Assembly (NCBI RefSeq): GCF_028583425.1
Contig: NC_072802.1
Location: 13,091,926 to 13,155,925 of the forward strand
Source: Eublepharis macularius
Taxonomy: Eukaryota; Chordata; Lepidosauria; Squamata; Eublepharidae
Direction: 5' to 3'
DNA length: 64,000 bases
This document shows positions 1 through 64,000 of this stretch, in pieces (the stretch's first letter is position 1; every line of letters begins with the position of its first letter). A program made the translations under genes and the position numbers. The notes beneath the pieces are model-generated. The model was not told the DNA's origin and made no database searches. It saw nothing but the letters and a program-made list of their open reading frames with translations.

Positions 1-2998
1 CTCTAATCTGTCTATACTGGAACCAATCATAATAAGGTAGTAGTTCCTCCTGAGTCCTTATTCTGAGTTTAGATGCTTCAATTCTAGTTATTTCTTTATA
101 AGTTAAACATTGTTGCTCATTATCAACAGCTCTCGGATCTATCACCTCATATGGAACTACCCACAAAGGGGTTCCTTCTTGTAAATAGATTCTGTACTTC
201 TTCCAGATTGTATATAAACTTCTCCGTATATAATGATGCAGGAACATCGAGTTCACCTTTACTTTATCATGCCATAGGTATGCGTGCCATCCGAATATTT
301 TTTTGTATCCCTCTAGGGCTAGTAATTTCTTGTTCTTTAACGTCATCCACTCTTTCAACCACACTAGGCAGATTGCGTCATGGTAAAGTCTTAGATTGGG
401 CAGTTGCATTCCGCCTCTTTCTTTTGCGTCTTGTAGAACTTTCATTTTCACTCGAGGCTTCTTGCCTGCCCATACAAAATCTGATATTTTCCTCTGCCAT
501 TTTTCGAATTGCTTGGAGTCTCTGATGATTGGTATTGTCTGTAGCAAAAACATTACTCTTGGTAACACATTCATCTTAACTGCTGCAATCCTTCCCAACC
601 ATGACAAATTCAGCCTGTTCCATTTAATCAAATCTCTCTCTATCTGAGTCCATAATTTTTCGTAGTTATTTTTAAATAAGTCTATATTCTTAGCAGTCAG
701 TTCGATTCCCAAATATTTCACCTTGCTTGTTACTTCACAATCCGTTATTTCCATTAACAATTGTTGTTTCTGCTTAGTCATGTTTTTACATAATATCTTT
801 GACTTCTTTTTATTAATATAAAAACCTGCCAAATCTCCAAACTCCTTAATCTTATCTATCACTTTTGGCATGTTCTCCAATGGGTCCTCTACAATTAACA
901 TTATATCATCCGCAAATGCTCTGACCTTGTATGAATAGTCCTTTATTTTTATTCCTCGAATTTCTTCATCTTGTCGTATTTGTATCATCAGGATCTCCAA
1001 TACCAAAATGAACAACAGTGGAGACAACGGGCAACCTTGTCTTGTTCCTTTACTTATAGTCAATTTCTTAGTCGCTTCATCATTCACCACAATTGCTGCA
1101 GTCTGGTCTCTGTAAATTTCCTTAATTGCTCTAATGAATCTTTCTCCCAATTGTAGCTTTTCCATAGTGGCAAACATAAAGTCCCAGTTTAAATTGTCAA
1201 ACGCCTTTTCAGCATCAACAAAGAAGAAACCAACCTCTTTATCACAACGCTTATCATAATATTCAATAGCATTAATCACTGTCCTTAAATTGTCTCTGAT
1301 TTGTCTGTCTGGCAAAAAGCCTGCTTGTTCCTCCTCGATAACTTCCGAAAGCCACCCCTTCAGTCTCTCCGCCAGTATCTTCGCAAAGATTTTATAGTCG
1401 TTGTTAAGTAACGATATAGGTCTATAGTTTTTCACATTAGTCAAGTCTTGGCCCTCTTTGGGGATCAATGATATATTCGCTTCACTCCAGGTATCTGGAA
1501 TCCTTTGATCCCTTAAAACTCCATTGATCACCTCTTTTAGGAATGGTGCCAGTTCATTGGCCATTGTCTTATAAAATTTAGCCGTAAGTCCATCTGGCCC
1601 TGGCGCCTTTCCTAGATTTGCAGATTGTATTGCCTTACTTAATTCCTCATCCGTTACTTCACTGTTCAATTTATTTCTCCAAACTTCCGAGATTACTGGA
1701 AGTTTCATTTTCTCCAAATATGATGCTATTGATTCTTTATTTACCTCTTTCTTATTGTACAGCTTAGCGTAGAATTTGTAAAAGGCTCTACTAATGGTAG
1801 TCTGTTCCAAATACGTTTTATTGTCTTCACAAATTTTATTTATTATTTTCTTTTCCCTTCTCTTCTTCAATTGCCATGCCAGATACTTCCCAGGTTTGTT
1901 TGCACCTTCAAACGCTTTCTGATTCAGTCTTTTAAGGTTCCACTCCAATTCTTTATTACTCATTGCTGTTAACTGTTCTTGAAGTATTTTAATTTCCTGA
2001 TATAATTTCTTTTTCCCTGGTCTCTTTTTTAACTGTATTTCTTTGGCTTTTATTTTCTCCTCGATCTCTTGTCTTTTCTCCTCTTTCTTTTTTCTTGCTC
2101 TACCATTTAAGTCCATTAGTATGCCCCTTATAACCGCCTTATAAGCATCCCAAACTTTATCAGTTGGTACTTCTTTATTCACGTTGTATTGTATGAAGAA
2201 CTTTGTCTCTCTTCTCAGCATCTCCATATTCTCTCCTTCCTGTAGCAAGTCCTCATTTATTCTCCATGCTTTCCTTTTTCTCCTTTTCCCTAATTTCCAC
2301 ATAATTGGATTGTGATCTGAGCCTACCATCGGCATTATTTCTACCTCCTTAGTCCATAACGCTAAGTCTTTTGAGGCCCAGATCATATCAATTCTTGATA
2401 ATGTAGAGTGCCTTGCAGAATAAAAAGTAAACTGTCTGCTTTTAGGATATTCTCTTCTCCATACATCTTCTAGAGTCTCCTGTTGTATCAACTCAAAAAA
2501 GAGCTTTGGTAATAGTCCTCTTTTCTTTTGTGCCGTTATTGTCTTTTTATCTAATTCCAAGTTTGTCACTCCATTGAAGTCTCCAGCAAGAATTATCTGG
2601 TCATATGAAAGATCGTCTAGTTGCTTCCTCAAATCCTCAAAGAAGCTTTCTTTTGCACCGTTAGGTGCATAAACTCCGACTACCAACACTCTCTTTAAGT
2701 TCCAGGTACATTCCACTGCTATAAATCTGGCTTCCACATCTTTCATTACAAATTTTGGCTGTAGCTCCTCTTTTATATACAACACCACTCCTCTTTTTTT
2801 CTTATTGGAGGCCGCTACAAATTCCTTGCCCAGTTTTCCCAATTTTAAATATTTTACATCCTGCTTTCGAATATGGGTCTCTTGCAAACAAACAATGTCA
2901 CATTTTTGTTTTAATAGCCAGTGGAAAATGTTTTTTCTCTTATTCGGTGAATTTAGTCCATTTACATTCCAAGATAAAACTTTACACTCCATACTCAT
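1..2998 (-). CDS. L1 ORF2p: endonuclease and reverse transcriptase (partial at C-terminus)
   Basis: ORF2p nicks the target DNA and primes reverse transcription of the element RNA from the nick. The frame starts at the ATG at 2998-2996. Its N-terminus reads MSMECKVLSWNVNGLNSPNK, the standard start of the apurinic-like endonuclease. QETHIR follows, with the catalytic Glu, and GSDHNP carries the Asp at about residue 228. The RT domain shows NYRPISLLNND, FVDAEKAFDN, TRQGCPLSPLLF and the catalytic AFADDIML at about residue 695; human ORF2p has its FADD near 702. The start ATG, the SDH codon and the FADD codons are all in one phase. I see no stop in this frame as far as the edge, so 999 codons are open. 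About 275 residues of the usual 1275 should lie beyond the window. Confidence 0.93.
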   Translation of the reverse strand, partial: MSMECKVLSWNVNGLNSPNKRKNIFHWLLKQKCDIVCLQETHIRKQDVKYLKLGKLGKEFVAASNKKKRGVVLYIKEELQPKFVMKDVEARFIAVECTWNLKRVLVVGVYAPNGAKESFFEDLRKQLDDLSYDQIILAGDFNGVTNLELDKKTITAQKKRGLLPKLFFELIQQETLEDVWRREYPKSRQFTFYSARHSTLSRIDMIWASKDLALWTKEVEIMPMVGSDHNPIMWKLGKRRKRKAWRINEDLLQEGENMEMLRRETKFFIQYNVNKEVPTDKVWDAYKAVIRGILMDLNGRARKKKEEKRQEIEEKIKAKEIQLKKRPGKKKLYQEIKILQEQLTAMSNKELEWNLKRLNQKAFEGANKPGKYLAWQLKKRREKKIINKICEDNKTYLEQTTISRAFYKFYAKLYNKKEVNKESIASYLEKMKLPVISEVWRNKLNSEVTDEELSKAIQSANLGKAPGPDGLTAKFYKTMANELAPFLKEVINGVLRDQRIPDTWSEANISLIPKEGQDLTNVKNYRPISLLNNDYKIFAKILAERLKGWLSEVIEEEQAGFLPDRQIRDNLRTVINAIEYYDKRCDKEVGFFFVDAEKAFDNLNWDFMFATMEKLQLGERFIRAIKEIYRDQTAAIVVNDEATKKLTISKGTRQGCPLSPLLFILVLEILMIQIRQDEEIRGIKIKDYSYKVRAFADDIMLIVEDPLENMPKVIDKIKEFGDLAGFYINKKKSKILCKNMTKQKQQLLMEITDCEVTSKVKYLGIELTAKNIDLFKNNYEKLWTQIERDLIKWNRLNLSWLGRIAAVKMNVLPRVMFLLQTIPIIRDSKQFEKWQRKISDFVWAGKKPRVKMKVLQDAKERGGMQLPNLRLYHDAICLVWLKEWMTLKNKKLLALEGYKKIFGWHAYLWHDKVKVNSMFLHHYIRRSLYTIWKKYRIYLQEGTPLWVVPYEVIDPRAVDNEQQCLTYKEITRIEASKLRIRTQEELLPYYDWFQYRQIR

Positions 2999-3852
2999 AA
3001 TCTTGTTGGTAAGTCCTTTTCATTGTCCCTTATAAATCGCTCCATCTCTCGCTCAGATCTAATGCGCTTTTTGGCCCCTCCAAATTCAAAGGACAGACCT
3101 TCTGGGAGCTCCCATCTGTACCTGATTTTCATGTCCTTCAACATCTGGATTAGCACTTTATATTTTTTCCGATCTAGTAACACTGATCTGGGTAATTCCT
3201 TCATTATGATAATTGTCTTGCCATCAATCTCCAATGGGTCTTGAAACTGTTTAGTCACAATCTTCTCTTTCATGTTTCGTGTCGTAAACTGCACAATCAC
3301 ATCTCTTGGTAATTTCCTCTGGGTTGCAATTCTCGAGTTTACGCGATATGCCACATCAAGGATAGCCACAACTTCCTCCTCCTCCTTCCCCAGGTATTCA
3401 GCTAACACCTCAGTCATCTGTTCTTGCGCTGTCTTTCCTTCCACTTCCGGCAAGCCGCGAAATCTCAGCTGCTTCTCCATGTGTCTACTTTCCGCAACCG
3501 CCATTCTTCCCCTCATCAGTCTCATCTCTGTTTGTTGCGTGTCTGCTAGATTCTCCATCGCGCCTTCTACTGCTTTAACTCTCCGCTGCGTTCCTTGTAA
3601 TTCATTTTGTATTGTTTCCATACCTTTCTTCACTTCTGACAGCTCCGATTTTACTGTCTGTTTAACCTCTTTAATCAGCTCCAATTTCGTGTCCTTAAGT
3701 TCTTTAATCACTTCTAAAAGTTTTTTGTCCAGGTTTTCTATTGCCGATTGCCACTCTTTTTTCGACATCGTGGGGCTTGCTTTAGCTCGCTCCCACGAGT
3801 CCGCTCTCTTCCTTAACTCCGTGGCGTAAGATTTAATATCTTTTCGTTTCAA
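2995..3852 (-). CDS. L1 ORF1p RNA-binding chaperone
   Basis: ORF1p trimerises and coats the L1 RNA in the retrotransposition particle. The 285-residue frame has a charged coiled coil at about residues 35-130 (repeated ELKDTKLELIKEVKQ-like heptads), then an RRM-like part (KQLRFRGLPE, VIVQF) and a basic C-terminal domain (LPRSVLLDRKKYKVL, RYRWELPEGLSFEF). Human ORF1p is 338 residues, so this one is short but complete in layout. The start is odd. The frame extends to a TTG at 3852-3850 with an in-frame TAA a little upstream and no ATG between. The first in-frame ATG is at 3768-3766, residue 29, with A at -3. Either an ATG became TTG or translation begins at residue 29. The TGA stop overlaps the ORF2 ATG as ATGA. 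Confidence 0.9.
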   Translation of the reverse strand: MKRKDIKSYATELRKRADSWERAKASPTMSKKEWQSAIENLDKKLLEVIKELKDTKLELIKEVKQTVKSELSEVKKGMETIQNELQGTQRRVKAVEGAMENLADTQQTEMRLMRGRMAVAESRHMEKQLRFRGLPEVEGKTAQEQMTEVLAEYLGKEEEEVVAILDVAYRVNSRIATQRKLPRDVIVQFTTRNMKEKIVTKQFQDPLEIDGKTIIIMKELPRSVLLDRKKYKVLIQMLKDMKIRYRWELPEGLSFEFGGAKKRIRSEREMERFIRDNEKDLPTRL

Positions 3853-4683
3853 ATGTCCCGGTCTTCTTGCATAAATTAATTTTTAAAGAGTCCAAAATGT
3901 CGGGCGTCTTTTCTCTATGGTTTCTCTATGATTTTGTAATCCAAAATGGCCTACTTCCTTTTCCGCTGAAGCCACGACCCTTCCCCTTTCAAAGATGGTG
4001 ATTCCCTTCTTCCTGCCCTCCAGCAAGGGCCGCTTCTCTCCAGCAACTCTATTGTTATTACGCACTTCCTGTCTCCCGACTTCCCACAGTAGGTCTCGCG
4101 ATGGTATCTTTTTCTCACAGCTCCATAACCGCAAGTATTCAAAACAATAGTCCAATTTCTTTAATAACTTCTTTAAACTTAGTCTCTTTTCAAATACAAC
4201 TCTTGCCGAGTCTTCCCCTCCTTTTCATTAGCCTGTTGCAGTTTGAAAATCTACTTTTATTCCTCTCTGCTTTTATCAATCTGTCCCGTATCAGAAGATA
4301 GTGATCTTTACCTTCTCATTCACTTTTCTCAGGTTGTAATCGCTGTTTCGATTTTAACTTCTCCTCTCCACTTCTTCCCCCAATCGAAGCTTGGGTATGT
4401 AGGTCTTATGCCAGCCAAATTGGCCCCAGAACTGCCGCAGAGATTGTAGCCGACCTGTCGCAGGGTGGGACCTCAAGGATCGGGAGGGGACCCGTTGCGC
4501 AGAGCCCCCCCTCGTCCGAGATCTAACACACCCTAGGGTCTTGAGCGTTCTTTGCCTGCTCTCCGCCTGAGAGCAGTCGGCCGCGGGCTATTTTCCCCCG
4601 CCGGCCGCTTAAAACGGCAGTCCGGTCAGCTCCGCAAATGGAGCTGCTTCAGACCTCCATAAATCCCAAACCGGAAGTCCGGA
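3853..4683 (-). promoter_or_regulatory. L1 5' UTR with internal promoter
   Basis: This is the leader between the element's 5' end and ORF1. The 5'-most 250 bp (right side) are CpG-rich. The last bases on the right carry ACCGGAAGT (4670-4678) inside the palindrome CCGGAAGTCCGG (4671-4682), a textbook ETS/GABP-type site at the predicted transcription start. The remainder, toward ORF1, is AT-richer and has no long open frame that I recognise. L1 promoters are internal and lie in this region; that this one is used is inference. Confidence 0.75.
4670..4682 (-). promoter_or_regulatory. ETS-type site at the L1 5' terminus
   Basis: ACCGGAAGT lies within the palindrome CCGGAAGTCCGG at the very 5' end of the L1. 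ETS sites close to the start are common in TATA-less CpG promoters. This is a motif match only. Confidence 0.5.
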
Positions 4684-4820
4684 AAAAATTTTACAGTCAT
4701 TATTGAGTAACGAAATAGGTCTATAATTTTTAACGTTAGTCAAATCTTGTCCTTCTTTAGGGATCAGTGATATGTTGGCTTCACTCCAAGTATCTGGGAT
4801 CCTTTGATCCCTCAAAATGC
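4684..4820 (-). pseudogene. Scrap of an older L1 ORF2 RT domain
   Basis: Reads IPDTWSEANISLIPKEGQ, then DLTNVKNYRPISLLNND and CKIF on the minus strand. It is collinear with about 1381-1520 of the left-edge L1 but diverged at many sites. It is cut on the left by the young L1's 5' end and on the right by a palindrome. It is probably the target into which the young L1 inserted. Confidence 0.85.
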
Positions 4821-4828
4821 ATCTCTGA

Positions 4829-4857
4829 CTGCGTGATGACATCATGTCATCACGCAG
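4829..4857. repeat. Perfect 29-bp palindrome
   Basis: Two 14-bp arms (CTGCGTGATGACAT and its complement) surround a single central base. The core TGACATCATGTCA resembles the GTGATGTCATCAC-type sequence seen in repeat H at about 12.97-13.12 kb, so it may be a piece of that family. Confidence 0.8.
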
Positions 4858-5320
4858 CGCGAGATGGATGGGGCGGTGCGCGGAAGCTTCTCCATGCTCC
4901 GCACACTGCCCCAGCAGCTGCTCGCAGCTTCTGCGCCCAGCTGGGGCATGTGGGGGCAGAGGAGTGCACAGCAGAGCTGGCATGACTGGCTGCAGCAGTA
5001 GCTGCAGCCAGCCAGCCGCTGCCACTGCCAAGCTCCCCAGCTGGGCGCAGAAGCCCCGAGCTGCTGCTGGGGCAGTGCATGGAGGCTGCTCCACGCGCCG
5101 CCCCAGCAGCGCCTCGTGGCTTCTGCACCCGGCCAGGGCGTGTGGGAGCAGCCAGCCCCATGCCACTGCCACCACGCGCCCCAGCTGGGCGCAGAAGCTG
5201 CAAGCCGCTGCTGGGGAGGCGCACGGAGGCTGCGCCCGGCTGGGGCGTGCGGTGGCGGCGGCAGCACGGGGCTGGCTGGCTGGCTACAGCAGTAGCTGCA
5301 GCCTAGTCATGCCAGCTTCG
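4858..5320. repeat. GC-rich complex of nested inverted repeats
   Basis: Modules such as CCCAGCTGGGCGCAGAAGC and GCTGCTGGGGCAGT recur in both orientations (for example about 4905-4950 against 5038-5085, and again near 5180-5220). A longer outer pair around GCAGCAGTAGCTGCAGCC occurs near 4990 and 5290. The stretch is CpG-rich and open in several frames on both strands, which is expected of stop-poor GC-rich DNA and is not evidence of coding. The family is not known to me. Confidence 0.7.
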
Positions 5321-6019
5321 CTGTGCGCGCCTCAGCCCCCAACACCCCCTCCGGCGCCCCTCCAGTTCCCTCGCGCCCGAGGCCACTGCCTACCTGGCCT
5401 CCATGGGCGCGCCGGCCCTGTTTATGACCTTGTACTTCCTCTCAGACTATGATATGTCTTTCTTCCTAGAAACGCAGCGTGATATCACAAAGATGTAAAA
5501 TGTTCTCACGAAGAAAGAGCGGCAAAACATTGTTTATAATTGGGAGGGGGAGGAAAAGTGGACTAGAAAAGAAATGTATCTCTCACATGTTGTCATTCCT
5601 TTCAATCTCTAGTCGAGCTGCTTAGACGTTTGTTTTACTCCTAAGTAGACCTATGGACCTGAATATGGAAATGATCTGATTTTTAAATAAACTCCATTTG
5701 ACTAAGTACTTGTGTCTTACTGCAAATGGGAGAGAGGTCTGTCTGCTATATCCTGTCACCCATGCCTGACACCTGTTGGGGAGAGACAAAACTACATGAG
5801 ATTTTGGATTTGGATCTCTGTGTTCAGCTCTGCAGTCAAACTTCTCTAAACAGCAACTTTGGGGAAGGGACTTTAGCATTTGCCCAATTAATGCTCCCTG
5901 CCCTGCCATTTTCCTTATGGAAGTCCTGCCCTCCCCAATGTACTTTTTGGCTTGACAGAGAAAATATGCAGGCAAGCCCAATGGAGAAATGCTAAAGTTA
6001 TTTGGCTGTTTCAGTGATA
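5321..6019. other. No recognised feature
   Basis: The left part is still GC-rich, then the sequence becomes ordinary AT-richer non-coding DNA. I see no repeat family or coding signal in it. Confidence 0.6.
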
Positions 6020-6165
6020 TCACTCCCCACTGCTTTAATCCTCTTTGAAGTGATGTTTTAGAGGAAAGCAATGGCAATCCAGCTCTGCTCATCTCTTGCC
6101 TTGAAAACCCTGTGGGGGTAACCATTAAGTGAGCTGCGACTTGACAGCACTTAATTATGAAGTGC
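6020..6165 (-). mobile_element. 5S-type SINE, 3' body fragment
   Basis: On the minus strand it reads like the body of the 5S-headed SINEs at 40.7 and 44.4 kb: GTCAAGTCGCAGC, a TTTTCAAGGCAAGAGA block, then GATTGCCATTGC. The 5S head is missing. Confidence 0.6.
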
Positions 6166-6384
6166 TATTTCGCATAGTTATTTTGGATGTTTTAGACTTC
6201 AGAAGTGTCAATAGTTCATTCTGTAATGGTGGTCTTATTGTTGTGAGCTGACTTGAACATCAGCTGGAGAGGGTTATAACATTTCAAATAAGAGCAGTAA
6301 ATAAGTAAATATATGGAGGAAGTGGTCCTTCAGATACTCTGACCTCAGGCTTCCTTTCAGATACCAGGCGGAAACTGTACTATT

Positions 6385-6475
6385 TATGGTACCTGATGAA
6401 GGGAGCTTTGACTCTTGACAGCTCATGCCTTGGAAGTCTAGTTGGTCTTTAAGATGCTGCTGGATTCTAGCCTTA
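6385..6475 (+). repeat. Old D-type repeat fragment
   Basis: CCTGATGAAGGGAGC, then AGTCTAGTTGGTCTTTAAG and GCTGCTGGATTC match the dispersed repeat also seen at 11.33 and 61.6 kb. It is an old, diverged, single-arm copy. Confidence 0.6.
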
Positions 6476-6479
6476 GGTT

Positions 6480-6665
6480 ATTTACCTTTGGTGGGTTTTA
6501 ACTCTGAATGGCAGTTGGCTGTTATATGCTTAGCACTACTGTTGTTCTTTATCGTTTGTATGGGGTTTTAATTTTGTTTGAGCCTTTTAATTTTTGTAAG
6601 CTACCTTGGATTTCAATTTGATGTAAATGCCAGATAGTCTTTTAAAAAATATTTTGAATAAATTA
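6480..6665 (+). mobile_element. LINE 3' tail (L2/CR1-like)
   Basis: GTAAGCTACCTTGGATTTC followed by an AT-rich stretch with AATAAATT is the familiar 3' end of L2-like LINEs in reptiles. No coding part remains. Confidence 0.4.
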
Positions 6666-6764
6666 ATACTCCACCTTCCTTAATTCAGAGATGATTGGGG
6701 GATGAGGAAGTTGGGAAGAGGTAGGCAGATCAGATTCTCACCTGAACTGGGTAAAGAATAAAGT

Positions 6765-6880
6765 CTCGACAATATTTATTTAAAATATTTATATGCTGTC
6801 TTTCCACCCAAAATATCCCCTCCAGGGAGGTGAACAACAGATAAAACATTAAAAGGAAATTTAAAATACTTATATAAATA
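6765..6880 (-). mobile_element. LINE 3' tail fragment
   Basis: On the minus strand, the order of an AT-rich part, a cluster near GGTGGAAAGACAGC and ATAAATATT resembles L2-like 3' UTR tails. It is weak and old. Confidence 0.3.
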
Positions 6881-7240
6881 CAGTAAGAAACATATTGATA
6901 TATAATCAAACAAACACATACAACCAGGGAGGAGGTCCAATAAGAGTTTAATGGGAGTATACCAAATGGGGGAAAAAAGTCTTCAGTAAGCATGCTGTCC
7001 TTCTTCCCTCTCCCCAACGCACACTGAAATGCATAGATTGTTTGCAAGGGATATACCAATCAGTTTCCCAGCATGGAGTTTTCAAAAACAAGGGAGAGAG
7101 TCACATCCAGGTGGAAGCCCACCAGCCCTAGGAGGAGGTACTGTCCATCAAAGCATCAAGGGGCATGGATGCCACTTTGTGATATACTGAGTGAAAGCCT
7201 AGAATTGTTCAACAAAAAGACTCTGCTCGGCTATCATAGG

Positions 7241-7982
7241 TAGACATGGGCATGAACAGCATCACGAACAGAAAAAAACAATGAACAGCCTAATCTGCTG
7301 TTCTCGAACAAGCTGTTTGTGAGGCCCCATCCTAAACAAACAGGTGGTCATTGCAAGCCTCCTTAGTTGCCTTCAGCAGCCCTTTGGCAAGCCAGACAGC
7401 CTGACACCTGCTGCAATCAATCCCCTTGGCAACCGGAGGCTGGGAGGGACTGATCTCTGTCTGAACTCCTTCTGGCTTTCCTTCTGGCTTTAACCCTTCA
7501 AAGTACTTCCAGCAGAGTCTCATTTTTGCCACTGTGAAGAGAAAATGACAGCCAACGGGGAGACCCGTGGATCATGCCTTTCCCAGGGTCAATCTCTCTG
7601 AAACTTGGGGGGTCTTCAGAGGACAGTGAGGACTATGTCCCCTGCAAATTTGGTGGGTATTGGACATTGGGAAGGTCACTTTTGTAACCCCTCAAACTAG
7701 CTGCCAGCAGACACTGCTGTTTTTGCCAAGACAGGGCCCTTTAAACTATCAGCTGGCAGGAGGCAGGGGGGAATCTTTAAAGGGCCAGGTAAGTGGGTTT
7801 AAGGGGAGGGGGGTCTAAGTGGGGGAGTTGGGTGGGGGTGGTTCTGGCCCCCATGAACAACGAACATGTCCAGGAACATTTCATGTTCGTCCATGTTCAT
7901 TGTTTGTTTTTCGTTGTTCGTGGATGGCACTGAATGATGAACAGGGTGTTCAGGTTTTTTTTCCTGTTCGTGCCCATGTCTA
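7241..7982. mobile_element. Non-autonomous hAT element (deletion derivative)
   Basis: The 742-bp element starts TAGACATGGGCATGAAC and ends GTTCGTGCCCATGTCTA. It is flanked by an exact 8-bp target duplication ATCATAGG (7233-7240 and 7983-7990). These are the termini of the 8.8-kb hAT at 47003-55825. The left 200 bp also match the reverse complement of that element's right end (AAACAAACAGGTGGTC, TTGGCAACCGGAGGCTGGGAG). Subterminal GTTCG/CGAAC motifs are dense at both ends. There is no transposase, so movement would need one in trans. Confidence 0.93.
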
Positions 7983-7990
7983 ATCATAGG

Positions 7991-8474
7991 CAGCCATAGG
8001 GAAAAAGAGTGGAAGCAATCATATCAAATGATAGCTCACAACTTTACAACTGTCAACTCAACCCTTAAAGAAAATGGACCCTTAAACCATTGGATGGCTG
8101 ACTGGGAGTATCTCTGTTTCTTCTGCAAGGTTTTCATCTGAAGATCACAAAGTCACACTTGCACTCCAAGTTGAAAGAGCTTGAGAGCCTGGGGAAAGAT
8201 CTGAAGCTTGGAGCTTGCAGTGACAACGAAAGCAGAAGAGTAACATTCCAAGGAACTTTTTCTGTATGGAAGGCCACGTGGTCATGCAAGTCAACACCTG
8301 TAGGGTGAAGAAGTGCAAGCAAAGGGTTGCTGTCTCTCATTCCTAGGGAGCTGCCCCTATTTTCTATTGCCTATTTCAAAATAAAACACGATTGTTATTT
8401 AGTCCTTGTTTTGCCCCTAGGGAAAGATCTGTTTTGAAAATACTGTTCATGTCTGTACATGTGTGCTAGGGTGC
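7991..8474. other. No recognised feature
   Basis: Ordinary non-coding sequence; I see no element ends, repeats or coding signal. Confidence 0.6.
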
Positions 8475-8545
8475 TTTAGGTTTCAGTCCCATTAATTTCA
8501 ATGGGCTTAGACTGGAGTAACTCTGTTTAGGATTGCACTGGAAGT
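8475..8545 (+). repeat. Short family-E repeat, one arm
   Basis: AATGGGCTTAGACTGGAGTA, then ACTCTGTTTAGGATTGCACT matches one arm of the palindrome at 9548-9642. Confidence 0.7.
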
Positions 8546-8849
8546 CTGGGAGAGGAGCTCATGCCAGGCCTTGCAACCCCCCAGAGAGGGCCCTGCCCTG
8601 GTATAGCCGCACGTGCTCATAGATGCAAAATCCAGCATGCAGCTTCCTTATTTATCCCAGGAGCACATGTTGTTTCAAGATGTAAAATATTAGCAAATAT
8701 TCTTAAATTTTAAAAAAGGAATGTGCTTTGTAAGTTAACATGCCATTTTCAGAGGACAGGCTGTGGCAGAGAATATGAATACAATATTCTTGGCATTAGA
8801 ATCGACTTCATACAAAAGCCCTTAAGTGCCTGGGAAAGGTCTTTTTTTT
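8546..8849. other. No recognised feature
   Basis: Short unique-looking stretch between repeat E and an L1 3' end. Nothing seen. Confidence 0.5.
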
Positions 8850-9385
8850 CCAGAAAAAAAATTATTTATAAATTGTGATATACAAACATATTGTTACATT
8901 TTTTATCTTTTGTTAACCAATAAACAGTAAACATCATTAAACTATTTACATCAATTCTGTTCTTGTTATCTTCTTTGTGTAACCATTTTTGTTTACTATG
9001 ATACTAAAGAAACGGGATGCCATAAAGTAAAATTACAATATTTCCTTACATAAATTCAAGTGGTATTGTGAAGTTAGTTTAAATTATAAGTTTTAATATT
9101 GTTAGCAATAGGACTTTGCATGACAACTTTACAAACTCATGATTGTTTGGCAGGATCTTGTAGGGGGTTGAATATTATTAATTGTTATAAACTCAAAGAA
9201 GGGGAACCATTTCTCCAAAAAGTTTGTTGTGTTGGAAAGTGTTCCGCCTGATATATTTTATCATTTATTTTTTCTAGTATAAAATGGTCCCAGGTTTTTA
9301 TAAACCATTTGTCTGTTGTTGGTGGGTTATGTGATTTCCAATTTGCTGCAATTACTCTGTTAGTGGAAAGTTCTTTCTGGACCCC
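8850..9385 (-). pseudogene. L1 3' end, second L1 lineage
   Basis: On the minus strand, a diverged ORF2 C-terminus reads NRVIAANWKSHNPPTTDKWF followed by TWDHFILEKINDKI. This aligns with the insertion at 54.8-55.4 kb (SYWRQKSAPSVGSWKSRIWD, HFILQKISDQL). An AT-rich 3' UTR runs to a poly(T) block near 8847. The C-terminus differs clearly from that of the left-edge L1, so it is a separate lineage. Confidence 0.75.
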
Positions 9386-9547
9386 TGTCCTGGAGGGCCA
9401 CTGGCAGCCAGAAGCAAGCAGAGCCAAGCAGCAGGGCGGGGGCCGTTCAGCTGGGACGTAGCACATTTAGCTGCATCATGCCGAAAAGTCCTTGTGATCC
9501 TGCCAGGGCCTGTGGGCTGCTCAGCTCAACTTGCTTCTTGGCCACTT

Positions 9548-9642
9548 ACAGTGCTATCCTAAGCAGGGTTACTCCAGTTTAAGCCCGCTGAAATCAATGG
9601 GTTTAGACTGGAGTAACCCTGCTTAGGATTGCACCGTTAGCC
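9548..9642. repeat. Family-E palindromic MITE, complete
   Basis: Two arms, CCTAAGCAGGGTTACTCCAG and its inverse CTGGAGTAACCCTGCTTAGG, surround a spacer containing GAAATCAATGGG. Single-arm relatives lie at 8475, 16335, 19625, 26955 and 46370. Confidence 0.8.
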
Positions 9643-10056
9643 TCCTGTTTTCACCTCTGAAACACCGGAGGGTGTGGCATGCCAATGCGTGCCTGTGGAG
9701 GAAAGTGCATGCAAACACGACATGCCACGTTTTGAACAGCAGCCATTTTGCAAATGGATCTTTTCTGAGATTAAATGATTTACCAAAGGTTCTTATCTTT
9801 TTAAAAGGAAGTTGTGGTGATAATTTTACTGACACAGCCTGTTTCAGAACCCAGTGAGGTATATGAATAGCACATATTTAGCATACTGGAGGTGGGGAAA
9901 AGGGGAAGAAGAGATTCACTTTGGCGTGAGAATAAATGTTACAAGTAGGAAAATGTTCCTATTTTCATCTGTGAAATGTTGGGTGCTATGCCACCTCATC
10001 TACTTAATTACCTGTTTATACTCCACTGTTCTCCCCCTTGAAGACTAAAGGAAGCT
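9643..10056. other. No recognised feature
   Basis: Non-coding sequence up to the 5' break of the CR1 copy. Nothing further seen. Confidence 0.5.
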
Positions 10057-11108
10057 TACAATATCATCAAAGGCTCCTAAGTAAGCTCAGTAGCTATGGG
10101 ATAAAGGGCCAAGTCCTCTTGTGGATCGAAAACTGGCTAATTAATAGGAAACAGAGAGTGAGCATAAACGGGCACTTCTCACAGTGGAGGGTGGTGAGCA
10201 GTGGGGTGCCACAGGGGTCGGTATTGGGTCCAATGCTTTTTAACTTGTTTATTAATGATTTGGAATTGGGATTAAGCAGTGAAGTGGCTAAATTTGCAGA
10301 TGACACGAAATTGTTCAGGGTGGTGAAAGCCAGAGAGGATTGTGAGGCACTCCAAAGGGATCTGTCGAGGCTAGAAGAGTGGGCATCCATGTGGCAAATG
10401 AGGTTCAATGTAGCCAAGTGCAAAGTAATGCACATTGGAACCAAAAATCCAAAATATAAATACAAGTTGATGGGGTCTGAACTGGCGGAGACTGACCAAG
10501 AGAGAGATCTTGGAGTCATGATAGATAACTCACTAAAAACGTCAGCACAGTGTGCGACTGCCATAAAAAAAGCTAATGCTATGCTAGGGGTTATTAGGAA
10601 AGGGATTGAAAACAAATCAGCCGGTATCATAATGCCTCTGTATAAATCGATGGTGAGGCCTCATTTGGAGTACTGTGTACAGTTCTGGTCGCCACACCTT
10701 AAAAAAGATATCATAGCACTGGAAAAAGTACAGAGAAGGGCAACTAAAATGATTAAAGGGTTGGAACACTTTCCCTATGAGGAAAGATTGAGGCGCTTGG
10801 GGCTCTTTAGCCTGGAGAAAAGACGACTGAGGGGAGACATGATAGAGGTTTACAAGATAATGCACGGGTTAGAGAAGGTCGAGAAAGATGTGTTTTTCTC
10901 CCTTTCTCACAATACAAGAACTCGTGGGCACTCTATGAAATTATTGAGCAGTCGGGTTAGAACAGATAGAAGAAAATACTACTTTACACAAAGGGTGATA
11001 AACACATGGAATTCGTTGCCACAGGAGGTGGTGGCAGCTACAAGCATTGCCAGCTTCAAGAGGGGACTGGACAAATATATGGAGCAGAGGTCCATCAGTG
11101 GCTATTAG
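10057..11108 (+). pseudogene. CR1 ORF2 reverse transcriptase, C-terminal half
   Basis: About 350 codons are open to a TAG stop at 11106-11108. The order is LLSKLSSYGI, then VPQGSVLGPMLFNLFINDL, the catalytic KFADDTKLF, RDLGVMID, the CR1-typical RPHLEYCVQFWSP, KVQRRATKMIKGLEH, YEERLRRLGLFSLEKRRLRG and the C-terminal WNSLPQEVV. The endonuclease domain and the first RT blocks are absent, so it cannot act alone. Frame entry here is set by the truncation; there is no real start codon. The frame has kept no internal stop, which points to a fairly recent insertion. Confidence 0.92.
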
Positions 11109-11320
11109 CCACAGGAGATAGATGGTATTCTCTTTGTGGGGAGGTGGTGCTCTGTTGTCTTGGTGCTGGAAGGAAGGCAGTGGGAGGGCTTCTGGTGTCC
11201 TGGCCTCACTGACAGTCCTTTAGATGGCACTGGATTTCTAGCCACTGTGTGTGACAGAATGTTGGACTGGATGGGCCACTGGCCTGATCCAACATGGCTT
11301 TGCTTATGTTCTTATCATTC
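10057..11320 (+). mobile_element. CR1 LINE, 5'-truncated
   Basis: A chicken-repeat-1 type non-LTR retrotransposon with the RT C-terminal half, a 3' UTR of about 210 bp and the usual short 3' repeat (GGCCTGATCCAACATGGC, then TTATGTTCTTAT). 5' truncation is the normal result of incomplete reverse transcription in this clade. CR1 leaves no poly(A), in keeping with this end. Confidence 0.92.
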
Positions 11321-11324
11321 TCCC

Positions 11325-11455
11325 CTCCTGATGAAGGAAGCTTTAACTCTCGAAAGTTTACACTCTGTAAATGTAGTTGGTCTCTAAGGTGCCACTCAAG
11401 CCAAATCTTGCTCTTCTACTACAGACCAACACGGCTACCAGGATTGCTAGGTTTC
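11325..11455 (+). repeat. Old D-type repeat, single arm
   Basis: CCTGATGAAGGAAGCTTTAA, then CTCGAAAGTTTACAC, TTGGTCTCTAAGGTGCCACT and a final ACAGACCAACACGGCTACC. It directly follows the CR1 3' end. Confidence 0.75.
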
Positions 11456-11639
11456 CCAAGCTTGAAATCAGGGGACGGAGGGTTGGGGGGTTGGGTGTGT
11501 GTGCCAAGAAGACTTACCACCATTCCCGGTGCAATGTAGAAGTGCTCTGGAGGTGCACGGGAACGTGCTGTGGGGCTCCCAGGCCCATCCCCCATGCCTT
11601 TTCTCCCCACTGGGCACGTAGGAAAGAGGACCCTACTCG

Positions 11640-12300
11640 AATGTACAACCAAAAGGTGAGACCCCACAAGTAGGGCAATTAACAATCAACACTTATAATA
11701 TCAACTTGTATAAAGTAGTACTCTTAAGCAGGGCTTTTTTTCTGGGAAAAGAGGTGGTGGAACTCAGTGGGTTGCCCTCGGAGAAAATGGTCACATGGCT
11801 GGTGGCCCTGCCCCCGGATCTCCAGACAGAGGGGAGTTGAGATTGCCCTCTGTGCTGCTCAGTGGCATGGAGGGCCATCTAAACTCCCCTCTGTCTGGGG
11901 ATCCGGGGGCGGGGCCACCAGCCATGTGACCATTTTCAAGAGGTTCCGGAACTCCGTTCCCCCCCGCGTTCCCCCTGAAAAAAAGCCCTGCTCTTAAGTA
12001 AATAATTCAACTCAGTCCAAACAGACAATCAATGCATACAAAGGTGCAGAGTAACAATCACTAATATAACAGGTAAGTAATCACTTCAAAGAATATAGTT
12101 AGTAAATCCAAAGGTAAGTAATTGATCCATTAAAGGCATTCAGTCACAAAAATGTCCATTAGCAGGTAATAAATCTCTTCGTCTTCTATTACAGGTGGAG
12201 CCAGTGAGGACGGGATGCGCACAGCAAGCCCGCCCCGCCCTACGTACAGCGCTGGCTTGAATCTGATGTTTTGTCTAGTTGACCTCTTCAGGGGAGTGAA
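11640..12300 (-). mobile_element. Possible Penelope-like element 3' part, split by MITE A1
   Basis: On the minus strand, CCCCTGAAGAGGTCAACTAG then ACAAAACATC precedes an AT-rich stretch with TTTGTATGCATTGATTGTC. The CTGAAGA...CGAAAC-type block followed by such a tail resembles the plus-strand element at 44.6-45.5 kb. Continuous sequence on both sides of MITE A1 (11729-11990) supports one older element. No coding part is seen, so the family call is tentative. Confidence 0.35.
11729..11990. mobile_element. hAT-type foldback MITE, family A copy 1
   Basis: The 262-bp element starts CAGGGCTTTTTTTCTGGG and ends CTGAAAAAAAGCCCTG. An exact 8-bp duplication CTCTTAAG flanks it (11721-11728, 11991-11998). 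Nearly the whole element is an inverted repeat with arms of more than 100 bp (ATGGTCACATGGCTGGTGG against CCACCAGCCATGTGACCAT). It encodes no protein. Confidence 0.92.
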
Positions 12301-12331
12301 TGAGTGAGTGAGCGAGCGAACGAGTGCAAGC

Positions 12332-12522
12332 CGGGCTTCTGGGGCTGGTTCTCCAAAGGAGGGTAAGCTACTCTGAATTCATTTTGCTTTATTTTCATTC
12401 CTGACTAGTGATTGAGTGAGGCGTGTGTGCGTGCATGCGTGTGTGCATGCAAGCAGGGCTTCTGGGGCTGGCTCTCCAGAGGAGGGTAAGCTGCTTTGAG
12501 TTCATTCTGCTTTATTTTCAGG
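12332..12522 (+). repeat. Two-copy tandem repeat, period about 125 bp
   Basis: GGCTTCTGGGGCTGGTTCTC, AGGAGGGTAAGCT and TTCATTTTGCTTTATTTTCA occur at about 12336-12400 and again at 12459-12521. The copies are separated by GTGTGTGCGTGCATGCG-like sequence. Confidence 0.8.
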
Positions 12523-12559
12523 AAACACCTGGAGATTTTTGGGGAAAGGGGCCTGAGGG

Positions 12560-12725
12560 GTGGGTGTTGCCTTCTGACACACTTCCGGTGATGTCAGGGG
12601 GTATGGCATATGCAAATCAGTTATGCCAATGACACACTTCTGGTGATGACAAGGGGCGTGGCATATGCTAATGAGTTATGCTAATGAGTTATGCTAATGA
12701 GCTATGCTAATGAGTTCCTGCATAT
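12560..12725. repeat. Family-C related fragment with ATGCTAATGAG tandem motif
   Basis: Shares GACACACTTCTGGTGATG, GGCATATGCTAATGAGTT and CAAATCAGTTA with the hAT-type element at 34727-35160. The 13-bp motif TTATGCTAATGAG is repeated four times in a row at about 12665-12716. Confidence 0.75.
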
Positions 12726-12789
12726 GAGAGGTGGTGAGGTGCAAATTTGGAGGCTGGGAGCAGGGGATCCCAACTAGGCGGCTGGTATC

Positions 12790-13220
12790 TAGGGTTCTCA
12801 GGTGCTCATCAGTGGCGGGAAAGCTTCCAGGGATTTGCCCCCTCATCTGCTGATCACCCAGCAATTGGTGGGAGGGGGCAAGCTCTTGGAGGTTGCCCGC
12901 CACCTGCAGGCACCTCAGAATGCGTGCCGCTTGCACGCTCCCAACTGGCACAGCGATGTTACTTCAGGAAGTGATGTCGTCATGCCGCCCATGGGAGCAT
13001 TCCTGCACTTCATTTGGGGCTGATTCGGGCACCAAACGGGTTGAATTGGCCCTGTGAGTAGCATGGGAGTGCTTGCACAGCCAGTGTGGTGACATCACTT
13101 CCAGAAATGACATCATCACAAAGGTCCAGCGCACGAATAGGACATCATCTAGCACACAAGGTCAGTGTCAGGGACTCCACCCTCCCAACAGGAGGTGAGG
13201 GGTACCTGGCAACCCTACTG
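12790..13220. repeat. Dispersed repeat family H
   Basis: Begins near CTAGGGTTCTCAGGTGC and ends CCTGGCAACCCTAC, so the ends are imperfectly inverted. It contains two inverted blocks, ACTTCAGGAAGTGATGTCGT and GACATCACTTCCAGAAATG. It looks like an old non-autonomous element. The superfamily is not determined. Confidence 0.55.
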
Positions 13221-13284
13221 GTATCCCTAATGGCTAGACATCTGAAACTGTTTTCCCTTCCTGCATTTTTTCTTCACAACAGCA

Positions 13285-13410
13285 ATCCTATGATGTAGAT
13301 TGGAAAATGACTGGCCCAAGGTCACCCAATAAGTTTCTACAGCAGTGTAGGGATTGAAACCCAGGCCTCAAAGATTACAGTCCAACAGTCTAACCACGAG
13401 TCATGACAGC
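13285..13410 (-). mobile_element. tRNA-type SINE fragment
   Basis: On the minus strand, a B-box-like GGTTTCAATCC lies in the order typical of the reptile tRNA SINE, followed by the complement of GGCCCAAGGTCACCCAATAA. Confidence 0.6.
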
Positions 13411-13529
13411 AGACTGGCTCTTATCTACAGTTTGTAAAAACTTGTCTTAAAATTCACAACAAGGGGCAATGTATCCCTCACAACACATCAGCCAAGGGCC
13501 CTGAGGCATGGTTGGCTTAACACTAGGAG

Positions 13530-13930
13530 TCTTTCTATATGAGACATCTGACACATGAAGAACATGTGTGGGGAGATGCGTTAGCTGGGAAGGGTAGTTT
13601 AAAAAGAAGACAGAGCCAGCGGCAGAGCAAAGGCTTTGCTATACACTGGAGCTGTGTGAAGGGGCTGAGAAATGCCAGAAGGGAAACCTCAGCCCATTAT
13701 AACCTCTCCTGGTCCAAGCCCGGCACTGGAAGGCAGCTCCAGCCCATTTCCATCCCTCGCTGCCCTCTGGTTGCCATCCCACACACTTTTCGACTGGAGA
13801 GGTGAAATTGATAGAGCCTTCAGGAGGCAAAGATGAAGTTAACAAACCCTCTGAGGAATGATCTCCGTCTGCTCTGTCTTTTTAAACTACATTTCTCAGC
13901 TAACATTGCATCTCACACACACCCTACTCT
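13530..13930. mobile_element. Degenerate MITE related to B6
   Basis: CCCTCTGAGGAATGATCTCC and TTTTTAAACTACATTTCTCA, then GCTAACATTGCA match the right arm of B6 at 21.6-21.75 kb. A left arm with TTAGCTGGGAAGGGTAGTTT lies at 13580. Both ends are unclear. Confidence 0.5.
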
Positions 13931-14667
13931 ATAATATTCCCACATTATGAGTGTGTCTATAGATTCCTGGTCAACAGCAAGATTTCCTGGAGGGTCACTT
14001 AGAAGCAGGAGTGGAGTAGTGGGCCAGGGACCTCTCTGTATGGATCCAGCTGGCAATTGGCATAGCCCATGGGATGAGGCACGGACCCCTCCTGGGTCAC
14101 CTCAGTCAACCTCTGGCCTCTACACTTCCTGAAACCTTTCTGGTACTGGAGGAAGATTTCTCAAGAATGCAAAAGTGAAAGGAACAGTCTTAATCTCCCG
14201 AGCAACTCCACTCCCTTTCTCCAGTCACTGCTTGAACTGTGTCAGGAAGACTGGAGTCATAGCAGATGTGGGTGGTGAGGAAGAACGTAAACCAGTCACA
14301 AGAGCAAGTAAGCAAGAGGAGCCAGTCAGTGCCTGCCCCCCTTCCCTCTTGTGGGATGCTTTCATAGAATGAGGGAATGTTCTCTGGGTGTGGAAACTTT
14401 GACAGAAGTGCAGAAACTTGTAAGGAGTTCTGAGAAATAAGTATTGCAAAATCTTTGGTCCACTAAACAATTCCAATGCACTTAAACACTAATATGTTTT
14501 TGAATATAGCGTTGACTGTGGGCCAAAGTAGACATGCCACTGCCAGAGTCCTTGTGGGCACCACGAAGACAACGCTTCCACTTTAAAGTGATTTTAAAAT
14601 GCTGCAAGATCCTGAGATTGGACCCTTGCTGCATTCTAAAATAACTTTTAAATGGCAGCAGTGTCCC
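13931..14667. other. No recognised feature
   Basis: Non-coding; no element ends or coding signal seen. Confidence 0.5.
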
Positions 14668-14884
14668 AGGTTACCAACCTCCAGGTGGGGTCTGAGGATC
14701 TCCCAGAATTAAAACTGATCTCCAGGCCACAGACACCAGTTCTCCTGGGAAAAAATGGCTGCTTTGGAAGGTAGACTCTATGGCATTATACACTGCTGAT
14801 GTCCTTTGCCTCCCCAAACTGCCTCCCCAGGCTCCGTCTCTAAAATGTCTAGGGATTTCCCAGCCCAGAGCTGGCAACCCTAAC
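14668..14884. repeat. Dispersed repeat family G, copy 1
   Basis: Starts GGTTACCAACCTCCAGG and ends CAGAGCTGGCAACCCTA, an imperfect inverted pair. The inside has ATCTCCAGGCCACAGA, ATGGCTGCTTTGGAAGG and TCTATGGCATTATAC. A second copy at 21212 is interrupted by MITE B6. Confidence 0.7.
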
Positions 14885-14934
14885 GGAAGTGACAAGGATG
14901 CTGTCACATCTAGTTAAGCCCTGTGTTCAAGAAA

Positions 14935-15160
14935 GAGCCAGAACGTTATAACAGCTAGAGTGTTGGACTGGGATGGGAGACCCGGGTTCAAATCTCCACT
15001 CTGCCACAGAAACTTGCCAGATGACCTTAGGCTAGTCACACACTCTCAGCCTAACCTACCTTGCAGGTTTGTTGTTGACGTAAAATGGAGGAAAGGAGAA
15101 AGATGGGTCTCCACTGAGGAGAAAGGTGGGATGTAAATGAGGTAAATAAATAGCGTGGAC
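14935..15160 (+). mobile_element. tRNA-headed SINE
   Basis: AGAGTGTTGGACTGGGATG, then a B box GGGTTCAAATCTCC, a GACCTTAGGCTAGTCACACA block, CAGCCTAACCTACC and a 3' GGGATGTAAATGAGGTAAAT. The layout is that of Sauria-type tRNA SINEs. Confidence 0.8.
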
Positions 15161-15549
15161 TAACTTATGAAAAGGTGTTTGGGGAGTTTCGGTCCTTCTC
15201 ATGTCATCCGTAGTCTATGAAAACTATTCTCCTCCTAAGGATATTTTTAAAAATTTATATTCTGATATTTTATAATACTAGAACTTCTCAATTTAATCCT
15301 CTTTTGAAATAATACAAATGACTGTCTGTTTTGAATAAATTTATTTTGAGAAAACTCCCTCCTTTTCCACACAAGTTGTTATTTTGTCCATTAACGAAAC
15401 AAACCAGCATTTCCTGAGCCAACTATTTGGGGTTCTCTGCTTTCAGGTTCTTTGCATCATTAACCTTGCTGACCTTATCATGTGACATACTAAATGTTTG
15501 TGTCTTTTCCCTACATCATTCTGCACTAAAGCAAATATTGTTTTGATTT
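15161..15549. other. No recognised feature
   Basis: AT-rich non-coding stretch; nothing seen. Confidence 0.5.
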
Positions 15550-15755
15550 TTATTTATACCCCAGGTTTATCTGCAGTGGGACACAAAGCAGCTTCTCTCA
15601 CATCATTCTTCCCCCCTTCCCCCCTATTCCCACAACACCAATCCTATGAGGTAGGTCAGGCGATTTTCCATGGCTTCGAAAGGATTTGAACCCAGTTATT
15701 CCAGGACCTAGCTCAATACTCCAAACCCTATGCCATGCTAGCTCACCTTAAAATC
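15550..15755 (-). mobile_element. tRNA-headed SINE, diverged
   Basis: On the minus strand, AGCTAGCATGGCATAG leads to a B-box-like GGGTTCAAATCC, and the 3' half corresponds to CACCAATCCTATGAGGTAGG. Confidence 0.6.
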
Positions 15756-15862
15756 GTACTTAGTTTATGCAATGTTTTGAACCCCAGAATTTGCTCAATT
15801 ACTTCTAGAATCTATTTCCATAATCTTTGCACTCAAAGGCAATCCCACCGTATATGAATGGG

Positions 15863-16107
15863 CAGGGCTTTTTTTCAGCAGGAACGCAGTGGAATGGAGT
15901 TCCGGAACCTCTTGAAAATGGTCACATGGGTGGTGGCCCCGCCCCTGATCTCCAGACAGAGGGGAGTTGAGATTGCCCTCCGCGCCGCTCAATCTAAACT
16001 CCCCTCTGTCTGGAGATCAGGGGGGCGGGGCCACCAGCCATGTGACCATTTTCTCTGAGGGCAACCCACTGAGTTCCACCACCTCTTTCCCCAGAAAAAA
16101 AGCCCTG
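15863..16107. mobile_element. hAT-type foldback MITE, family A copy 2
   Basis: The 245-bp element is flanked by an exact 8-bp duplication TGAATGGG (15855-15862, 16108-16115). It has the same CAGGGCTTTTTTTC ends and long arms as the other copies. Confidence 0.92.
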
Positions 16108-16334
16108 TGAATGGGGGTACCCATTTGCTTTAAACATCTCCCAGCACTTAGTGTATGCAGATAGGTCCAGTCTGGCTGATCTGACCAGCGTATAATACCA
16201 CCTATATAATGGTTTAAAGCTCTTTTCTCTTCTTTGGATGTTTCTGAAACCTTACGGAGTTTTACACATTCCAAGGACCCCTTGACAGCCGACACTACTT
16301 CAGTCTTAGTAGCTTCATTAAATGTTTTTGTGTT

Positions 16335-16420
16335 ACACGACTATGTAGAGTTACTCTGGTCCCAGCCCATTGATTTCAATGAGATTAGACTGGAGTAACT
16401 CTCTATAGGATTGCAGCATT
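16335..16420. repeat. Family-E repeat copy
   Basis: GAGTTACTCTGGTCCCAG faces GACTGGAGTAACTCTCTATA, then GGATTGCAG. It is a diverged palindromic copy. Confidence 0.65.
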
Positions 16421-16604
16421 CTCCTCACAACAGCTCAGGAGCTGCCAACTTTCTGCCAGAAAAGAAAGGGACAGGGACATTTTTTAAAACTATTGTTTGG
16501 AGCGCACACATTCTCAGGGAGAAGGTTATGAATTTGGCAGTTGTGGCATGGCCAGATCAGGATGGTCCAGCCAGCTCCCTCCCTCCCTCCCCGGCCAGGC
16601 CAAG

Positions 16605-17000
16605 CTGCCTGAGCGGCTGCAGTCTCTCTGCACATTACTTCTTTTACAAGTTCTCCACAGAGCCAACCGGTGCTCTTGCAGACACACATCAGGTTGGAGA
16701 TTGGCTTCTATTAAAAAAGGAGGGCCCAAATGGGCTCAGAAAGCTGCTGTCGGGGGAGGGAGAGCTCCTGCCTTTCTCCAAAACTTTCCCCCCATGCAAA
16801 GACGCTGCGGGCTGGGAGAGTTTTCCCTTTTCTGCTGCCACACAGGCACAAAATACCTGCACACGGAGCAGCAGAAATGGGGAAATGTCTCCCCTCCACA
16901 CTATATTTGCATGGGGAAAAAAGCTGGGAAGAAAGGCAGGATCTTTCCCTCCCCCGAAACCAGGCCTTGCATGCTGCCATCGCCAGCCGCCCACCCACCG
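16605..17000. repeat. Family-F repeat, mainly one arm
   Basis: CATTACTTCTTTTACAAG, then TTCTCCACAGAGCC, ATTGGCTTCTATTAAAAAAG and GGGAGGGAGAGCTCCTGCCT match the arms of the 23.55-24.03 kb palindrome. Confidence 0.7.
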
Positions 17001-17254
17001 CTGCTTATCTCTGCCTCCAGAGATCCTAATCTCACACTTCTGTTGCCTGCTCAGGGCCACTGCAGTCTGCCAATGCCATTCTTGTGCGGGGTGGAGGATC
17101 AGAGGGGCACGTGGCACATGAGTGTGTGGGGTGGGGGCCTTTGCAGGGTGCTTATCTGTTTGGTAGATGAAGCTCAGGGACAATGCCTTGGACAAGGCCA
17201 GCCAGTCAGCTGCATGTCCCGAGATGAGACTTCAACCAAGTTTCTTGCTTTTCA

Positions 17255-17690
17255 ATCTAGTCCAGTGTGATGTATGGATGTGAAAGTTGGACAGTGAAGA
17301 AAGCTGACAGGAATAAAACTGATTCATTTGAAATGTGGTGCTGGAGGAGAGTTTTGCAGATACTATGAACAGCCAAAAAGACAAATAAGTGGGTTCTAGA
17401 TCAAATCAAGCCTGAATTCTCCTTAGAAGGTAAAATGACAAAACTGAGACTATCATACTTTGGTCACATCATGAGAAGACAAGATTCTCTGGAAAAGTCA
17501 ATAATGCTAGGAAAAGTGGAAGGCATTAGGAAAAGAGGAAGACCTAAAACTAGATGGCTTGACTCAACCAAAGAAGCCACATCCTCCCATTTGCAGGATC
17601 TGAGCAAGTCTGTGAATGATGGGATGTTTTGGAGGACTTTCATTCATAGGGTCACCATAGGTCAGAGGCAACTAGACGGCACGTAACACA
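17255..17690 (+). pseudogene. BovB/RTE LINE, ORF C-terminus
   Basis: MYGCESWTVKKADRNK, FEMWCWRRVLQI, EFSLEGKMTKLRLSYFGHIM, RRQDSLEKSIMLGKVEG, RKRGRPKTRWLD and GQRQLDGT form the well-known C-terminal block of BovB-type RTE elements. The copy is 5'-truncated and has an in-frame stop near 17367, so it is dead. BovB is abundant in squamates. Confidence 0.9.
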
Positions 17691-18309
17691 CAGGCCAGTA
17701 CCAGAGTGACACTGAAGTAGTCATTAGCCCCCTGAATATCTTCTCCTCCTGAATACAGGAGGGGTAAAGCATCTTTAATGAAGCGAGATGATCCTCACCA
17801 TATAATTAGATGGAGACATGGCGGGCCTGGCCACTGGTTCACCCCTCTCCTTTATAATAAGCACTTTGTAAACAGATTTTGCAAGATAGCTTCTTCTTTT
17901 GCATAAAGGGCAGAAACCAAAAGCAGCATGCTGCAGATTCTTTTCTTCTCTTGCCTGGCTTGCGGGAAACAAGATTTCCAGGGTAGAAGCTCTTGAGAGT
18001 CAAGCTCCCTTCGTCAGTTACCCATAATGAAGACCCGCGGAGCTCTGACTTGGCACGTACCGAGGCTCGCCTGTGTCACATAAGGATGCTGTCATGCCTG
18101 TGTGGGAGGAGAAGGGTCCTTTCAGAACAGTTGGGAGGCAGGCTGCCGGTTAGTCTTAAGAGGCTGATGACTAGACTTGCCCACAGGCTTGTTTAACTTG
18201 CACACATTTCTCCGGCCTGAATCACATCTGGGGAAAACAGCTGTATGCTTGATTATCAGATGGGCCCCAGTTCAGCCACTTTATACTTAGCATTTTGGTA
18301 ACACTTTGG
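17691..18309. other. No recognised feature
   Basis: Non-coding. A short block near 17985 (CTCTTGAGAGTCAAGCTCCC) resembles the old D-type repeat but is too diverged to call. Confidence 0.5.
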
Positions 18310-18910
18310 TGTTCAGATACTTTTTATTTTATTAATAAGATTAAAAGCCCAAAAAAGGGCAAAGAAAAATTAAGGAAAAAAGAATAGAAAGAGAAAGAAA
18401 AAAGAAAAAGAAAAGAATGAAAATTAAAGAAAGGGAAAACAAAGAAATATAATACATATTTCATTTTCCATTTACCTCTACAACACCTATCATATCTTTA
18501 CACGCATTATACTTGTAGTTTTAATACCTCTAAAATTTACCTTTTCAATACTGCCCCCTTTCTATTTATTTTTCCAAGTTTATCTTCTTAGAAATCAAAT
18601 CCACAAATCATCAATTCATTTTTTCTCATCTCATGCAGAAAGTCAATAAGGGATTTCCAATTAACCATAAAAGTAGACAAGTGTTTTATCTTGATCGAAG
18701 CTGAACGTTTAGCCATCTAAGCTAACTCCATCATTTTCACAATCCAGTCATCCATTGAAGGCAATACGGTACTTTTCCAGTTTTGCGCATATAAAAGCCT
18801 AGCCATTGTTGTCGTATATAGAAATAGAATACCATGTTTATTTTCCAACTGTTTGTCCATTAGTCCCAACAAAAAGGTTTGTGGATTAAATTTTATATTG
18901 ATATTTGGTG
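18310..18910 (-). pseudogene. L1 3' end, third L1 lineage
   Basis: On the minus strand a decayed ORF2 C-terminus reads TTTMARLLYAQNWKSTVLPS, then MDDWIVKMMELA and FMVNWKSLIDFLHEM. This is the L1 order RLLYAQYWK, W--KL--MAEM, F--DWK. A long A-rich 3' part follows (18345-18460). It differs from both other L1 C-termini in this window. Confidence 0.7.
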
Positions 18911-19139
18911 TTCAAAACTGAAAGCCTTACAACAGCCCTGGGAGGTAAGCCTGTATTATCATGTCCATATTCCACATTTCAGATGGCAAGGCTGAAGTGG
19001 GATTCCTTGACGCCTATTTTGCCTCAGTTTTCTCCCTCAAGGGAGATTTGATTGTGTTCAACCTGGGAAAAGGAGAACAAACAATATGAGATCTGCTGTC
19101 TAGGACAGAGAATAGAAAAATATAACTACTTTAAGTGAG

Positions 19140-19840
19140 TTCATTTTGAAGACTGTTTAGAAACTTCAGGCGGTCTAAAATGCAGCAGCCAGGTTATTGT
19201 CAGGGGCTGGATACAAGAGTTGTATCTCGCCAGTGCTAAAAGATCTACACTGGTTGCCCATTTGTTTCTGGACACTATTCAAAGTGCTTGTTCTTAGCTT
19301 TACAGCCTTCTGTGGCTTGGAGCAAAGGTAATTGAAGAACCCATGTTTCCAAGTCGCCGGTAAAGATTCTCTTCTGAAGCCCTGCTCTCTGTACCCCCAT
19401 CTTCAGAGGTGAAGTGGATGGTGAGACAGGGCTTTTTCAGTGGTGGCACCTTACTTTTGGAATGCCCTCACCTGTGAGGTTCACCTGGCACCTGCCATAC
19501 TTTCCTTGAGGTCCAGGATAAAGCATTCCTTTTTACCTAAGGATTTTAAAGATCTTTTAAAGATGTTTTGTCGCCTGTTATGGGCTTCAGGACGGTTTTA
19601 TCTATATTATTTTAGGCTGCTCTCAGTGCAATCCTAAGCAGAGTTATTCCAGTCCCATTGAAGCCCATTGAAATCAATTGTTGTCAGTTTGTGTTTTATG
19701 CTGTTTTTATGGTCTGGATTGTTTTTTATTGGCTTGGGCTTGTTTTGAAGTGCTTGTTTTAATGGCTTTGGTTGTTTGGTTTGTTAAACCACCTTGAGCA
19801 GGTCTCTGTAGTGGTAGCAGATACATTTTCTGAACATTTT
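19140..19840 (+). pseudogene. L2-like LINE, 3' part
   Basis: Diverged frames read VQNAAARLLSG-like, LHWLPI, FKVLVLSF and RAFSVVAPYFWNAL, the C-terminal order of L2-clade RTs. A 3' UTR ending AAACCACCTTGAGCAGG follows. A family-E arm (19625-19685) lies inside it. Confidence 0.7.
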
Positions 19841-19849
19841 TTTTTCTAA

Positions 19850-20400
19850 GAAAAAATCCAGGTCTCCAGGTCCAATTGAGTCACATCCCAGTGTACCAAA
19901 AAAGCTTGCAGAGATAATTCCAGGACTTCTGGCTTTAACCTTGGAGAATTCTTTGGAAATTGGAGAGATGCTGGGAGACTACATGTGAGCATGTGTTGAT
20001 TTTTTTAAAAGGGAGAAGATGGACCCAGGAAACAACAGACTGGTCATCTTGATGTCAATCCTGGGTAGAATTCAAGAGCAGATTATTAAGTGGCTGGTTT
20101 GTAAGCATTTAGAAAAGTATGTGTTGATTATCAGGAGCCAGCACAGCTTTATCAAGAATAAGTCATGCCGCACTAACCTCATCTCCTTTTTCAAGAAAGT
20201 ACCTAGTTTGGTTGACAGAGGGAATCTGTGGGCATGGGGTACCTTGATAGCAGCAAAGTGTTTGACAAAGGGTCCCATGACATTCATGCAGACAGGATGG
20301 TTAAAGAGGGGGCTGTGAGATGGACTCATAGTTGATTGAACAATTGTATCCAGTGAGCGCTCATTAATGGTTGCCTGCTAACTGGGGAAACACCCCAAGT
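19850..20400 (+). pseudogene. CR1 RT domain, old fragment
   Basis: DPGNNRLVILMSILGRIQEQ, IIKWLVCKHLEK, SQHSFIKNKSCRTNLISFF and LVDRGNLWAWGTL align with the first RT blocks of CR1. The pieces before 20010 match the linker upstream. It is strongly diverged. Confidence 0.8.
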
Positions 20401-20624
20401 ATGCAGGAAAATATTATTTTTTAAAAAAGTAATTTGGGGGTAAAAAAACACATAAAATGTAATAGTGATGTCTGCGCATGAGCAAATGTTCCAAAAACAA
20501 CCCCCACCATAGTTTGGGTGACCTTTTGGGAGGCTGTAGCAACCCTGAAGATGGTACAACATGCAGTGGCAACAGCCACCAGGAACAGGCAAGGAGGGGA
20601 AGGCAGATCTGGTGTGCATTTCTT

Positions 20625-20850
20625 TATGTAGTATATTTTCATCCCACCCTTCTTCTGAGGCATTCAGGGGGGTGTTCCTCACCCCCCTTCCTCCATTGTA
20701 TCCTCATCACAACCCTGTAAGATGGGTTAGGCTGAGAGTGTGTGAGTGGCCCAAGGTCAACCAGCGAACTTCCATGTCAGAGTGGAGATTCAAACCTGGG
20801 TCTTCCAGACCCTAATCCAACACGAACTGCTACACCTCCTTGATTCTCTT
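20625..20850 (-). mobile_element. tRNA-headed SINE
   Basis: On the minus strand, GTAGCAGTTCGTGTTGGATT, then a B-box-like CAGGTTTGAATCTCC, CTTGGGCCACTCACACAC and AGCCTAACCCATC. The plus-strand 5' side carries the 3' tail. Confidence 0.75.
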
Positions 20851-20929
20851 GGCAGTTCTAACCTGCTTTCCTCCATCTGATTGCAAAGGGGTAGCTGCCT
20901 TAGTGCGTCGTAGCAAAGTAAAACAAAGG

Positions 20930-21130
20930 TCCAGTGGCTTCTTATAGAGTAAAAACATTTACTTCTATATGAGCTATCGTGAGTCCCTGCTAATTTCTTC
21001 AGATAAGTGGAACCACATCTATGGTGACGCCGCATATTTGAGGAAGTGAGATGTGACTCATGAAAGCTCATCTCAAAATAAATGTTATTGGTCTTTAAGG
21101 TGCCGTGCCACCAGACTTTTGTTTTATCTC
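20930..21130. repeat. Old D-type hairpin repeat
   Basis: A left arm GGTCCAGTGGCTTCTTATAG faces a right arm ATTGGTCTTTAAGGTGC. The loop side has TTTCTTCAGATAAG and GACTCATGAAAGCTCAT. Both arms are diverged. Confidence 0.65.
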
Positions 21131-21211
21131 CCTCTAGCTGCCTGCTTCCTGCTCCCCTTGTGCCATGCCAGCAGGGGTAGGATAGTGTGGTATTATATGG
21201 GGAAGGCAAAC

Positions 21212-21803
21212 TTGGAGTTACCAACTTCCAGGTGGGTTCTAGAATTCTCCCTGAATTACAACTCATCTCTAGACTACAAAGAGCAGTTCCTTGGAAGAAA
21301 TGGATGCTTTGGAGGGTGGACTGTGTAGCATTATTGCTACTAAGCTGCATCCCCAGCCCAAATTCTGCCCTTCCCAGGTTCTGCCTCCAAATTTCCAGAG
21401 ATTTCCCTACTCTGAGAGCCAAGCTACAAGAGACAAATTACACATGGAGGAGCACATGAAGGGAGTCACAATGTTAGCCAGGAAACCGAGTTTTAAAAAA
21501 GATCGGAAGGCTTTGTTAATTTCCCCTCTCTACAGAGCCAGCAGAGACCACTCCTCAGAGGTTTGTTAATTTCCTCTTTGCCTCCAGAAGGCTCTGTCAG
21601 TTTCACCTCCCCTTCTAAGAGGCGAAGAGGAAATAAACAGACCCTCTGAGCAGGATCTCCCTGTCTCTGTAGAGAGGGGAAACTGACAAAGCCTTTCCAT
21701 CTCTTTTAAAACTCAGCTTCCCGGCTAACATTGCAACTCCCTTCACGTGCTCCTCCTCGTGTAATTTGTCTCTTGTAGCTTAGCTCTGAGTTGGTGACCC
21801 TGG
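21212..21803. repeat. Dispersed repeat family G, copy 2, split by MITE B6
   Basis: The left part is 21212-21415 (TTACCAACTTCCAGG to TTTCCCTACTC). The last bases (GTTGGTGACCC) follow MITE B6 at 21790. The order of insertion is clear. Confidence 0.75.
21416..21786. mobile_element. PIF/Harbinger-like MITE, family B variant (B6)
   Basis: The 371-bp element starts GAGCCAAGCTACAAG and ends CTTGTAGCTTAGCTC. The TGA duplication (21413-21415, 21787-21789) lies in CTGAG. The inside is a long imperfect palindrome (CCTCTCTACAGAGC against CTGTAGAGAGGGG) with ATTTCCTCTTTGCCTCC. Confidence 0.85.
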
Positions 21804-21915
21804 GTGAACTGGAGGCAGCAGAGGGTGGAGGTGGGGTGGAGAGAGAAGCCAGAAGCAACGGCAGCAAGGAGCAGGTTGGGAGGGAAGTAGGATTTTCCCT
21901 CTCCCACAATTCCTC

Positions 21916-22965
21916 AATGATTATTATTTTATTATTTTATCTACTTATTACACTTATAGTCCGCTGTCCTCACAATGCAGGCTCAGAGCGGATCACAACC
22001 TGATTAAAACACAATAAAATATGCAATAAATAACATATAGCTAAAAGCAATTTAAAACTGGCAGCAAAATTTAAACAGACAGTGGATTTCACAGTCCTGC
22101 AAGATCACTGGGTCTGCAGAGGCCCAGCAATGAGCTGAAAACCAGGAGGGGGGGTCTTTCCTCCCCCCCCCTCGGTAGGAGGCTGAGAGGAGGCCCACCT
22201 GCCTCAACCACCAAAAGCCTGGCGGAACAGCTCTGTCTTACAGACCCGGCAGAATGCTAAAAGATCCTGCTGGGCCCAAATTGTCAGACAGAGTTCCACC
22301 AGGTTGAGGCCAGGGCCGAGAAGGCCTGGTCCCTGGTTGAGGCAAGATGGATCTCCTTGGGGCTGGGGATCTCCAGAAGATGTTTCCCTTCTGAGCAAAG
22401 TGCCCTCCGGGGTATATAGGGTGAGAGATAATCCCAAATGTATGCCGGTCCCCGTCCACTAAGGGCCTTAAAGGTCAAGACCAGCACCTTGAACCTGATG
22501 CGGAACTCCACTGGGAGCCAGCTGGTGCTAGGTAGATGTCATATGGGCCCGGAACGGTGTCCGGTCAAGAGCCGTGCTGCTGCATTCTAGACCAGCTGTA
22601 ATCTCCAGAGCAGGCCCAAAGGCAGCCCAGCATACAGCAAGTTACAGTAGTCCAGCCTGGAGGTGACCATTGCATGGATCACTGTCACAAGGCCACAGGG
22701 TAAGAGATAGGGGGCAAGCTGCCTGATATGGCAAAGATAGTAAAACGCCAATCTGGCAACTGCCACGATCTCGGCCTCCATAGACAAGGAGGCATCCAAG
22801 ACCACACCCAGGCTCCTCACTGTTGAAGTGGGCATGAGCAGTGTCCCATCAAGAGGTGGGGGCCGGATCCCTGAACCCAATAGTCCACGGCCCAGGTGTA
22901 GGACCTTTGTCTTTGCTGGATTCAAGTTCAGTCTGCTCTGCTTTAACCATCCGGTCACAGCCTTA
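21916..22965 (-). pseudogene. L2-clade LINE: RT C-terminus and 3' UTR
   Basis: On the minus strand: MTGWLKQSRLNLNPAKTKVL, HLGRG, SLGVVLDASLSMEAE, VARLAFYYLCHIRQLAPYL, VTSRLDYCNLLYAGLPLGL, VQNAAARLLTG, VEFRIRFKVLVLTFKALSGR and AFSALASTWWNSV. This is the C-terminal order of L2-type RTs. The catalytic FADD part lies upstream and is missing, so the copy is 5'-truncated near 22965. The frame has at least one stop and a shift near 22500-22550. The 3' UTR runs to about 21916. Confidence 0.85.
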
Positions 22966-23549
22966 CAGGGTATTCATGGAGTGTTTTCCAAGGTTGTTGT
23001 CCTCTTATACTGACCTTCATCCAAGGACACTGCTAACTTGCTCATTTCCTGTTCTCACTAGTGTGTCTCTGCCCCAATGAGAACCATGCCTGTGAAGAAC
23101 ATCCCTCTGCACTCGATAAAGAGCTCAGAGTTCCCATACAAAACGACTGTTATTACTATTAATCATTGATAGGGCACATCAATGGCTATGGCGTTTTAAA
23201 GTAATATAAGTACACAAACTAAAAAAAGGTCTCTGCCCTCAGGAGCTTAAAATTTCAATGGTGGGAGAAGAAAACACAACAAGGAGAGGGCAGGTTAAGA
23301 TAGCAAAGAGCAGAGGGAAGGGACAAAATGAAGGCAGTTGGGGAACAAAGAGGTTTTATTACCCCCCCCAGCAGATTTGCACAAAAATCATACAGCATTT
23401 ACAAAAATGTAAGACTAGTTCTTTTCACAGCTCTGCCATCAAAAAACTGGAGGGGGGTCATCTTACATTCGCATACAAATAATTATGTCCAATAATTTTT
23501 TAAAATGTCATGTGCAAAAGAACAATTTAATAGGGTTATCTTAAGGTCA
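22966..23549. other. No recognised feature
   Basis: Non-coding; a poorly conserved tail-like stretch near 23220-23290 could not be assigned. Confidence 0.5.
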
Positions 23550-24030
23550 TTCTACATGTTACTTCATTTACGAGTTCTCCACAAAGCCAGCTCATATTCT
23601 GTGCAGACAGCTGTCAGCTCCGGGGACTGGCTTCTGTAAAAAACAAGAGTTCAAATGGGCTCGGAAAGTTGCCACCGAGGGAGGGAGAGCTCCTGTCTTT
23701 CTCATGAGCTTTCCCCACCCCCCACCCCCTGCAAAAACAGTGTGGAGAGGAGACATTTCCCCATTTCTACTCCTGCACGTGGAGGTACTGTGTGCAGGTG
23801 CAGCAGCAGAAACAACCCCCCCCCCAAAAAAATCCTGCACTGTTTTTGCACAGGGATAAAAGCTTGGGAGGAAGGCAGGAGCTCTCCCTCCCTTGGCGGC
23901 AGCTTTCCTAGGCCCATTTGCCCTCCCTTTTTAATAGAAGCCAATCCCCAACCTGATGTGTGTCTGTGCTGAGCATGGGTTGGCTCCATGGAGAACTTGT
24001 CAAAGAAGTAACATGCAGGGTTCGGGTAGG
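23550..24030. mobile_element. Large palindromic MITE, family F
   Basis: The ends CTACATGTTACTTC and GAAGTAACATGCAG are inverted. Arms of about 200 bp (GGGAGGGAGAGCTCCTGTCT against its inverse AGGCAGGAGCTCTCCCTCCC) fold on a C-rich centre near 23815-23830. The stop-poor reading through the arms is a palindrome artefact. I could not fix a target duplication. Confidence 0.75.
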
Positions 24031-24224
24031 TAAGTCTCAGGGTTGTCTTCCTTTCAGGTAAATACAATAGTTTCCCATACACATGACAAGTTAATGTTCA
24101 GCAAAATATACTGAGCAGTTAAGCAGGGCCCCCAGCTAGTGGGACCAGAACCGTTCGTGCCTGCCTGCATATGTACATAAAAGAGAGGGAAAGAACCTGG
24201 AGGAGCAATAAGTGCCCTGCCTAC

Positions 24225-24430
24225 TAGACAGTGTTGTATAGCAGTTAGAGTGTTGGGTTCCTACCAGGAGACTCAGGTCCAAATCCTACTCAGCCATACA
24301 AATCTCCCTGGAAAAACATAGACCAGTCTCCAACTCTCAGCTTAGCCTACTTCCCAAGGCTGTTGTACAAATAATGGGCAACAGCGTGCTGCTCCTTGAG
24401 CCCTTCAAAGGAAAGGCAGAATAAAATGCA
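24225..24430 (+). mobile_element. tRNA-headed SINE
   Basis: AGCAGTTAGAGTGTTGGGTT, B box CAGGTCCAAATCCTACT, AACTCTCAGCTTAGCCTAC and CAAGGCTGTTGT lead to a tail AAAGGCAGAATAAAATG. Confidence 0.75.
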
Positions 24431-25145
24431 GTTTGGCTGTGTCTTCCAGCTTCAGTGCAGGGATACGGTTTAGCATCCCAGGAGATCAGGTTATGATGAG
24501 TGCTGGACCGGCTCATGGTGCCAGCTTGGTATCAGAATGTAGGGGAAAGGGTCAAACACCAAGTAACCCAATTCCAAATGTTCTTTTTTGGGGAGAGGCT
24601 TCAAGATGGCTAGTGCATCTGTTGGGACATCTGTTGAAGCTCATGATGTCAAAGAAAACAAAAATCCCCCATAACCATCTAATAACAAGACCTGGTTTAC
24701 AAACAATACAATAACAATATTATTTTCTTAATTGGAGTAGATAATTAAATCCAACTAAGAGCTTCCAAAGTCAAATACATTTATATTACCATCCTATCAA
24801 TGTTCTATAAAGCGACAAGTAATAATTATAATACATAAATAGTCATGTACAATCAAAGACTATAACCGTCAAAAATCACAGTGATGTACACTCAAAGAAT
24901 CCAAAGATCAAAAGTCAGTCCTATGCAGGTAAAAGTCAAGAACCCAGCATTCAAAAGTCAATTCAATGCAGGTAAGCCCAAGTCCATAAGGTGTTCAACT
25001 GCAGAAGCCCATGATGTGGCAGAGGGATCGATACCCCACAGGTCATGTGGCTCTCCCCCTTCCCCAAGGAACGGTAGATGGCCCAGGAGGCACCTGTGAT
25101 ATCACACGGGCCTCTGGAACAATCTCTCATTTCCAAGGGGAAAGC
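24431..25145. other. No firm feature; AT-rich 24650-24990
   Basis: The AT-rich part carries short direct repeats (TCAAAAGTCA, ATGCAGGTAA). It might be a LINE or Penelope-like 3' UTR on the minus strand, but no coding remnant supports that. Confidence 0.35.
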
Positions 25146-25148
25146 TCA

Positions 25149-25338
25149 GGGCCAAGCTACAAGTGACGAATGATACTTGAACGGCAAGTGAACAGATTCA
25201 CATGTATTCCTCCCTGTTCATTTGCTCTCCACTTGAGCTCCACTTGATCACTACGTGGAGTGCAAGTGAACAGGGAGGAATACATGTGAATCTGTTCACT
25301 TGCCATTCAAGTGTCACTTGTCACTTGTAGCTTGGCCC
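25149..25338. mobile_element. PIF/Harbinger-like MITE, family B copy 1
   Basis: The 190-bp near-perfect hairpin starts GGGCCAAGCTACAAGTGAC and ends CACTTGTAGCTTGGCCC. A TCA duplication (25146-25148, 25339-25341) sits in CTCAG. Arms include TGAACAGATTCACATG and TATTCCTCCCTGTTC. Confidence 0.9.
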
Positions 25339-25577
25339 TCAGTTGGAGAGGGAAGATCTCAACTTTGCAGCACTCCTTTTAGCTTTTCTGGCACTGATGG
25401 GGCTTAAAGAAAGGATTGTGCTCTGCTCTCTCTTCCAGGGGGGTTATGTAAACTTGCATGTGATGGGGCAACATGGAAGGGGCAATAGTGGACATCTTTG
25501 TCAGAGCCCTCCAAAACCTGGGACCAGCCCTGGATCTCCAGTCATGCTAAAGAGTGGGCATCTCCCATGGGTCTAAC

Positions 25578-25961
25578 CAGGGGTCATTTCATAGAAAAAG
25601 AGTAGGAGAAACTCATTAGCATAGCATACCTCATTAGCATATGCCACACCCCCTGACATCACCTATCCTGGCTGTTTTGGATCCAATCCTGGCCATTCAG
25701 GGCCGAAATTGGGCCCAAAATGGCAAAAGGGGGCTGGAAATAGCTGAAAAGGGCCCCAAAATGGTCAGGATTGGGCCACTACTGAGCGAGAGAGTGATCC
25801 ACCACCCATCAGGGGCCTGATCTGGGCTGTTTTGGCCCCAATCCAGGCCAAAACGGGCCCAAATGGCCGAGAGTCAGGTGGGCGGGGCCACCTGACATGT
25901 GACCTCTTTGAGGAACTGCCGGAACTGCGTTGCGGCACATTCCCCCTCAAAATGAGCCCTG
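25578..25961. mobile_element. hAT-type MITE, family C copy 1
   Basis: The 384-bp element starts CAGGGGTCATTTCATAGAAA and ends CAAAATGAGCCCTG. It has an exact 8-bp duplication GGTCTAAC (25570-25577, 25962-25969). The inside repeats GGCC/GGGCCCAAAATGG modules. Confidence 0.9.
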
Positions 25962-25969
25962 GGTCTAAC

Positions 25970-26954
25970 CTGTAATGAGGTTTAAGGAAAGGCAAATTCC
26001 TAGTGAAGTACTGTGTTAGAGCCCCCGTTGTTCCCTTGCAGCTTTTCCTATGAATCCTCAGAGGCAATACACACACTCCTTCAACTTTCCTTCCACCCCC
26101 TGCCACTGTAGCCATAGTAACCATTTTTATCTTACAGGAGCAGGAACGCGTGATGCTCCATTTGCATGAGCTCAAGACAGCTGCTTTGTTGGCTTTTCCA
26201 AACCAGGCTAGGACTGAGGAATTGTTATGTCCCATCTGGGATGGGAGTTGTCTGAGGAGCTGGGGAGACCCTCCATTCCTCTGGGATGAGAAAGTGCTGA
26301 CTCAAGGAGAGTTTTCCTTTGCAACGGAGGAGGTCAGTCTGAACCGTTTGGTAGAAAGCAAACAACAGCAGACAGGAATGAACGTCACACATCCTGTGTG
26401 GCTGTAGCAACCAGAAAGGGTTATTTAAAAACACATTGCCGTCACTGGCATGGAAATAGCCTGCTACTGAAATAGAACCGCTCTGTAAGGATAGCAGAAG
26501 TGACTAGAATCTAAACCAAACAATCTTACTACCTTATGCTGAATATCAAAAGTTGAAGAATCAGCCCCATTTTTTTAGTGGGGTTTCGTTTTATATCATT
26601 TTATATAAGTGTGCCTATTGGTTCCAAACTGTGACGATTGTTCCTTAAAAATGAGGAATAATATCATTTATTAACAGTAACAAATACAGTGATCTCCAGT
26701 CCAGTAAACACTTAAGGACATATTTCCTATTCTGCAGGCAAACCATGATTGGATTTTCCTGGTGTTGTTTTTAATGATAAAAAGCAGATTAGGGGACGGG
26801 GGTGGATTGGAGGGGGTGTTTTTCGGGAATGGGCATTTCCCGCTTGAGAATTTCACACGAGGCTCAGTGATGTTCTAATTACGGGAGAACGAAACAGGCA
26901 GCATGGAATCTTCACAATCTCTTCTCAGGAATGAGCAGGCACTGGCTGGAACTA
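25970..26954. other. No recognised feature
   Basis: Ordinary non-coding DNA. A TTTTATCTTACAG-GAGCAGG acceptor-like site at 26130-26143 precedes a short open frame, but I see no conserved protein in it. Confidence 0.45.
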
Positions 26955-27045
26955 ACAATGCAGTCCTAAGCAGAGTTGTGCCGTTCCATATCCATTGACA
27001 TCAATGGGTTTAGATGGGATAACCGGTTAGGACGGCACTGTAAAA
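26955..27045. repeat. Family-E repeat, diverged palindrome
   Basis: GCAGTCCTAAGCAGAGTTGT faces GGTTAGGACGGCACTG; the spacer has CATTGACATCAATGGGTTTA. Confidence 0.65.
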
Positions 27046-27414
27046 CTGCAAATGGACTCTAGAAATGGCTATGTAATGGTTATGGTTAGAGCAGAGATCT
27101 CCATTCCTTTTGTGAGCACTGTTCCCTAATGCAGCACCTAATGTGACCCATGTTTCCCTTCTGCAGCCACCTCTCTTATTCCTGATGGGAGTGGATGGAC
27201 TAGTTGTCTTCAGCTCTAGGCCTCGTCAAATGCCCATGACACAGGTCTTGCCTAAAAATAAGCAGCCACGGGGAATCTCTGCCCCCCCTGCCCCCGCAGT
27301 CCAGAACAGTGTCAGGGCATTGGGCAAAAGGGGTTTACTCTTCCCCCCAGGCAAGTTTTCCAGTTTAAACCACAATCACCCCTGGCTGCAACTGGGACAA
27401 TAGTGGGGGAAATC
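27046..27414. other. No recognised feature
   Basis: Non-coding stretch before MITE A3; nothing seen. Confidence 0.5.
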
Positions 27415-27422
27415 ATTAATAC

Positions 27423-27682
27423 CAGGGCTTTTTTTCAGGGGGAACATGGGGGAATGGAGTTCCGGCACCTCTTGAAAATGGTCACGTGGCTGGTGGCCCC
27501 GCCCCCTGATCTCTAGACAGAGGGGAGTTTAGATGGCCCTCCGTGCTGCCGAGCGGCGCGGAAGGCAATCTCAACTCCCCTCTGTCTGGAGATCAGGGGG
27601 CGGGGCCACCAGTCATGTGACCATTTTCTCTGAAGGCAACCCACTGAGTTCCACCACCTCTTTGCCCAGAAAAAAAGCCCTG
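27423..27682. mobile_element. hAT-type foldback MITE, family A copy 3
   Basis: The 260-bp element has an exact 8-bp duplication ATTAATAC (27415-27422, 27683-27690). Ends are CAGGGCTTTTTTTC and GAAAAAAAGCCCTG, with long arms as in the other copies. Confidence 0.92.
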
Positions 27683-27690
27683 ATTAATAC

Positions 27691-28027
27691 TATATTTTCT
27701 TTCTCTACTGGGGCTAATTGTAATGCATGGTGGGGTTCAGTTTTGTTTGAAAACACTGGACAGAGGGGAAAGAGTTAAGCCCCTCTCTCAACCAGTGCCC
27801 CCTTGCATGGCTGCCTTTGAAGGTAAAAAATAGGTCAGGCTGTCTAATCAGAGGTGTCTCCAGCATAATGTATAATTTGACCCTGGTAATAAGAAAAAAC
27901 AGTTGGCAATCATGTCACAGAAATATCGGTTAGAGCGCAATAAACTTAGTGGTACACATGTATTCTACTGAACTCTATATGAACATTACTGTTGTTTTTT
28001 CTGGCCTGTTGAAAGGTGCTCTTTCAT
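27691..28027. other. No recognised feature
   Basis: Non-coding; nothing seen. Confidence 0.5.
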
Positions 28028-28100
28028 GGAATCATAGAATCATAGAGTTGGAAGGGGCCATACAGACCATCTAGTCCAACCCCCTGCCCAGTGCAGGATC
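28028..28100 (-). mobile_element. CR1 3' tail
   Basis: On the minus strand: CACTGGGCAGGGGGTTGGAC, TAGATGGTCTGTATGGCCCC, then TTCCAACTCTATGATTCTAT, the classic CR1 3' end with its ATTCTATG repeats. Confidence 0.92.
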
Positions 28101-28830
28101 TTTGACAGTTAACTGTCATCTTTGACAGTTAATTAAAAATAGTGGACAGTATCAGATAAATGTTTTCTAATGCTTAGAATGGACCAATGATGATCTGCTC
28201 ACTTCACTTTTCCTGTCATCTTTACTGATTTATATTTCTTTTCTTGTAGCTGGACATGGTGACACTTTTTGGCTAATTAGAATGTCACATGATTGAAAAT
28301 ATGAATCATTATTTAATCTCAAACCAATCATAGTTTATCTATGTTATCACAGGAAAAAGATCTTAAATTTCTGCATGAGATAACATATAAAAGTGCTAAC
28401 CCCGATAACAGATCAGAGTTCTGGCTGAAAGAAATCTCATGAAGATTTCTTGCATCGTAAGAAACTTACATCGTAATATGTGCTATGGAAACTTTAATGC
28501 ATTTCATAATCTGATTGATTTAAAATTAGATTTAATTAAGAAGTGTTAGGAAACTTAATTCTTGTTGCCTTTATCCGTTCCATCTTTACAGATTTTTATC
28601 TTAATAAGCATTTATATTTTGATATCTTGCTTATTAAGAAGATTAGAGTTTATTTCAATAAAAGAAATAATTAAACTCTTAAGAGGATTCTCTGTGTCTT
28701 GGTGGGTAGAGTATTGCAAGAAGAATCCTGTAAATTATTTTGTACTGACAAACAGTTTCTCTAAAGGAAAGCTGTTTTCAGGTCTCAGTTCAAGATTTGG
28801 ATGCTGCACAGGATTAAAGATAAAATCTTT
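28101..28830. other. AT-rich stretch without firm feature
   Basis: A 15-bp unit ATCTTTGACAGTTAA is doubled near 28098-28133. CATATAAAAGTGCTAACCCC at 28385 resembles a TATA box region, but no matching element ends were found. Confidence 0.35.
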
Positions 28831-28837
28831 AGTCTGA

Positions 28838-29022
28838 GAGCCAAGCAACAAGTGAGGAATGACACTTGAACGGCAAGTGAGCAGACTGACGTGTATTCCT
28901 CCCTGTTCACTTGCACTACGTGATCAAGTGGAGCGCAAGTGGAGCACAAGCGAACAGGGGGGAATACACGTCAGTCTGTTCACTTGCCGTTCAAGTGTCA
29001 TTCCTCACTTGTAGCTTGGCCC
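28838..29022. mobile_element. PIF/Harbinger-like MITE, family B copy 2
   Basis: The 185-bp hairpin starts GAGCCAAGCAACAAGTGAG and ends CACTTGTAGCTTGGCCC. A TGA duplication (28835-28837, 29023-29025) sits in CTGAG. Confidence 0.9.
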
Positions 29023-29025
29023 TGA

Positions 29026-29519
29026 GTAGTAAAAGCCTTAATAAGGCACAGAAAAACATTCCATTGCAATCAGATCTCAGTATCTTTTTAAGCTCAGTTA
29101 CAGCCGCCCACAGCCCTGATGAAGATGGGAGATGCTTAGGGAAAGAAGGATTCAACCCTTTCACTCTCACATTATTTTGCTAAAGCCAAGGCATGATATT
29201 ATAGCCCTTTAAACAAACAGACAAACCAAAATAATGGGCAAAACCAGGGACCTATCTTTTCCCCTTTAAAGGGCTAATAATAGCTTGGGGGGGGAACACA
29301 GTTTTGATTAGTGAAGCTGCGTGAGGTGAAAGGGTTCACTTCTATGTCCCCTTCCACACACACATGGCTCCAATCCCAATCTGGGTTGTGCATGGCTTAA
29401 TTTGGTTTTCAAAGACTAATGGAGCCGTGTAATCCCCATCATGTCTAATTTGACCCCGAGTTAAATCTCTGGGCCATCCAGACCAGACACGTACATTAAA
29501 TGCATGCAAATGAAAACAT
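29026..29519. other. No recognised feature
   Basis: Non-coding; nothing seen. Confidence 0.5.
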
Positions 29520-29521
29520 GG

Positions 29522-29731
29522 GCCGTTTCCACACGGCTTACCTGAAGCCGGGCCATGGCGCAACGTTGCGGATCATGCTGGGGAAAATGCGAAATATCTC
29601 GTTTTCTCGCGCAAGTTTTGTGCGACGTTGCACAAAACTCGCGTGAGAAAACATGATATTTCGTGTTTTCCCCGGCATGATCCGCAACGTTGCGCCATGG
29701 CCCGGCTTCAGGTAAGCCGTGTGGAAACAGC
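29522..29731. mobile_element. Near-perfect palindromic MITE, family I
   Basis: Arms of about 100 bp: GGCCGTTTCCACACGGCTTA then CCTGAAGCCGGGCCATGGCG and CAACGTTGCGGATCATGC, mirrored to CCGTGTGGAAACAGCC. The loop region is ACTTGCGCGAGAAAAC-like, with CpG sites kept. Possible 3-bp duplication ATG. Only copy seen in the window. Confidence 0.8.
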
Positions 29732-30119
29732 CATGCAGATGTATCCAAAATGTGTTTGCTCACAAGTAAGTCCCATTAAGTTCACTGTGTGCACAAGATT
29801 GCAGCCTAAGGCATCAAGCGGTACGCAATCTGTCACTTTATAGACTGTAATTAGTGAGGTTCATTTCGATATATTACAAGCCAAACTATGTTTGTCTAGC
29901 ATGCTTTTGAACTAAAGATCCTCTTTGCTTGTATCTCAATGCAGGACAGGCAGGGTTAATGAATGCCACATGCAGCCAGCAGAGAACTTCCAGCAATGTG
30001 TACTAGGATGTATGTTGGCAGGAAGGTACTTCTGTGTTTGATATGAAAACAGAGGTGCCTAAGTACACAACAGAGCCCCTTTGAAATGCTGGCGGGTACA
30101 GAGCTGCAGGCCCAGGAAG

Positions 30120-30260
30120 AAGGAAGGGGCCATGGCTCAGTGGCTGAGCATTTGCTTTGCATGCAGAGGAGCCCAGGTTCAATCCATGGCACCTCCTGTT
30201 AAAAGGGTTAGGTGGTAAGTGATGCAAAAGTGATGTGTTGAGACCGACAGTCTCTCTGAA
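30120..30260 (+). mobile_element. tRNA-derived SINE head (second type)
   Basis: A box TGGCTCAGTGGCTGAG, anticodon-arm-like TTTGCTTTGCATGCAGAGG and B box GGTTCAATCC, followed by AAAAGGGTTAGGTGG. The stem pairing is decayed and a SINE body follows, so it is not a functional tRNA gene. Confidence 0.75.
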
Positions 30261-30284
30261 CGAGACAAAGTACATGTGCAGGCT

Positions 30285-30480
30285 CAAGTGAAGAGAGGCG
30301 CAATGCTAGACGGGAAGACGGGTTCTAAAAAGACAGATCGGAAGGCTTTGTCAATTTCCCTCTCTACAGAGCGGCAAAGAACATCACTGGTCAGGGGGTT
30401 TGTTTATTTCCTCTTCGCCTCCCCGAAGGCTCTGTCAGTTTCACCTCCCTTTCTGGGGTCATGTTGAGAAGGAACCTTGG
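30285..30480. repeat. B6-type MITE, one arm
   Basis: CGGAAGGCTTTGTCAATTTC, CCTCTCTACAGAGCGGC and TTTATTTCCTCTTCGCCTCC match B6 at 21.5-21.6 kb. The second arm and the ends are missing. Confidence 0.75.
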
Positions 30481-31210
30481 CTGGGCACAGCTCAGGCTTT
30501 GCCTGACCTCTGTTATCATCCCCAGACAGGCCAGAGGAAAAACGGGCAGCAGCCAGACATCCTTCCTTAACACCTTCATCCAATGCCAGCTGAGAGCCCT
30601 TCTCTACTTGTTATCAGTGGGGGCAAGAGAGGGAGGGCAGGAAGCAGCCAGGAAGCCTTATAATGCCTGGATGTGTTTCCAGTGGAGAGCTTCCCTCTTC
30701 TTAACTTTCAAATGCCAGCCCAAAGGAAGTAGAGGCAGCAGATAAATACCCCTCCATCATTCCTGAATCCTGTCCCAATGGAGAACTCCCCGCCTCAGTT
30801 GCCACCACCAGTGCTAGCAGGAGAAGCAGCACCAGACATGCATTCTCCCTTCATTCCAGAAGCAAGATCTCACTGAGATCCTATTTCTTGAGCATTCTCT
30901 ACCTGTTAATAATAGATACTCATAATGGTCCTTAATTGCTGCAAGCAGCTTTGGTGGCCAATTTGGGGCTGAAAAGCAGGCCTAAGACTTACAACCAAAC
31001 CAACCAGCAAATAAATAAATCTCCCCATCTCCTCCTCACAAAAGAGCAAGATTTGCATAAATAAGAGCTCGGACTTCCATGCTTGGGTATGAGAGACAGG
31101 ATGCATCTGCCTTACCCCCCCTTCAGACAGACGGATGGACAGACAGACAGAAGAATTATATGGTCAAAGACCAACAGAATAAAACCTAGAGTTATAAAAA
31201 TTATGCAATC
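30481..31210. other. No recognised feature
   Basis: Non-coding; short (GACAGACA) repeats at 31125-31150 only. Confidence 0.5.
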
Positions 31211-31211
31211 C

Positions 31212-31248
<37 letters not shown>

Positions 31249-31278
31249 CGCGCGCACACGCGCGTGCATGCGTGTGCA
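31212..31278. repeat. (GT)n(GC)n microsatellite
   Basis: About 13 GT units run directly into about 8 GC units, then CACACGCGCGTGCATGCG. Alternating purine-pyrimidine sequence of this kind can adopt Z-DNA. Confidence 0.95.
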
Positions 31279-31455
31279 GTCAAGTTGCAACTGACTTCTG
31301 GCAACCCCAGCAATAAGCTTCCAAGGCAAGTGAGAAGCAGAGGCGGCTTGCCATTGCCTTCCTCTGCAAAGCCTTCCTTGGTGGTCTCCCATCCAAGTAC
31401 TGACCCTGCTTCGCTTCCAACATCTGATGAGACTGGGCTGTACCCTGCTGCCTTC
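31279..31455 (-). mobile_element. 5S-headed SINE
   Basis: On the minus strand: CAGTCTCATCAGATGTTGG, GCAGGGTCAGTACTTGGATG and GGAGACCACC (5S rRNA internal promoter region), then GGCAATGGCAAGCCGCC and a body ending near CAGTTGCAACTTGAC. The 5S part is diverged. Confidence 0.8.
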
Positions 31456-32134
31456 CCTCCCACCATCATTACATGAAAATTAAAAAAGAAGAAACAAACC
31501 TGAAGCACTATTCAATTCTGTACTAGTGCTGAGGTCCAGAGGCGAGGGCTGAGAACTGAAGAGCAGTCGTGAGATAGGACTGTATTTCTGGCATTCTAAT
31601 CTTGTGTACCAGGAAAACGTGCGATGAGTGATTCTCTCAGTGCACATGGTCACTGTTTTGTATGAAAAGAGCAACACATATATTTTGCAGCTTTGTACAT
31701 GTGAATGTGTACCCCAAAAATCCAGGGTTTGGGTAGCATGTTTTGTGCCTGGAAAATACATGTGTGTAAATCAAAATCAAAAGTGTTATGTAAAAATATG
31801 ACTAAAGCAAAGCAGGATGAGTTAATGAGACTTACTGAGTGTGAAGTGGTTAAAAAAACAAAATATTTGGGAATTAAGTTAACAATGAAAAACATACACT
31901 TATACAAGAATAATTATGAAAAACTGTGGGTACAATTGGAGAAAGATATGATAAAATGGAATAAATTGAACTTGTCTCTGATGGGTCGCATATCTGTATT
32001 GAATGTATTGCCAAGGGTAATGTTTTTATTACAAACAATCCCAATTGTTAAAGAGGTGAAACAATTTGACAAATGGCAAAGGAAACTGTTAAACTTTGTT
32101 TGGGTGGACAAAAAACCAAGGGTTAAGATGAAAG

Positions 32135-33246
32135 TGTCCGGGGTCTGAGTCCCAGCCCCCAGACTTGCCAGGAGGGAGCAGTGGGAGGCAACCGGGAGGC
32201 AGTGGCCCTACCACCCCAGCCAGCAACCAGGTCCAGAACCTGCCTACTCCAGGGGGAAGGGGCAAAAGGCCAAAGCCTCAGAGGGCTGGAGGGAGCAGGG
32301 AGAGACCACCCAGTCCCTCCCTCCAGGGGGAAGAGAGGGGGCTAAGCAGGACAGAGGAAAAGGGCCAAGGCAGGGGGAATAGGGGCTTAGCAGCAGCCCA
32401 AACAGAGCCCTTACCTGCCAAGGACGAGAAGCAGCCACTACAGCCCAGAACCACACCCCGGCTAGAGGACAGCAGCCTGGCTCAGGAGTTGCTAGGAGCC
32501 AAGCCCCTCCAGGTGGAGCTGCCACAGGCATTCTGGGGGAGGAGATGGGTAGCCCTGCCCAGCATCAATGAGCACACAGCCCAGAAGCTGGCCAGGGCAA
32601 TTTCTCGCGAGCAAGGCCAGGCAAGCTCAGCAGCGCAGAAGCTGGCTGGGGCAGCTCCTCGCGAGCAAGGCTAGGGAAGCTCAGCAGCACAGAAGCCGGC
32701 TGGGGCAGTTCCTCATGAGCAAGGCAAGGCAAGCTCAGCAGCTCAAAGGCCTACTGGGGCAGCTCCTTGTGAGGAAGGCCAAGGAGACCTCAGCTGGGGA
32801 TGGCTCACATTCAACCCCACCCTGCCAGCAAGGCAAGGAAGCCTAGAAGGGATTAGTGATAGGAGGGAAACACCTGAGGGGAGGCACAGCTGGGCCAAGT
32901 CAGGAGAGGGAACAAGCCTAGAAGGAGGGCGGGGTGGGGAAAGGAAACCCTATATAAGGTGGCTAGGAAGAGCTCTGAGGTGGTGGGTGTAAGGAGTGAT
33001 GGTGTGGAAGCGGAAGCAGAGCAGTGTGAGAGCAAAGGCAAGGAGGAGAGTGGATGGAGGAGGAGGAGATGGCAGAGGCCAAAGAGGGTGAGTGGCACAG
33101 GTTGAGCAGGCCAGCGAGTGGACTGAGAGGGAGTCCGGGTGATGTATACCGCCCCTCCTTCCACAGAGCAGGGTCCTGCAGAGTCCCTGGCCCCCCTTTG
33201 ATGTCAGGAGCAGACCGCCCAGCGGCAGCCACTGCAAGCCCTGACG
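32135..33246 (+). mobile_element. LTR-like insertion (candidate solo LTR)
   Basis: A 1112-bp block splits the L1 coding frame and is flanked by a 5-bp duplication GAAAG (32130-32134, 33247-33251). It starts TGTCC, has a GC-rich first part with a 54-bp tandem repeat and a TATA-box region (CCCTATATAAGG near 32949-32960). These are the parts expected of U3 followed by R-U5. It ends without the usual CA, so the family is uncertain (LTR kin, or another non-coding element). No coding part is present. It is younger than its host L1. Confidence 0.45.
32580..32800 (+). repeat. 54-bp tandem repeat, about four units
   Basis: Units begin CAGAAGCTGGCCAGGGCA and include CTCGCGAGCAAGGC and AAGCTCAGCAGC. 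The period is about 54 bp with growing divergence to the right. Confidence 0.85.
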
Positions 33247-34726
33247 GAAAGTACTGTATGATGCGAAAGAAAGAGGTGGTTTGCAGTTGCCAAATTTGAG
33301 ACTTTATCATGAAGTGGTTTGTTTGACATGGTTAAGAGACTGGGTGAATTTATCTAACTGTAAGTTGTTAACTTTGGAAGGCCATAACAATATTTTTGGT
33401 TGGCATGCTTATCTATGGTATGATAAATATAAAATGGATGGTATGTTTTTACATCATTATATAAGAAAAAATATTTTTTCTGTATGGTTGAAATATAAAA
33501 AATATTTTGAAGAAAGAAGACCTTTATGGATTGTTCCTGCAGAAGTTATAAAACCGCATTCAGAATACCAAGGGAAAGAATGGTTAACCTACAAAGACTT
33601 GTTGTTAATGTATGGAGACATAGTTAAAATGAAGAAAGAAGAGGATTTAACTTTTAAATATGGATGGCTACAATATTGACAAATATTGACTTATATGAAT
33701 CAGATAAAAAGGAATTTGGTTTTAGAAGAAAAAATTCAGAAATGGAGGAACTTTTATTAGGAGATGATACAAAAATGATTTCTAAGTTTTATAAACTATT
33801 ATTGAAATGGTATACAGAAGATGAAGCGGTTAAGGCTCAAATGGTGAAATGGGCACTGAATTTTAATAAAGAGATTATAATGGAACCATGGGAGTTTTTA
33901 TGGAAAAATGCTTTGAGAATATCTACATGTACCAAATGATGTATAGATGGTATCTAACCCCTAAAAAATTAGCAAACATGAGTAATGTTATGTCAAATAA
34001 GTGTTGGAAATGTCAGGAACATGAAGGTTCCTTTTACCATATGTGGTGGACTTGCGATAAGGCAAAACAATTTTGGTCTTCTATCTATGTTGAAATATTG
34101 AAAGTTCTGAACTGTAATTTGCAGAAAAATCCTGAAATGTTTTTGTTAGGACTCAATATGGAAACTATAAACATGAGGGACAGAACATTATTATGGTATA
34201 TGATTATAGCAGCAAGATTGTTGTATGCGCAATACTGGAAGCAAGACAAGATACCAGAAGTTGATGAATGGATACAAAAACTTTTGTATATGGTGGAAAT
34301 GGACAAACTAACTAGAAAGTTAAAAGAGCAAAGTTCAAATGATTTTTTGATGGATTGGAGAAAATTTAAAGAGTATTTGGAAAAGAATTGGGATGTAAAA
34401 GACCAGCTGTGGTCTATGGACAATTTTTGATGCGTATTATGGAATTTGTTGAACTTAATTTTGATTGTAACTTTACCTTTGAAGATTATGGAACATAATA
34501 GAATTAGAGGGGAAATTGTATGAATTATAAGGTACAAGTGCTGTGGGAGGTCTGAAGGGAGGGAGGGAGGGGAAGGGTGGGCTGGGACGAATTTGTAATC
34601 TGTAGGAGAAAGAAAGAGTGAAGTGTATATGTTTTCTATGTTTGTTCTCAACCTATCCAATAAAATATTTATTAAAAAAAAGAAAATACATGTGTTGCCT
34701 GTTTCATACAAAAGGATGGCTGTACA

Positions 34727-35160
34727 CAGGGCACATTTTGAGGGGGAACGTGCAGGAATGCAGTTCCGGCAGTTCCCCAAAGAGGTCACATGTCAGGTGG
34801 TCCTGCCCACTTGACTCTCGGCCATTTTGGGCCCGTTTCGTCCTGGATTGGGGCTGAAACGGCCTGGATTGGGCCTCTGACAAGTGGTAGAACACACTCC
34901 CACTCAGCAGCAGCCTGATCTTCACCATTTTGGGCCCCTTTTCGGCCATTTTCAGCCACTTTTTGCCAATTTGGGCCCAATTTCAGCCCTGAATGGCCAG
35001 GATTGGATCCAAAACAGCCAAGATAGGTAATGTCAGGGGTGTGGAATATGCAAATCAGTTAAACTAATGACACACTTCTGGTGATGGCAAGGGGCATAGC
35101 ATATGCTAATGAGTTATGCTAATGAGTTCCTCCAGCTCTTTTTCTATGAAATGACCCCTG
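34727..35160. mobile_element. hAT-type MITE, family C copy 2
   Basis: Opposite orientation to copy 1: starts CAGGGCACATTTTGAGGGGG and ends TTCTATGAAATGACCCCTG. Internal GGGCCC/CCATTTTGGG modules are shared, with an added ATGCTAATGAGTT part as at 12.65 kb. No clear 8-bp duplication remains. Confidence 0.8.
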
Positions 35161-35259
35161 CCCCCAAGTAAATTGCTACCTTTAAGATGCTTTCACCGAT
35201 GTCCACATTTGTGTTCTACAGCAGTGTAAAAAGGTGGAGATGGTGTGGGGAAAAGGCAC

Positions 35260-35520
35260 AGCAGGAGGAGGCAATTTGGTGTAGCAGTTAAGAGCAGTAG
35301 AACTTTAATCTGGAGAGCCGGGTTTGATTCCCCACTCCTCCACTTGAAGCCAGCTGGGTGACCTTGGGTCAGTCACAGCTCTTTCAGAGCTCTCTCAGCT
35401 GCACCCACCTCACAGGGTGATTGTCGTGAGGATAATAATAACAGTTCGTAAACTGCTCTGAGTGTGGCATTAAGTTGTCCTGAAGGCGGTATATAAATCA
35501 AATGTGGTGGTGGTGGTTCA
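35260..35520 (+). mobile_element. tRNA-headed SINE, well preserved
   Basis: TTTGGTGTAGCAGTTAAGAG (A-box region), GGGTTTGATTCCCCACTCC (B box), GAAGCCAGCTGGGTGACCTT, CACCCACCTCACAGGGTG, ACTGCTCTGAGTG and a tail GGCGGTATATAAATC, then a short TGG repeat. Confidence 0.88.
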
Positions 35521-36154
35521 AAAGTTCCTGCCCCGTGGGTCTTTCCCTAGAGATTGCCACTCTGTCAAAGGAAAAAAGGCCCTTGAGTCTTACACTGACT
35601 TTCAAGGCAACTTAAGTCTGACAATAAAGTGCAAATAAATCCCCCCTGCAGAAGCACCCCCCCCCCAAACCCCAACTCTTCTATGGGCACTGGTTGTTCC
35701 CAGCCCCTTTCATACCACCACTCTTCCCCAATGGATGGCTAGTGCGTGGGTCAGTTGCTCCCTCAGCACTGCAGTCTTCTCACTGTCCAAAAGCAGAGAG
35801 GGAAGAGGAGTCAGGTACTTCAGCATGGACAGTTGGATGAATGGACAAGTCTTTTGCGCTCCCTGTACTGTGCAAGCCACCACCCCTCTCCAGTGCAGCA
35901 GCCTACATGAACTGTTGCTGACCTGAAAATACGAAAGGGGAAGGACGCAACTGATGCACTTTCTGTTCTCTCCGCTTGTTTGGACTTGTTTATTCGCTGT
36001 GTGCAGCTTGCCACCCTTTCCCCAGTACTTCTAAGAAGCTTAGACTTTGAGCAGCAGCAAACAAAGAGGGGGCGAGGACAGAGGAATAACAGCATCACTG
36101 TGGTGGGATAATATAGTAGGGAGAGAGCCAGTTCTTGGGCACACCATCCGTTTT
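35521..36154. other. No recognised feature
   Basis: Non-coding; nothing seen. Confidence 0.5.
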
Positions 36155-36275
36155 GTGGGTATCTGTGTTGGTCTGCAGTAGAACAGCAGGATTTGAGTCC
36201 AGTGACACCCTAGAGACTGACAGATTTTCAGGGTGTCAGCTTTTGAGAGTCACAGCTCCCTTCTTTCTGAACAAA
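36155..36275 (-). repeat. Old D-type repeat, single arm
   Basis: GGTATCTGTGTTGGTCTGCA, CCAGTGACACCCTAGAGACT and CAGCTTTTGAGAGTC on the plus strand are the inverse of the D-type order. Confidence 0.65.
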
Positions 36276-36354
36276 GGCATCTGCTTTACACTAACTGGCC
36301 ACTGGTCTGTCTAGCTCAGCATTGCCTATGCTGGGGAAATTCTTTTATCCCTCA

Positions 36355-36546
36355 GAGCCAAGCTACAAGTGATGAATTACACTTGCCTGGAAAGTGAACA
36401 GACTCATGTCACGTGTATTCCTCTCTGTTCTCTTGTCATTCACTTGATCAAGTGGAGAGCAAGTGAATGGCAAGTGAACAGGGAGGAATACACGTGAGCC
36501 TGTTCACTTGCCAGGCAAGTGTAATTCATCACTTGTAGCTTGGCTC
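36355..36546. mobile_element. PIF/Harbinger-like MITE, family B copy 3
   Basis: The 192-bp hairpin starts GAGCCAAGCTACAAGTGATG and ends CACTTGTAGCTTGGCTC. A TCA duplication (36352-36354, 36547-36549) sits in CTCAG. Confidence 0.92.
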
Positions 36547-36585
36547 TCAGTGTATCAATATGAGGTTCCGCTCTTTGTAGTCTTA

Positions 36586-37125
36586 GAGCCTCGCTACAAG
36601 TGACATCTTACACGAGAATGGCACTTGATCATTTTCGCAAGTCTTTCTGGGAATTGAAGTCCCTCTCCCCCACCCCCTTTCTTTCTGTTCCTTCCCCTCT
36701 CTGTTAGAATGCCTGCCTGAAGAGACGGAGAAAGCCTACGATAGCAGCTTTTGCAAATCATCTTGCTGGAGGGTGGGAGATGCTCTGGAGAAAGCTGACA
36801 TGTCGGTGAAGTCCTAGTGTCCTTTCAGTGATCTTTGGGGGCGGGCAGCTGCAACTTTGCTAATCGTCTTGCTGGGGGGGAGATGCTCTGGAGAAAGCTG
36901 AGAAAGTCGCAGCTGCCCACCCCCAAAGATCATTGAGAGCAGGCTTGTGACTGGAGGAGCAATTTGCAAAAGCAGGCTTTCTCTATCTTTTCAGGCAGCC
37001 ATTCTAACAGAGAGGGGAAGGAACAGAAAGAAAAGGGGTGGGGGAGAGGGACTTCAATTCCCAGAAAGACTTGTGAAAATGATCAAGTGCCGTTCGCGTG
37101 TAAGATGTCACTTGTAGCGAGGCTC
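36586..37125. mobile_element. PIF/Harbinger-like MITE, long variant (B7)
   Basis: The 540-bp palindromic element starts GAGCCTCGCTACAAGTGACA and ends CACTTGTAGCGAGGCTC. A TTA duplication (36583-36585, 37126-37128) sits in CTTAG. Arms include TTCTGGGAATTGAAGTCCC and CCTCTCTGTTAGAATG. It lies only 33 bp from B3. Confidence 0.9.
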
Positions 37126-37128
37126 TTA

Positions 37129-38894
37129 GTAACAGACCAAGATTTCAAATCTAGAGATCTCAGACGTAAAGTTTATTCTCCAATATATTTGATGCACATG
37201 GCAGTCAGCAAAAGTGCATACCAGAATTTGGTAGCATCCACTTTTAAACTTTCAGAAAGAGAAGATAGAAGCAAACAATTTTGTTTACAGAACAATAAAT
37301 TATTACATGAATGCTTAAACAGTCAAGTTAATATATAAACAATCAAATAAGAGTTACATGATGTTCAAATATGATGGATCTACAGTTTAAGAGCATATCT
37401 GCTTTGGGTCAGATATTATAAACAAAATCCTAACACTACAGTGATATCTAGACATGTCTGAGAGAGGATATACCCAAGGCTGAGAGACCAGGGCAATAAG
37501 GGAAAATGCCTGAGCCCTTATTCACTCATGGATCAATATTTGCTAAGTTCAATTTAGCCTTTATCTTGTATTGACCAAGCACAGGAAGAACAGAGTAAAA
37601 TGAAATAAACATACAGTGTGTGTGTCTGTGAGTGCATGTTGATTTGATACACTTACTGCAGAGCATAGCAAAGATGGGAGACATAAAGCAGGGTACCCCC
37701 AAAGATGGGAGACATAAAGCAGGGTACCCCCAAATTCCCTAACAGCCTGCAGCGTCTCAGGTGAGAACAGTATTTCCCAGCACATGCTGCTACCTGAGAT
37801 TCCTTAAACAGACATGCCAGGGAATAAACCTGGGATCTTATGAATGGGAAATATGTGCTTTTCCAATGAACTACAGCCCTTTATTTCTTTTGAACTCACT
37901 GACTTACTAAGCCCCAGGCACTATTTTATTAGTTCCATGAATCCTACCAGATATTGTGGATTGAATGTCTGGCCAGACCTCAATTGTTCTCCCGTGAACA
38001 ATGGAGCATTATGGGATAGTGGGAGAAGTTGGCAGTCTAGTAAAGGGAATTGCTAGAGGAAACCTACATGCAGCATGTCCATGTGCAACTTTGATCTTAG
38101 CAAACTGCCTGCTGTACACATTACTATTACAAAGGAATGTGGGCAAGTTCCAACGCTGCCTGTTCTCTTATTATAGGGCTGCTTGGGTGGGTGGGCAGCT
38201 GTGCTTTTTGGTGCTACACCAAGGCCTCTGCAGGTCTCTGCCTTGATTTCAGTTGGCAGGCCACTAGCAGATGGAAACAGATCAAAGTCTGCACTGAATG
38301 AGTTATTCCATATTCCATATGCCCAAACTTGCCAGCTGTACTCATTGATTTAGGAGCTAAAATAAAATGCCTGTTTCACATAGCCAGAAGCAAACTGAAG
38401 AAAGGGAAGGCATCTGGGTGCCCAAACTTGCAAATAGATGGAGCAAGGCATGAAATGTAGACATCCTCTTGAGATCACTTCCCAGGACCTTCATCAAAAC
38501 CAATCTGGACATGAAATGTACGCAGAAATCTTGCAAACTCAGTTATAGCAACCGGGTGTTTTGTGCATAATGTCACACTTGTGACATACTCACATTGCAG
38601 TAGGAACCAGTAGCATGTCCTTTCCTGGCCAAATATGGCTAACGTCTTTGTGCTCCACATGCCCACCCCAGTCCGGTCAACCAAACATGGTCTGGGAGTT
38701 TTGTCCTCTGAACTTAATTTCCAGGGGCACATGGGCTCGATTTGGATCCTGATCATGGTAAACAGGAAGAGTTGGCTGAAGACTTTCCTCCATGTGGTTC
38801 TGCTGATTTGAAACAGCCCAAGGGAGCTATTTGTCCCATTGGGGAAACTTATGTGCAGCCCATCACTTCACCTATACCCCATTTCTATGAGTAA
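37129..38894. other. Unassigned stretch with a 31-bp tandem duplication
   Basis: No recognised element or coding exon. Apart from the duplication at 37670 it looks like unique or very old DNA. Confidence 0.5.
37670..37731. repeat. Perfect 31-bp tandem duplication
   Basis: AAAGATGGGAGACATAAAGC, then AGGGTACCCCC occurs twice without a mismatch. Confidence 0.95.
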
Positions 38895-38965
38895 GATCCC
38901 CCAACCTGGGGGCTAGACTAGATGACCCTGGAGGTCCCTTCCAACCCTATGATTCTATGAAATAG
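38895..38965 (+). mobile_element. CR1 3' tail
   Basis: GACTAGATGACCCTGGAGGT, CCCTTCCAACCCTATG and ATTCTATGA. Confidence 0.9.
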
Positions 38966-39479
38966 CAGCTCCCCAAGGCCATTTCAGATTGGGGAAATGA
39001 CATGGGGGAGGCTTTAAGCTCCTCTTCCCCTGCACCACAGTCACTCACCATCTGAATTGAGCAATTAAATTTTCCAGCACCTAGAAATTAAATTCCAGGC
39101 ACAAAATTCTCAGAGCACATTTTATTAGCAGGACTACAGCAGCCATGGACAGAACAGAAGGATTTTGTAATATATAGTTAGGCCCTATGTGTTGTTGAAG
39201 TTCTGTGATCTGTACTGGTCTGTTTTCCCTACTGGTCTTCAAAGCAGCCTGGGACAGCCATTTTTGATTTCTGAAACAGTATGGAGAGGGTGAACAAGTT
39301 AAATTCTGCTTTTCCTTAGCATCATGGCGCCAATCCATATTGCCCCATGAGCTGCTGGGTGGGGGGGAGTCACACATCAGGAAGGCTAATCATAGAAGTC
39401 CCATGTGTATTTTGACGATCAGGGAAAGCTAAGCTTGAGGACGGGGAAAGGAACAGAAAAGGACAGTAGGACCCAGAAG
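38966..39479. other. No recognised feature
   Basis: Non-coding; nothing seen. Confidence 0.5.
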
Positions 39480-39570
39480 ACACTGGAGGGATTCAGCACT
39501 GGGCAGGGGGTTGGACTAGATGGTCTGTATGGCCCCTTCCAACTCTATGATTCTATGATTCTATATGATT
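39480..39570 (+). mobile_element. CR1 3' tail
   Basis: CACTGGGCAGGGGGTTGGAC, GATGGTCTGTATGGCCCC and three TTCTATGA-type repeats. Confidence 0.92.
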
Positions 39571-40234
39571 TGCTCATACAGTGCAAACTTGGTATCTTCC
39601 CTCCCTCTACTGAACATCCTTCTTGGATTTTTAGAGGGTATAATTCATAAAGAGCACCAAGATGAAATCTGAATTCTTCTGGCAACTGCCAAGATTTCAG
39701 TTGATTGAAAATTATGACATCATTATCCACCTGCATTAAAGGACAGGACTGGTGGTGAATGTGGGGGGTGGGGGTGGGGACTGCTGAAACTGACTCCTCT
39801 TAAAGGGGCGGGGCAGGCAGGCAGACATTTCAGAAGGTCTGGTAACCTGTTGATAAATATATGAAATATAATCTCATTATATGAAATTATATATAATCAC
39901 TGGCTCTCTGGGTATATTACGTTTCTAAATGGGAGGAAGAAGAAATAAACAAGTGACAGATGCTAAAAATGAGAAAACATCTCCCCTCTCTCTTCTTGTT
40001 CATTTCATGTGCTTTTGTTATGATGCTCAGCACATGGTGAAATATGGAAGGGGGGCAGCAAAGCTTGGATTTACTTACAGGAAGCAAAAAGGACCCCACC
40101 CTTACCTGAGGATGCTATAATCCTAACTGAAGGCTCATCTTCTCCCCCCCCCCTTCTTTATTGGTGGGTCATTGCCTGGAAGAGGTTTGGGAATATGAGG
40201 AGAAAGAAGGTGTCTGGGAGTGTCACAACTTTGT
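39571..40234. other. No recognised feature
   Basis: Non-coding; an AT-rich ATATGAAATATAATC-type run at 39858-39895 only. Confidence 0.5.
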
Positions 40235-40245
40235 GCTTTGATTAG

Positions 40246-40446
40246 ATCCACAGGAATTAGCCGAGTTAGTCTGTAGTTGCAAAATAGTAAAGAGTCCAGT
40301 AGCACCTTTAAGTCTCATCTATTGTAGCATAAGCTTTCAAGAACCACAGCTCTCTGCATCTGACGAACAGAGCTGTGGTTCTCGAAAGCTTATGCTACAA
40401 TAAAGTTGGTTAGTCTTAAAGGTGCTACTGGACTCTTTACTATTTT
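40246..40446 (-). mobile_element. Hairpin element, family D copy 1
   Basis: The 201-bp element is flanked by an exact 11-bp duplication GCTTTGATTAG (40235-40245, 40447-40457). Two arms (AGTAAAGAGTCCAGTAGCAC against GTGCTACTGGACTCTTTACT, and GCATAAGCTTTCAAGAACCA against its inverse) form a long hairpin. A one-sided tail (the inverse of CAGACTAACTCGGCTAATTC) sets the orientation as minus. No poly(A). Confidence 0.88.
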
Positions 40447-40664
40447 GCTTTGATTAGGGATCACTGGAGTCATAATTGATGTCACCAAATGCCCCCCCCC
40501 TTTTCTTGTCCAGTGCTTTAGAGATCGGTCTCCATTGACAAAAAGCTATCAGAATTTTCTCTGGGAGACGTCTTTGCTCCTTGCTGACAATATAACTAGT
40601 CAACATATTGGGGTCACAGAATAAACTCTACCAGGTCAACCTGTCTAAAAATGGTGTGGGTTGC

Positions 40665-40888
40665 TCTCTGGTGGTGGAGGAGAGTGCCCTCAAGTCATAG
40701 CTAACTTATGGAGACTCCTGGTCGGGTTTTCATGGCAAAAGACTAACAGAGGGGGTTTGCCATTGCCTGCCTCTGCAACTCTAGTCTTCATTGGAGGTCT
40801 CCCATCCAATTAATAACCAAGGCTGACCCTGCTTAGCTTCTGAGATCTGATTAGATCAGGCTTTCCTGGGCTATCTGGGTCAGGGCAT
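40665..40888 (-). mobile_element. 5S-headed SINE, complete-looking
   Basis: On the minus strand: TGATCTAATCAGATCTCAGA, AGCTAAGCAGGGTCAGCC, TTGGTTATTAATTGGATGGG and AGACCTCCAATG reproduce the 5S rRNA A/IE/C-box region. Then GGCAATGGCAAACCCCCTCT and a body ending CATAGCTATGACTTGAGGGC-like. The 5S origin explains its internal pol III promoter. It fits the 5S-Sauria SINEs known from squamates. Confidence 0.92.
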
Positions 40889-41495
40889 GTTGCTGTTTAT
40901 TGAAGTGTATTCAGACACCTTGGGCATAAGAAATGTTATTCACTTCTCTGCTTGAATCCCACTGCAGACAGGACAGTGTGGTGTGGATAAGGGTTGGAAT
41001 GTGAAGAATTTGGAAATGTTTGTAAGTGACTACATAGGATTAAGAATGTTTCCAACTGATTTGTGTTGGAGGAAGAATTCAAAAGCCTGATACTCTTCCA
41101 CAACAGCTAGTCTGTTGAAAGATCCCTAAAGCACGTAAGATCTTATTTGCTAAATCCATAATAATTAAAAGAATTAAACACACTTTTAAAAACAACCGCA
41201 TATACGCAAGTTTCCATTAGAAGCTAGTGAATTCAACAGGATTGTGCCGGGAGGTATACAACACTACATTTGAGTGATAATCTCTAAATAGCTAAAAAAC
41301 CTGAGCGGAGCTGAAAGATGGGGAGATGCATTGAAAGATTTTGCTGGCACGCTCTGGCCGCCCTCAGTAAATCGCTGTTTCTGTGACATGTTGTGGACAT
41401 CTAGAATGAGGAAAGTCCTAGCACACGATTTGGCATTAACATTTTAATGTATTGTATCTTTTGCTAGCTCTTCATTCCCACTGGGGTAAAGGTTA
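40889..41495. other. No recognised feature
   Basis: Non-coding; nothing seen. Confidence 0.5.
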
Positions 41496-41503
41496 CTCCT
41501 GGT

Positions 41504-41725
41504 CAGGGCTTTTTTTCTGGGAAAAGAGGTGGTGGAACTCTGTGGGTTGCCCTCAGAGAAAATGGTCACATGGCTGGTGGCCCCGCCCCCTGATCTTTGT
41601 CTGCGCGGAGGGCAATCTCAACTCCCCTCTGTCTGGAGACCAGGGGGTGGGGCCACCAGCCATGTGACCATTTTCAAGAGGTTCCAGAACTCCATTCCCC
41701 CGCGTTCCCCCTGAAAAAAGCCCTG
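41504..41725. mobile_element. hAT-type foldback MITE, family A copy 4
   Basis: The 222-bp element has an exact 8-bp duplication CTCCTGGT (41496-41503, 41726-41733). The centre is shorter than in the other copies. Confidence 0.92.
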
Positions 41726-41884
41726 CTCCTGGTCATTAACTTCTTAGACTGAGAGTATAGGAAGGCTGAGTTGCATTTATAAATCAGTCTTCCTGCATGA
41801 CCATTCTTTGAGTCAGAGAGCTAGAGCAGGCACGTTTAAAACTGACTTTGTTTTCATGCCTCAGGCTCCAGAGAATCAATGTGC

Positions 41885-42065
41885 CTTAGCCGTATCAGAT
41901 GAGGCGCAGAGACAACTGGGTTCAAATCCCCACTTTGCAGTGAAGTTTCCTGGGTGGCTATGGGACCATCACTCTCTCTGCCTCTCAGCCTAACCCCTAC
42001 TTCACAAGGTTGTTGTAAGGATAAAATAGGGAGAATGAGGTATGTGACCCTGAACTCCTTGGGAA
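41885..42065 (+). mobile_element. tRNA-headed SINE
   Basis: B box GGGTTCAAATCCCCACTTTG, TCTCAGCCTAACCCCTACTT, CACAAGGTTGTTGTAAGG and a tail AATGAGGTATGTG. Confidence 0.78.
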
Positions 42066-42069
42066 AGGT

Positions 42070-42300
42070 CAGAATTTTTTTTTTAAGTATTTGTCTTAAA
42101 AATTTATATCTTGCAATTATCAGCCAATTAAGGCTCTCGGCACCTTATAACCACAGAACATCATATAAACAGAAAAATAAGTTTAAAAGCCACATTTTAC
42201 AGTACATAACTCAAAAAAGACTTAACATTAAAGAAGAGCACAACAGAACATTTTAATCTTATAAAGACATTCAAACTGGCAGCCAGTGACAAAATAGTAT
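42070..42300 (-). mobile_element. LINE 3' tail fragment
   Basis: An AT-rich stretch (TTTATATCTTGCAATTATC, then GGCTCTCGGCACCTTATAAC) is laid out like an inverted L2-like 3' UTR. Weak. Confidence 0.35.
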
Positions 42301-42599
42301 ATAACTAGGTAAGGCTAAGAGCAAAGGAATGTACAGCATCACAAATGAAACACAAATGTTCTTGTAAGACTAGCAACCTTACCAAGCATATTGTATGTTG
42401 GTACTGTATATTTCATAGACTTCTAAATAGATTCATTCCTGCATTTAGAACTAACTGCTTTTCTGCTTTTTACACATGCACAGCAACAACTGACGAAGAG
42501 CTGGAAAAGGCATATGTAAATTCATAAGCAAAACAAGGGGAGTGCGAGTTTGCTTCACCCAGAGATACAAGCATAAGACAAAGGAGGACTTCCATTCTA

Positions 42600-42850
42600 T
42601 AACAACAACAACATTCAATTAATATACCACCCTTCAGAATAATGCTCGCTCAGAGCGGTCTACAAAGTGTGTTATTTTTATCCTCATAACAACCACCCTG
42701 TGAGGTGGGTGGGACTGAGAGAGCTCTGAGAGAGCTGTGACCGGCCCTAAGGTCACCCAGCTGGCTTCAAGCAGAAGAGTGGGAAATCAAATCTGGCTCT
42801 CCAGATTAGAGTCCTGCCACTCTTAGCCACTACACCAAACTGGCTCCCAG
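42600..42850 (-). mobile_element. tRNA-headed SINE, well preserved
   Basis: On the minus strand: GAGCCAGTTTGGTGTAGTGG, AGAGTGGCAGGACTCTAATC, a B box in GATTTGATTTCCC, GCTGGGTGACCTTAGGGC, CCCACCCACCTCACAGG and CGCTCTGAGCGAGC. Confidence 0.9.
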
Positions 42851-43995
42851 TATGTGTTTTCTAATACTCTGTGCTTGCAAGTATGTGAGCGCTCAGAGAC
42901 GAGGTTCAAGCCAAACCAGAAGTTTTAAATATATTTGCCAGACTTTGTGAGTACGTGAATTTGGAAATGTAGGATGACCACTGGCAAACTGGCTCTGACT
43001 CAGGTTCTCCAAACATTGCAAGGCAAAACATTGGGAAAGATGAGCTGTGATAGAGGAGTCTTCTTTCCTTGTCTGAATAATTCAGATTATCATCATGCAT
43101 TCCTGACGGTGTGGATTACTGAGGGAAGGATCCGTTTTCGAAATGTAAAACTACTGTAGATCCCTTTCTGGCTTGAATCCTTTCCCCTGCATTTAGTTGT
43201 TCTTTTTAAGACTTGGAGATAAAGATGTTCTGTGCAAAGCGCCTTCATGTGACCAATGCTGCTTTTGCTTCCCCATAACTGTTGTCAGCTCCAATGCTGG
43301 TTCCTCTACGCACACCACTACACAATACCCCCTGCTCCTTTCTACAACTTCTGCTACTATTAAACAGTTATATACACTACCAACAGTATGCTAGGTGTGG
43401 TACAGAGCAGAGATGGAGGCATAAAAGGAAAAGAGATGGGGAGGTAAAAATTAGGGACATAGCCCTCTTTAGTGGGACAGCCATTTTTGGTGGCTTTCCC
43501 CATTGCTGTTCTGGCTGTTGAGTCAAAGCAGCATCAACAGGGCCTCCACGTGGTGGGTTTCCCCACGTTTTCCAGGCCTCAGTCCCATTCCATTTATCAC
43601 CCATACCACCATTCATTTTTTTAAAAAATTGGTAATTGACATATCAACATAATTCTTCCCATGCTAGCTGGATATGCACCAACCTGAACCTTTAGCATCA
43701 ACCAATTATGAGTTTCTTGGTAGAAGTGAGAACAGTTCTCACTGTTGTCCTTGATCTGGAACAAGCAGATCTAGAAGGAAGTCTGGGGGAGCTGCAGCAG
43801 GCCTATCGAGGATTCATATTTCAGAGATGTCTTCCAGCCCTAATCAGTACAAAGGCAATATAGAGCTGTCTGTGTGTGTGTGTGTTGGAGAGTGGAGTTT
43901 AAGGAAGTACTTAGATCCCTGTAGCACCCGAAGCAGGCTGGGCAATGAACATGGCTCCATCTGGCACAGTTACAGAGGCACTGACATTTGCTACT
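42851..43995. other. No recognised feature
   Basis: Non-coding; a short (GT)n at 43868-43884 only. Confidence 0.5.
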
Positions 43996-44000
43996 ATTAA

Positions 44001-44110
44001 GAGCCAAGCTACAAGTGACAAATGACACTTGAACGGCAAGTGAACAGACTCACGTGTATTCCTCCCTGTTCACTTGCGCTCCACTTGCGCTCCACTCGAT
44101 CACTTGGCCC
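44001..44110. mobile_element. Family B MITE, deletion copy (B4)
   Basis: The left arm is complete (GAGCCAAGCTACAAGTGACA, AACGGCAAGTGAACAGACTC), but the right arm has shrunk to ACTTGGCCC, so the hairpin is lost. Confidence 0.8.
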
Positions 44111-44374
44111 TATGTTGCTAGGTCTTCCCACAATCAAGTGGCCTTCCCTATGGAAGCGGACACAACTCACCCTAATTAGCAGGCCCTATCTGGAGGTCTC
44201 TGCTCCTGTCCCGAGCTCCACCCCCAATTTGCCTCTCTCCAACCCAGTGGCATGCCCTCTCGCCCACTACCAAGACAGTGGTGGCACACACCCCATCGAA
44301 TGAGTATCTGGCCACACCCAGCTACAAGTATTTTCCCAACTTTGCTCTGCTTCTCTTGCCACCTCCTTTTTTTT

Positions 44375-44588
44375 AGTAATGTTAGTGGTGGCGGAGATCT
44401 GACTTATGGCAACCCCTGGTGGGGTTTTCAGGGCAAGAGGCTAACAGAAGTGGTTTGCCATTGCCTGCCTCTGCAGCCCTGGTCTTTGTTGGAGGTCTCC
44501 CATCCAATTACTAACCAAGGCAGACCCTGCTTAGCGTCTGAGATCTGATGAGATCAGGCTCTCCTGGGCTATCCAGTTCAGGGCACTC
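44375..44588 (-). mobile_element. 5S-headed SINE, complete-looking
   Basis: On the minus strand: CTGATCTCATCAGATCTCAG, GCTAAGCAGGGTCTGCC, TTGGTTAGTAATTGGATGGG and AGACCTCCAAC, then GGCAATGGCAAACCACTTCT and CCCTGAAAACCCCACC. It abuts the Penelope-like insertion. Confidence 0.92.
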
Positions 44589-44608
44589 TTGCCACCTCCT
44601 TGAAGACA

Positions 44609-45532
44609 GGAAAGGAGACAATGGGCAGCCCCAGAACCAAACTGAGAAAAACCAACAAACCGGGGGTACACAAATCTAGAAATGAGTTTAAGGTTTCAGT
44701 AATTGAACATTTGGATTGCCCACATGCTTTGGACACAGGAAAGCTATTAATGCGTTTGGAGTCCAAGTGGATTTTCCAACTACATTCTCTGACACCACAT
44801 GGATTAAATTTAGAGATCGACTTTTCATGCTTTCTATAATCCCTTACTGTAAGTTTCTGGGCTCCTGCAAGATCTCCCTCCAGCATGTAATTGGTTTAAT
44901 TAAATCATTGATTAATTCGGCCCCTTTAGTGTTATAATATTGCGGTCCGATCCACTAGCTATCAGTCCGTGAATATCTCTTTGTTATAAGCGGTGGGAGA
45001 ACGTGTCGTGTGCCTGTAATTGGATAGTGAGTACATTTTTGATTATGTCTTTTATTGTGATATGGAATGTATATACACATCTGTAATTCATTCTTCTACT
45101 CCCACAGTGCGTCCGGTCTGATTGTCTTTATGCCCAGGATGAAGTGAGTCTTTTTTACTCACGAAACGGGTTAATAACAATTTGCCTGCAAACTCCCATC
45201 GGCGTTTTTTCAAGTATTTATTCTATTTCCAGACCGTGAATGAACAACATCTTGCACAGTCTCCCCACCTACCGGCTTCTTTCATTGTATCCAACATTTG
45301 CACTTTAAAGTTTCAAATGAATTCCGGACGGTGAAGATTGATGATTTCATGTTCTAAACGGATGGACTTTGTGATTTTGTAATTGTGATGATTTGATATT
45401 CTAAACGGATGGACTTTGCATTTTGTAATTGTATTTATGATGCATGTTAAATTTACTATAGCACTTTTGCACCTTGCACTTTGGAAATATATATAATTAA
45501 TTTCTAGATTTGTGTGCCCCCGGTTTGTTGGT
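44609..45532 (+). mobile_element. Penelope-like retroelement, 3' part
   Basis: The insertion is flanked by an exact 15-bp duplication ACCTCCTTGAAGACA (about 44594-44608 and 45536-45550, give or take a few bases). The reading ALDTGKLLMRLESKWIFQLH, SLTPHGLNLEIDFSCFL is the GIY-YIG endonuclease C-terminus typical of Penelope-like elements, in which the fixed E and W are visible. A 3' UTR of about 700 bp follows and carries ACTCACGAAACGGG and a doubled block (TTCTAAACGGATGGACTTTG). The RT part is absent, so it is 5'-truncated. Confidence 0.75.
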
Positions 45533-45550
45533 TTACCTCCTTGAAGACAT

Positions 45551-46369
45551 GCAGTATCCCAACCCTGTAACCATCTCCTTAGTAACTCTTCTGCCAGACT
45601 ATGATGCCCACATCAGGATCTAAGCGTTAAACTGATTTCCTGAACTGTGTTCCACCCGTATCGCAGCAGGTCCTGCCAAACAAACGTGTGCTGAGCATTC
45701 CAGGGGTGCAAAGACGTGACCCACATTGGGACCACAGTGTGTGGGGAGCAGTTTCCTGATCTGAAATTGAGTTGAGCAGGAGTCTGAAGAGGCAGCATGG
45801 AAATATCCTAAATTAGTAAGTAAGTGACTCCAGGTAGTCGCCACTAACCCCACAGGCAAAATTACATCAGTACATGTAACTTTCCCCAGTGAGGCGAAGA
45901 GAAACTCCCTGGAGCTATTTCAGGTCAGAAAAACAGTGGGGGGGGGAGGGGGAAGGCTTAAGTGCTGTCTCCTTGCTTGTCATAGCCAGATACGAACTGG
46001 GATCCAGCAAGCCTGGAAATTTAGTTCAACAGGAACCATGGCAGACCTCTAAACAGCGTAACGTATAATTAGCCCCTCAGTCCAAGAAACCCGCAAGAGA
46101 GGAATTCTACATGGAATGATGTTTTAAATTGAATTATACACCTTGTTCAAAGACATACGTTGCACAATATACCAGTAATAAAAACCTATTTATTAACAAT
46201 ATGAAGATTCAGTGGTAAAAATATTCCTGTAATGTAGAAGTTTTAGTTATCACTAAATATTGCCATTTTAAAAATAGTCTCAAGTATGCAGTGCAACAGA
46301 ACAATTCCGCAGGGATTCATTCAGAAGTAACTGTGGTTGAGTTTCTTGGAGCTTATTCTCTGGTCTAAC
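45551..46369. other. No recognised feature
   Basis: Non-coding; nothing seen. Confidence 0.5.
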
Positions 46370-46465
46370 TGCTATACAGCACAATTTTAAGCCGTGTTGC
46401 ATACCTCTAAGTCAGCTGAAGCTAATGGGTTTAAAAGGGTTCAATTCTGCTTAGAACTGCACTGT
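46370..46465. repeat. Family-E repeat, diverged
   Basis: GCACAATTTTAAGCCGTGTT faces TCAATTCTGCTTAGAACTGC across AATGGGTTT. Confidence 0.5.
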
Positions 46466-46474
46466 GCATAATCT

Positions 46475-46580
46475 GCCTATCATTTCCTCTCAGCCTAACC
46501 TGCTTCACAAGGTTGTTGTGAGGATATATAAAGGATGGGAGAATCATTCCCTGAACTCCTTGGAAAGGCAGGATAAGTGT
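46475..46580 (+). mobile_element. tRNA SINE, 3' half
   Basis: CTCTCAGCCTAACCTGCTTC, ACAAGGTTGTTGTGAGGATA, then CTCCTTGGAAAGGCAGGATA. Confidence 0.7.
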
Positions 46581-46660
46581 GACAGACAGTCTTTATGGTG
46601 CCACAGAAGTCTTGTTTGTTTTCGTTTCAACAGACTCACACAACTGCCTCTCTGGAATTT

Positions 46661-46875
46661 AGTAAAGGGTCCAGCAGAACCTTAAAGACTAACCAACTTT
46701 ATTGTAGCATAAGCTTTTGAAAACCACAGCTCTCTTTGTCAAATGCAACTGACAAAGAGAGCTGTGGTTCTCAAAAACAAATGCTACAGTAAAGTTGGTT
46801 AGTTTTAAAGGTGCTACTGGACTCTTTACTATTTTGCAACTACAGACTAACACGGCTATCTCCTCTGGATCTATG
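46661..46875 (+). mobile_element. Hairpin element, family D copy 2
   Basis: The 215-bp element has an exact 12-bp duplication TCTCTGGAATTT (46649-46660, 46876-46887). Arms are AACCAACTTTATTGTAGCAT and its inverse. The one-sided 3' tail is CTACAGACTAACACGGCTAT, CTCCTCTGGAT. Confidence 0.88.
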
Positions 46876-47339
46876 TCTCTGGAATTTGCCACCCAAAGAT
46901 TAATCATAAGTTTTTAAAATTAAGAATATACTTGGACAGTATTGGAATACATTCCTGCACCATTAAAATTAAAGAAAAACCAGCCCTCACTGGGGTATGG
47001 ACTAGACATGGGCACGAACGGGAAAAAAAACACAAACAGGCTGTTCATTGTTCGTTGCCAACAACGAATACGAAAAAACGAATGGAAACTAACATGTCCC
47101 ATTAACGAACGTGTTCGGTGTTCATTGTTCGTTGATGCTAGAGCACCCCCCCTTAGCACTTAGAGAGCCCATATTCACAGGGAATGTGCAGCAGGCTCTC
47201 CTCCAGCCATCATCCAAGTTTGGTCAAGATTGCAGTATGGATCTCGGAGTTATACCTTCTCAAATTCAACGCCCCTAGGAAACTCCCATTCAATACAAAT
47301 GAAACCACCCTCCCCAGTTCACTTTTGCTCTGTGCGGTG

Positions 47340-47640
47340 GACCTGAAGTTTGGCCACCTCCCCTTTTTGGGGGGGGGTCTGGCCGCTGGCTGGTGGCAGC
47401 CCCCATGTGCCCACCTGCCAGGCCTCCCAGAGGGTACCTTCTGGAGGATCAGCAAGGTGGCTGATGTCTATGGCCGTCAGGCCTGGCGGGCTGGGGGAGG
47501 CGGCAGCAGGCCACCTCCCCTGTAGGAGGCATGGGGTCTGGCCGCTCTCTGGCAGCACCTTCCATGTGCCCGCCCGCCAGGCCTCCCCGAGGCTACTTTC
47601 CGCCAAGGCAGTAATGTGGGTCATGCCTGCAGCCACCGCA
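47340..47640. repeat. Doubled block in the hAT 3' region
   Basis: GGTCTGGCCGCT, CATGTGCCCACCTGCCAGGC and CTCCCAGAGG occur near 47380-47445 and again, slightly changed, at 47538-47605. Confidence 0.75.
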
Positions 47641-48085
47641 TAACCAAATGACCCAGCAACAGTCTGCAAAGAAAACCCTCCAGCAAGACATGATGGCGTG
47701 CGCGGAGGCCTTGCACACACAAACACACACCCTGGTGGGTCAGAGACACCAACACATGTCCACCAGATGGGGACATTATGGCATTGGAGCCAATGCTCTT
47801 GTCCACTTCGCGCGTGGTGCAGAGGCTGTTAGTGCACAAACACACCGGCTGGACAAGGAGCATTGGATGTTTAGGTGCATGGGATAGATAGGTCTCAACA
47901 TACAGGTGCATAGCTGTATGGGATAGGTGTATAGGATAGAGGGATGCATGGATACATGGAATACCTGTATTGGATTGACAGGAGAGACAGATACCGTGTT
48001 CAGGGATATTGGGGAGACAGGTGGATCGCATTACTATCTGCTTTATCCCGTCATCCCTCCCCACACAGAACAGACAGCAACAGCT

Positions 48086-50330
48086 TCAGAGCTGCCCCTC
48101 ATGGCCAAAACCAGCAGCACCAGGCAGCACCCACCTTCCTGCCTTGACGGAAAGGGCTGGATGTGCAGGACAGGAGAGGTTGGGAAGGGCCAGAGTGGTT
48201 CCGGACAGGGAGAAGTTTAAATAGGGACCACCAGCCCCAAGAACTGAGTGGTGATAGAGCAGTCCACACCAGTTAGAGACTTCTTTCCTGCGCAGGCAGG
48301 AAAGGCACTTCAAATAAGTGGCATAGGCTCCCACCAGCATCACCCACCTTCCTGCTTTCGTGGAAAGGACGGGGGAGGGACAGGACAGGAGAAGTCATTG
48401 GGAAGTGTTGGACTGGTTCCAGAGAGAGATAGGTTGAAAGAGGGACTGGGAACTGGCAAGATCCTGACAGTTGCGAGGCCTCATCCGAGCAACCCACTGA
48501 TGTGCTCAGCAGCAGCAGCTCACATCACCCACCTTCCTGTTTTCACAGAAAGGACGAGAGGGAGAGGAGATGTTGTTTGGAGGGGAGCGGTTCAAGAGCG
48601 GGTGAGGTTCAAAGAGGGATGGTGAACTTGTCAGGGAGACAGGATAGAGGGTTACCACTTCCTGGCTGCCTTGCGGAGCAAGACTGGGAAACACCCAAAG
48701 ATTTGGGAGCCTTCGTCTTCGAAACCCACTGATCTTGTCAGCAGCGGAAGCAGCCATCACCCGCCCTCCGTCCTTCATGGAAAGGAACGGTATGGACAGG
48801 TCAGGAGAGGTCGTTGGGGAGGGTCGGTTCCAGAGAGGGTCGGTTTCATAGAGGGATGGGGAGCTTGACAGGGAGAGGAGGACGAAGAGGACCCCAACAT
48901 CCACCGTGTCGGATTGCGCAGGCTGCTCCGGCAGAGGCTCGTCTGCCCTTCCTGTGTCGCAGCGGAGGCTGTTGCTGGCATCACCCACCTTCCTGCCTTT
49001 GCGGAAAGAACGAGGTGGGCAGGACAGGAGAGGTTGGGAGGGGTCAGAGCGGTTACAGAGAGGCAGAGGTCAAAAGAGGGAACGTCCAGGACCTTGTTGG
49101 AGAGAGGAGGACAACGGGTTGCCGCCAGCTGCATCATGGTGCAGGACTGGGAATACCCCTTCGTTGGAGACCCATGAGCTGAGAAACGCACTGAGTTGTG
49201 GGGTGGCGGCAGCAGCTGACATCACGCACCTTCCTGCCTTCACGGAAAGGATGGGGTCAGCATGGCCCGGGGAGGTTGGGAGGGGTTGGAGGCTTCCAGA
49301 GAGGGAGAGGTCGAAAGAGGGAACGTCCAAGACCTTGACGGGGAGAAGAGTACAATGGGTTGCTTGTCACAGATGCATTGCAGAGCGGGACCGGGAAGGT
49401 TCAAAGATGGCAGCCATGGCATGGTATTCCCCATGTCCGAAGGCAGCGGCAGCTGACATGACCCACCTTCCTGCCTTTGTGGACAGGACGGGACGGGAAA
49501 GACGAAAGAAGTCGTTAGGAGGAGTCCATGCGGTTCCAGAGACGGGGAGGTTGAAAGGGGGACCGGGAATTTATCAAGGATAAAAGTGGGACCAAGGCAA
49601 CATGGACGCATTGCGGAGAAGGACCGGGATAGAAGATCTCAACATCCACTGTGTTGGATTATGCAGCCTGCTCCAGGAGAGGCTTGTCCGCCCCTCCAGT
49701 CTTGAGGTGGAGGCTGTCCCAGCATCACCCACCCTCCTGCCTTCATGGAAAGGACGGGTGTTGCGGCTGGGACCCATTCCCCCCTGCTCAGAGGGGAGGG
49801 AACAGCATGAATGGAGGGCCCCATGCTCCACAAATACATGTGCAACAGCTCCTGATCTGCCCCTCATGGCCAAGAGCAGCAGCGGACAGCACCTACCTTC
49901 CTGCCTTCGCGGAAAGGGTAGGTGGGAGGCACCCATTCCCTCCCATGCCCAGAGGGGTCAGCAGGAGCCCATAGATGGGGGGCCCTGGGCTGTGTTGCCC
50001 TATCATCATCATCATCAGCAGACCTGTCCCTTGCAGCCAAAAGCGGTGGCAGCTGACATCACCCACCGTCCTGCCTTCGCGGAAAGGATGGGGTGGGCAT
50101 GACAGGAGAGGTCATTGGGAAGGGTCATTCCGGTTCCAACTGCAGACAGCGAGGATGAAAGAGAGACCGTCCGGGGAATTGTCAGCTAGAAGACAGGATG
50201 GGCAGGACAGGTTGTGGGGAGGGGTCGTATAGTTGCCATCAAGAGAGGAAGAGGTTGAAAGAGGGACCATTGGGGAACTTGTCTGGGAGAGGAGGAACAC
50301 AGGTTGCCAGCCGTGGAAGCAGCACCAAGA
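48086..50330. repeat. Long-unit tandem array inside the hAT, about ten units
   Basis: Units of about 165-265 bp share CATCACCCACCTTCCTGCC, TTCGCGGAAAGGACGGG, ACAGGAGAGGT, GGTTCCAGAGAGGGAGAGG and TTGAAAGAGGGACC. The first block recurs near 48130, 48338, 48525, 48754, 48980, 49219, 49458, 49722, 49887 and 50057. Units are diverged and of uneven length, and some share a longer second half (AACATCCACCGTGTCGGATT at 48894, again near 49638). Open frames here are short and change phase, so I do not read it as coding. Confidence 0.88.
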
Positions 50331-50991
50331 ACCAAGGAGTGCTGGAGCCCGCTGCACAGCAGCTTGGCCGAGAGCCACAGTAGACTTGGGGAGGCTCAGA
50401 GCCCAGGTAGGACCAGGTCCAAGGAGGGATGCCCAAGGAGGTTGAGGTTGACCTTCACGAAGGTCAACATGTCCACCAGGTCCAGGTGCAGACATGCACG
50501 GCGGGGACGGAGGAATTCTCCCAGGTGGGAGAACAGCCACTCGCTCCGTACGCTGGTGGGAGGGCAGGTTGTTGGTTCCCACAATGGACAGGTCCAGCTA
50601 TACGGAAGATTTTCTCGCCCGATACTCCAAGGGATTAGAGTGGGGGGGCCTCAGTGGACTCTGCCAGGTACTCTCGCACCATAGCCCCCACTGAGTCCTC
50701 CACCACGAGCAATGTGCCCACTGTGCTGCGTCCAACCATGCAGCCCACCGATGAGACCCAAAGATCAAATGGGGCCATTTGGGTGGGTCTCTCCTGGCAT
50801 GGCTCTCTTTCCAACTCCCCCCACCCCTCCTCCTCCTGCTGCTCCTCCTCCTGCTCCTCCTTCTCCACCACCCGCCCCTCACCCCTGCCCCTGCCCTCAG
50901 GCCGGCCTTCTCTTTCTGGTAAAAGAGCACTGCTTTGCAGAGCTCCTTTTTCCAGTGCAGCATCTGACCCACCCGCATGGCAATGCTACCC

Positions 50992-52266
50992 TTTTTTTTG
51001 GATGAAATTTTATTGGATGGGTTAACATACAATCAAATTAAAAGCAACTACATTTCTTTTCAGTTCCCATAAGCATATGTTCCCCACCCCTCCCCTCCCC
51101 CATTTCAATGTTGACTTCCAACAGCACTCCAACCCCCCGTTTTCTGATCCTATTTCTACACTATAATTATTAGTCTGTTACTATTGGTAAAGGTCTAAAA
51201 TATATCTTATCTTATTTAATATACTTCAAAAGACCACAATTGTCCCTTGACATCCCATTTTCTTTCTAAGTGCTTTCTCATTTTCTTCCAGTCTTTGAAA
51301 AATCCCTTTGGATCTTGATCTCTCAGTTTTCTCGTTAATTTGTCCATTTCAGCCATGTACAACAGTTTTCGTATCCATCCTTCAATTTCAGGTGTTTCTT
51401 CTCTCTTCCAGTATTGTGCATATAATATTCTTGCCACTGTTATCATATAGTACAATAATATCCTGTCATTTCTATTAACGTCTTCCAAATGTAAAGATAA
51501 CAGCAACATTTCTGGATTTTTAACAACATTATACTGGAGTATTAAAGACATCTCAGCACATATTCTAGCCCAAAAGTCTCTAGCCTTGCCACAAGTCCAC
51601 CACATATGCAATAGAGAATCTTCATGCTCCTTATATTTCCAACACTTGTTAGACAGCTGTTTATTAGCTATGGCTAATTTTTTCGGTGTTAAATACCATC
51701 TATATAACATTTTATAGCCATTCTCTTTAATACTGGTACATGTTGAAATTTTTAAGGTATTTTCCCACAATTGCTCCCATGCCTCCATCGTTATTTCATT
51801 ATTACAGTTTATCGCCCACTTTATCATTTGGACCTTGACTGTCTCATCTTCTGTAAACCACTTTAATAACAGTTTATACATTTTAGAGATTGCTTTATTA
51901 TTATCCCCTAACAAAAGTTCTTCTAACTCTGAATTTTTAGTTTTAAAACCTGTCTTCCTTTGATCTGAGTCATATAAATCCTTGATCTGTCGATATTGTA
52001 GCCAGCTGTATTTGAATGGCAATTCCTCATTTGGTTTGAGTTTTAGCTCCTTATCTTCTGTTTCTGTTAATTCTTTAAAGGTAAGCCATTCTTTTCCTTT
52101 GTATTCCAAATTCTGGTTAATCACTTCAGCTGGTACAATCCACAGTGGCTTCTCCTGATCAATGTATTTTTTATATTTCAGCCAGGTTAAAAACAAAGTT
52201 CTTCTCAAATAGTGGTATTGGAACATTGCGTCCATTTTGTGTTTATCGTACCACAAATATGCATGA
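50992..52266 (-). mobile_element. L1 LINE 3' end inserted in the hAT transposase
   Basis: A 5'-truncated L1 with poly(A) at 50992-50999 and AATAAA next to it. It is flanked by a 17-bp duplication GCATGGCAATGCTACCC / GCATGGCGATGCTACCC (50975-50991, 52267-52283) with one mismatch. It interrupts the conserved hAT reading QIKGSIAM...GQMLHWKKEL. Confidence 0.95.
51216..52256 (-). pseudogene. L1 ORF2 C-terminal 346 codons, open
   Basis: MWYDKHKMDAMFQYHYLRRT, PLWIVPAEVINQNLEYKGKE, NSELEELLLGDNNKAISKMY, RWYLTPKKLA, the Cys/His part CWKYKEHEDSLLHMWWTCGK, RILYAQYWKREETPEIEGW and the end KWDVKGQLWSFEVY. There is no internal stop. It lacks EN and RT because of 5' truncation. It is very like the copy at 33.4-34.4 kb. 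Confidence 0.93.
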
Positions 52267-54269
52267 GCATGGCGATGCTACCCTTGATCTGGGGGTCACA
52301 GAGGGAGGACATTTGGTACGGCACCTTGTGGTGCAGAGGGTGCAAGTGCTCGGCCACACATGCCTGGATTCTCCTCACAAAGTCCCGGACTCTGGGGAGC
52401 AGCTCTTTCTCATGCTCGAGCTCCCTGGCCAGGAACTGGTCAAGCCCGTGGATCAGGGGGATGACCTAACCCAGGCTTGCCTCATAGGAGCACAGGAGCT
52501 CAGTGGCCTCCTTAAAGGGTTTCAGCATCCGGGACATCTGGGCAAGGACTCTCCATTCCATGGAGCTGAGGCTCAGCTCCTCTCCCCTCCTCAGAATGTC
52601 CGTGGATGACAGGATGTCCTGCAACAGTCCCCTCTGCTCCACCAGATGACATATCATGTCAGAGGTGGAGTTCCAGTGGGTGGGCAGGTCCTGAAAGAGT
52701 TGGTGCTTGGGGTCCCCCCTCCTCCTGCCTCTGGAACAGCTCGCAGGAAGAGTTGATGCTGCGGGAGAAGTGGGAAGTGATGCGGCGGCAGCTCTCCAGC
52801 AGATTGCATGTCCACAAGGTTCCCTCATCCCAGCTGTCCCTTGGCTTGCTCCCCAGCCCAAGCACATCCCTCATCACCAGGTGCAGCTTGTGCACCATGC
52901 ACACCAGGCCTGGGAGGGATGCCTCTTTCAGGGCTGCCAACATGTTGCTTCCCGCATCCATCACCATGAATCCACAGACAAACCCTTCCGCCCCTGCCGT
53001 CCAGTCCCTCAGAGCTGCCTTCATGGTGGTGGCTATGTTCTTCCCAGTATGGACCTCGTCCCTCCCTCGGGCCTGGAGAAGAACTACCCTGTAGCCCGAT
53101 GTCAAGCATAGCGCCTTTTCCCGGGGGCCAGTTCATGGCCTGGAGTGGCGGAGGTCCTCTGGTTGCCACCAGTGGGCGGTGATGGCAAGGTACCCATGAT
53201 GGCAGCCACTCCACAGGTTGGCCGTGAAGTGTACAGTACGGTCTTTGGCAGCTGACACCTCTCTGAGCACCAGGTCTCGCACAGACTGGTAGAGGGCAGG
53301 CAGGACTCGACGCCCAATGGTGCGCCGTGACAGCATGGAGAACCACAAGTCAAAGTGCTAAAGCAGCCTTTGGAAGCCCATGCCCTCCACGATGGACACG
53401 GAATCCTTGCAGGGCAATCGTCTCTGCCATCACATGAACGCCCACCTCCTGAGCCCTTGACCTCACCCTTTTCAACGGAACTATACCCAACCCCGATGGA
53501 ACAACCTCCCCAAGGGCGGCCTACCTGACCATTCTGCTCGCTCCAGCAGCACCCTTGAGGCAAGGCCTCTTGCTTTGGGTGGATTCTGGTGACCCTCCCA
53601 CTGATCCCGGCTCAGAGGAGCTGGTAGCCCTCTGTCTCCCCCAGCCAGATGTTTTGCTGACCGATGACGGAGACCACAGACTCGGTTTACGCATCTTCAG
53701 GTGCCTGGTAAGGACCATTAATGACAGGTGCTTCGGGTCATTGTTCCTGCGCACCAGGCCATCACAGACATGGCACCGCACCACACAGGGATCATTTGGA
53801 AGGGCCTGGAAGGGCCTCCATACAGACCATTTGAACCATGGCCCACTAACTGTTCCTGGGGAGGGAGGACGAAGGGTTACTGGCTGTGGCGCCGAGCTGG
53901 CAATGGAAGACGGAGTGACGGGTGGACTGCAGGCAGGGACAGCACCAGAAGTTTGGGATGGGGATGGGATGGATGTTTCATCGAACCCAAACCATTCCTC
54001 CATGAATCCCTCAGCCTCCTCCTCCTCAAACATTTTAAAGAGTTTCTCTTCCCCTGGTGGCAAGAGCTCTTCAGCCTCCTCCACAGTCCCCAAAGGTGAT
54101 TTTTGGGGAGCAGAAATCTCTAATGCTGCAGAGCCCTGCCCAGTACTGCTTCCTGCGGGGCAACTGGGACAATCTTTGCTCTTCCCCCCACGACCACCCT
54201 TCGCCCCCGGCTGAAGCCTCATTGTGCCCGCAAACAAGAATTAAGCAGGAAAGAAAAGGAGACAACACT

Positions 54270-54640
54270 GTGAGCCCTCAGCCAAGGTGTTCACAGAGCT
54301 TGGCCCCAGGGCCTGGCAGCAGCCCTGGAACCAGAGGGAGGGGGTAGAGCCCTAGCCCAGCACTCCCAGAAGCCTGACCAGATCAGGCACTGGTACTAAT
54401 AATAATCAGTGTGAGCCCTCAGCCGAAGTGCCTACAGAGCTTGGCCCCAGGGCGTGACACCTTCCTTGGAACCAGAGGCTGGGGCTAGAGCCCTATCCCA
54501 GCACCTCTAGAATAGCACTGATAATAATGTGAGCCCTCAGCCGAGGTTCGCACTGAGCTTGGCCCCAGGGCCTGGCAGCAGCCCTGGAACCAGAGGGGAT
54601 AGATCCCTATCCCACCCACTACATACAGAAAAAATCCCAG
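54270..54640. repeat. Three tandem units in the hAT leader
   Basis: Units start GTGAGCCCTCAGCC at 54270, 54411 and 54529 and share GAGCTTGGCCCCAGGGC, CTGGAACCAGAGG and AGAGCCCTATCCCA. They lie between the TATA region and the transposase ATG. Confidence 0.9.
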
Positions 54641-54743
54641 CTCCAATGCACTCTCCCTGTCTCTCTCCCCAAAGGCTAGCAACAGCTCTCTCCTACCCCA
54701 CTGCTTGCTGAAACTGAAAGCCAGAACTGGGAGGACAGTGCCC

Positions 54744-54750
54744 TTTTATA
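54744..54750 (-). promoter_or_regulatory. Candidate TATA box of the hAT transposase
   Basis: TATAAAA on the minus strand, in GCTTATAAAAGGGCACTG, about 520 bp upstream of the transposase ATG and just inside the point where an L1 has inserted. It is the only TATA-like site near the start of the leader. Confidence 0.55.
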
Positions 54751-54769
54751 AGCAGAGGTATCATAGGGA

Positions 54770-55395
54770 AAAGCAGGAGTGGTGGGGCTGTAGACAAATT
54801 AGCTCATTTGGGGACAAAATAATAAAAGAAATTCATGAGATAACTGGATACATGATCCCAAAATCTCCAGAGATAATCCTTTTACATCTTTGGGAAAATC
54901 CAGAGATCCCAACAGCTTGCCTAAATCTTATCTATTTACTTCTGGCATTAGCTAAATTAACAATAGCCTCATATTGGAGACAAAAATCTGCCCCATCAGT
55001 GGGCAGCTGGAAATCCCGTATCTGGGACCATTTTATTTTGCAGAAAATCTCTGACCAGCTGGTGCAAAGGGATAATCCAAAATTTAAGTCATATTTTCTA
55101 GAACAATGGCTCCCAATTTTGGATTATTTGACCAAAGAAGAAAAATGGACATCAGCTAAGACAAAACAAGACCTCTATTATTCTTTAGCTTACCTTTAGA
55201 CTTGTACACATTGCTCATTCTCTTTGTAAAAATAGACTTTATATACTTTAGCTGTAAAGTTCAAAAGCTAATTATTAGTTCTTACTTTCACTTTTTGATG
55301 TTTACTTGTTGGTAATGTGTTACGGTTTTATGAAGTTGTTATTGTTGCTTATTGTTACCAAAAAAACCTAAATAAATTACTATTGAAAAAAAAAA
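54770..55395 (+). pseudogene. L1 3' end (second lineage) inserted in the hAT 5' region
   Basis: The open C-terminal reading is WWGCRQISSFGDKIIKEIHE, ITGYMIPKSPEIILLHLWEN, PEIPTACLNLIYLLLALAKL, TIASYWRQKSAPSVGSWKSR, IWDHFILQKISDQL and the end YYSLAYL. A short 3' UTR with AATAAA and an 11-A tail follows. The 5' boundary is approximate and I could not fix the target duplication. It is the same lineage as the copy at 8.85-9.39 kb. Confidence 0.85.
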
Positions 55396-55833
55396 AGGAG
55401 GTCTGTGGTTGGCAGTCAGAACTGCCTAACAGGTTTGCAGGGATGAGATTGGAGTGCCCATGGCTACAGAATACCACCCCTTCACCCTCCCTCCCTCCTA
55501 GTCTCTGCTGCCATGTAACCAATTGTAACCAATTTGCAGCTCCACACTTAGAAGGAAGACCTGCCCATCAAGCAAAGTTGGGCTCAGATTGGGGTTTCCA
55601 GGGCGACAGAAGGAGTGCAGAGTTCAGGCACTCCCAGCCTCCATTGCCAAGGGAATTGATTGAAGGTGCCTGGCTTCACGAACAGCGGATGAATGGAACA
55701 AACAAGGGTTGTGACGACCACTTGTTTGTTTGCGATGGCGCCTCGTGAACGGCTTGTTCGCAAACAGACGAATGAGTTGTTCAATGGGTTTTTTCCGTTT
55801 GTAATGCTGTTCGTGCCCATGTCTAGTATGGAC

Positions 55834-56169
55834 TACAGCTTTGCGTGGATATCTTGGAATTCCACAAGGACTATAAAATTTTACAGTTTAAACCATCCAT
55901 TTTATGGTTTTTCCTGTTCAGTCAGTTTCCTTTGTTGTCTAAGCATGTCTGTTTAAAAATGTGGCTGCAATGCTTAAAAAAAGCCTAGGAATTAGAAGAG
56001 TGTAGTATTTGATTCAACTTGTAACAGATTTCAATTTTAATGAGATTCAATTACAGATAAATTTTATGCTTTTAAAAAAAAATTGCTGCAAGGATGGAAA
56101 GATGGAACCTTAAATAAAGGCAAGCAATGTCAGTTGTATAAGGCAACAATTATATTTTAATGCAAGACC
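55834..56169. other. No recognised feature
   Basis: AT-rich non-coding DNA right of the hAT; nothing seen. Confidence 0.5.
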
Positions 56170-56174
56170 AACAA

Positions 56175-56435
56175 TGTATAGTAATAATAATAACATTTGA
56201 TTTATATGCTTCCCTTTAGGACAACTTAATGCCCACTCAGCGCATTTTACAAAGTGTGTTATCATCATGACAATCACTTTGTGAGGTGGGTGGGGCTGAG
56301 AGAGATCTAGAGTTGTGACTGACCCAAGGTCACCCAGGTAGCTTCAAGTGGAGGAGTGGGGAATCAAACCCAGTTCTTCAGATTAGAGTCCTGCCACTCT
56401 TTAACCACTACACCAAACTGGCTCCTTGTAGAGAA
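56175..56435 (-). mobile_element. tRNA-headed SINE, well preserved
   Basis: On the minus strand: GAGCCAGTTTGGTGTAGTGG, GGGTTTGATTCCCCACTCC, GAAGCTACCTGGGTGACC and CCCCACCCACCTCACAAAG, with a tail near ATATAAATCAAATGT. Confidence 0.9.
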
Positions 56436-57470
56436 AGAGGGGCCAATGGAAAAGCTGATGCAAATGGCTGAATTCAGATGTCATAGCAAACCAATTTGTT
56501 GCCACACAAATAACACCCAGGCATGATGATCAGTGTGTGATTTCCAGTCCTGTTTGGGGGGAACTTCAAAACCCTAGATTGTTGCTGCTCATGAAACTTG
56601 AGAGGAAAACACACAAACCTGTTCCCACAACACCCAGTTGCAGTTTGGCATGATGTCTGATTCATATCAAGTTATATCAATTTATATTTTGGGTAACTAT
56701 CCACTGACTAGTTGGGCTTGCCCTAGAAGTTTCCAAAATGTGTGAGGGTTTTTTCACCACTTCTTTTATTTATTTTATTAATGTCATTTAATAGTCTGCC
56801 TTCCTCACTGAGACTCAAGGCAGTGTGCGATTAGTACAGTCAATTTCAAGGACAGTTTCATAACCAATGCCACAGGGTAAATAAACACAAGTTTACAAAG
56901 ATGTAGCATTAGTAAGAATCCAATACAGTGTTGAAGAAATGCTGAAACAGAACATAAGCAATTCTAGGGCTGACATTAGACCATATGAAGCACAAGTAGC
57001 TCATAAGAGCACATATTTAAGACAACAGGTAGTACGTAAAGCAACATAGTGGTGAAATCTATGGTGGTCCTTAACTCTTTAGTGAAGCATCTGAGATCCC
57101 CTCCCTATAATACAAAAGGCTTTTTGAATAATTCGGTTTTGAGTTAGGTATGAGTTAGGAAGTGTTAGCGTATGAGACTCTCTTTAGCATTTAGAGCAGT
57201 GTATCTCAAAATATTTGAACTGGCATTCTACCCATTTAAACTTACTTTGAGACACTCCTGTTTCATGGGTATGCAGGAGTAGAGACTGGGGCATATGGTG
57301 ATTAAAAATTAGATACTTTGTCAAACAGTGTCTAGACATGCAGTTGAACAAGGTGCTAGAATCCTGAGATGGTAGAACGGGGTCATCACTTCAGATTGCA
57401 TGTGGAGGACAGTCACGTTTAAAATACTCCCATGTGAAAACTCCCTGAAGAAAGCAATGTGAAAACTCCC
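56436..57470. other. No firm feature; possible LINE tail at 56760-57000
   Basis: TTTATTTTATTAATGTC, then TCTGCCTTCCTCACTGAGAC and TCAAGGCAGTGTGCG resemble an inverted LINE 3' UTR. The rest is unassigned. Confidence 0.35.
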
Positions 57471-57471
57471 T

Positions 57472-57500
57472 GAAGCAAGCAAGCAAGCAAGCAAGCAAAA
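57472..57500 (+). repeat. (AAGC)n microsatellite
   Basis: Six to seven AAGC units directly before the CR1 5' break. Confidence 0.95.
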
Positions 57501-57502
57501 AT

Positions 57503-58275
57503 GATAGATAAATGCACAGTATTACATCTTGGCCACAAAAATGTGAAGCACAAACACAGGATGGAGGATACACTTCTGGGTAATAGTGTATGCCAAAGAG
57601 ATCTTGGAGTAAGAGTGGACTGTAAACTAAATATGAGCAGTCAGTGTGATGTGGTGGCAAAAAAGGCAAACTCAGTCTTGAGTGGTATCAAAAGGGCCAT
57701 TGCATCAAAATCGCAGGAGGTCCTAGTCCCTCTCTATACTGCCTTGGTCAGGCTGCACCTGGAGTACTGTGTGCAGTTCTGGGGGCCTCAATACAAAAAG
57801 GATGTGGACAAAATCGAGAGGGTGCAGAAGAGAGCGACGAGGATGATCAGGGGTCTGGAGACTGAGCCCTACGAGGAAAGGCTGAGGGCCTTGGGAATGT
57901 CCAGTTTGGAGAAAAGGAGATTGGAGGGGGGGACATGATTGCTCTCTTTAAATATTTGAAAGGCTGTCATTTGGAGGAGGGCAAGGAGCTGTTCCAGTTG
58001 GCAGCAGAGGGTAGGACCTGAAGCAATGGGCTTAAATTATATGCAGAAAGGTACCGGCTGGATATTAGGAAGAACTTTTTCATGGTCAGAGTAGTTCAAA
58101 AGTGGAATCAGCTGCCTGGGGAGGTGGTGAGCTCCCCCTCACTGACAGTTTTCAAGAAGAGGCTGGATGAATACTTGTCAGAGATGCTTTAGGCTCATCC
58201 TGCATTGGGCAGGAGGTTGGACTAGAAGGTCTGTATGGCCCCTCCCAACTCTGTGATTCTGTGAATCTGTGAAAA
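57503..58275 (+). pseudogene. CR1 LINE, RT C-terminus and 3' tail
   Basis: KCTVLHLGHKNVKHK, RDLGVRVDCKLNMSSQCDVV, KKANSVLSGIKRAIASKSQE, RLHLEYCVQFWGPQYKKDVD, RATRMIRGLETEPYEERL and SSLEKRRLEGG. A frame slip follows near 57930, then MIALFKYLKGCHLEE and KWNQLPGEVVSSPSLTVFKK. The tail is GTTGGACTAGAAGGTCTGTA then TTCTGTGAA repeats. 5'-truncated and dead. It is a different CR1 subfamily from the 10-11.3 kb copy. Confidence 0.93.
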
Positions 58276-58866
58276 CACACCAGGGAGAAAGGTTTTAGCC
58301 TTGTTCATCACGCACTATGCTATTATTCCACTTTAGAGAGTCACTACTAGAGAGGAACTTTGAAAAATGTAGTCCTGCACCTGCAGTCTGAAGCAGCACA
58401 GTCCATTTTACCATGTGACCTCTCTGCTAGTTCATCCTATTGTGGAATTACATGCCTGGGGGGAGGTGGAACTCCTATCAAATGGATTGACAATGTTTCT
58501 TAAAGACTGTAAAATTCTTCAACTTTCAACACAGGACAAGTTCTTCAGTCTGTTCTAGTGCCCACCAGAGACTGGAAGTCGTGGCCCACTTCGCTGAAGG
58601 GCGGGGCCAGATGTGTTCCTGTATGTGAAAAAGAGTGACTTTAAAGTCCAGTAGAAAGAGAAAGCAGACAGGCATTTCTGCCTTCAAGATGCAGGATCCC
58701 TCTATCTCTTGTGTGGTTTCAGATGCGTTGCCTCATAAGAGTGCATCTTTTCCTTTACCGGTGCTCTGCAAACCAAGTAAATATTACTTACACTTCACCA
58801 TCTCAAATGCTCTTTTGACCAAAAGGAGACAACCCCAGCTGGCATTTCCCCAGGAACTTCTCACTA
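58276..58866. other. No recognised feature
   Basis: Non-coding; nothing seen. Confidence 0.5.
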
Positions 58867-58869
58867 TTA

Positions 58870-59054
58870 GGGCCAAGCTACAAGTGAAGAATGACACTTG
58901 AACAGCAAGTGAACAGACTCACGTGTATTCCTCCCTGTTCACCTGCACTATGTGATCAAGTGGAGCACAAGTGGAGCGCGAGTGAACAGGGAGGAATACA
59001 CACGAGTCTGTTCACTTGCCGTTCAAGTGTAATTCTTCACTTGTAGCTTGGCTC
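58870..59054. mobile_element. PIF/Harbinger-like MITE, family B copy 5
   Basis: The 185-bp hairpin starts GGGCCAAGCTACAAGTGAAG and ends CACTTGTAGCTTGGCTC, with a TTA duplication (58867-58869, 59055-59057). Confidence 0.9.
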
Positions 59055-59057
59055 TTA

Positions 59058-61119
59058 GTGAAAACTGGAAATCAGGTAGCAGTATCATTCAGCATAGCTC
59101 TTTCTCTTTCCCAGTGGGGAATACTGGCAGCTCTACAGGATATGTGAGAGCTTTATTAGAGGCAAAAGGCAGGGTTCACTGCTGCAGCTTTTTACTTTGT
59201 ACCTTACTATGAGTGACTGCCATTCACTCCCATGGGGAAAAGTAAAAAAATCTGCTGTGGGATAGAAACCTAAATGTGCTCTCCCCTCTCAAGACTCCAG
59301 CCCTTGAAATCAAGCCTTCTTCTATGTACACAGATAGTTCCACTTCTCTGCCATGCACGAGTGTGATGGAGTATTAGGAACTGCAAAGAGAGTGATTATA
59401 TACTGTTCAATAATTGTGTAATCAATGTTGAAATCTATAGGAAAACCCCAATGGCTTTATTACAGCTGCACTGTATCCCAAATTAGAAATTAGATTCAGA
59501 AGAATACATTAACATAGCCACCTTTTCCTGGGTCTGTCTCCCAGTGTTGTCTGTTATAGGTGGCAACACCTCCCTAAGGTTTTAGGCAGGAGTCTCCAAG
59601 ATCCATTTTTAAAACACTCAGTGCTAAGTAAGGATTGAAGCTGCAGTGTAAAGGTCTCTACAGCTGAGCAAACGTCAGAACCTAAAGATCCTTTGTGTGA
59701 GTCAATCACCTTCTTTAGTAATGGCTTTTTGGAATACAGGAAACTAAACAAAGGTTTATGAAAAACTAACACTGAGAGCAAGCAACGCCTGTATAATGCA
59801 AGATAAAAAAGCCAGTATCTGAAAAATGTCAGTGTTATAGACAGCTTTGTCAGCCAAACTGAGACTGAATTGACATCTCACATGGGAAGCCATACAAATT
59901 AATAAGGATTGAAGTCAGCAATGGCTTTCGTGCATCATGTCAACAGAAGGGGTCAGAGAGAAGTTTTTTATTCAGAGATTAGGGAATGTTTGCTCAAACC
60001 TTGAAGAGACACAAAATTTGCACCTGGTATTTTCTAGGAAATATTTGCCACATCATTCCAACTCATTTACTTGGAATTTCATCCTGCAGATTTCAATGGA
60101 ACTTCAGTCTTGTTCTCCTTAGAATCACTAAAACTCCCCACTGCCAGGAGGGCTGACTGGTCTTTTTAACATGTGGTCAGAACAGGAACTGTGGCTGTTG
60201 TGAACTTTGAACAGTGTCGGGGGCAGGGAGGGGGAAGAAGTGTCTTCTCCTTTATGTTGTGTACAGCACAAAAAGGAAGGGCTGCTGGCAGCATCTTTTC
60301 CCTCCTTATCTGATTTTATCTTGTATGTACACTATTCCTCCCAGAAAAGCCAGTTCTGTAGTCCCCCACCAAATATGGTTACCTCTTAAAACTGAAAGAA
60401 GAGGAAGGGATAAATCATGGGAAGGGTCAAGGTTGCAAGTAATGGCAGTGGCACGCTTGCACAGAGTTGTTCTGTGCCATGCCTCACTAACATTTCATAC
60501 CCATATCCATGAGGTCATTTTGAAGGCCATCTTAGGCGCTTTGATCCAGACCTTGAAAATGATTATGGCGCAACAAAGACCCTTTGAAATCAATGGGAAA
60601 AAATCATTTTTATAGTTTAACTATGTGCATCTTAGTCAAAGAAATCAGTTTTCTGATTGCAGTTGCTTCTTCAGGTTCCATCATTTCCACTTTTATTACA
60701 GCATTTCCAGTTTCTTGATTAGATTTCTAAAAGTTTCAAGCGATTGGGTGTTTTCATAGGGCCAAACCACCAGATGTTCCCAGCAGTTTTTAAAGACAAC
60801 TGCAGCAGTGGGAAAGGTCCAACAATTCAGATTGAGGCTATGGTGTGTGTGTGTTTTTTGGGGGGTGGGGGGAGAGTTTAACCTTTCTTTCCCATGCAGT
60901 TTTGTTAATTGGAACTAATGCCCTCTCTGAGCTATTATTAGCCCTGGAAATGAGGGGAGGGTGCATTTCTTGTCCCTTTGTGATTTCCAGAGCTGGAAAC
61001 AATATGACAGTTCTCAGTTTTATCTAGTAGAACTATACAAGGTAAAATCTCATCTTCCACCCCCATGCCCTCCTCACTTTGCTACTGTTGGTTTGTAGGT
61101 GCATATGTAGAAGTTCTTC
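59058..61119. other. No recognised feature
   Basis: Two kilobases of ordinary non-coding sequence with no repeat family or coding exon that I can name; this may be the least disturbed stretch of the window. Confidence 0.5.
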
Positions 61120-61365
61120 ATTGTTATTCTCAATGCAACGTTGGCTTAAGGTCTGGGAGACCCAGTTTGCAAACCTCACTCTGCCGTGTAAGTTCTGTGG
61201 GTGACCCTGGACCGGTCACTCTCTCTCTCAGCCTCCCTCGCTCAGTCTAGCCTACCTCACAGGGGTGTTGTTGTGAGGATATAACTGAGGGAAGAATGAT
61301 GTCATTACAACTTTTGAGTCTGTTTGGGAGAAAAGCAGGGTATAAATAACTAAATGATAAACACA
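61120..61365 (+). mobile_element. tRNA-headed SINE, diverged
   Basis: GACCCAGTTTGCAAACCTCA (B-box region), TGGGTGACCCTGGACCGGTC, CTAGCCTACCTCACAGGGGT, GTTGTTGTGAGGATA and a tail GCAGGGTATAAATAACT. Confidence 0.75.
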
Positions 61366-61572
61366 CATTCATGTATTTTACACACATTATCCATATACCC
61401 TTATATGTGTCTGCATATAAGGATTCATGCTTCTACTATTTCTTACATATACACAACTCTATGTATAAATAATGTGCATGTGTATCTGTATCTGTATAGA
61501 ATACAAATAATAAGTACATAATTTATACATGGACATGCGTATTATACCTCTTCTCCAAAAGACATCCATGCA
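61366..61572. other. AT-rich, TATACA-rich stretch
   Basis: Loose TATATA/CATATA alternations; no element seen. Confidence 0.5.
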
Positions 61573-61925
61573 TATGCGCTCTGACTCTGGAAAGCTCACA
61601 CCTTGGAAATCTATCAAGATGGGTAGCCCTATTAGCCCGTCTGTAGCATTAGAAAAGAGCCAGAGTACAGTAGCACCTATATGACTAACAACAGTTGTGG
61701 TAGGGTATGAGCTTTTGTGAGTCACAGCTCACTTCTTCAGAGAGCAGTATCTGAAGAACTGAGCAGTGACTCACGAAAGCTCATATCCTCCCATACATTT
61801 TATTAGTCTTATAGATGCTACTGGACTCTTGCTCTTTTCTCTCTTGGAAATCTAGTTGGTCTTTAAGGTGCTACTGGACCTGGATCTTGCTCTTTGACTG
61901 CAGACCAACACATGTATGGCTGTAT
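61573..61925 (+). repeat. Old D-type repeat, split by hairpin D4
   Basis: The left part CTCTGACTCTGGAAAGCTCA and the right part GTTGGTCTTTAAGGTGCTAC, then CAGACCAACACATGT join into the order seen at 6385 and 11325 once D4 is taken out. Confidence 0.8.
61614..61843 (-). mobile_element. Hairpin element, family D copy 4
   Basis: The 230-bp element has an exact 11-bp duplication TTGGAAATCTA (61603-61613, 61844-61854). Arms (GTACAGTAGCACCTATATGA and an inverse) enclose GAGTCACAGCTCACTTCTTC and its mirror. The tail side is TCAAGATGGGTAGCCCTATT on the plus strand. Confidence 0.88.
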
Positions 61926-62073
61926 TTAGGGTTTGTGTGATGGGTGTGTGTGTTGCTGTGGATTTTCCGGGCTGTATAGCCGTGGTCTTGGTGTTGTAGT
62001 TCCTGGCGTTTCTCCAGCAGCTGTGGCTGGCATCTTCAGAGGTGTAGCACCAAACGACAGAGATCTCTCGGTG

Positions 62074-62117
<44 letters not shown>

Positions 62118-62240
62118 TTTCTAAGTTATTGAGATATGTGTGTGTGAGAGTGACTGAGATGTGTGTGTGATATGTGAGTGAGCGACTGAGATATGTGTGT
62201 GGTACACACACAACACACACGTGTGTGTGTGTCTGTGAGA
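62074..62240. repeat. (CA)n(GA)n and GT-rich microsatellites
   Basis: CACACACACACAGAGAGAGA with a GA run to 62115, then GTGTGTG and ACACACAC runs at 62137-62235. Confidence 0.93.
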
Positions 62241-62318
62241 AAGAGAGAGAGAATAAAATGGAGGGCTATAGTCTTGGTTCTTTCTCAATTCTCAGTTCTC
62301 ACACGCACATATATCTCA

Positions 62319-62510
62319 TGGGTACCCATGTTAGTCTGTCTGTGGCAGTAGAAAAGAGTTGCACCTATAGCACCTATAAGACTAACATTTGTGGTAGGGT
62401 ATGAGCTTTCGTGAGCCATCGCTCACTCCTTCAGATGCCTCACAAAAGCGCATACCCTACCCCAAATGTTGTTAGTCTGATAGGTGCTACTGGACTCTGG
62501 CTCTTTTCTG
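62319..62510 (-). mobile_element. Hairpin element, family D copy 3
   Basis: The 192-bp element has an exact 11-bp duplication CATATATCTCA (62308-62318, 62511-62521). Arms TGTGGTAGGGTATGAGC and GCATACCCTACCCCAAATG, and TAGGTGCTACTGGACTC at the end. Confidence 0.88.
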
Positions 62511-62559
62511 CATATATCTCAGACGCTCACGCACACGCCACGCACAACAGAGAGCGAGG

Positions 62560-63150
62560 TATTGTCTTGGTTCTCCCCCTCTTCAAGGTGCGAGTCTGTG
62601 GTTGCCAAGCCTCCCTTCCTGCCCGGCCTCTCATCGCCCGCGTCGCCTCTCGGTCCGGCCCGGGGGCCATCCCTCCCCCCTTTCTCTCCCTTCTTCCCCT
62701 CAGCGCCGGCATGGCCCCCCTTCCCCCCGGGACCGCCGCTTGCGTCAATCATCCGAGCCGGCTTCGGATTGGCCAGAGCAGCGGCCCCCCTCCCCCCTCG
62801 GCCTGGACAGCCCCCCTCCCCCTCGCTCTCCTCTCAGCCATTTTAAACCGCGCGAGGCGGCAACGGAACCGGCGCGTGAGGCGGAGGCGGTTGGAGCTTC
62901 GGGGCTGGGAGACGAGGTGAGCGGCGCGGGCCTGGCCGGGCGAGGGAAAGGGCCGCGCGCTTCATCCGCCCTCCGTTTCTGGGCGGCGGGAGGGATGCGG
63001 AGGGCTTCTCCCCTCACAGGCTTCGTGCGTGCGAGCGGGAGGGAAGGGCGCGCCCCCCCCCCCGGCCTGAGGCTGGGGTCGTTGGCGCTGCTTCGCCTGC
63101 TCGTGAGAATGCGGACCGCCCCTTCCCGCGCTCGTACGGGCGCTGGATGG
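62560..63150 (+). promoter_or_regulatory. CpG-island promoter
   Basis: About 600 bp are GC-rich with dense CpG, in sharp contrast to the window average and to the CpG-poor repeats. An inverted CCAAT box (GATTGG, 62767-62772) lies 70-80 bp before CAGCCATTTTAAACCGCGCG at about 62836, a YY1/E2F-like initiator context. There is no TATA box at the expected place. This is the layout of a housekeeping-type promoter. Direction plus is chosen from the CCAAT position and the donor at 62917; a bidirectional promoter is possible. Confidence 0.75.
62838..62916 (+). other. Predicted untranslated first exon
   Basis: It starts near the CCATTTTAAACCGCG motif and ends at GGGAGACGAG, followed by GTGAGCGG, a strong U1-type donor (GAG/GTGAGC). 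It has no in-frame ATG of note, so coding would start in a later exon beyond the window. The gene is not identified. Confidence 0.5.
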
Positions 63151-63280
63151 CTCCGGGTCCGGCGGGTGACCTTGGGCTGGTCGGTCTTTGTCCATCCAGC
63201 CTACCTCGCAGGGTGCTTGTAAAGTGGGGAGAGGAGAACCGCGTAGGCCGCCCCGAGCGCTCTCGAGGAAGGGCGGCATG
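63150..63280 (+). mobile_element. tRNA SINE, 3' half, CpG-rich
   Basis: GGGTGACCTTGGGCTGGTCG, CCAGCCTACCTCGCAGGGTG, CTTGTAAAGTGGGGAGAGGA and ACCGCGTAGGCCGCCCCGAG match the SINE body and tail. CpGs are kept, unlike other copies, perhaps because it lies in an unmethylated island. Confidence 0.65.
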
Positions 63281-63560
63281 AGAGGGCGCGCGTGGCGATG
63301 GACCTGCCCATGCCGAGAGGGATGCCCGTGCGCCTGTGTGCGTCGTTACCCACGCAGGCTTTTATATGAGCGAGATTCGGGTCCAGGGTGGCCCTTGAGA
63401 GACCACCTGGATGTCCAGGGGGTGAGCTGTCCAGAGTCCAAGTGGATCTACGCTGGTTCCCGCCCCGAAGTCGGTTCTTGTGCTAACTGCTGCCGAGTGG
63501 GCTGCCCCCAAGACAAAAGCACATGCAGAAACTGTGCCCCAAAGCTATCTTTGGACAGCC
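63281..63560. other. No recognised feature
   Basis: Probably the start of intron 1; nothing seen. Confidence 0.4.
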
Positions 63561-63564
63561 ATGA

Positions 63565-63675
63565 TCCATGCATCTGACAAACGGAGCTCATACCCCGAAA
63601 GTCTTGCTGGTCCCTAAAGTGCCACTGGACTCCAATACTGCTCTTCTATTACAGACCAATACAGCGGCCCACCTG
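63565..63675 (+). repeat. Old D-type repeat, single arm
   Basis: CATCTGACAAACGGAGCTCA, CCCCGAAAGTCTTGCTGGTC, AAAGTGCCACTGGACTCC and ACAGACCAATACAGCGGCC. Confidence 0.75.
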
Positions 63676-63730
63676 AAACTAACTTTATATGAATAGGTCA
63701 TTCTGATAATAGACTGTCTTCTACTTGAGG

Positions 63731-63867
63731 TAGATCAAGATGGGTAGCCGTGTTAGTCTGTCTGTAGCATTAGAAAAGAGCCAGAGTCCAGTAGCACCTA
63801 TAAGACTATCAACATTTGTGGTAGGGTGTGAGCTTTTGTGAGTCACAGCTCACTTCTTCAGATAGAT
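63731..63867 (-). mobile_element. Hairpin family D copy 5, one arm
   Basis: TAGATCAAGATGGGTAGCCG, GTTAGTCTGTCTGTAGCATT, CAGTAGCACCTATAAGACTA and CACAGCTCACTTCTTCAGAT match D4, but the second arm is missing. A 40-bp imperfect duplication flanks it (63691-63730, 63868-63907). Confidence 0.8.
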
Positions 63868-64000
63868 GAATGAGCCCTTCTGAAATAGACTTATCATCTA
63901 CTTGAGGCGTATGTGGGTTCCTTCCTTTTCTACCCACAGAGTGTGAGAGAATTGGCATGTCACCCGATAGGGCATATGTAGGTTTTGTATGGATAGCTAA

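Follow-up and report, generated by a model that had tools for sequence, protein, structure and literature searches.

A young and apparently complete L1 retrotransposon of the gecko Eublepharis macularius, inserted into an older L1

The gecko element and its described counterparts

A study of Anolis lizards describes 20 L1 families, low divergence for the LINE groups used (typically less than 2% from the consensus) and 2,508 L1 insertions that are polymorphic, 1,089 of them being full-length (PMC5389967). The Anolis carolinensis families with a long 5′ UTR (L1AC1-15), which likewise belong to the L1 clade and come from a lizard, are characterized in this study by a full length of 5.2-6.8 kb, a 5′ UTR of 800-1500 bp, a low divergence between copies and many polymorphic insertions (PMC5389967). 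The gecko copy reported here fits this picture, a likeness that concerns the published description of families from another species. Since many recently active L1 families are already known from lizards, the finding is itself an expected one; what it adds is the record of a young gecko L1 family, of which this copy looks like a typical member.

The window, i.e. the whole 64,000-nucleotide stretch of DNA analysed (G000:C13:13091926-13155925), carries at its left edge, on the minus strand, what we regard with near certainty as a young and structurally complete L1-clade non-LTR retrotransposon that entered an older, 5′-truncated L1 through target-primed reverse transcription. The young element occupies window positions 1..4680 and continues left of the window up to a 3′ end at about G000:C13:13090445, for a whole length of about 6.16 kb. 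Its 5′ end is placed at about 4680, which is also the starting point of most relatives in the alignment of the fetched copies. The GC content of the whole element is 38.6%, and the length of 6166 nt used below is that of the L1 cut from its locus (L009), tail and five junction bases included. Relatives were sought in one assembly (2.2367 Gb in 72 contigs), in which the first search pass returned 10,531 candidates, a loose figure that is no count of copies. The sample used throughout consists of this copy and 19 others, namely the best 20 of 40 scored matches, picked by their similarity to this copy.

ORF2 (minus strand; 1..2998 in the window, with its last 254 codons outside) starts at the ATG at 2998 and, as stated in the first-pass annotation, reads in one phase to the left edge of the window, through 999 codons without a stop. 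That annotation had also pointed to the part of the element lying beyond the edge as the place to look for a disabling lesion. In the assembly, ORF2 reads on to a stop after 1253 codons in all, with neither a premature stop nor a deletion in its C-terminal part, and a poly(A) tail of 12 A is present further on. The assignment to the L1 clade stems from an APE-type endonuclease and a reverse transcriptase in ORF2 (Pfam domains Exo_endo_phos, E 1.4e-17, and RVT_1, E 2.2e-39), the closest protein being L1 ORF2p. The best PDB match of the first 999 codons is the L1 ORF2p structure 8sxt (E 2.6e-154); the top five of 59 PDB sequences comprise the reverse transcriptase construct 8c8j along with four entries that bear the name LINE-1 ORF2 protein, and the R2 proteins trail far behind (best E 2.8e-27). 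In the alignment with 8sxt, in which query positions are numbered from the residue preceding the ORF2 ATG (the ORF2 numbers being lower by one), the endonuclease residues N12/N14, E41/E43, Y111/Y115, D141/D145, N143/N147, D205/D205 and H230/H230 (query/8sxt) are identical, and the FADD pair D698/D699 of the reverse transcriptase is aligned with D702/D703. We take all these aligned positions to be the catalytic positions of 8sxt. A CWKC...H...C motif, presumably the known C-terminal motif of ORF2, was found by sequence at the ORF2 C-terminus.

With human L1, from which we assume the PDB entries 8sxt (ORF2p) and 2ykp (ORF1p) to derive, the gecko L1 shares the order of the ORFs, the aligned catalytic positions of the endonuclease and the reverse transcriptase, the ORF1p match, the target-site duplication and the A-tail. 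The gecko ORF1p (257 amino acids) is shorter than human ORF1p, which has 338 amino acids.

The 5′ UTR (minus strand, 3769..4680, 912 nt) had been noticed as GC-rich, which holds for its first 250 nt (61.6% GC), the whole UTR having 48.2%, both values being computed on a 917-nt cut that includes the five junction bases. Tandem monomers were looked for in the 5′ UTR and none was found. The 3′ UTR (705 nt) ends with AATAAAA-T7-C, directly followed by the 12-A tail; an A-tail of 5-16 residues occurs in 19 of the 20 copies. This 3′ UTR contains a G-rich polypurine feature, a quadruplex-type motif GGGGGGGGAAAGGGAGGGGG at element position 6063, and perissodactyl L1s are described as carrying polypurine tracts in their 3′ UTR (PMC5872511).

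The ORF1 start and the ORF1-ORF2 junction

ORF1 (minus strand, 2995..3768) comprises 257 codons and a TGA stop, within a frame that, in agreement with the earlier reading, is open over 295 codons from stop to stop. An ORF1p of the L1 clade comprises a coiled coil, an RRM and a C-terminal domain. In the gecko ORF1, residues 55-245 match L1 ORF1p 2ykp in the PDB search (E 1e-7), and the Pfam match to Transposase_22 (E 3.9e-4) is under the cut-off of Pfam, as is that to the RRM model. The first-pass annotation had reported the ORF1 ATG as missing, which proved to be wrong: the ATG sits at 3768 and is common to 19 of the 20 copies, this one included. It was missed because this frame is also free of stops in the 38 codons that precede the true start. 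In 18 of the 20 copies, the 257 codons counted from this position form an open frame; the single copy with ATA instead of ATG is one of the 18. Judging from its sequence, the present copy has no visible ORF1 defect.

One may ask whether the true ORF1 start lay upstream and was lost, so that ORF1 would be broken and the copy dead on arrival. Two observations are in keeping with this scenario: the frame is open for the 38 codons above the ATG at 3768 both here and in 12 of the 19 copies that cover this stretch, and a family that is about 66% identical (L038) can be aligned over the stretch before the ATG (75% over 132 nt). From the stops and the frameshift present upstream in seven of the 19 copies, and from the phase pattern of the variable sites, we rejected this scenario, which we consider highly improbable. 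First, an in-frame upstream ATG is absent from all 19 copies covering the stretch. Second, six of these copies have an in-frame stop in it, and one has a frameshift together with stops. Third, four copies share one upstream stop codon and are grouped as a clade with a support of 100, which indicates that a source bearing this stop went on amplifying. Fourth, the variable sites of the upstream stretch are distributed as 3/10/6 by phase, a third-position share that is lower than that of ORF2 (85/65/197 by codon position in the 20 copies; p 0.035) and lower, not significantly, than that of ORF1 (16/16/42; p 0.07). Fifth, the stretch has 16.7 variable sites per 100 nt versus 9.6 and 9.2 in the two ORFs. 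Sixth, L038 has an ATG at the same place, in the context ATG-TCG-AAA. With the ORF1 start thus placed at 3768, the 38 codons upstream of it appear to behave as 5′ UTR; counted by phase in the 20 copies, variable sites number 26/29/37 for the remaining 5′ UTR and 33/41/34 for the 3′ UTR. The excess of variable sites at third positions in both ORF1 and ORF2 fits past selection on both proteins. As L038 keeps both ATG-TCG-AAA and an alignable stretch before it, this stretch may function as RNA.

In all 20 copies, the stop of ORF1 and the start of ORF2 lie within a shared ATGA, and a second in-frame ATG occurs 6 nt after the first one; in L038, read by eye, only the equivalent of the second ATG was seen, two bases past the stop. 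The 4-nt overlap of the gecko ORFs contrasts with the 63-nt spacer given for mammalian LINE-1 in a review that lists AUGA among the stop-start arrangements for coupled reinitiation (PMC5972666). In SART1, a silkworm non-LTR retrotransposon for which translational coupling has been observed, the ORF1 stop likewise overlaps the ORF2 start, the overlap being UAAUG there (PMC5972666) and AUGA in the gecko L1. Reinitiation may take place at the ATGA of the gecko element. SART1 is not an L1, and the compact ATGA junction would suit testing coupled translation in a vertebrate L1.

From the knowledge of the L1 family, we propose that the 5′ UTR would drive transcription; that ORF1p would be translated from the ATG at 3768 and ORF2p made by reinitiation at the overlapping ATGA; and that the endonuclease of ORF2p would nick the target, reverse transcription then starting from the poly(A) tail. 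What the locus itself offers to this scheme is open frames, domains, a tail, a duplication and close relatives.

The insertion site and the age of the lineage

The young L1 is bordered by a 19-bp target-site duplication, TAATGACTGTAAAATTTTT, the upstream copy of which is at 4684..4702 (minus strand) and the downstream copy left of the window, in L009. Duplications of 11-19 bp were observed in 17 of the 20 copies, and none was seen for the three others (L013, L017 and L023). The target is a fragment of the ORF2 of an older, 5′-truncated L1 (4684..4817, minus strand, 134 nt, 85.8% identical), which has the same orientation as the young L1 and resumes on the other side of it, in L009 and L037, where its pieces are 76-88% identical. 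Around the older L1 lies a hAT-like DNA element, the GC-rich part of which spans 4818..5420 (no strand assigned) and terminates with the outer end ...GCCGGCCCTG. An 8-bp duplication, TTTATGAC, is present at both outer ends of the CAGGGCCGGC...GCCGGCCCTG element (window 5421-5428 and L037). We assume hAT elements to be marked by duplications of 8 bp and by short terminal inverted repeats that begin with CAG; the flanking element shows both features and fits the hAT type.

Because the 4684-5420 region (the ORF2 piece and the GC-rich stretch) directly adjoins the 5′ end of the young L1, and because its L1 piece is in the same orientation, it could be regarded as a part of the young element, which would then be a composite or have transduced a 5′ flank. 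We rejected this possibility, the probability of which is practically negligible: the duplication puts the element boundary at about 4683; the remainder of the older L1, which is split, is found on the far side, after the same 19 bp; and the upstream flanks differ in the 19 other copies. We therefore retain the insertion of the young L1 into an older one. Another young copy (L012) likewise lies inside an older L1 ORF2, the flanks being 68-71% identical on both sides. Internal direct and inverted repeats occur in the hAT-like GC-rich part (window 4818-5428).

As regards age, a distance of 0.73% separates this copy from the nearest of the 19 others fetched; 26 substitutions over the 6166 nt (0.42%) are private to it, and its terminal branch in the tree is 0.52%. 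The first-pass annotation had suggested a still mobile L1 lineage, a suggestion that a divergence of several percent from the relatives would have undermined; within the 20-copy sample, relatives are found less than 1% away. From both ORFs being open, the complete 3′ end and these close relatives, recent mobility of the lineage is well supported. The "still mobile" part of the suggestion finds less support, in view of the private substitutions, of the 0.52% terminal branch and of the distance of the closest pair among the 20 copies (0.45%); with no near-identical pair in the sample, current activity is unproven.

It is conceivable, though we lean against it, that the lineage recently became extinct, its copies being fixed remnants that date back a few million years. 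The nearest-neighbour distances in the sample range from 0.45 to 2.75%, none being near zero. With a rough rate of about 0.8e-9 per site per year, the 0.52% branch would place the insertion at about 6 million years, itself a rough figure. On the other hand, 20 copies picked by similarity in a single assembly may miss younger or polymorphic insertions, and both ORFs have been kept open in nine of these 20 copies (two of the nine being incomplete at one end). We read the lineage as a recently mobile one.

The 3′ terminal tract and other repeats of the window

In the 19 copies that have this end, the 3′ terminus is ordered as CCCAAT, A(n)T(m), C and tail, with n of 4-9 and m of 3-7. The sum n+m is 11 in 14 of these 19 copies, 10 in two, 12 in two and 13 in one. 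When mapped on a tree from which the tract had been left out, the number of A residues changes at least 10 times and the total length at least five times, whereas 6129 columns on the same tree change 0.128 times on average and five times at most; these counts are indicative only, the tree being star-like with weak nodes and the tract being a multi-state character. Genome-wide, exact tract matches number 1671 (868 + 803), in a search whose pattern imposes the total of 11 and leaves five A/T positions free, and the reversed pattern gave no matches genome-wide. A hand count of the first 100 of the 1671 matches, all on contig C1, gave 59 A6T5, 24 A7T4, 15 A5T6 and 2 A4T7, none being mixed.

Transient template-primer slippage is expected to shift such a boundary while leaving the length constant, and a dislocation mechanism is in print for the reverse transcriptase of HIV (PMC3105016). 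We tentatively suggest, as an idea that may well turn out to be incorrect, that the tract is a mutation hotspot where shifts of the A/T boundary outnumber changes in length, owing to slippage of this kind by the L1 reverse transcriptase in the first nucleotides synthesized. Our reserve comes from the length changes of the tract and from shifts at other junctions, since one-base shifts at constant length occur in a few copies at a G/A junction of the 5′ UTR, a C/A junction of ORF2 and G/A junctions of the 3′ UTR. At ten other A/T junctions of the element (runs of at least 3), no boundary shift was found in up to 20 copies; the runs involved are shorter than those of the tract, and coding constraint acts on eight of these junctions, which are located in ORF2. 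The tract shifts might possibly also result from errors of host replication, or from several source genes with different tracts; sister copies share their state in part, L018 and L022 having 9 A each. If slippage by the reverse transcriptase were the cause, each genomic copy would record early errors of the enzyme, and the pattern of the 3′ tract could offer an easy way of reading, from genome sequence, such errors at the start of target-primed synthesis.

Other traces of retroelements occur in the window. An older L1 ORF2 is present at 31717-34427 (plus strand) as pieces of 51-63% amino-acid identity, broken by an insert of about 1.1 kb that harbours a 54-bp GC-rich tandem array (32577-32781). 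The C-terminal part of another L1 ORF2, with 57% amino-acid identity to the young ORF2, forms a 353-codon open stretch at 51219-52277 (minus strand), for which Pfam returned no match. A 366-codon open frame at 10008-11105 (plus strand) encodes part of a reverse transcriptase domain (RVT_1, E 6.4e-18), the one reverse transcriptase match obtained with Pfam on 10 other frames of the window, nine of which had no match; this frame was not matched in the L1 ORF2 search of the window and likely belongs to another retroelement clade. Finally, the same 13-bp unit, TATGCTAATGAGT, makes up two separate tandem arrays, at 12664-12716 and 35102-35128.
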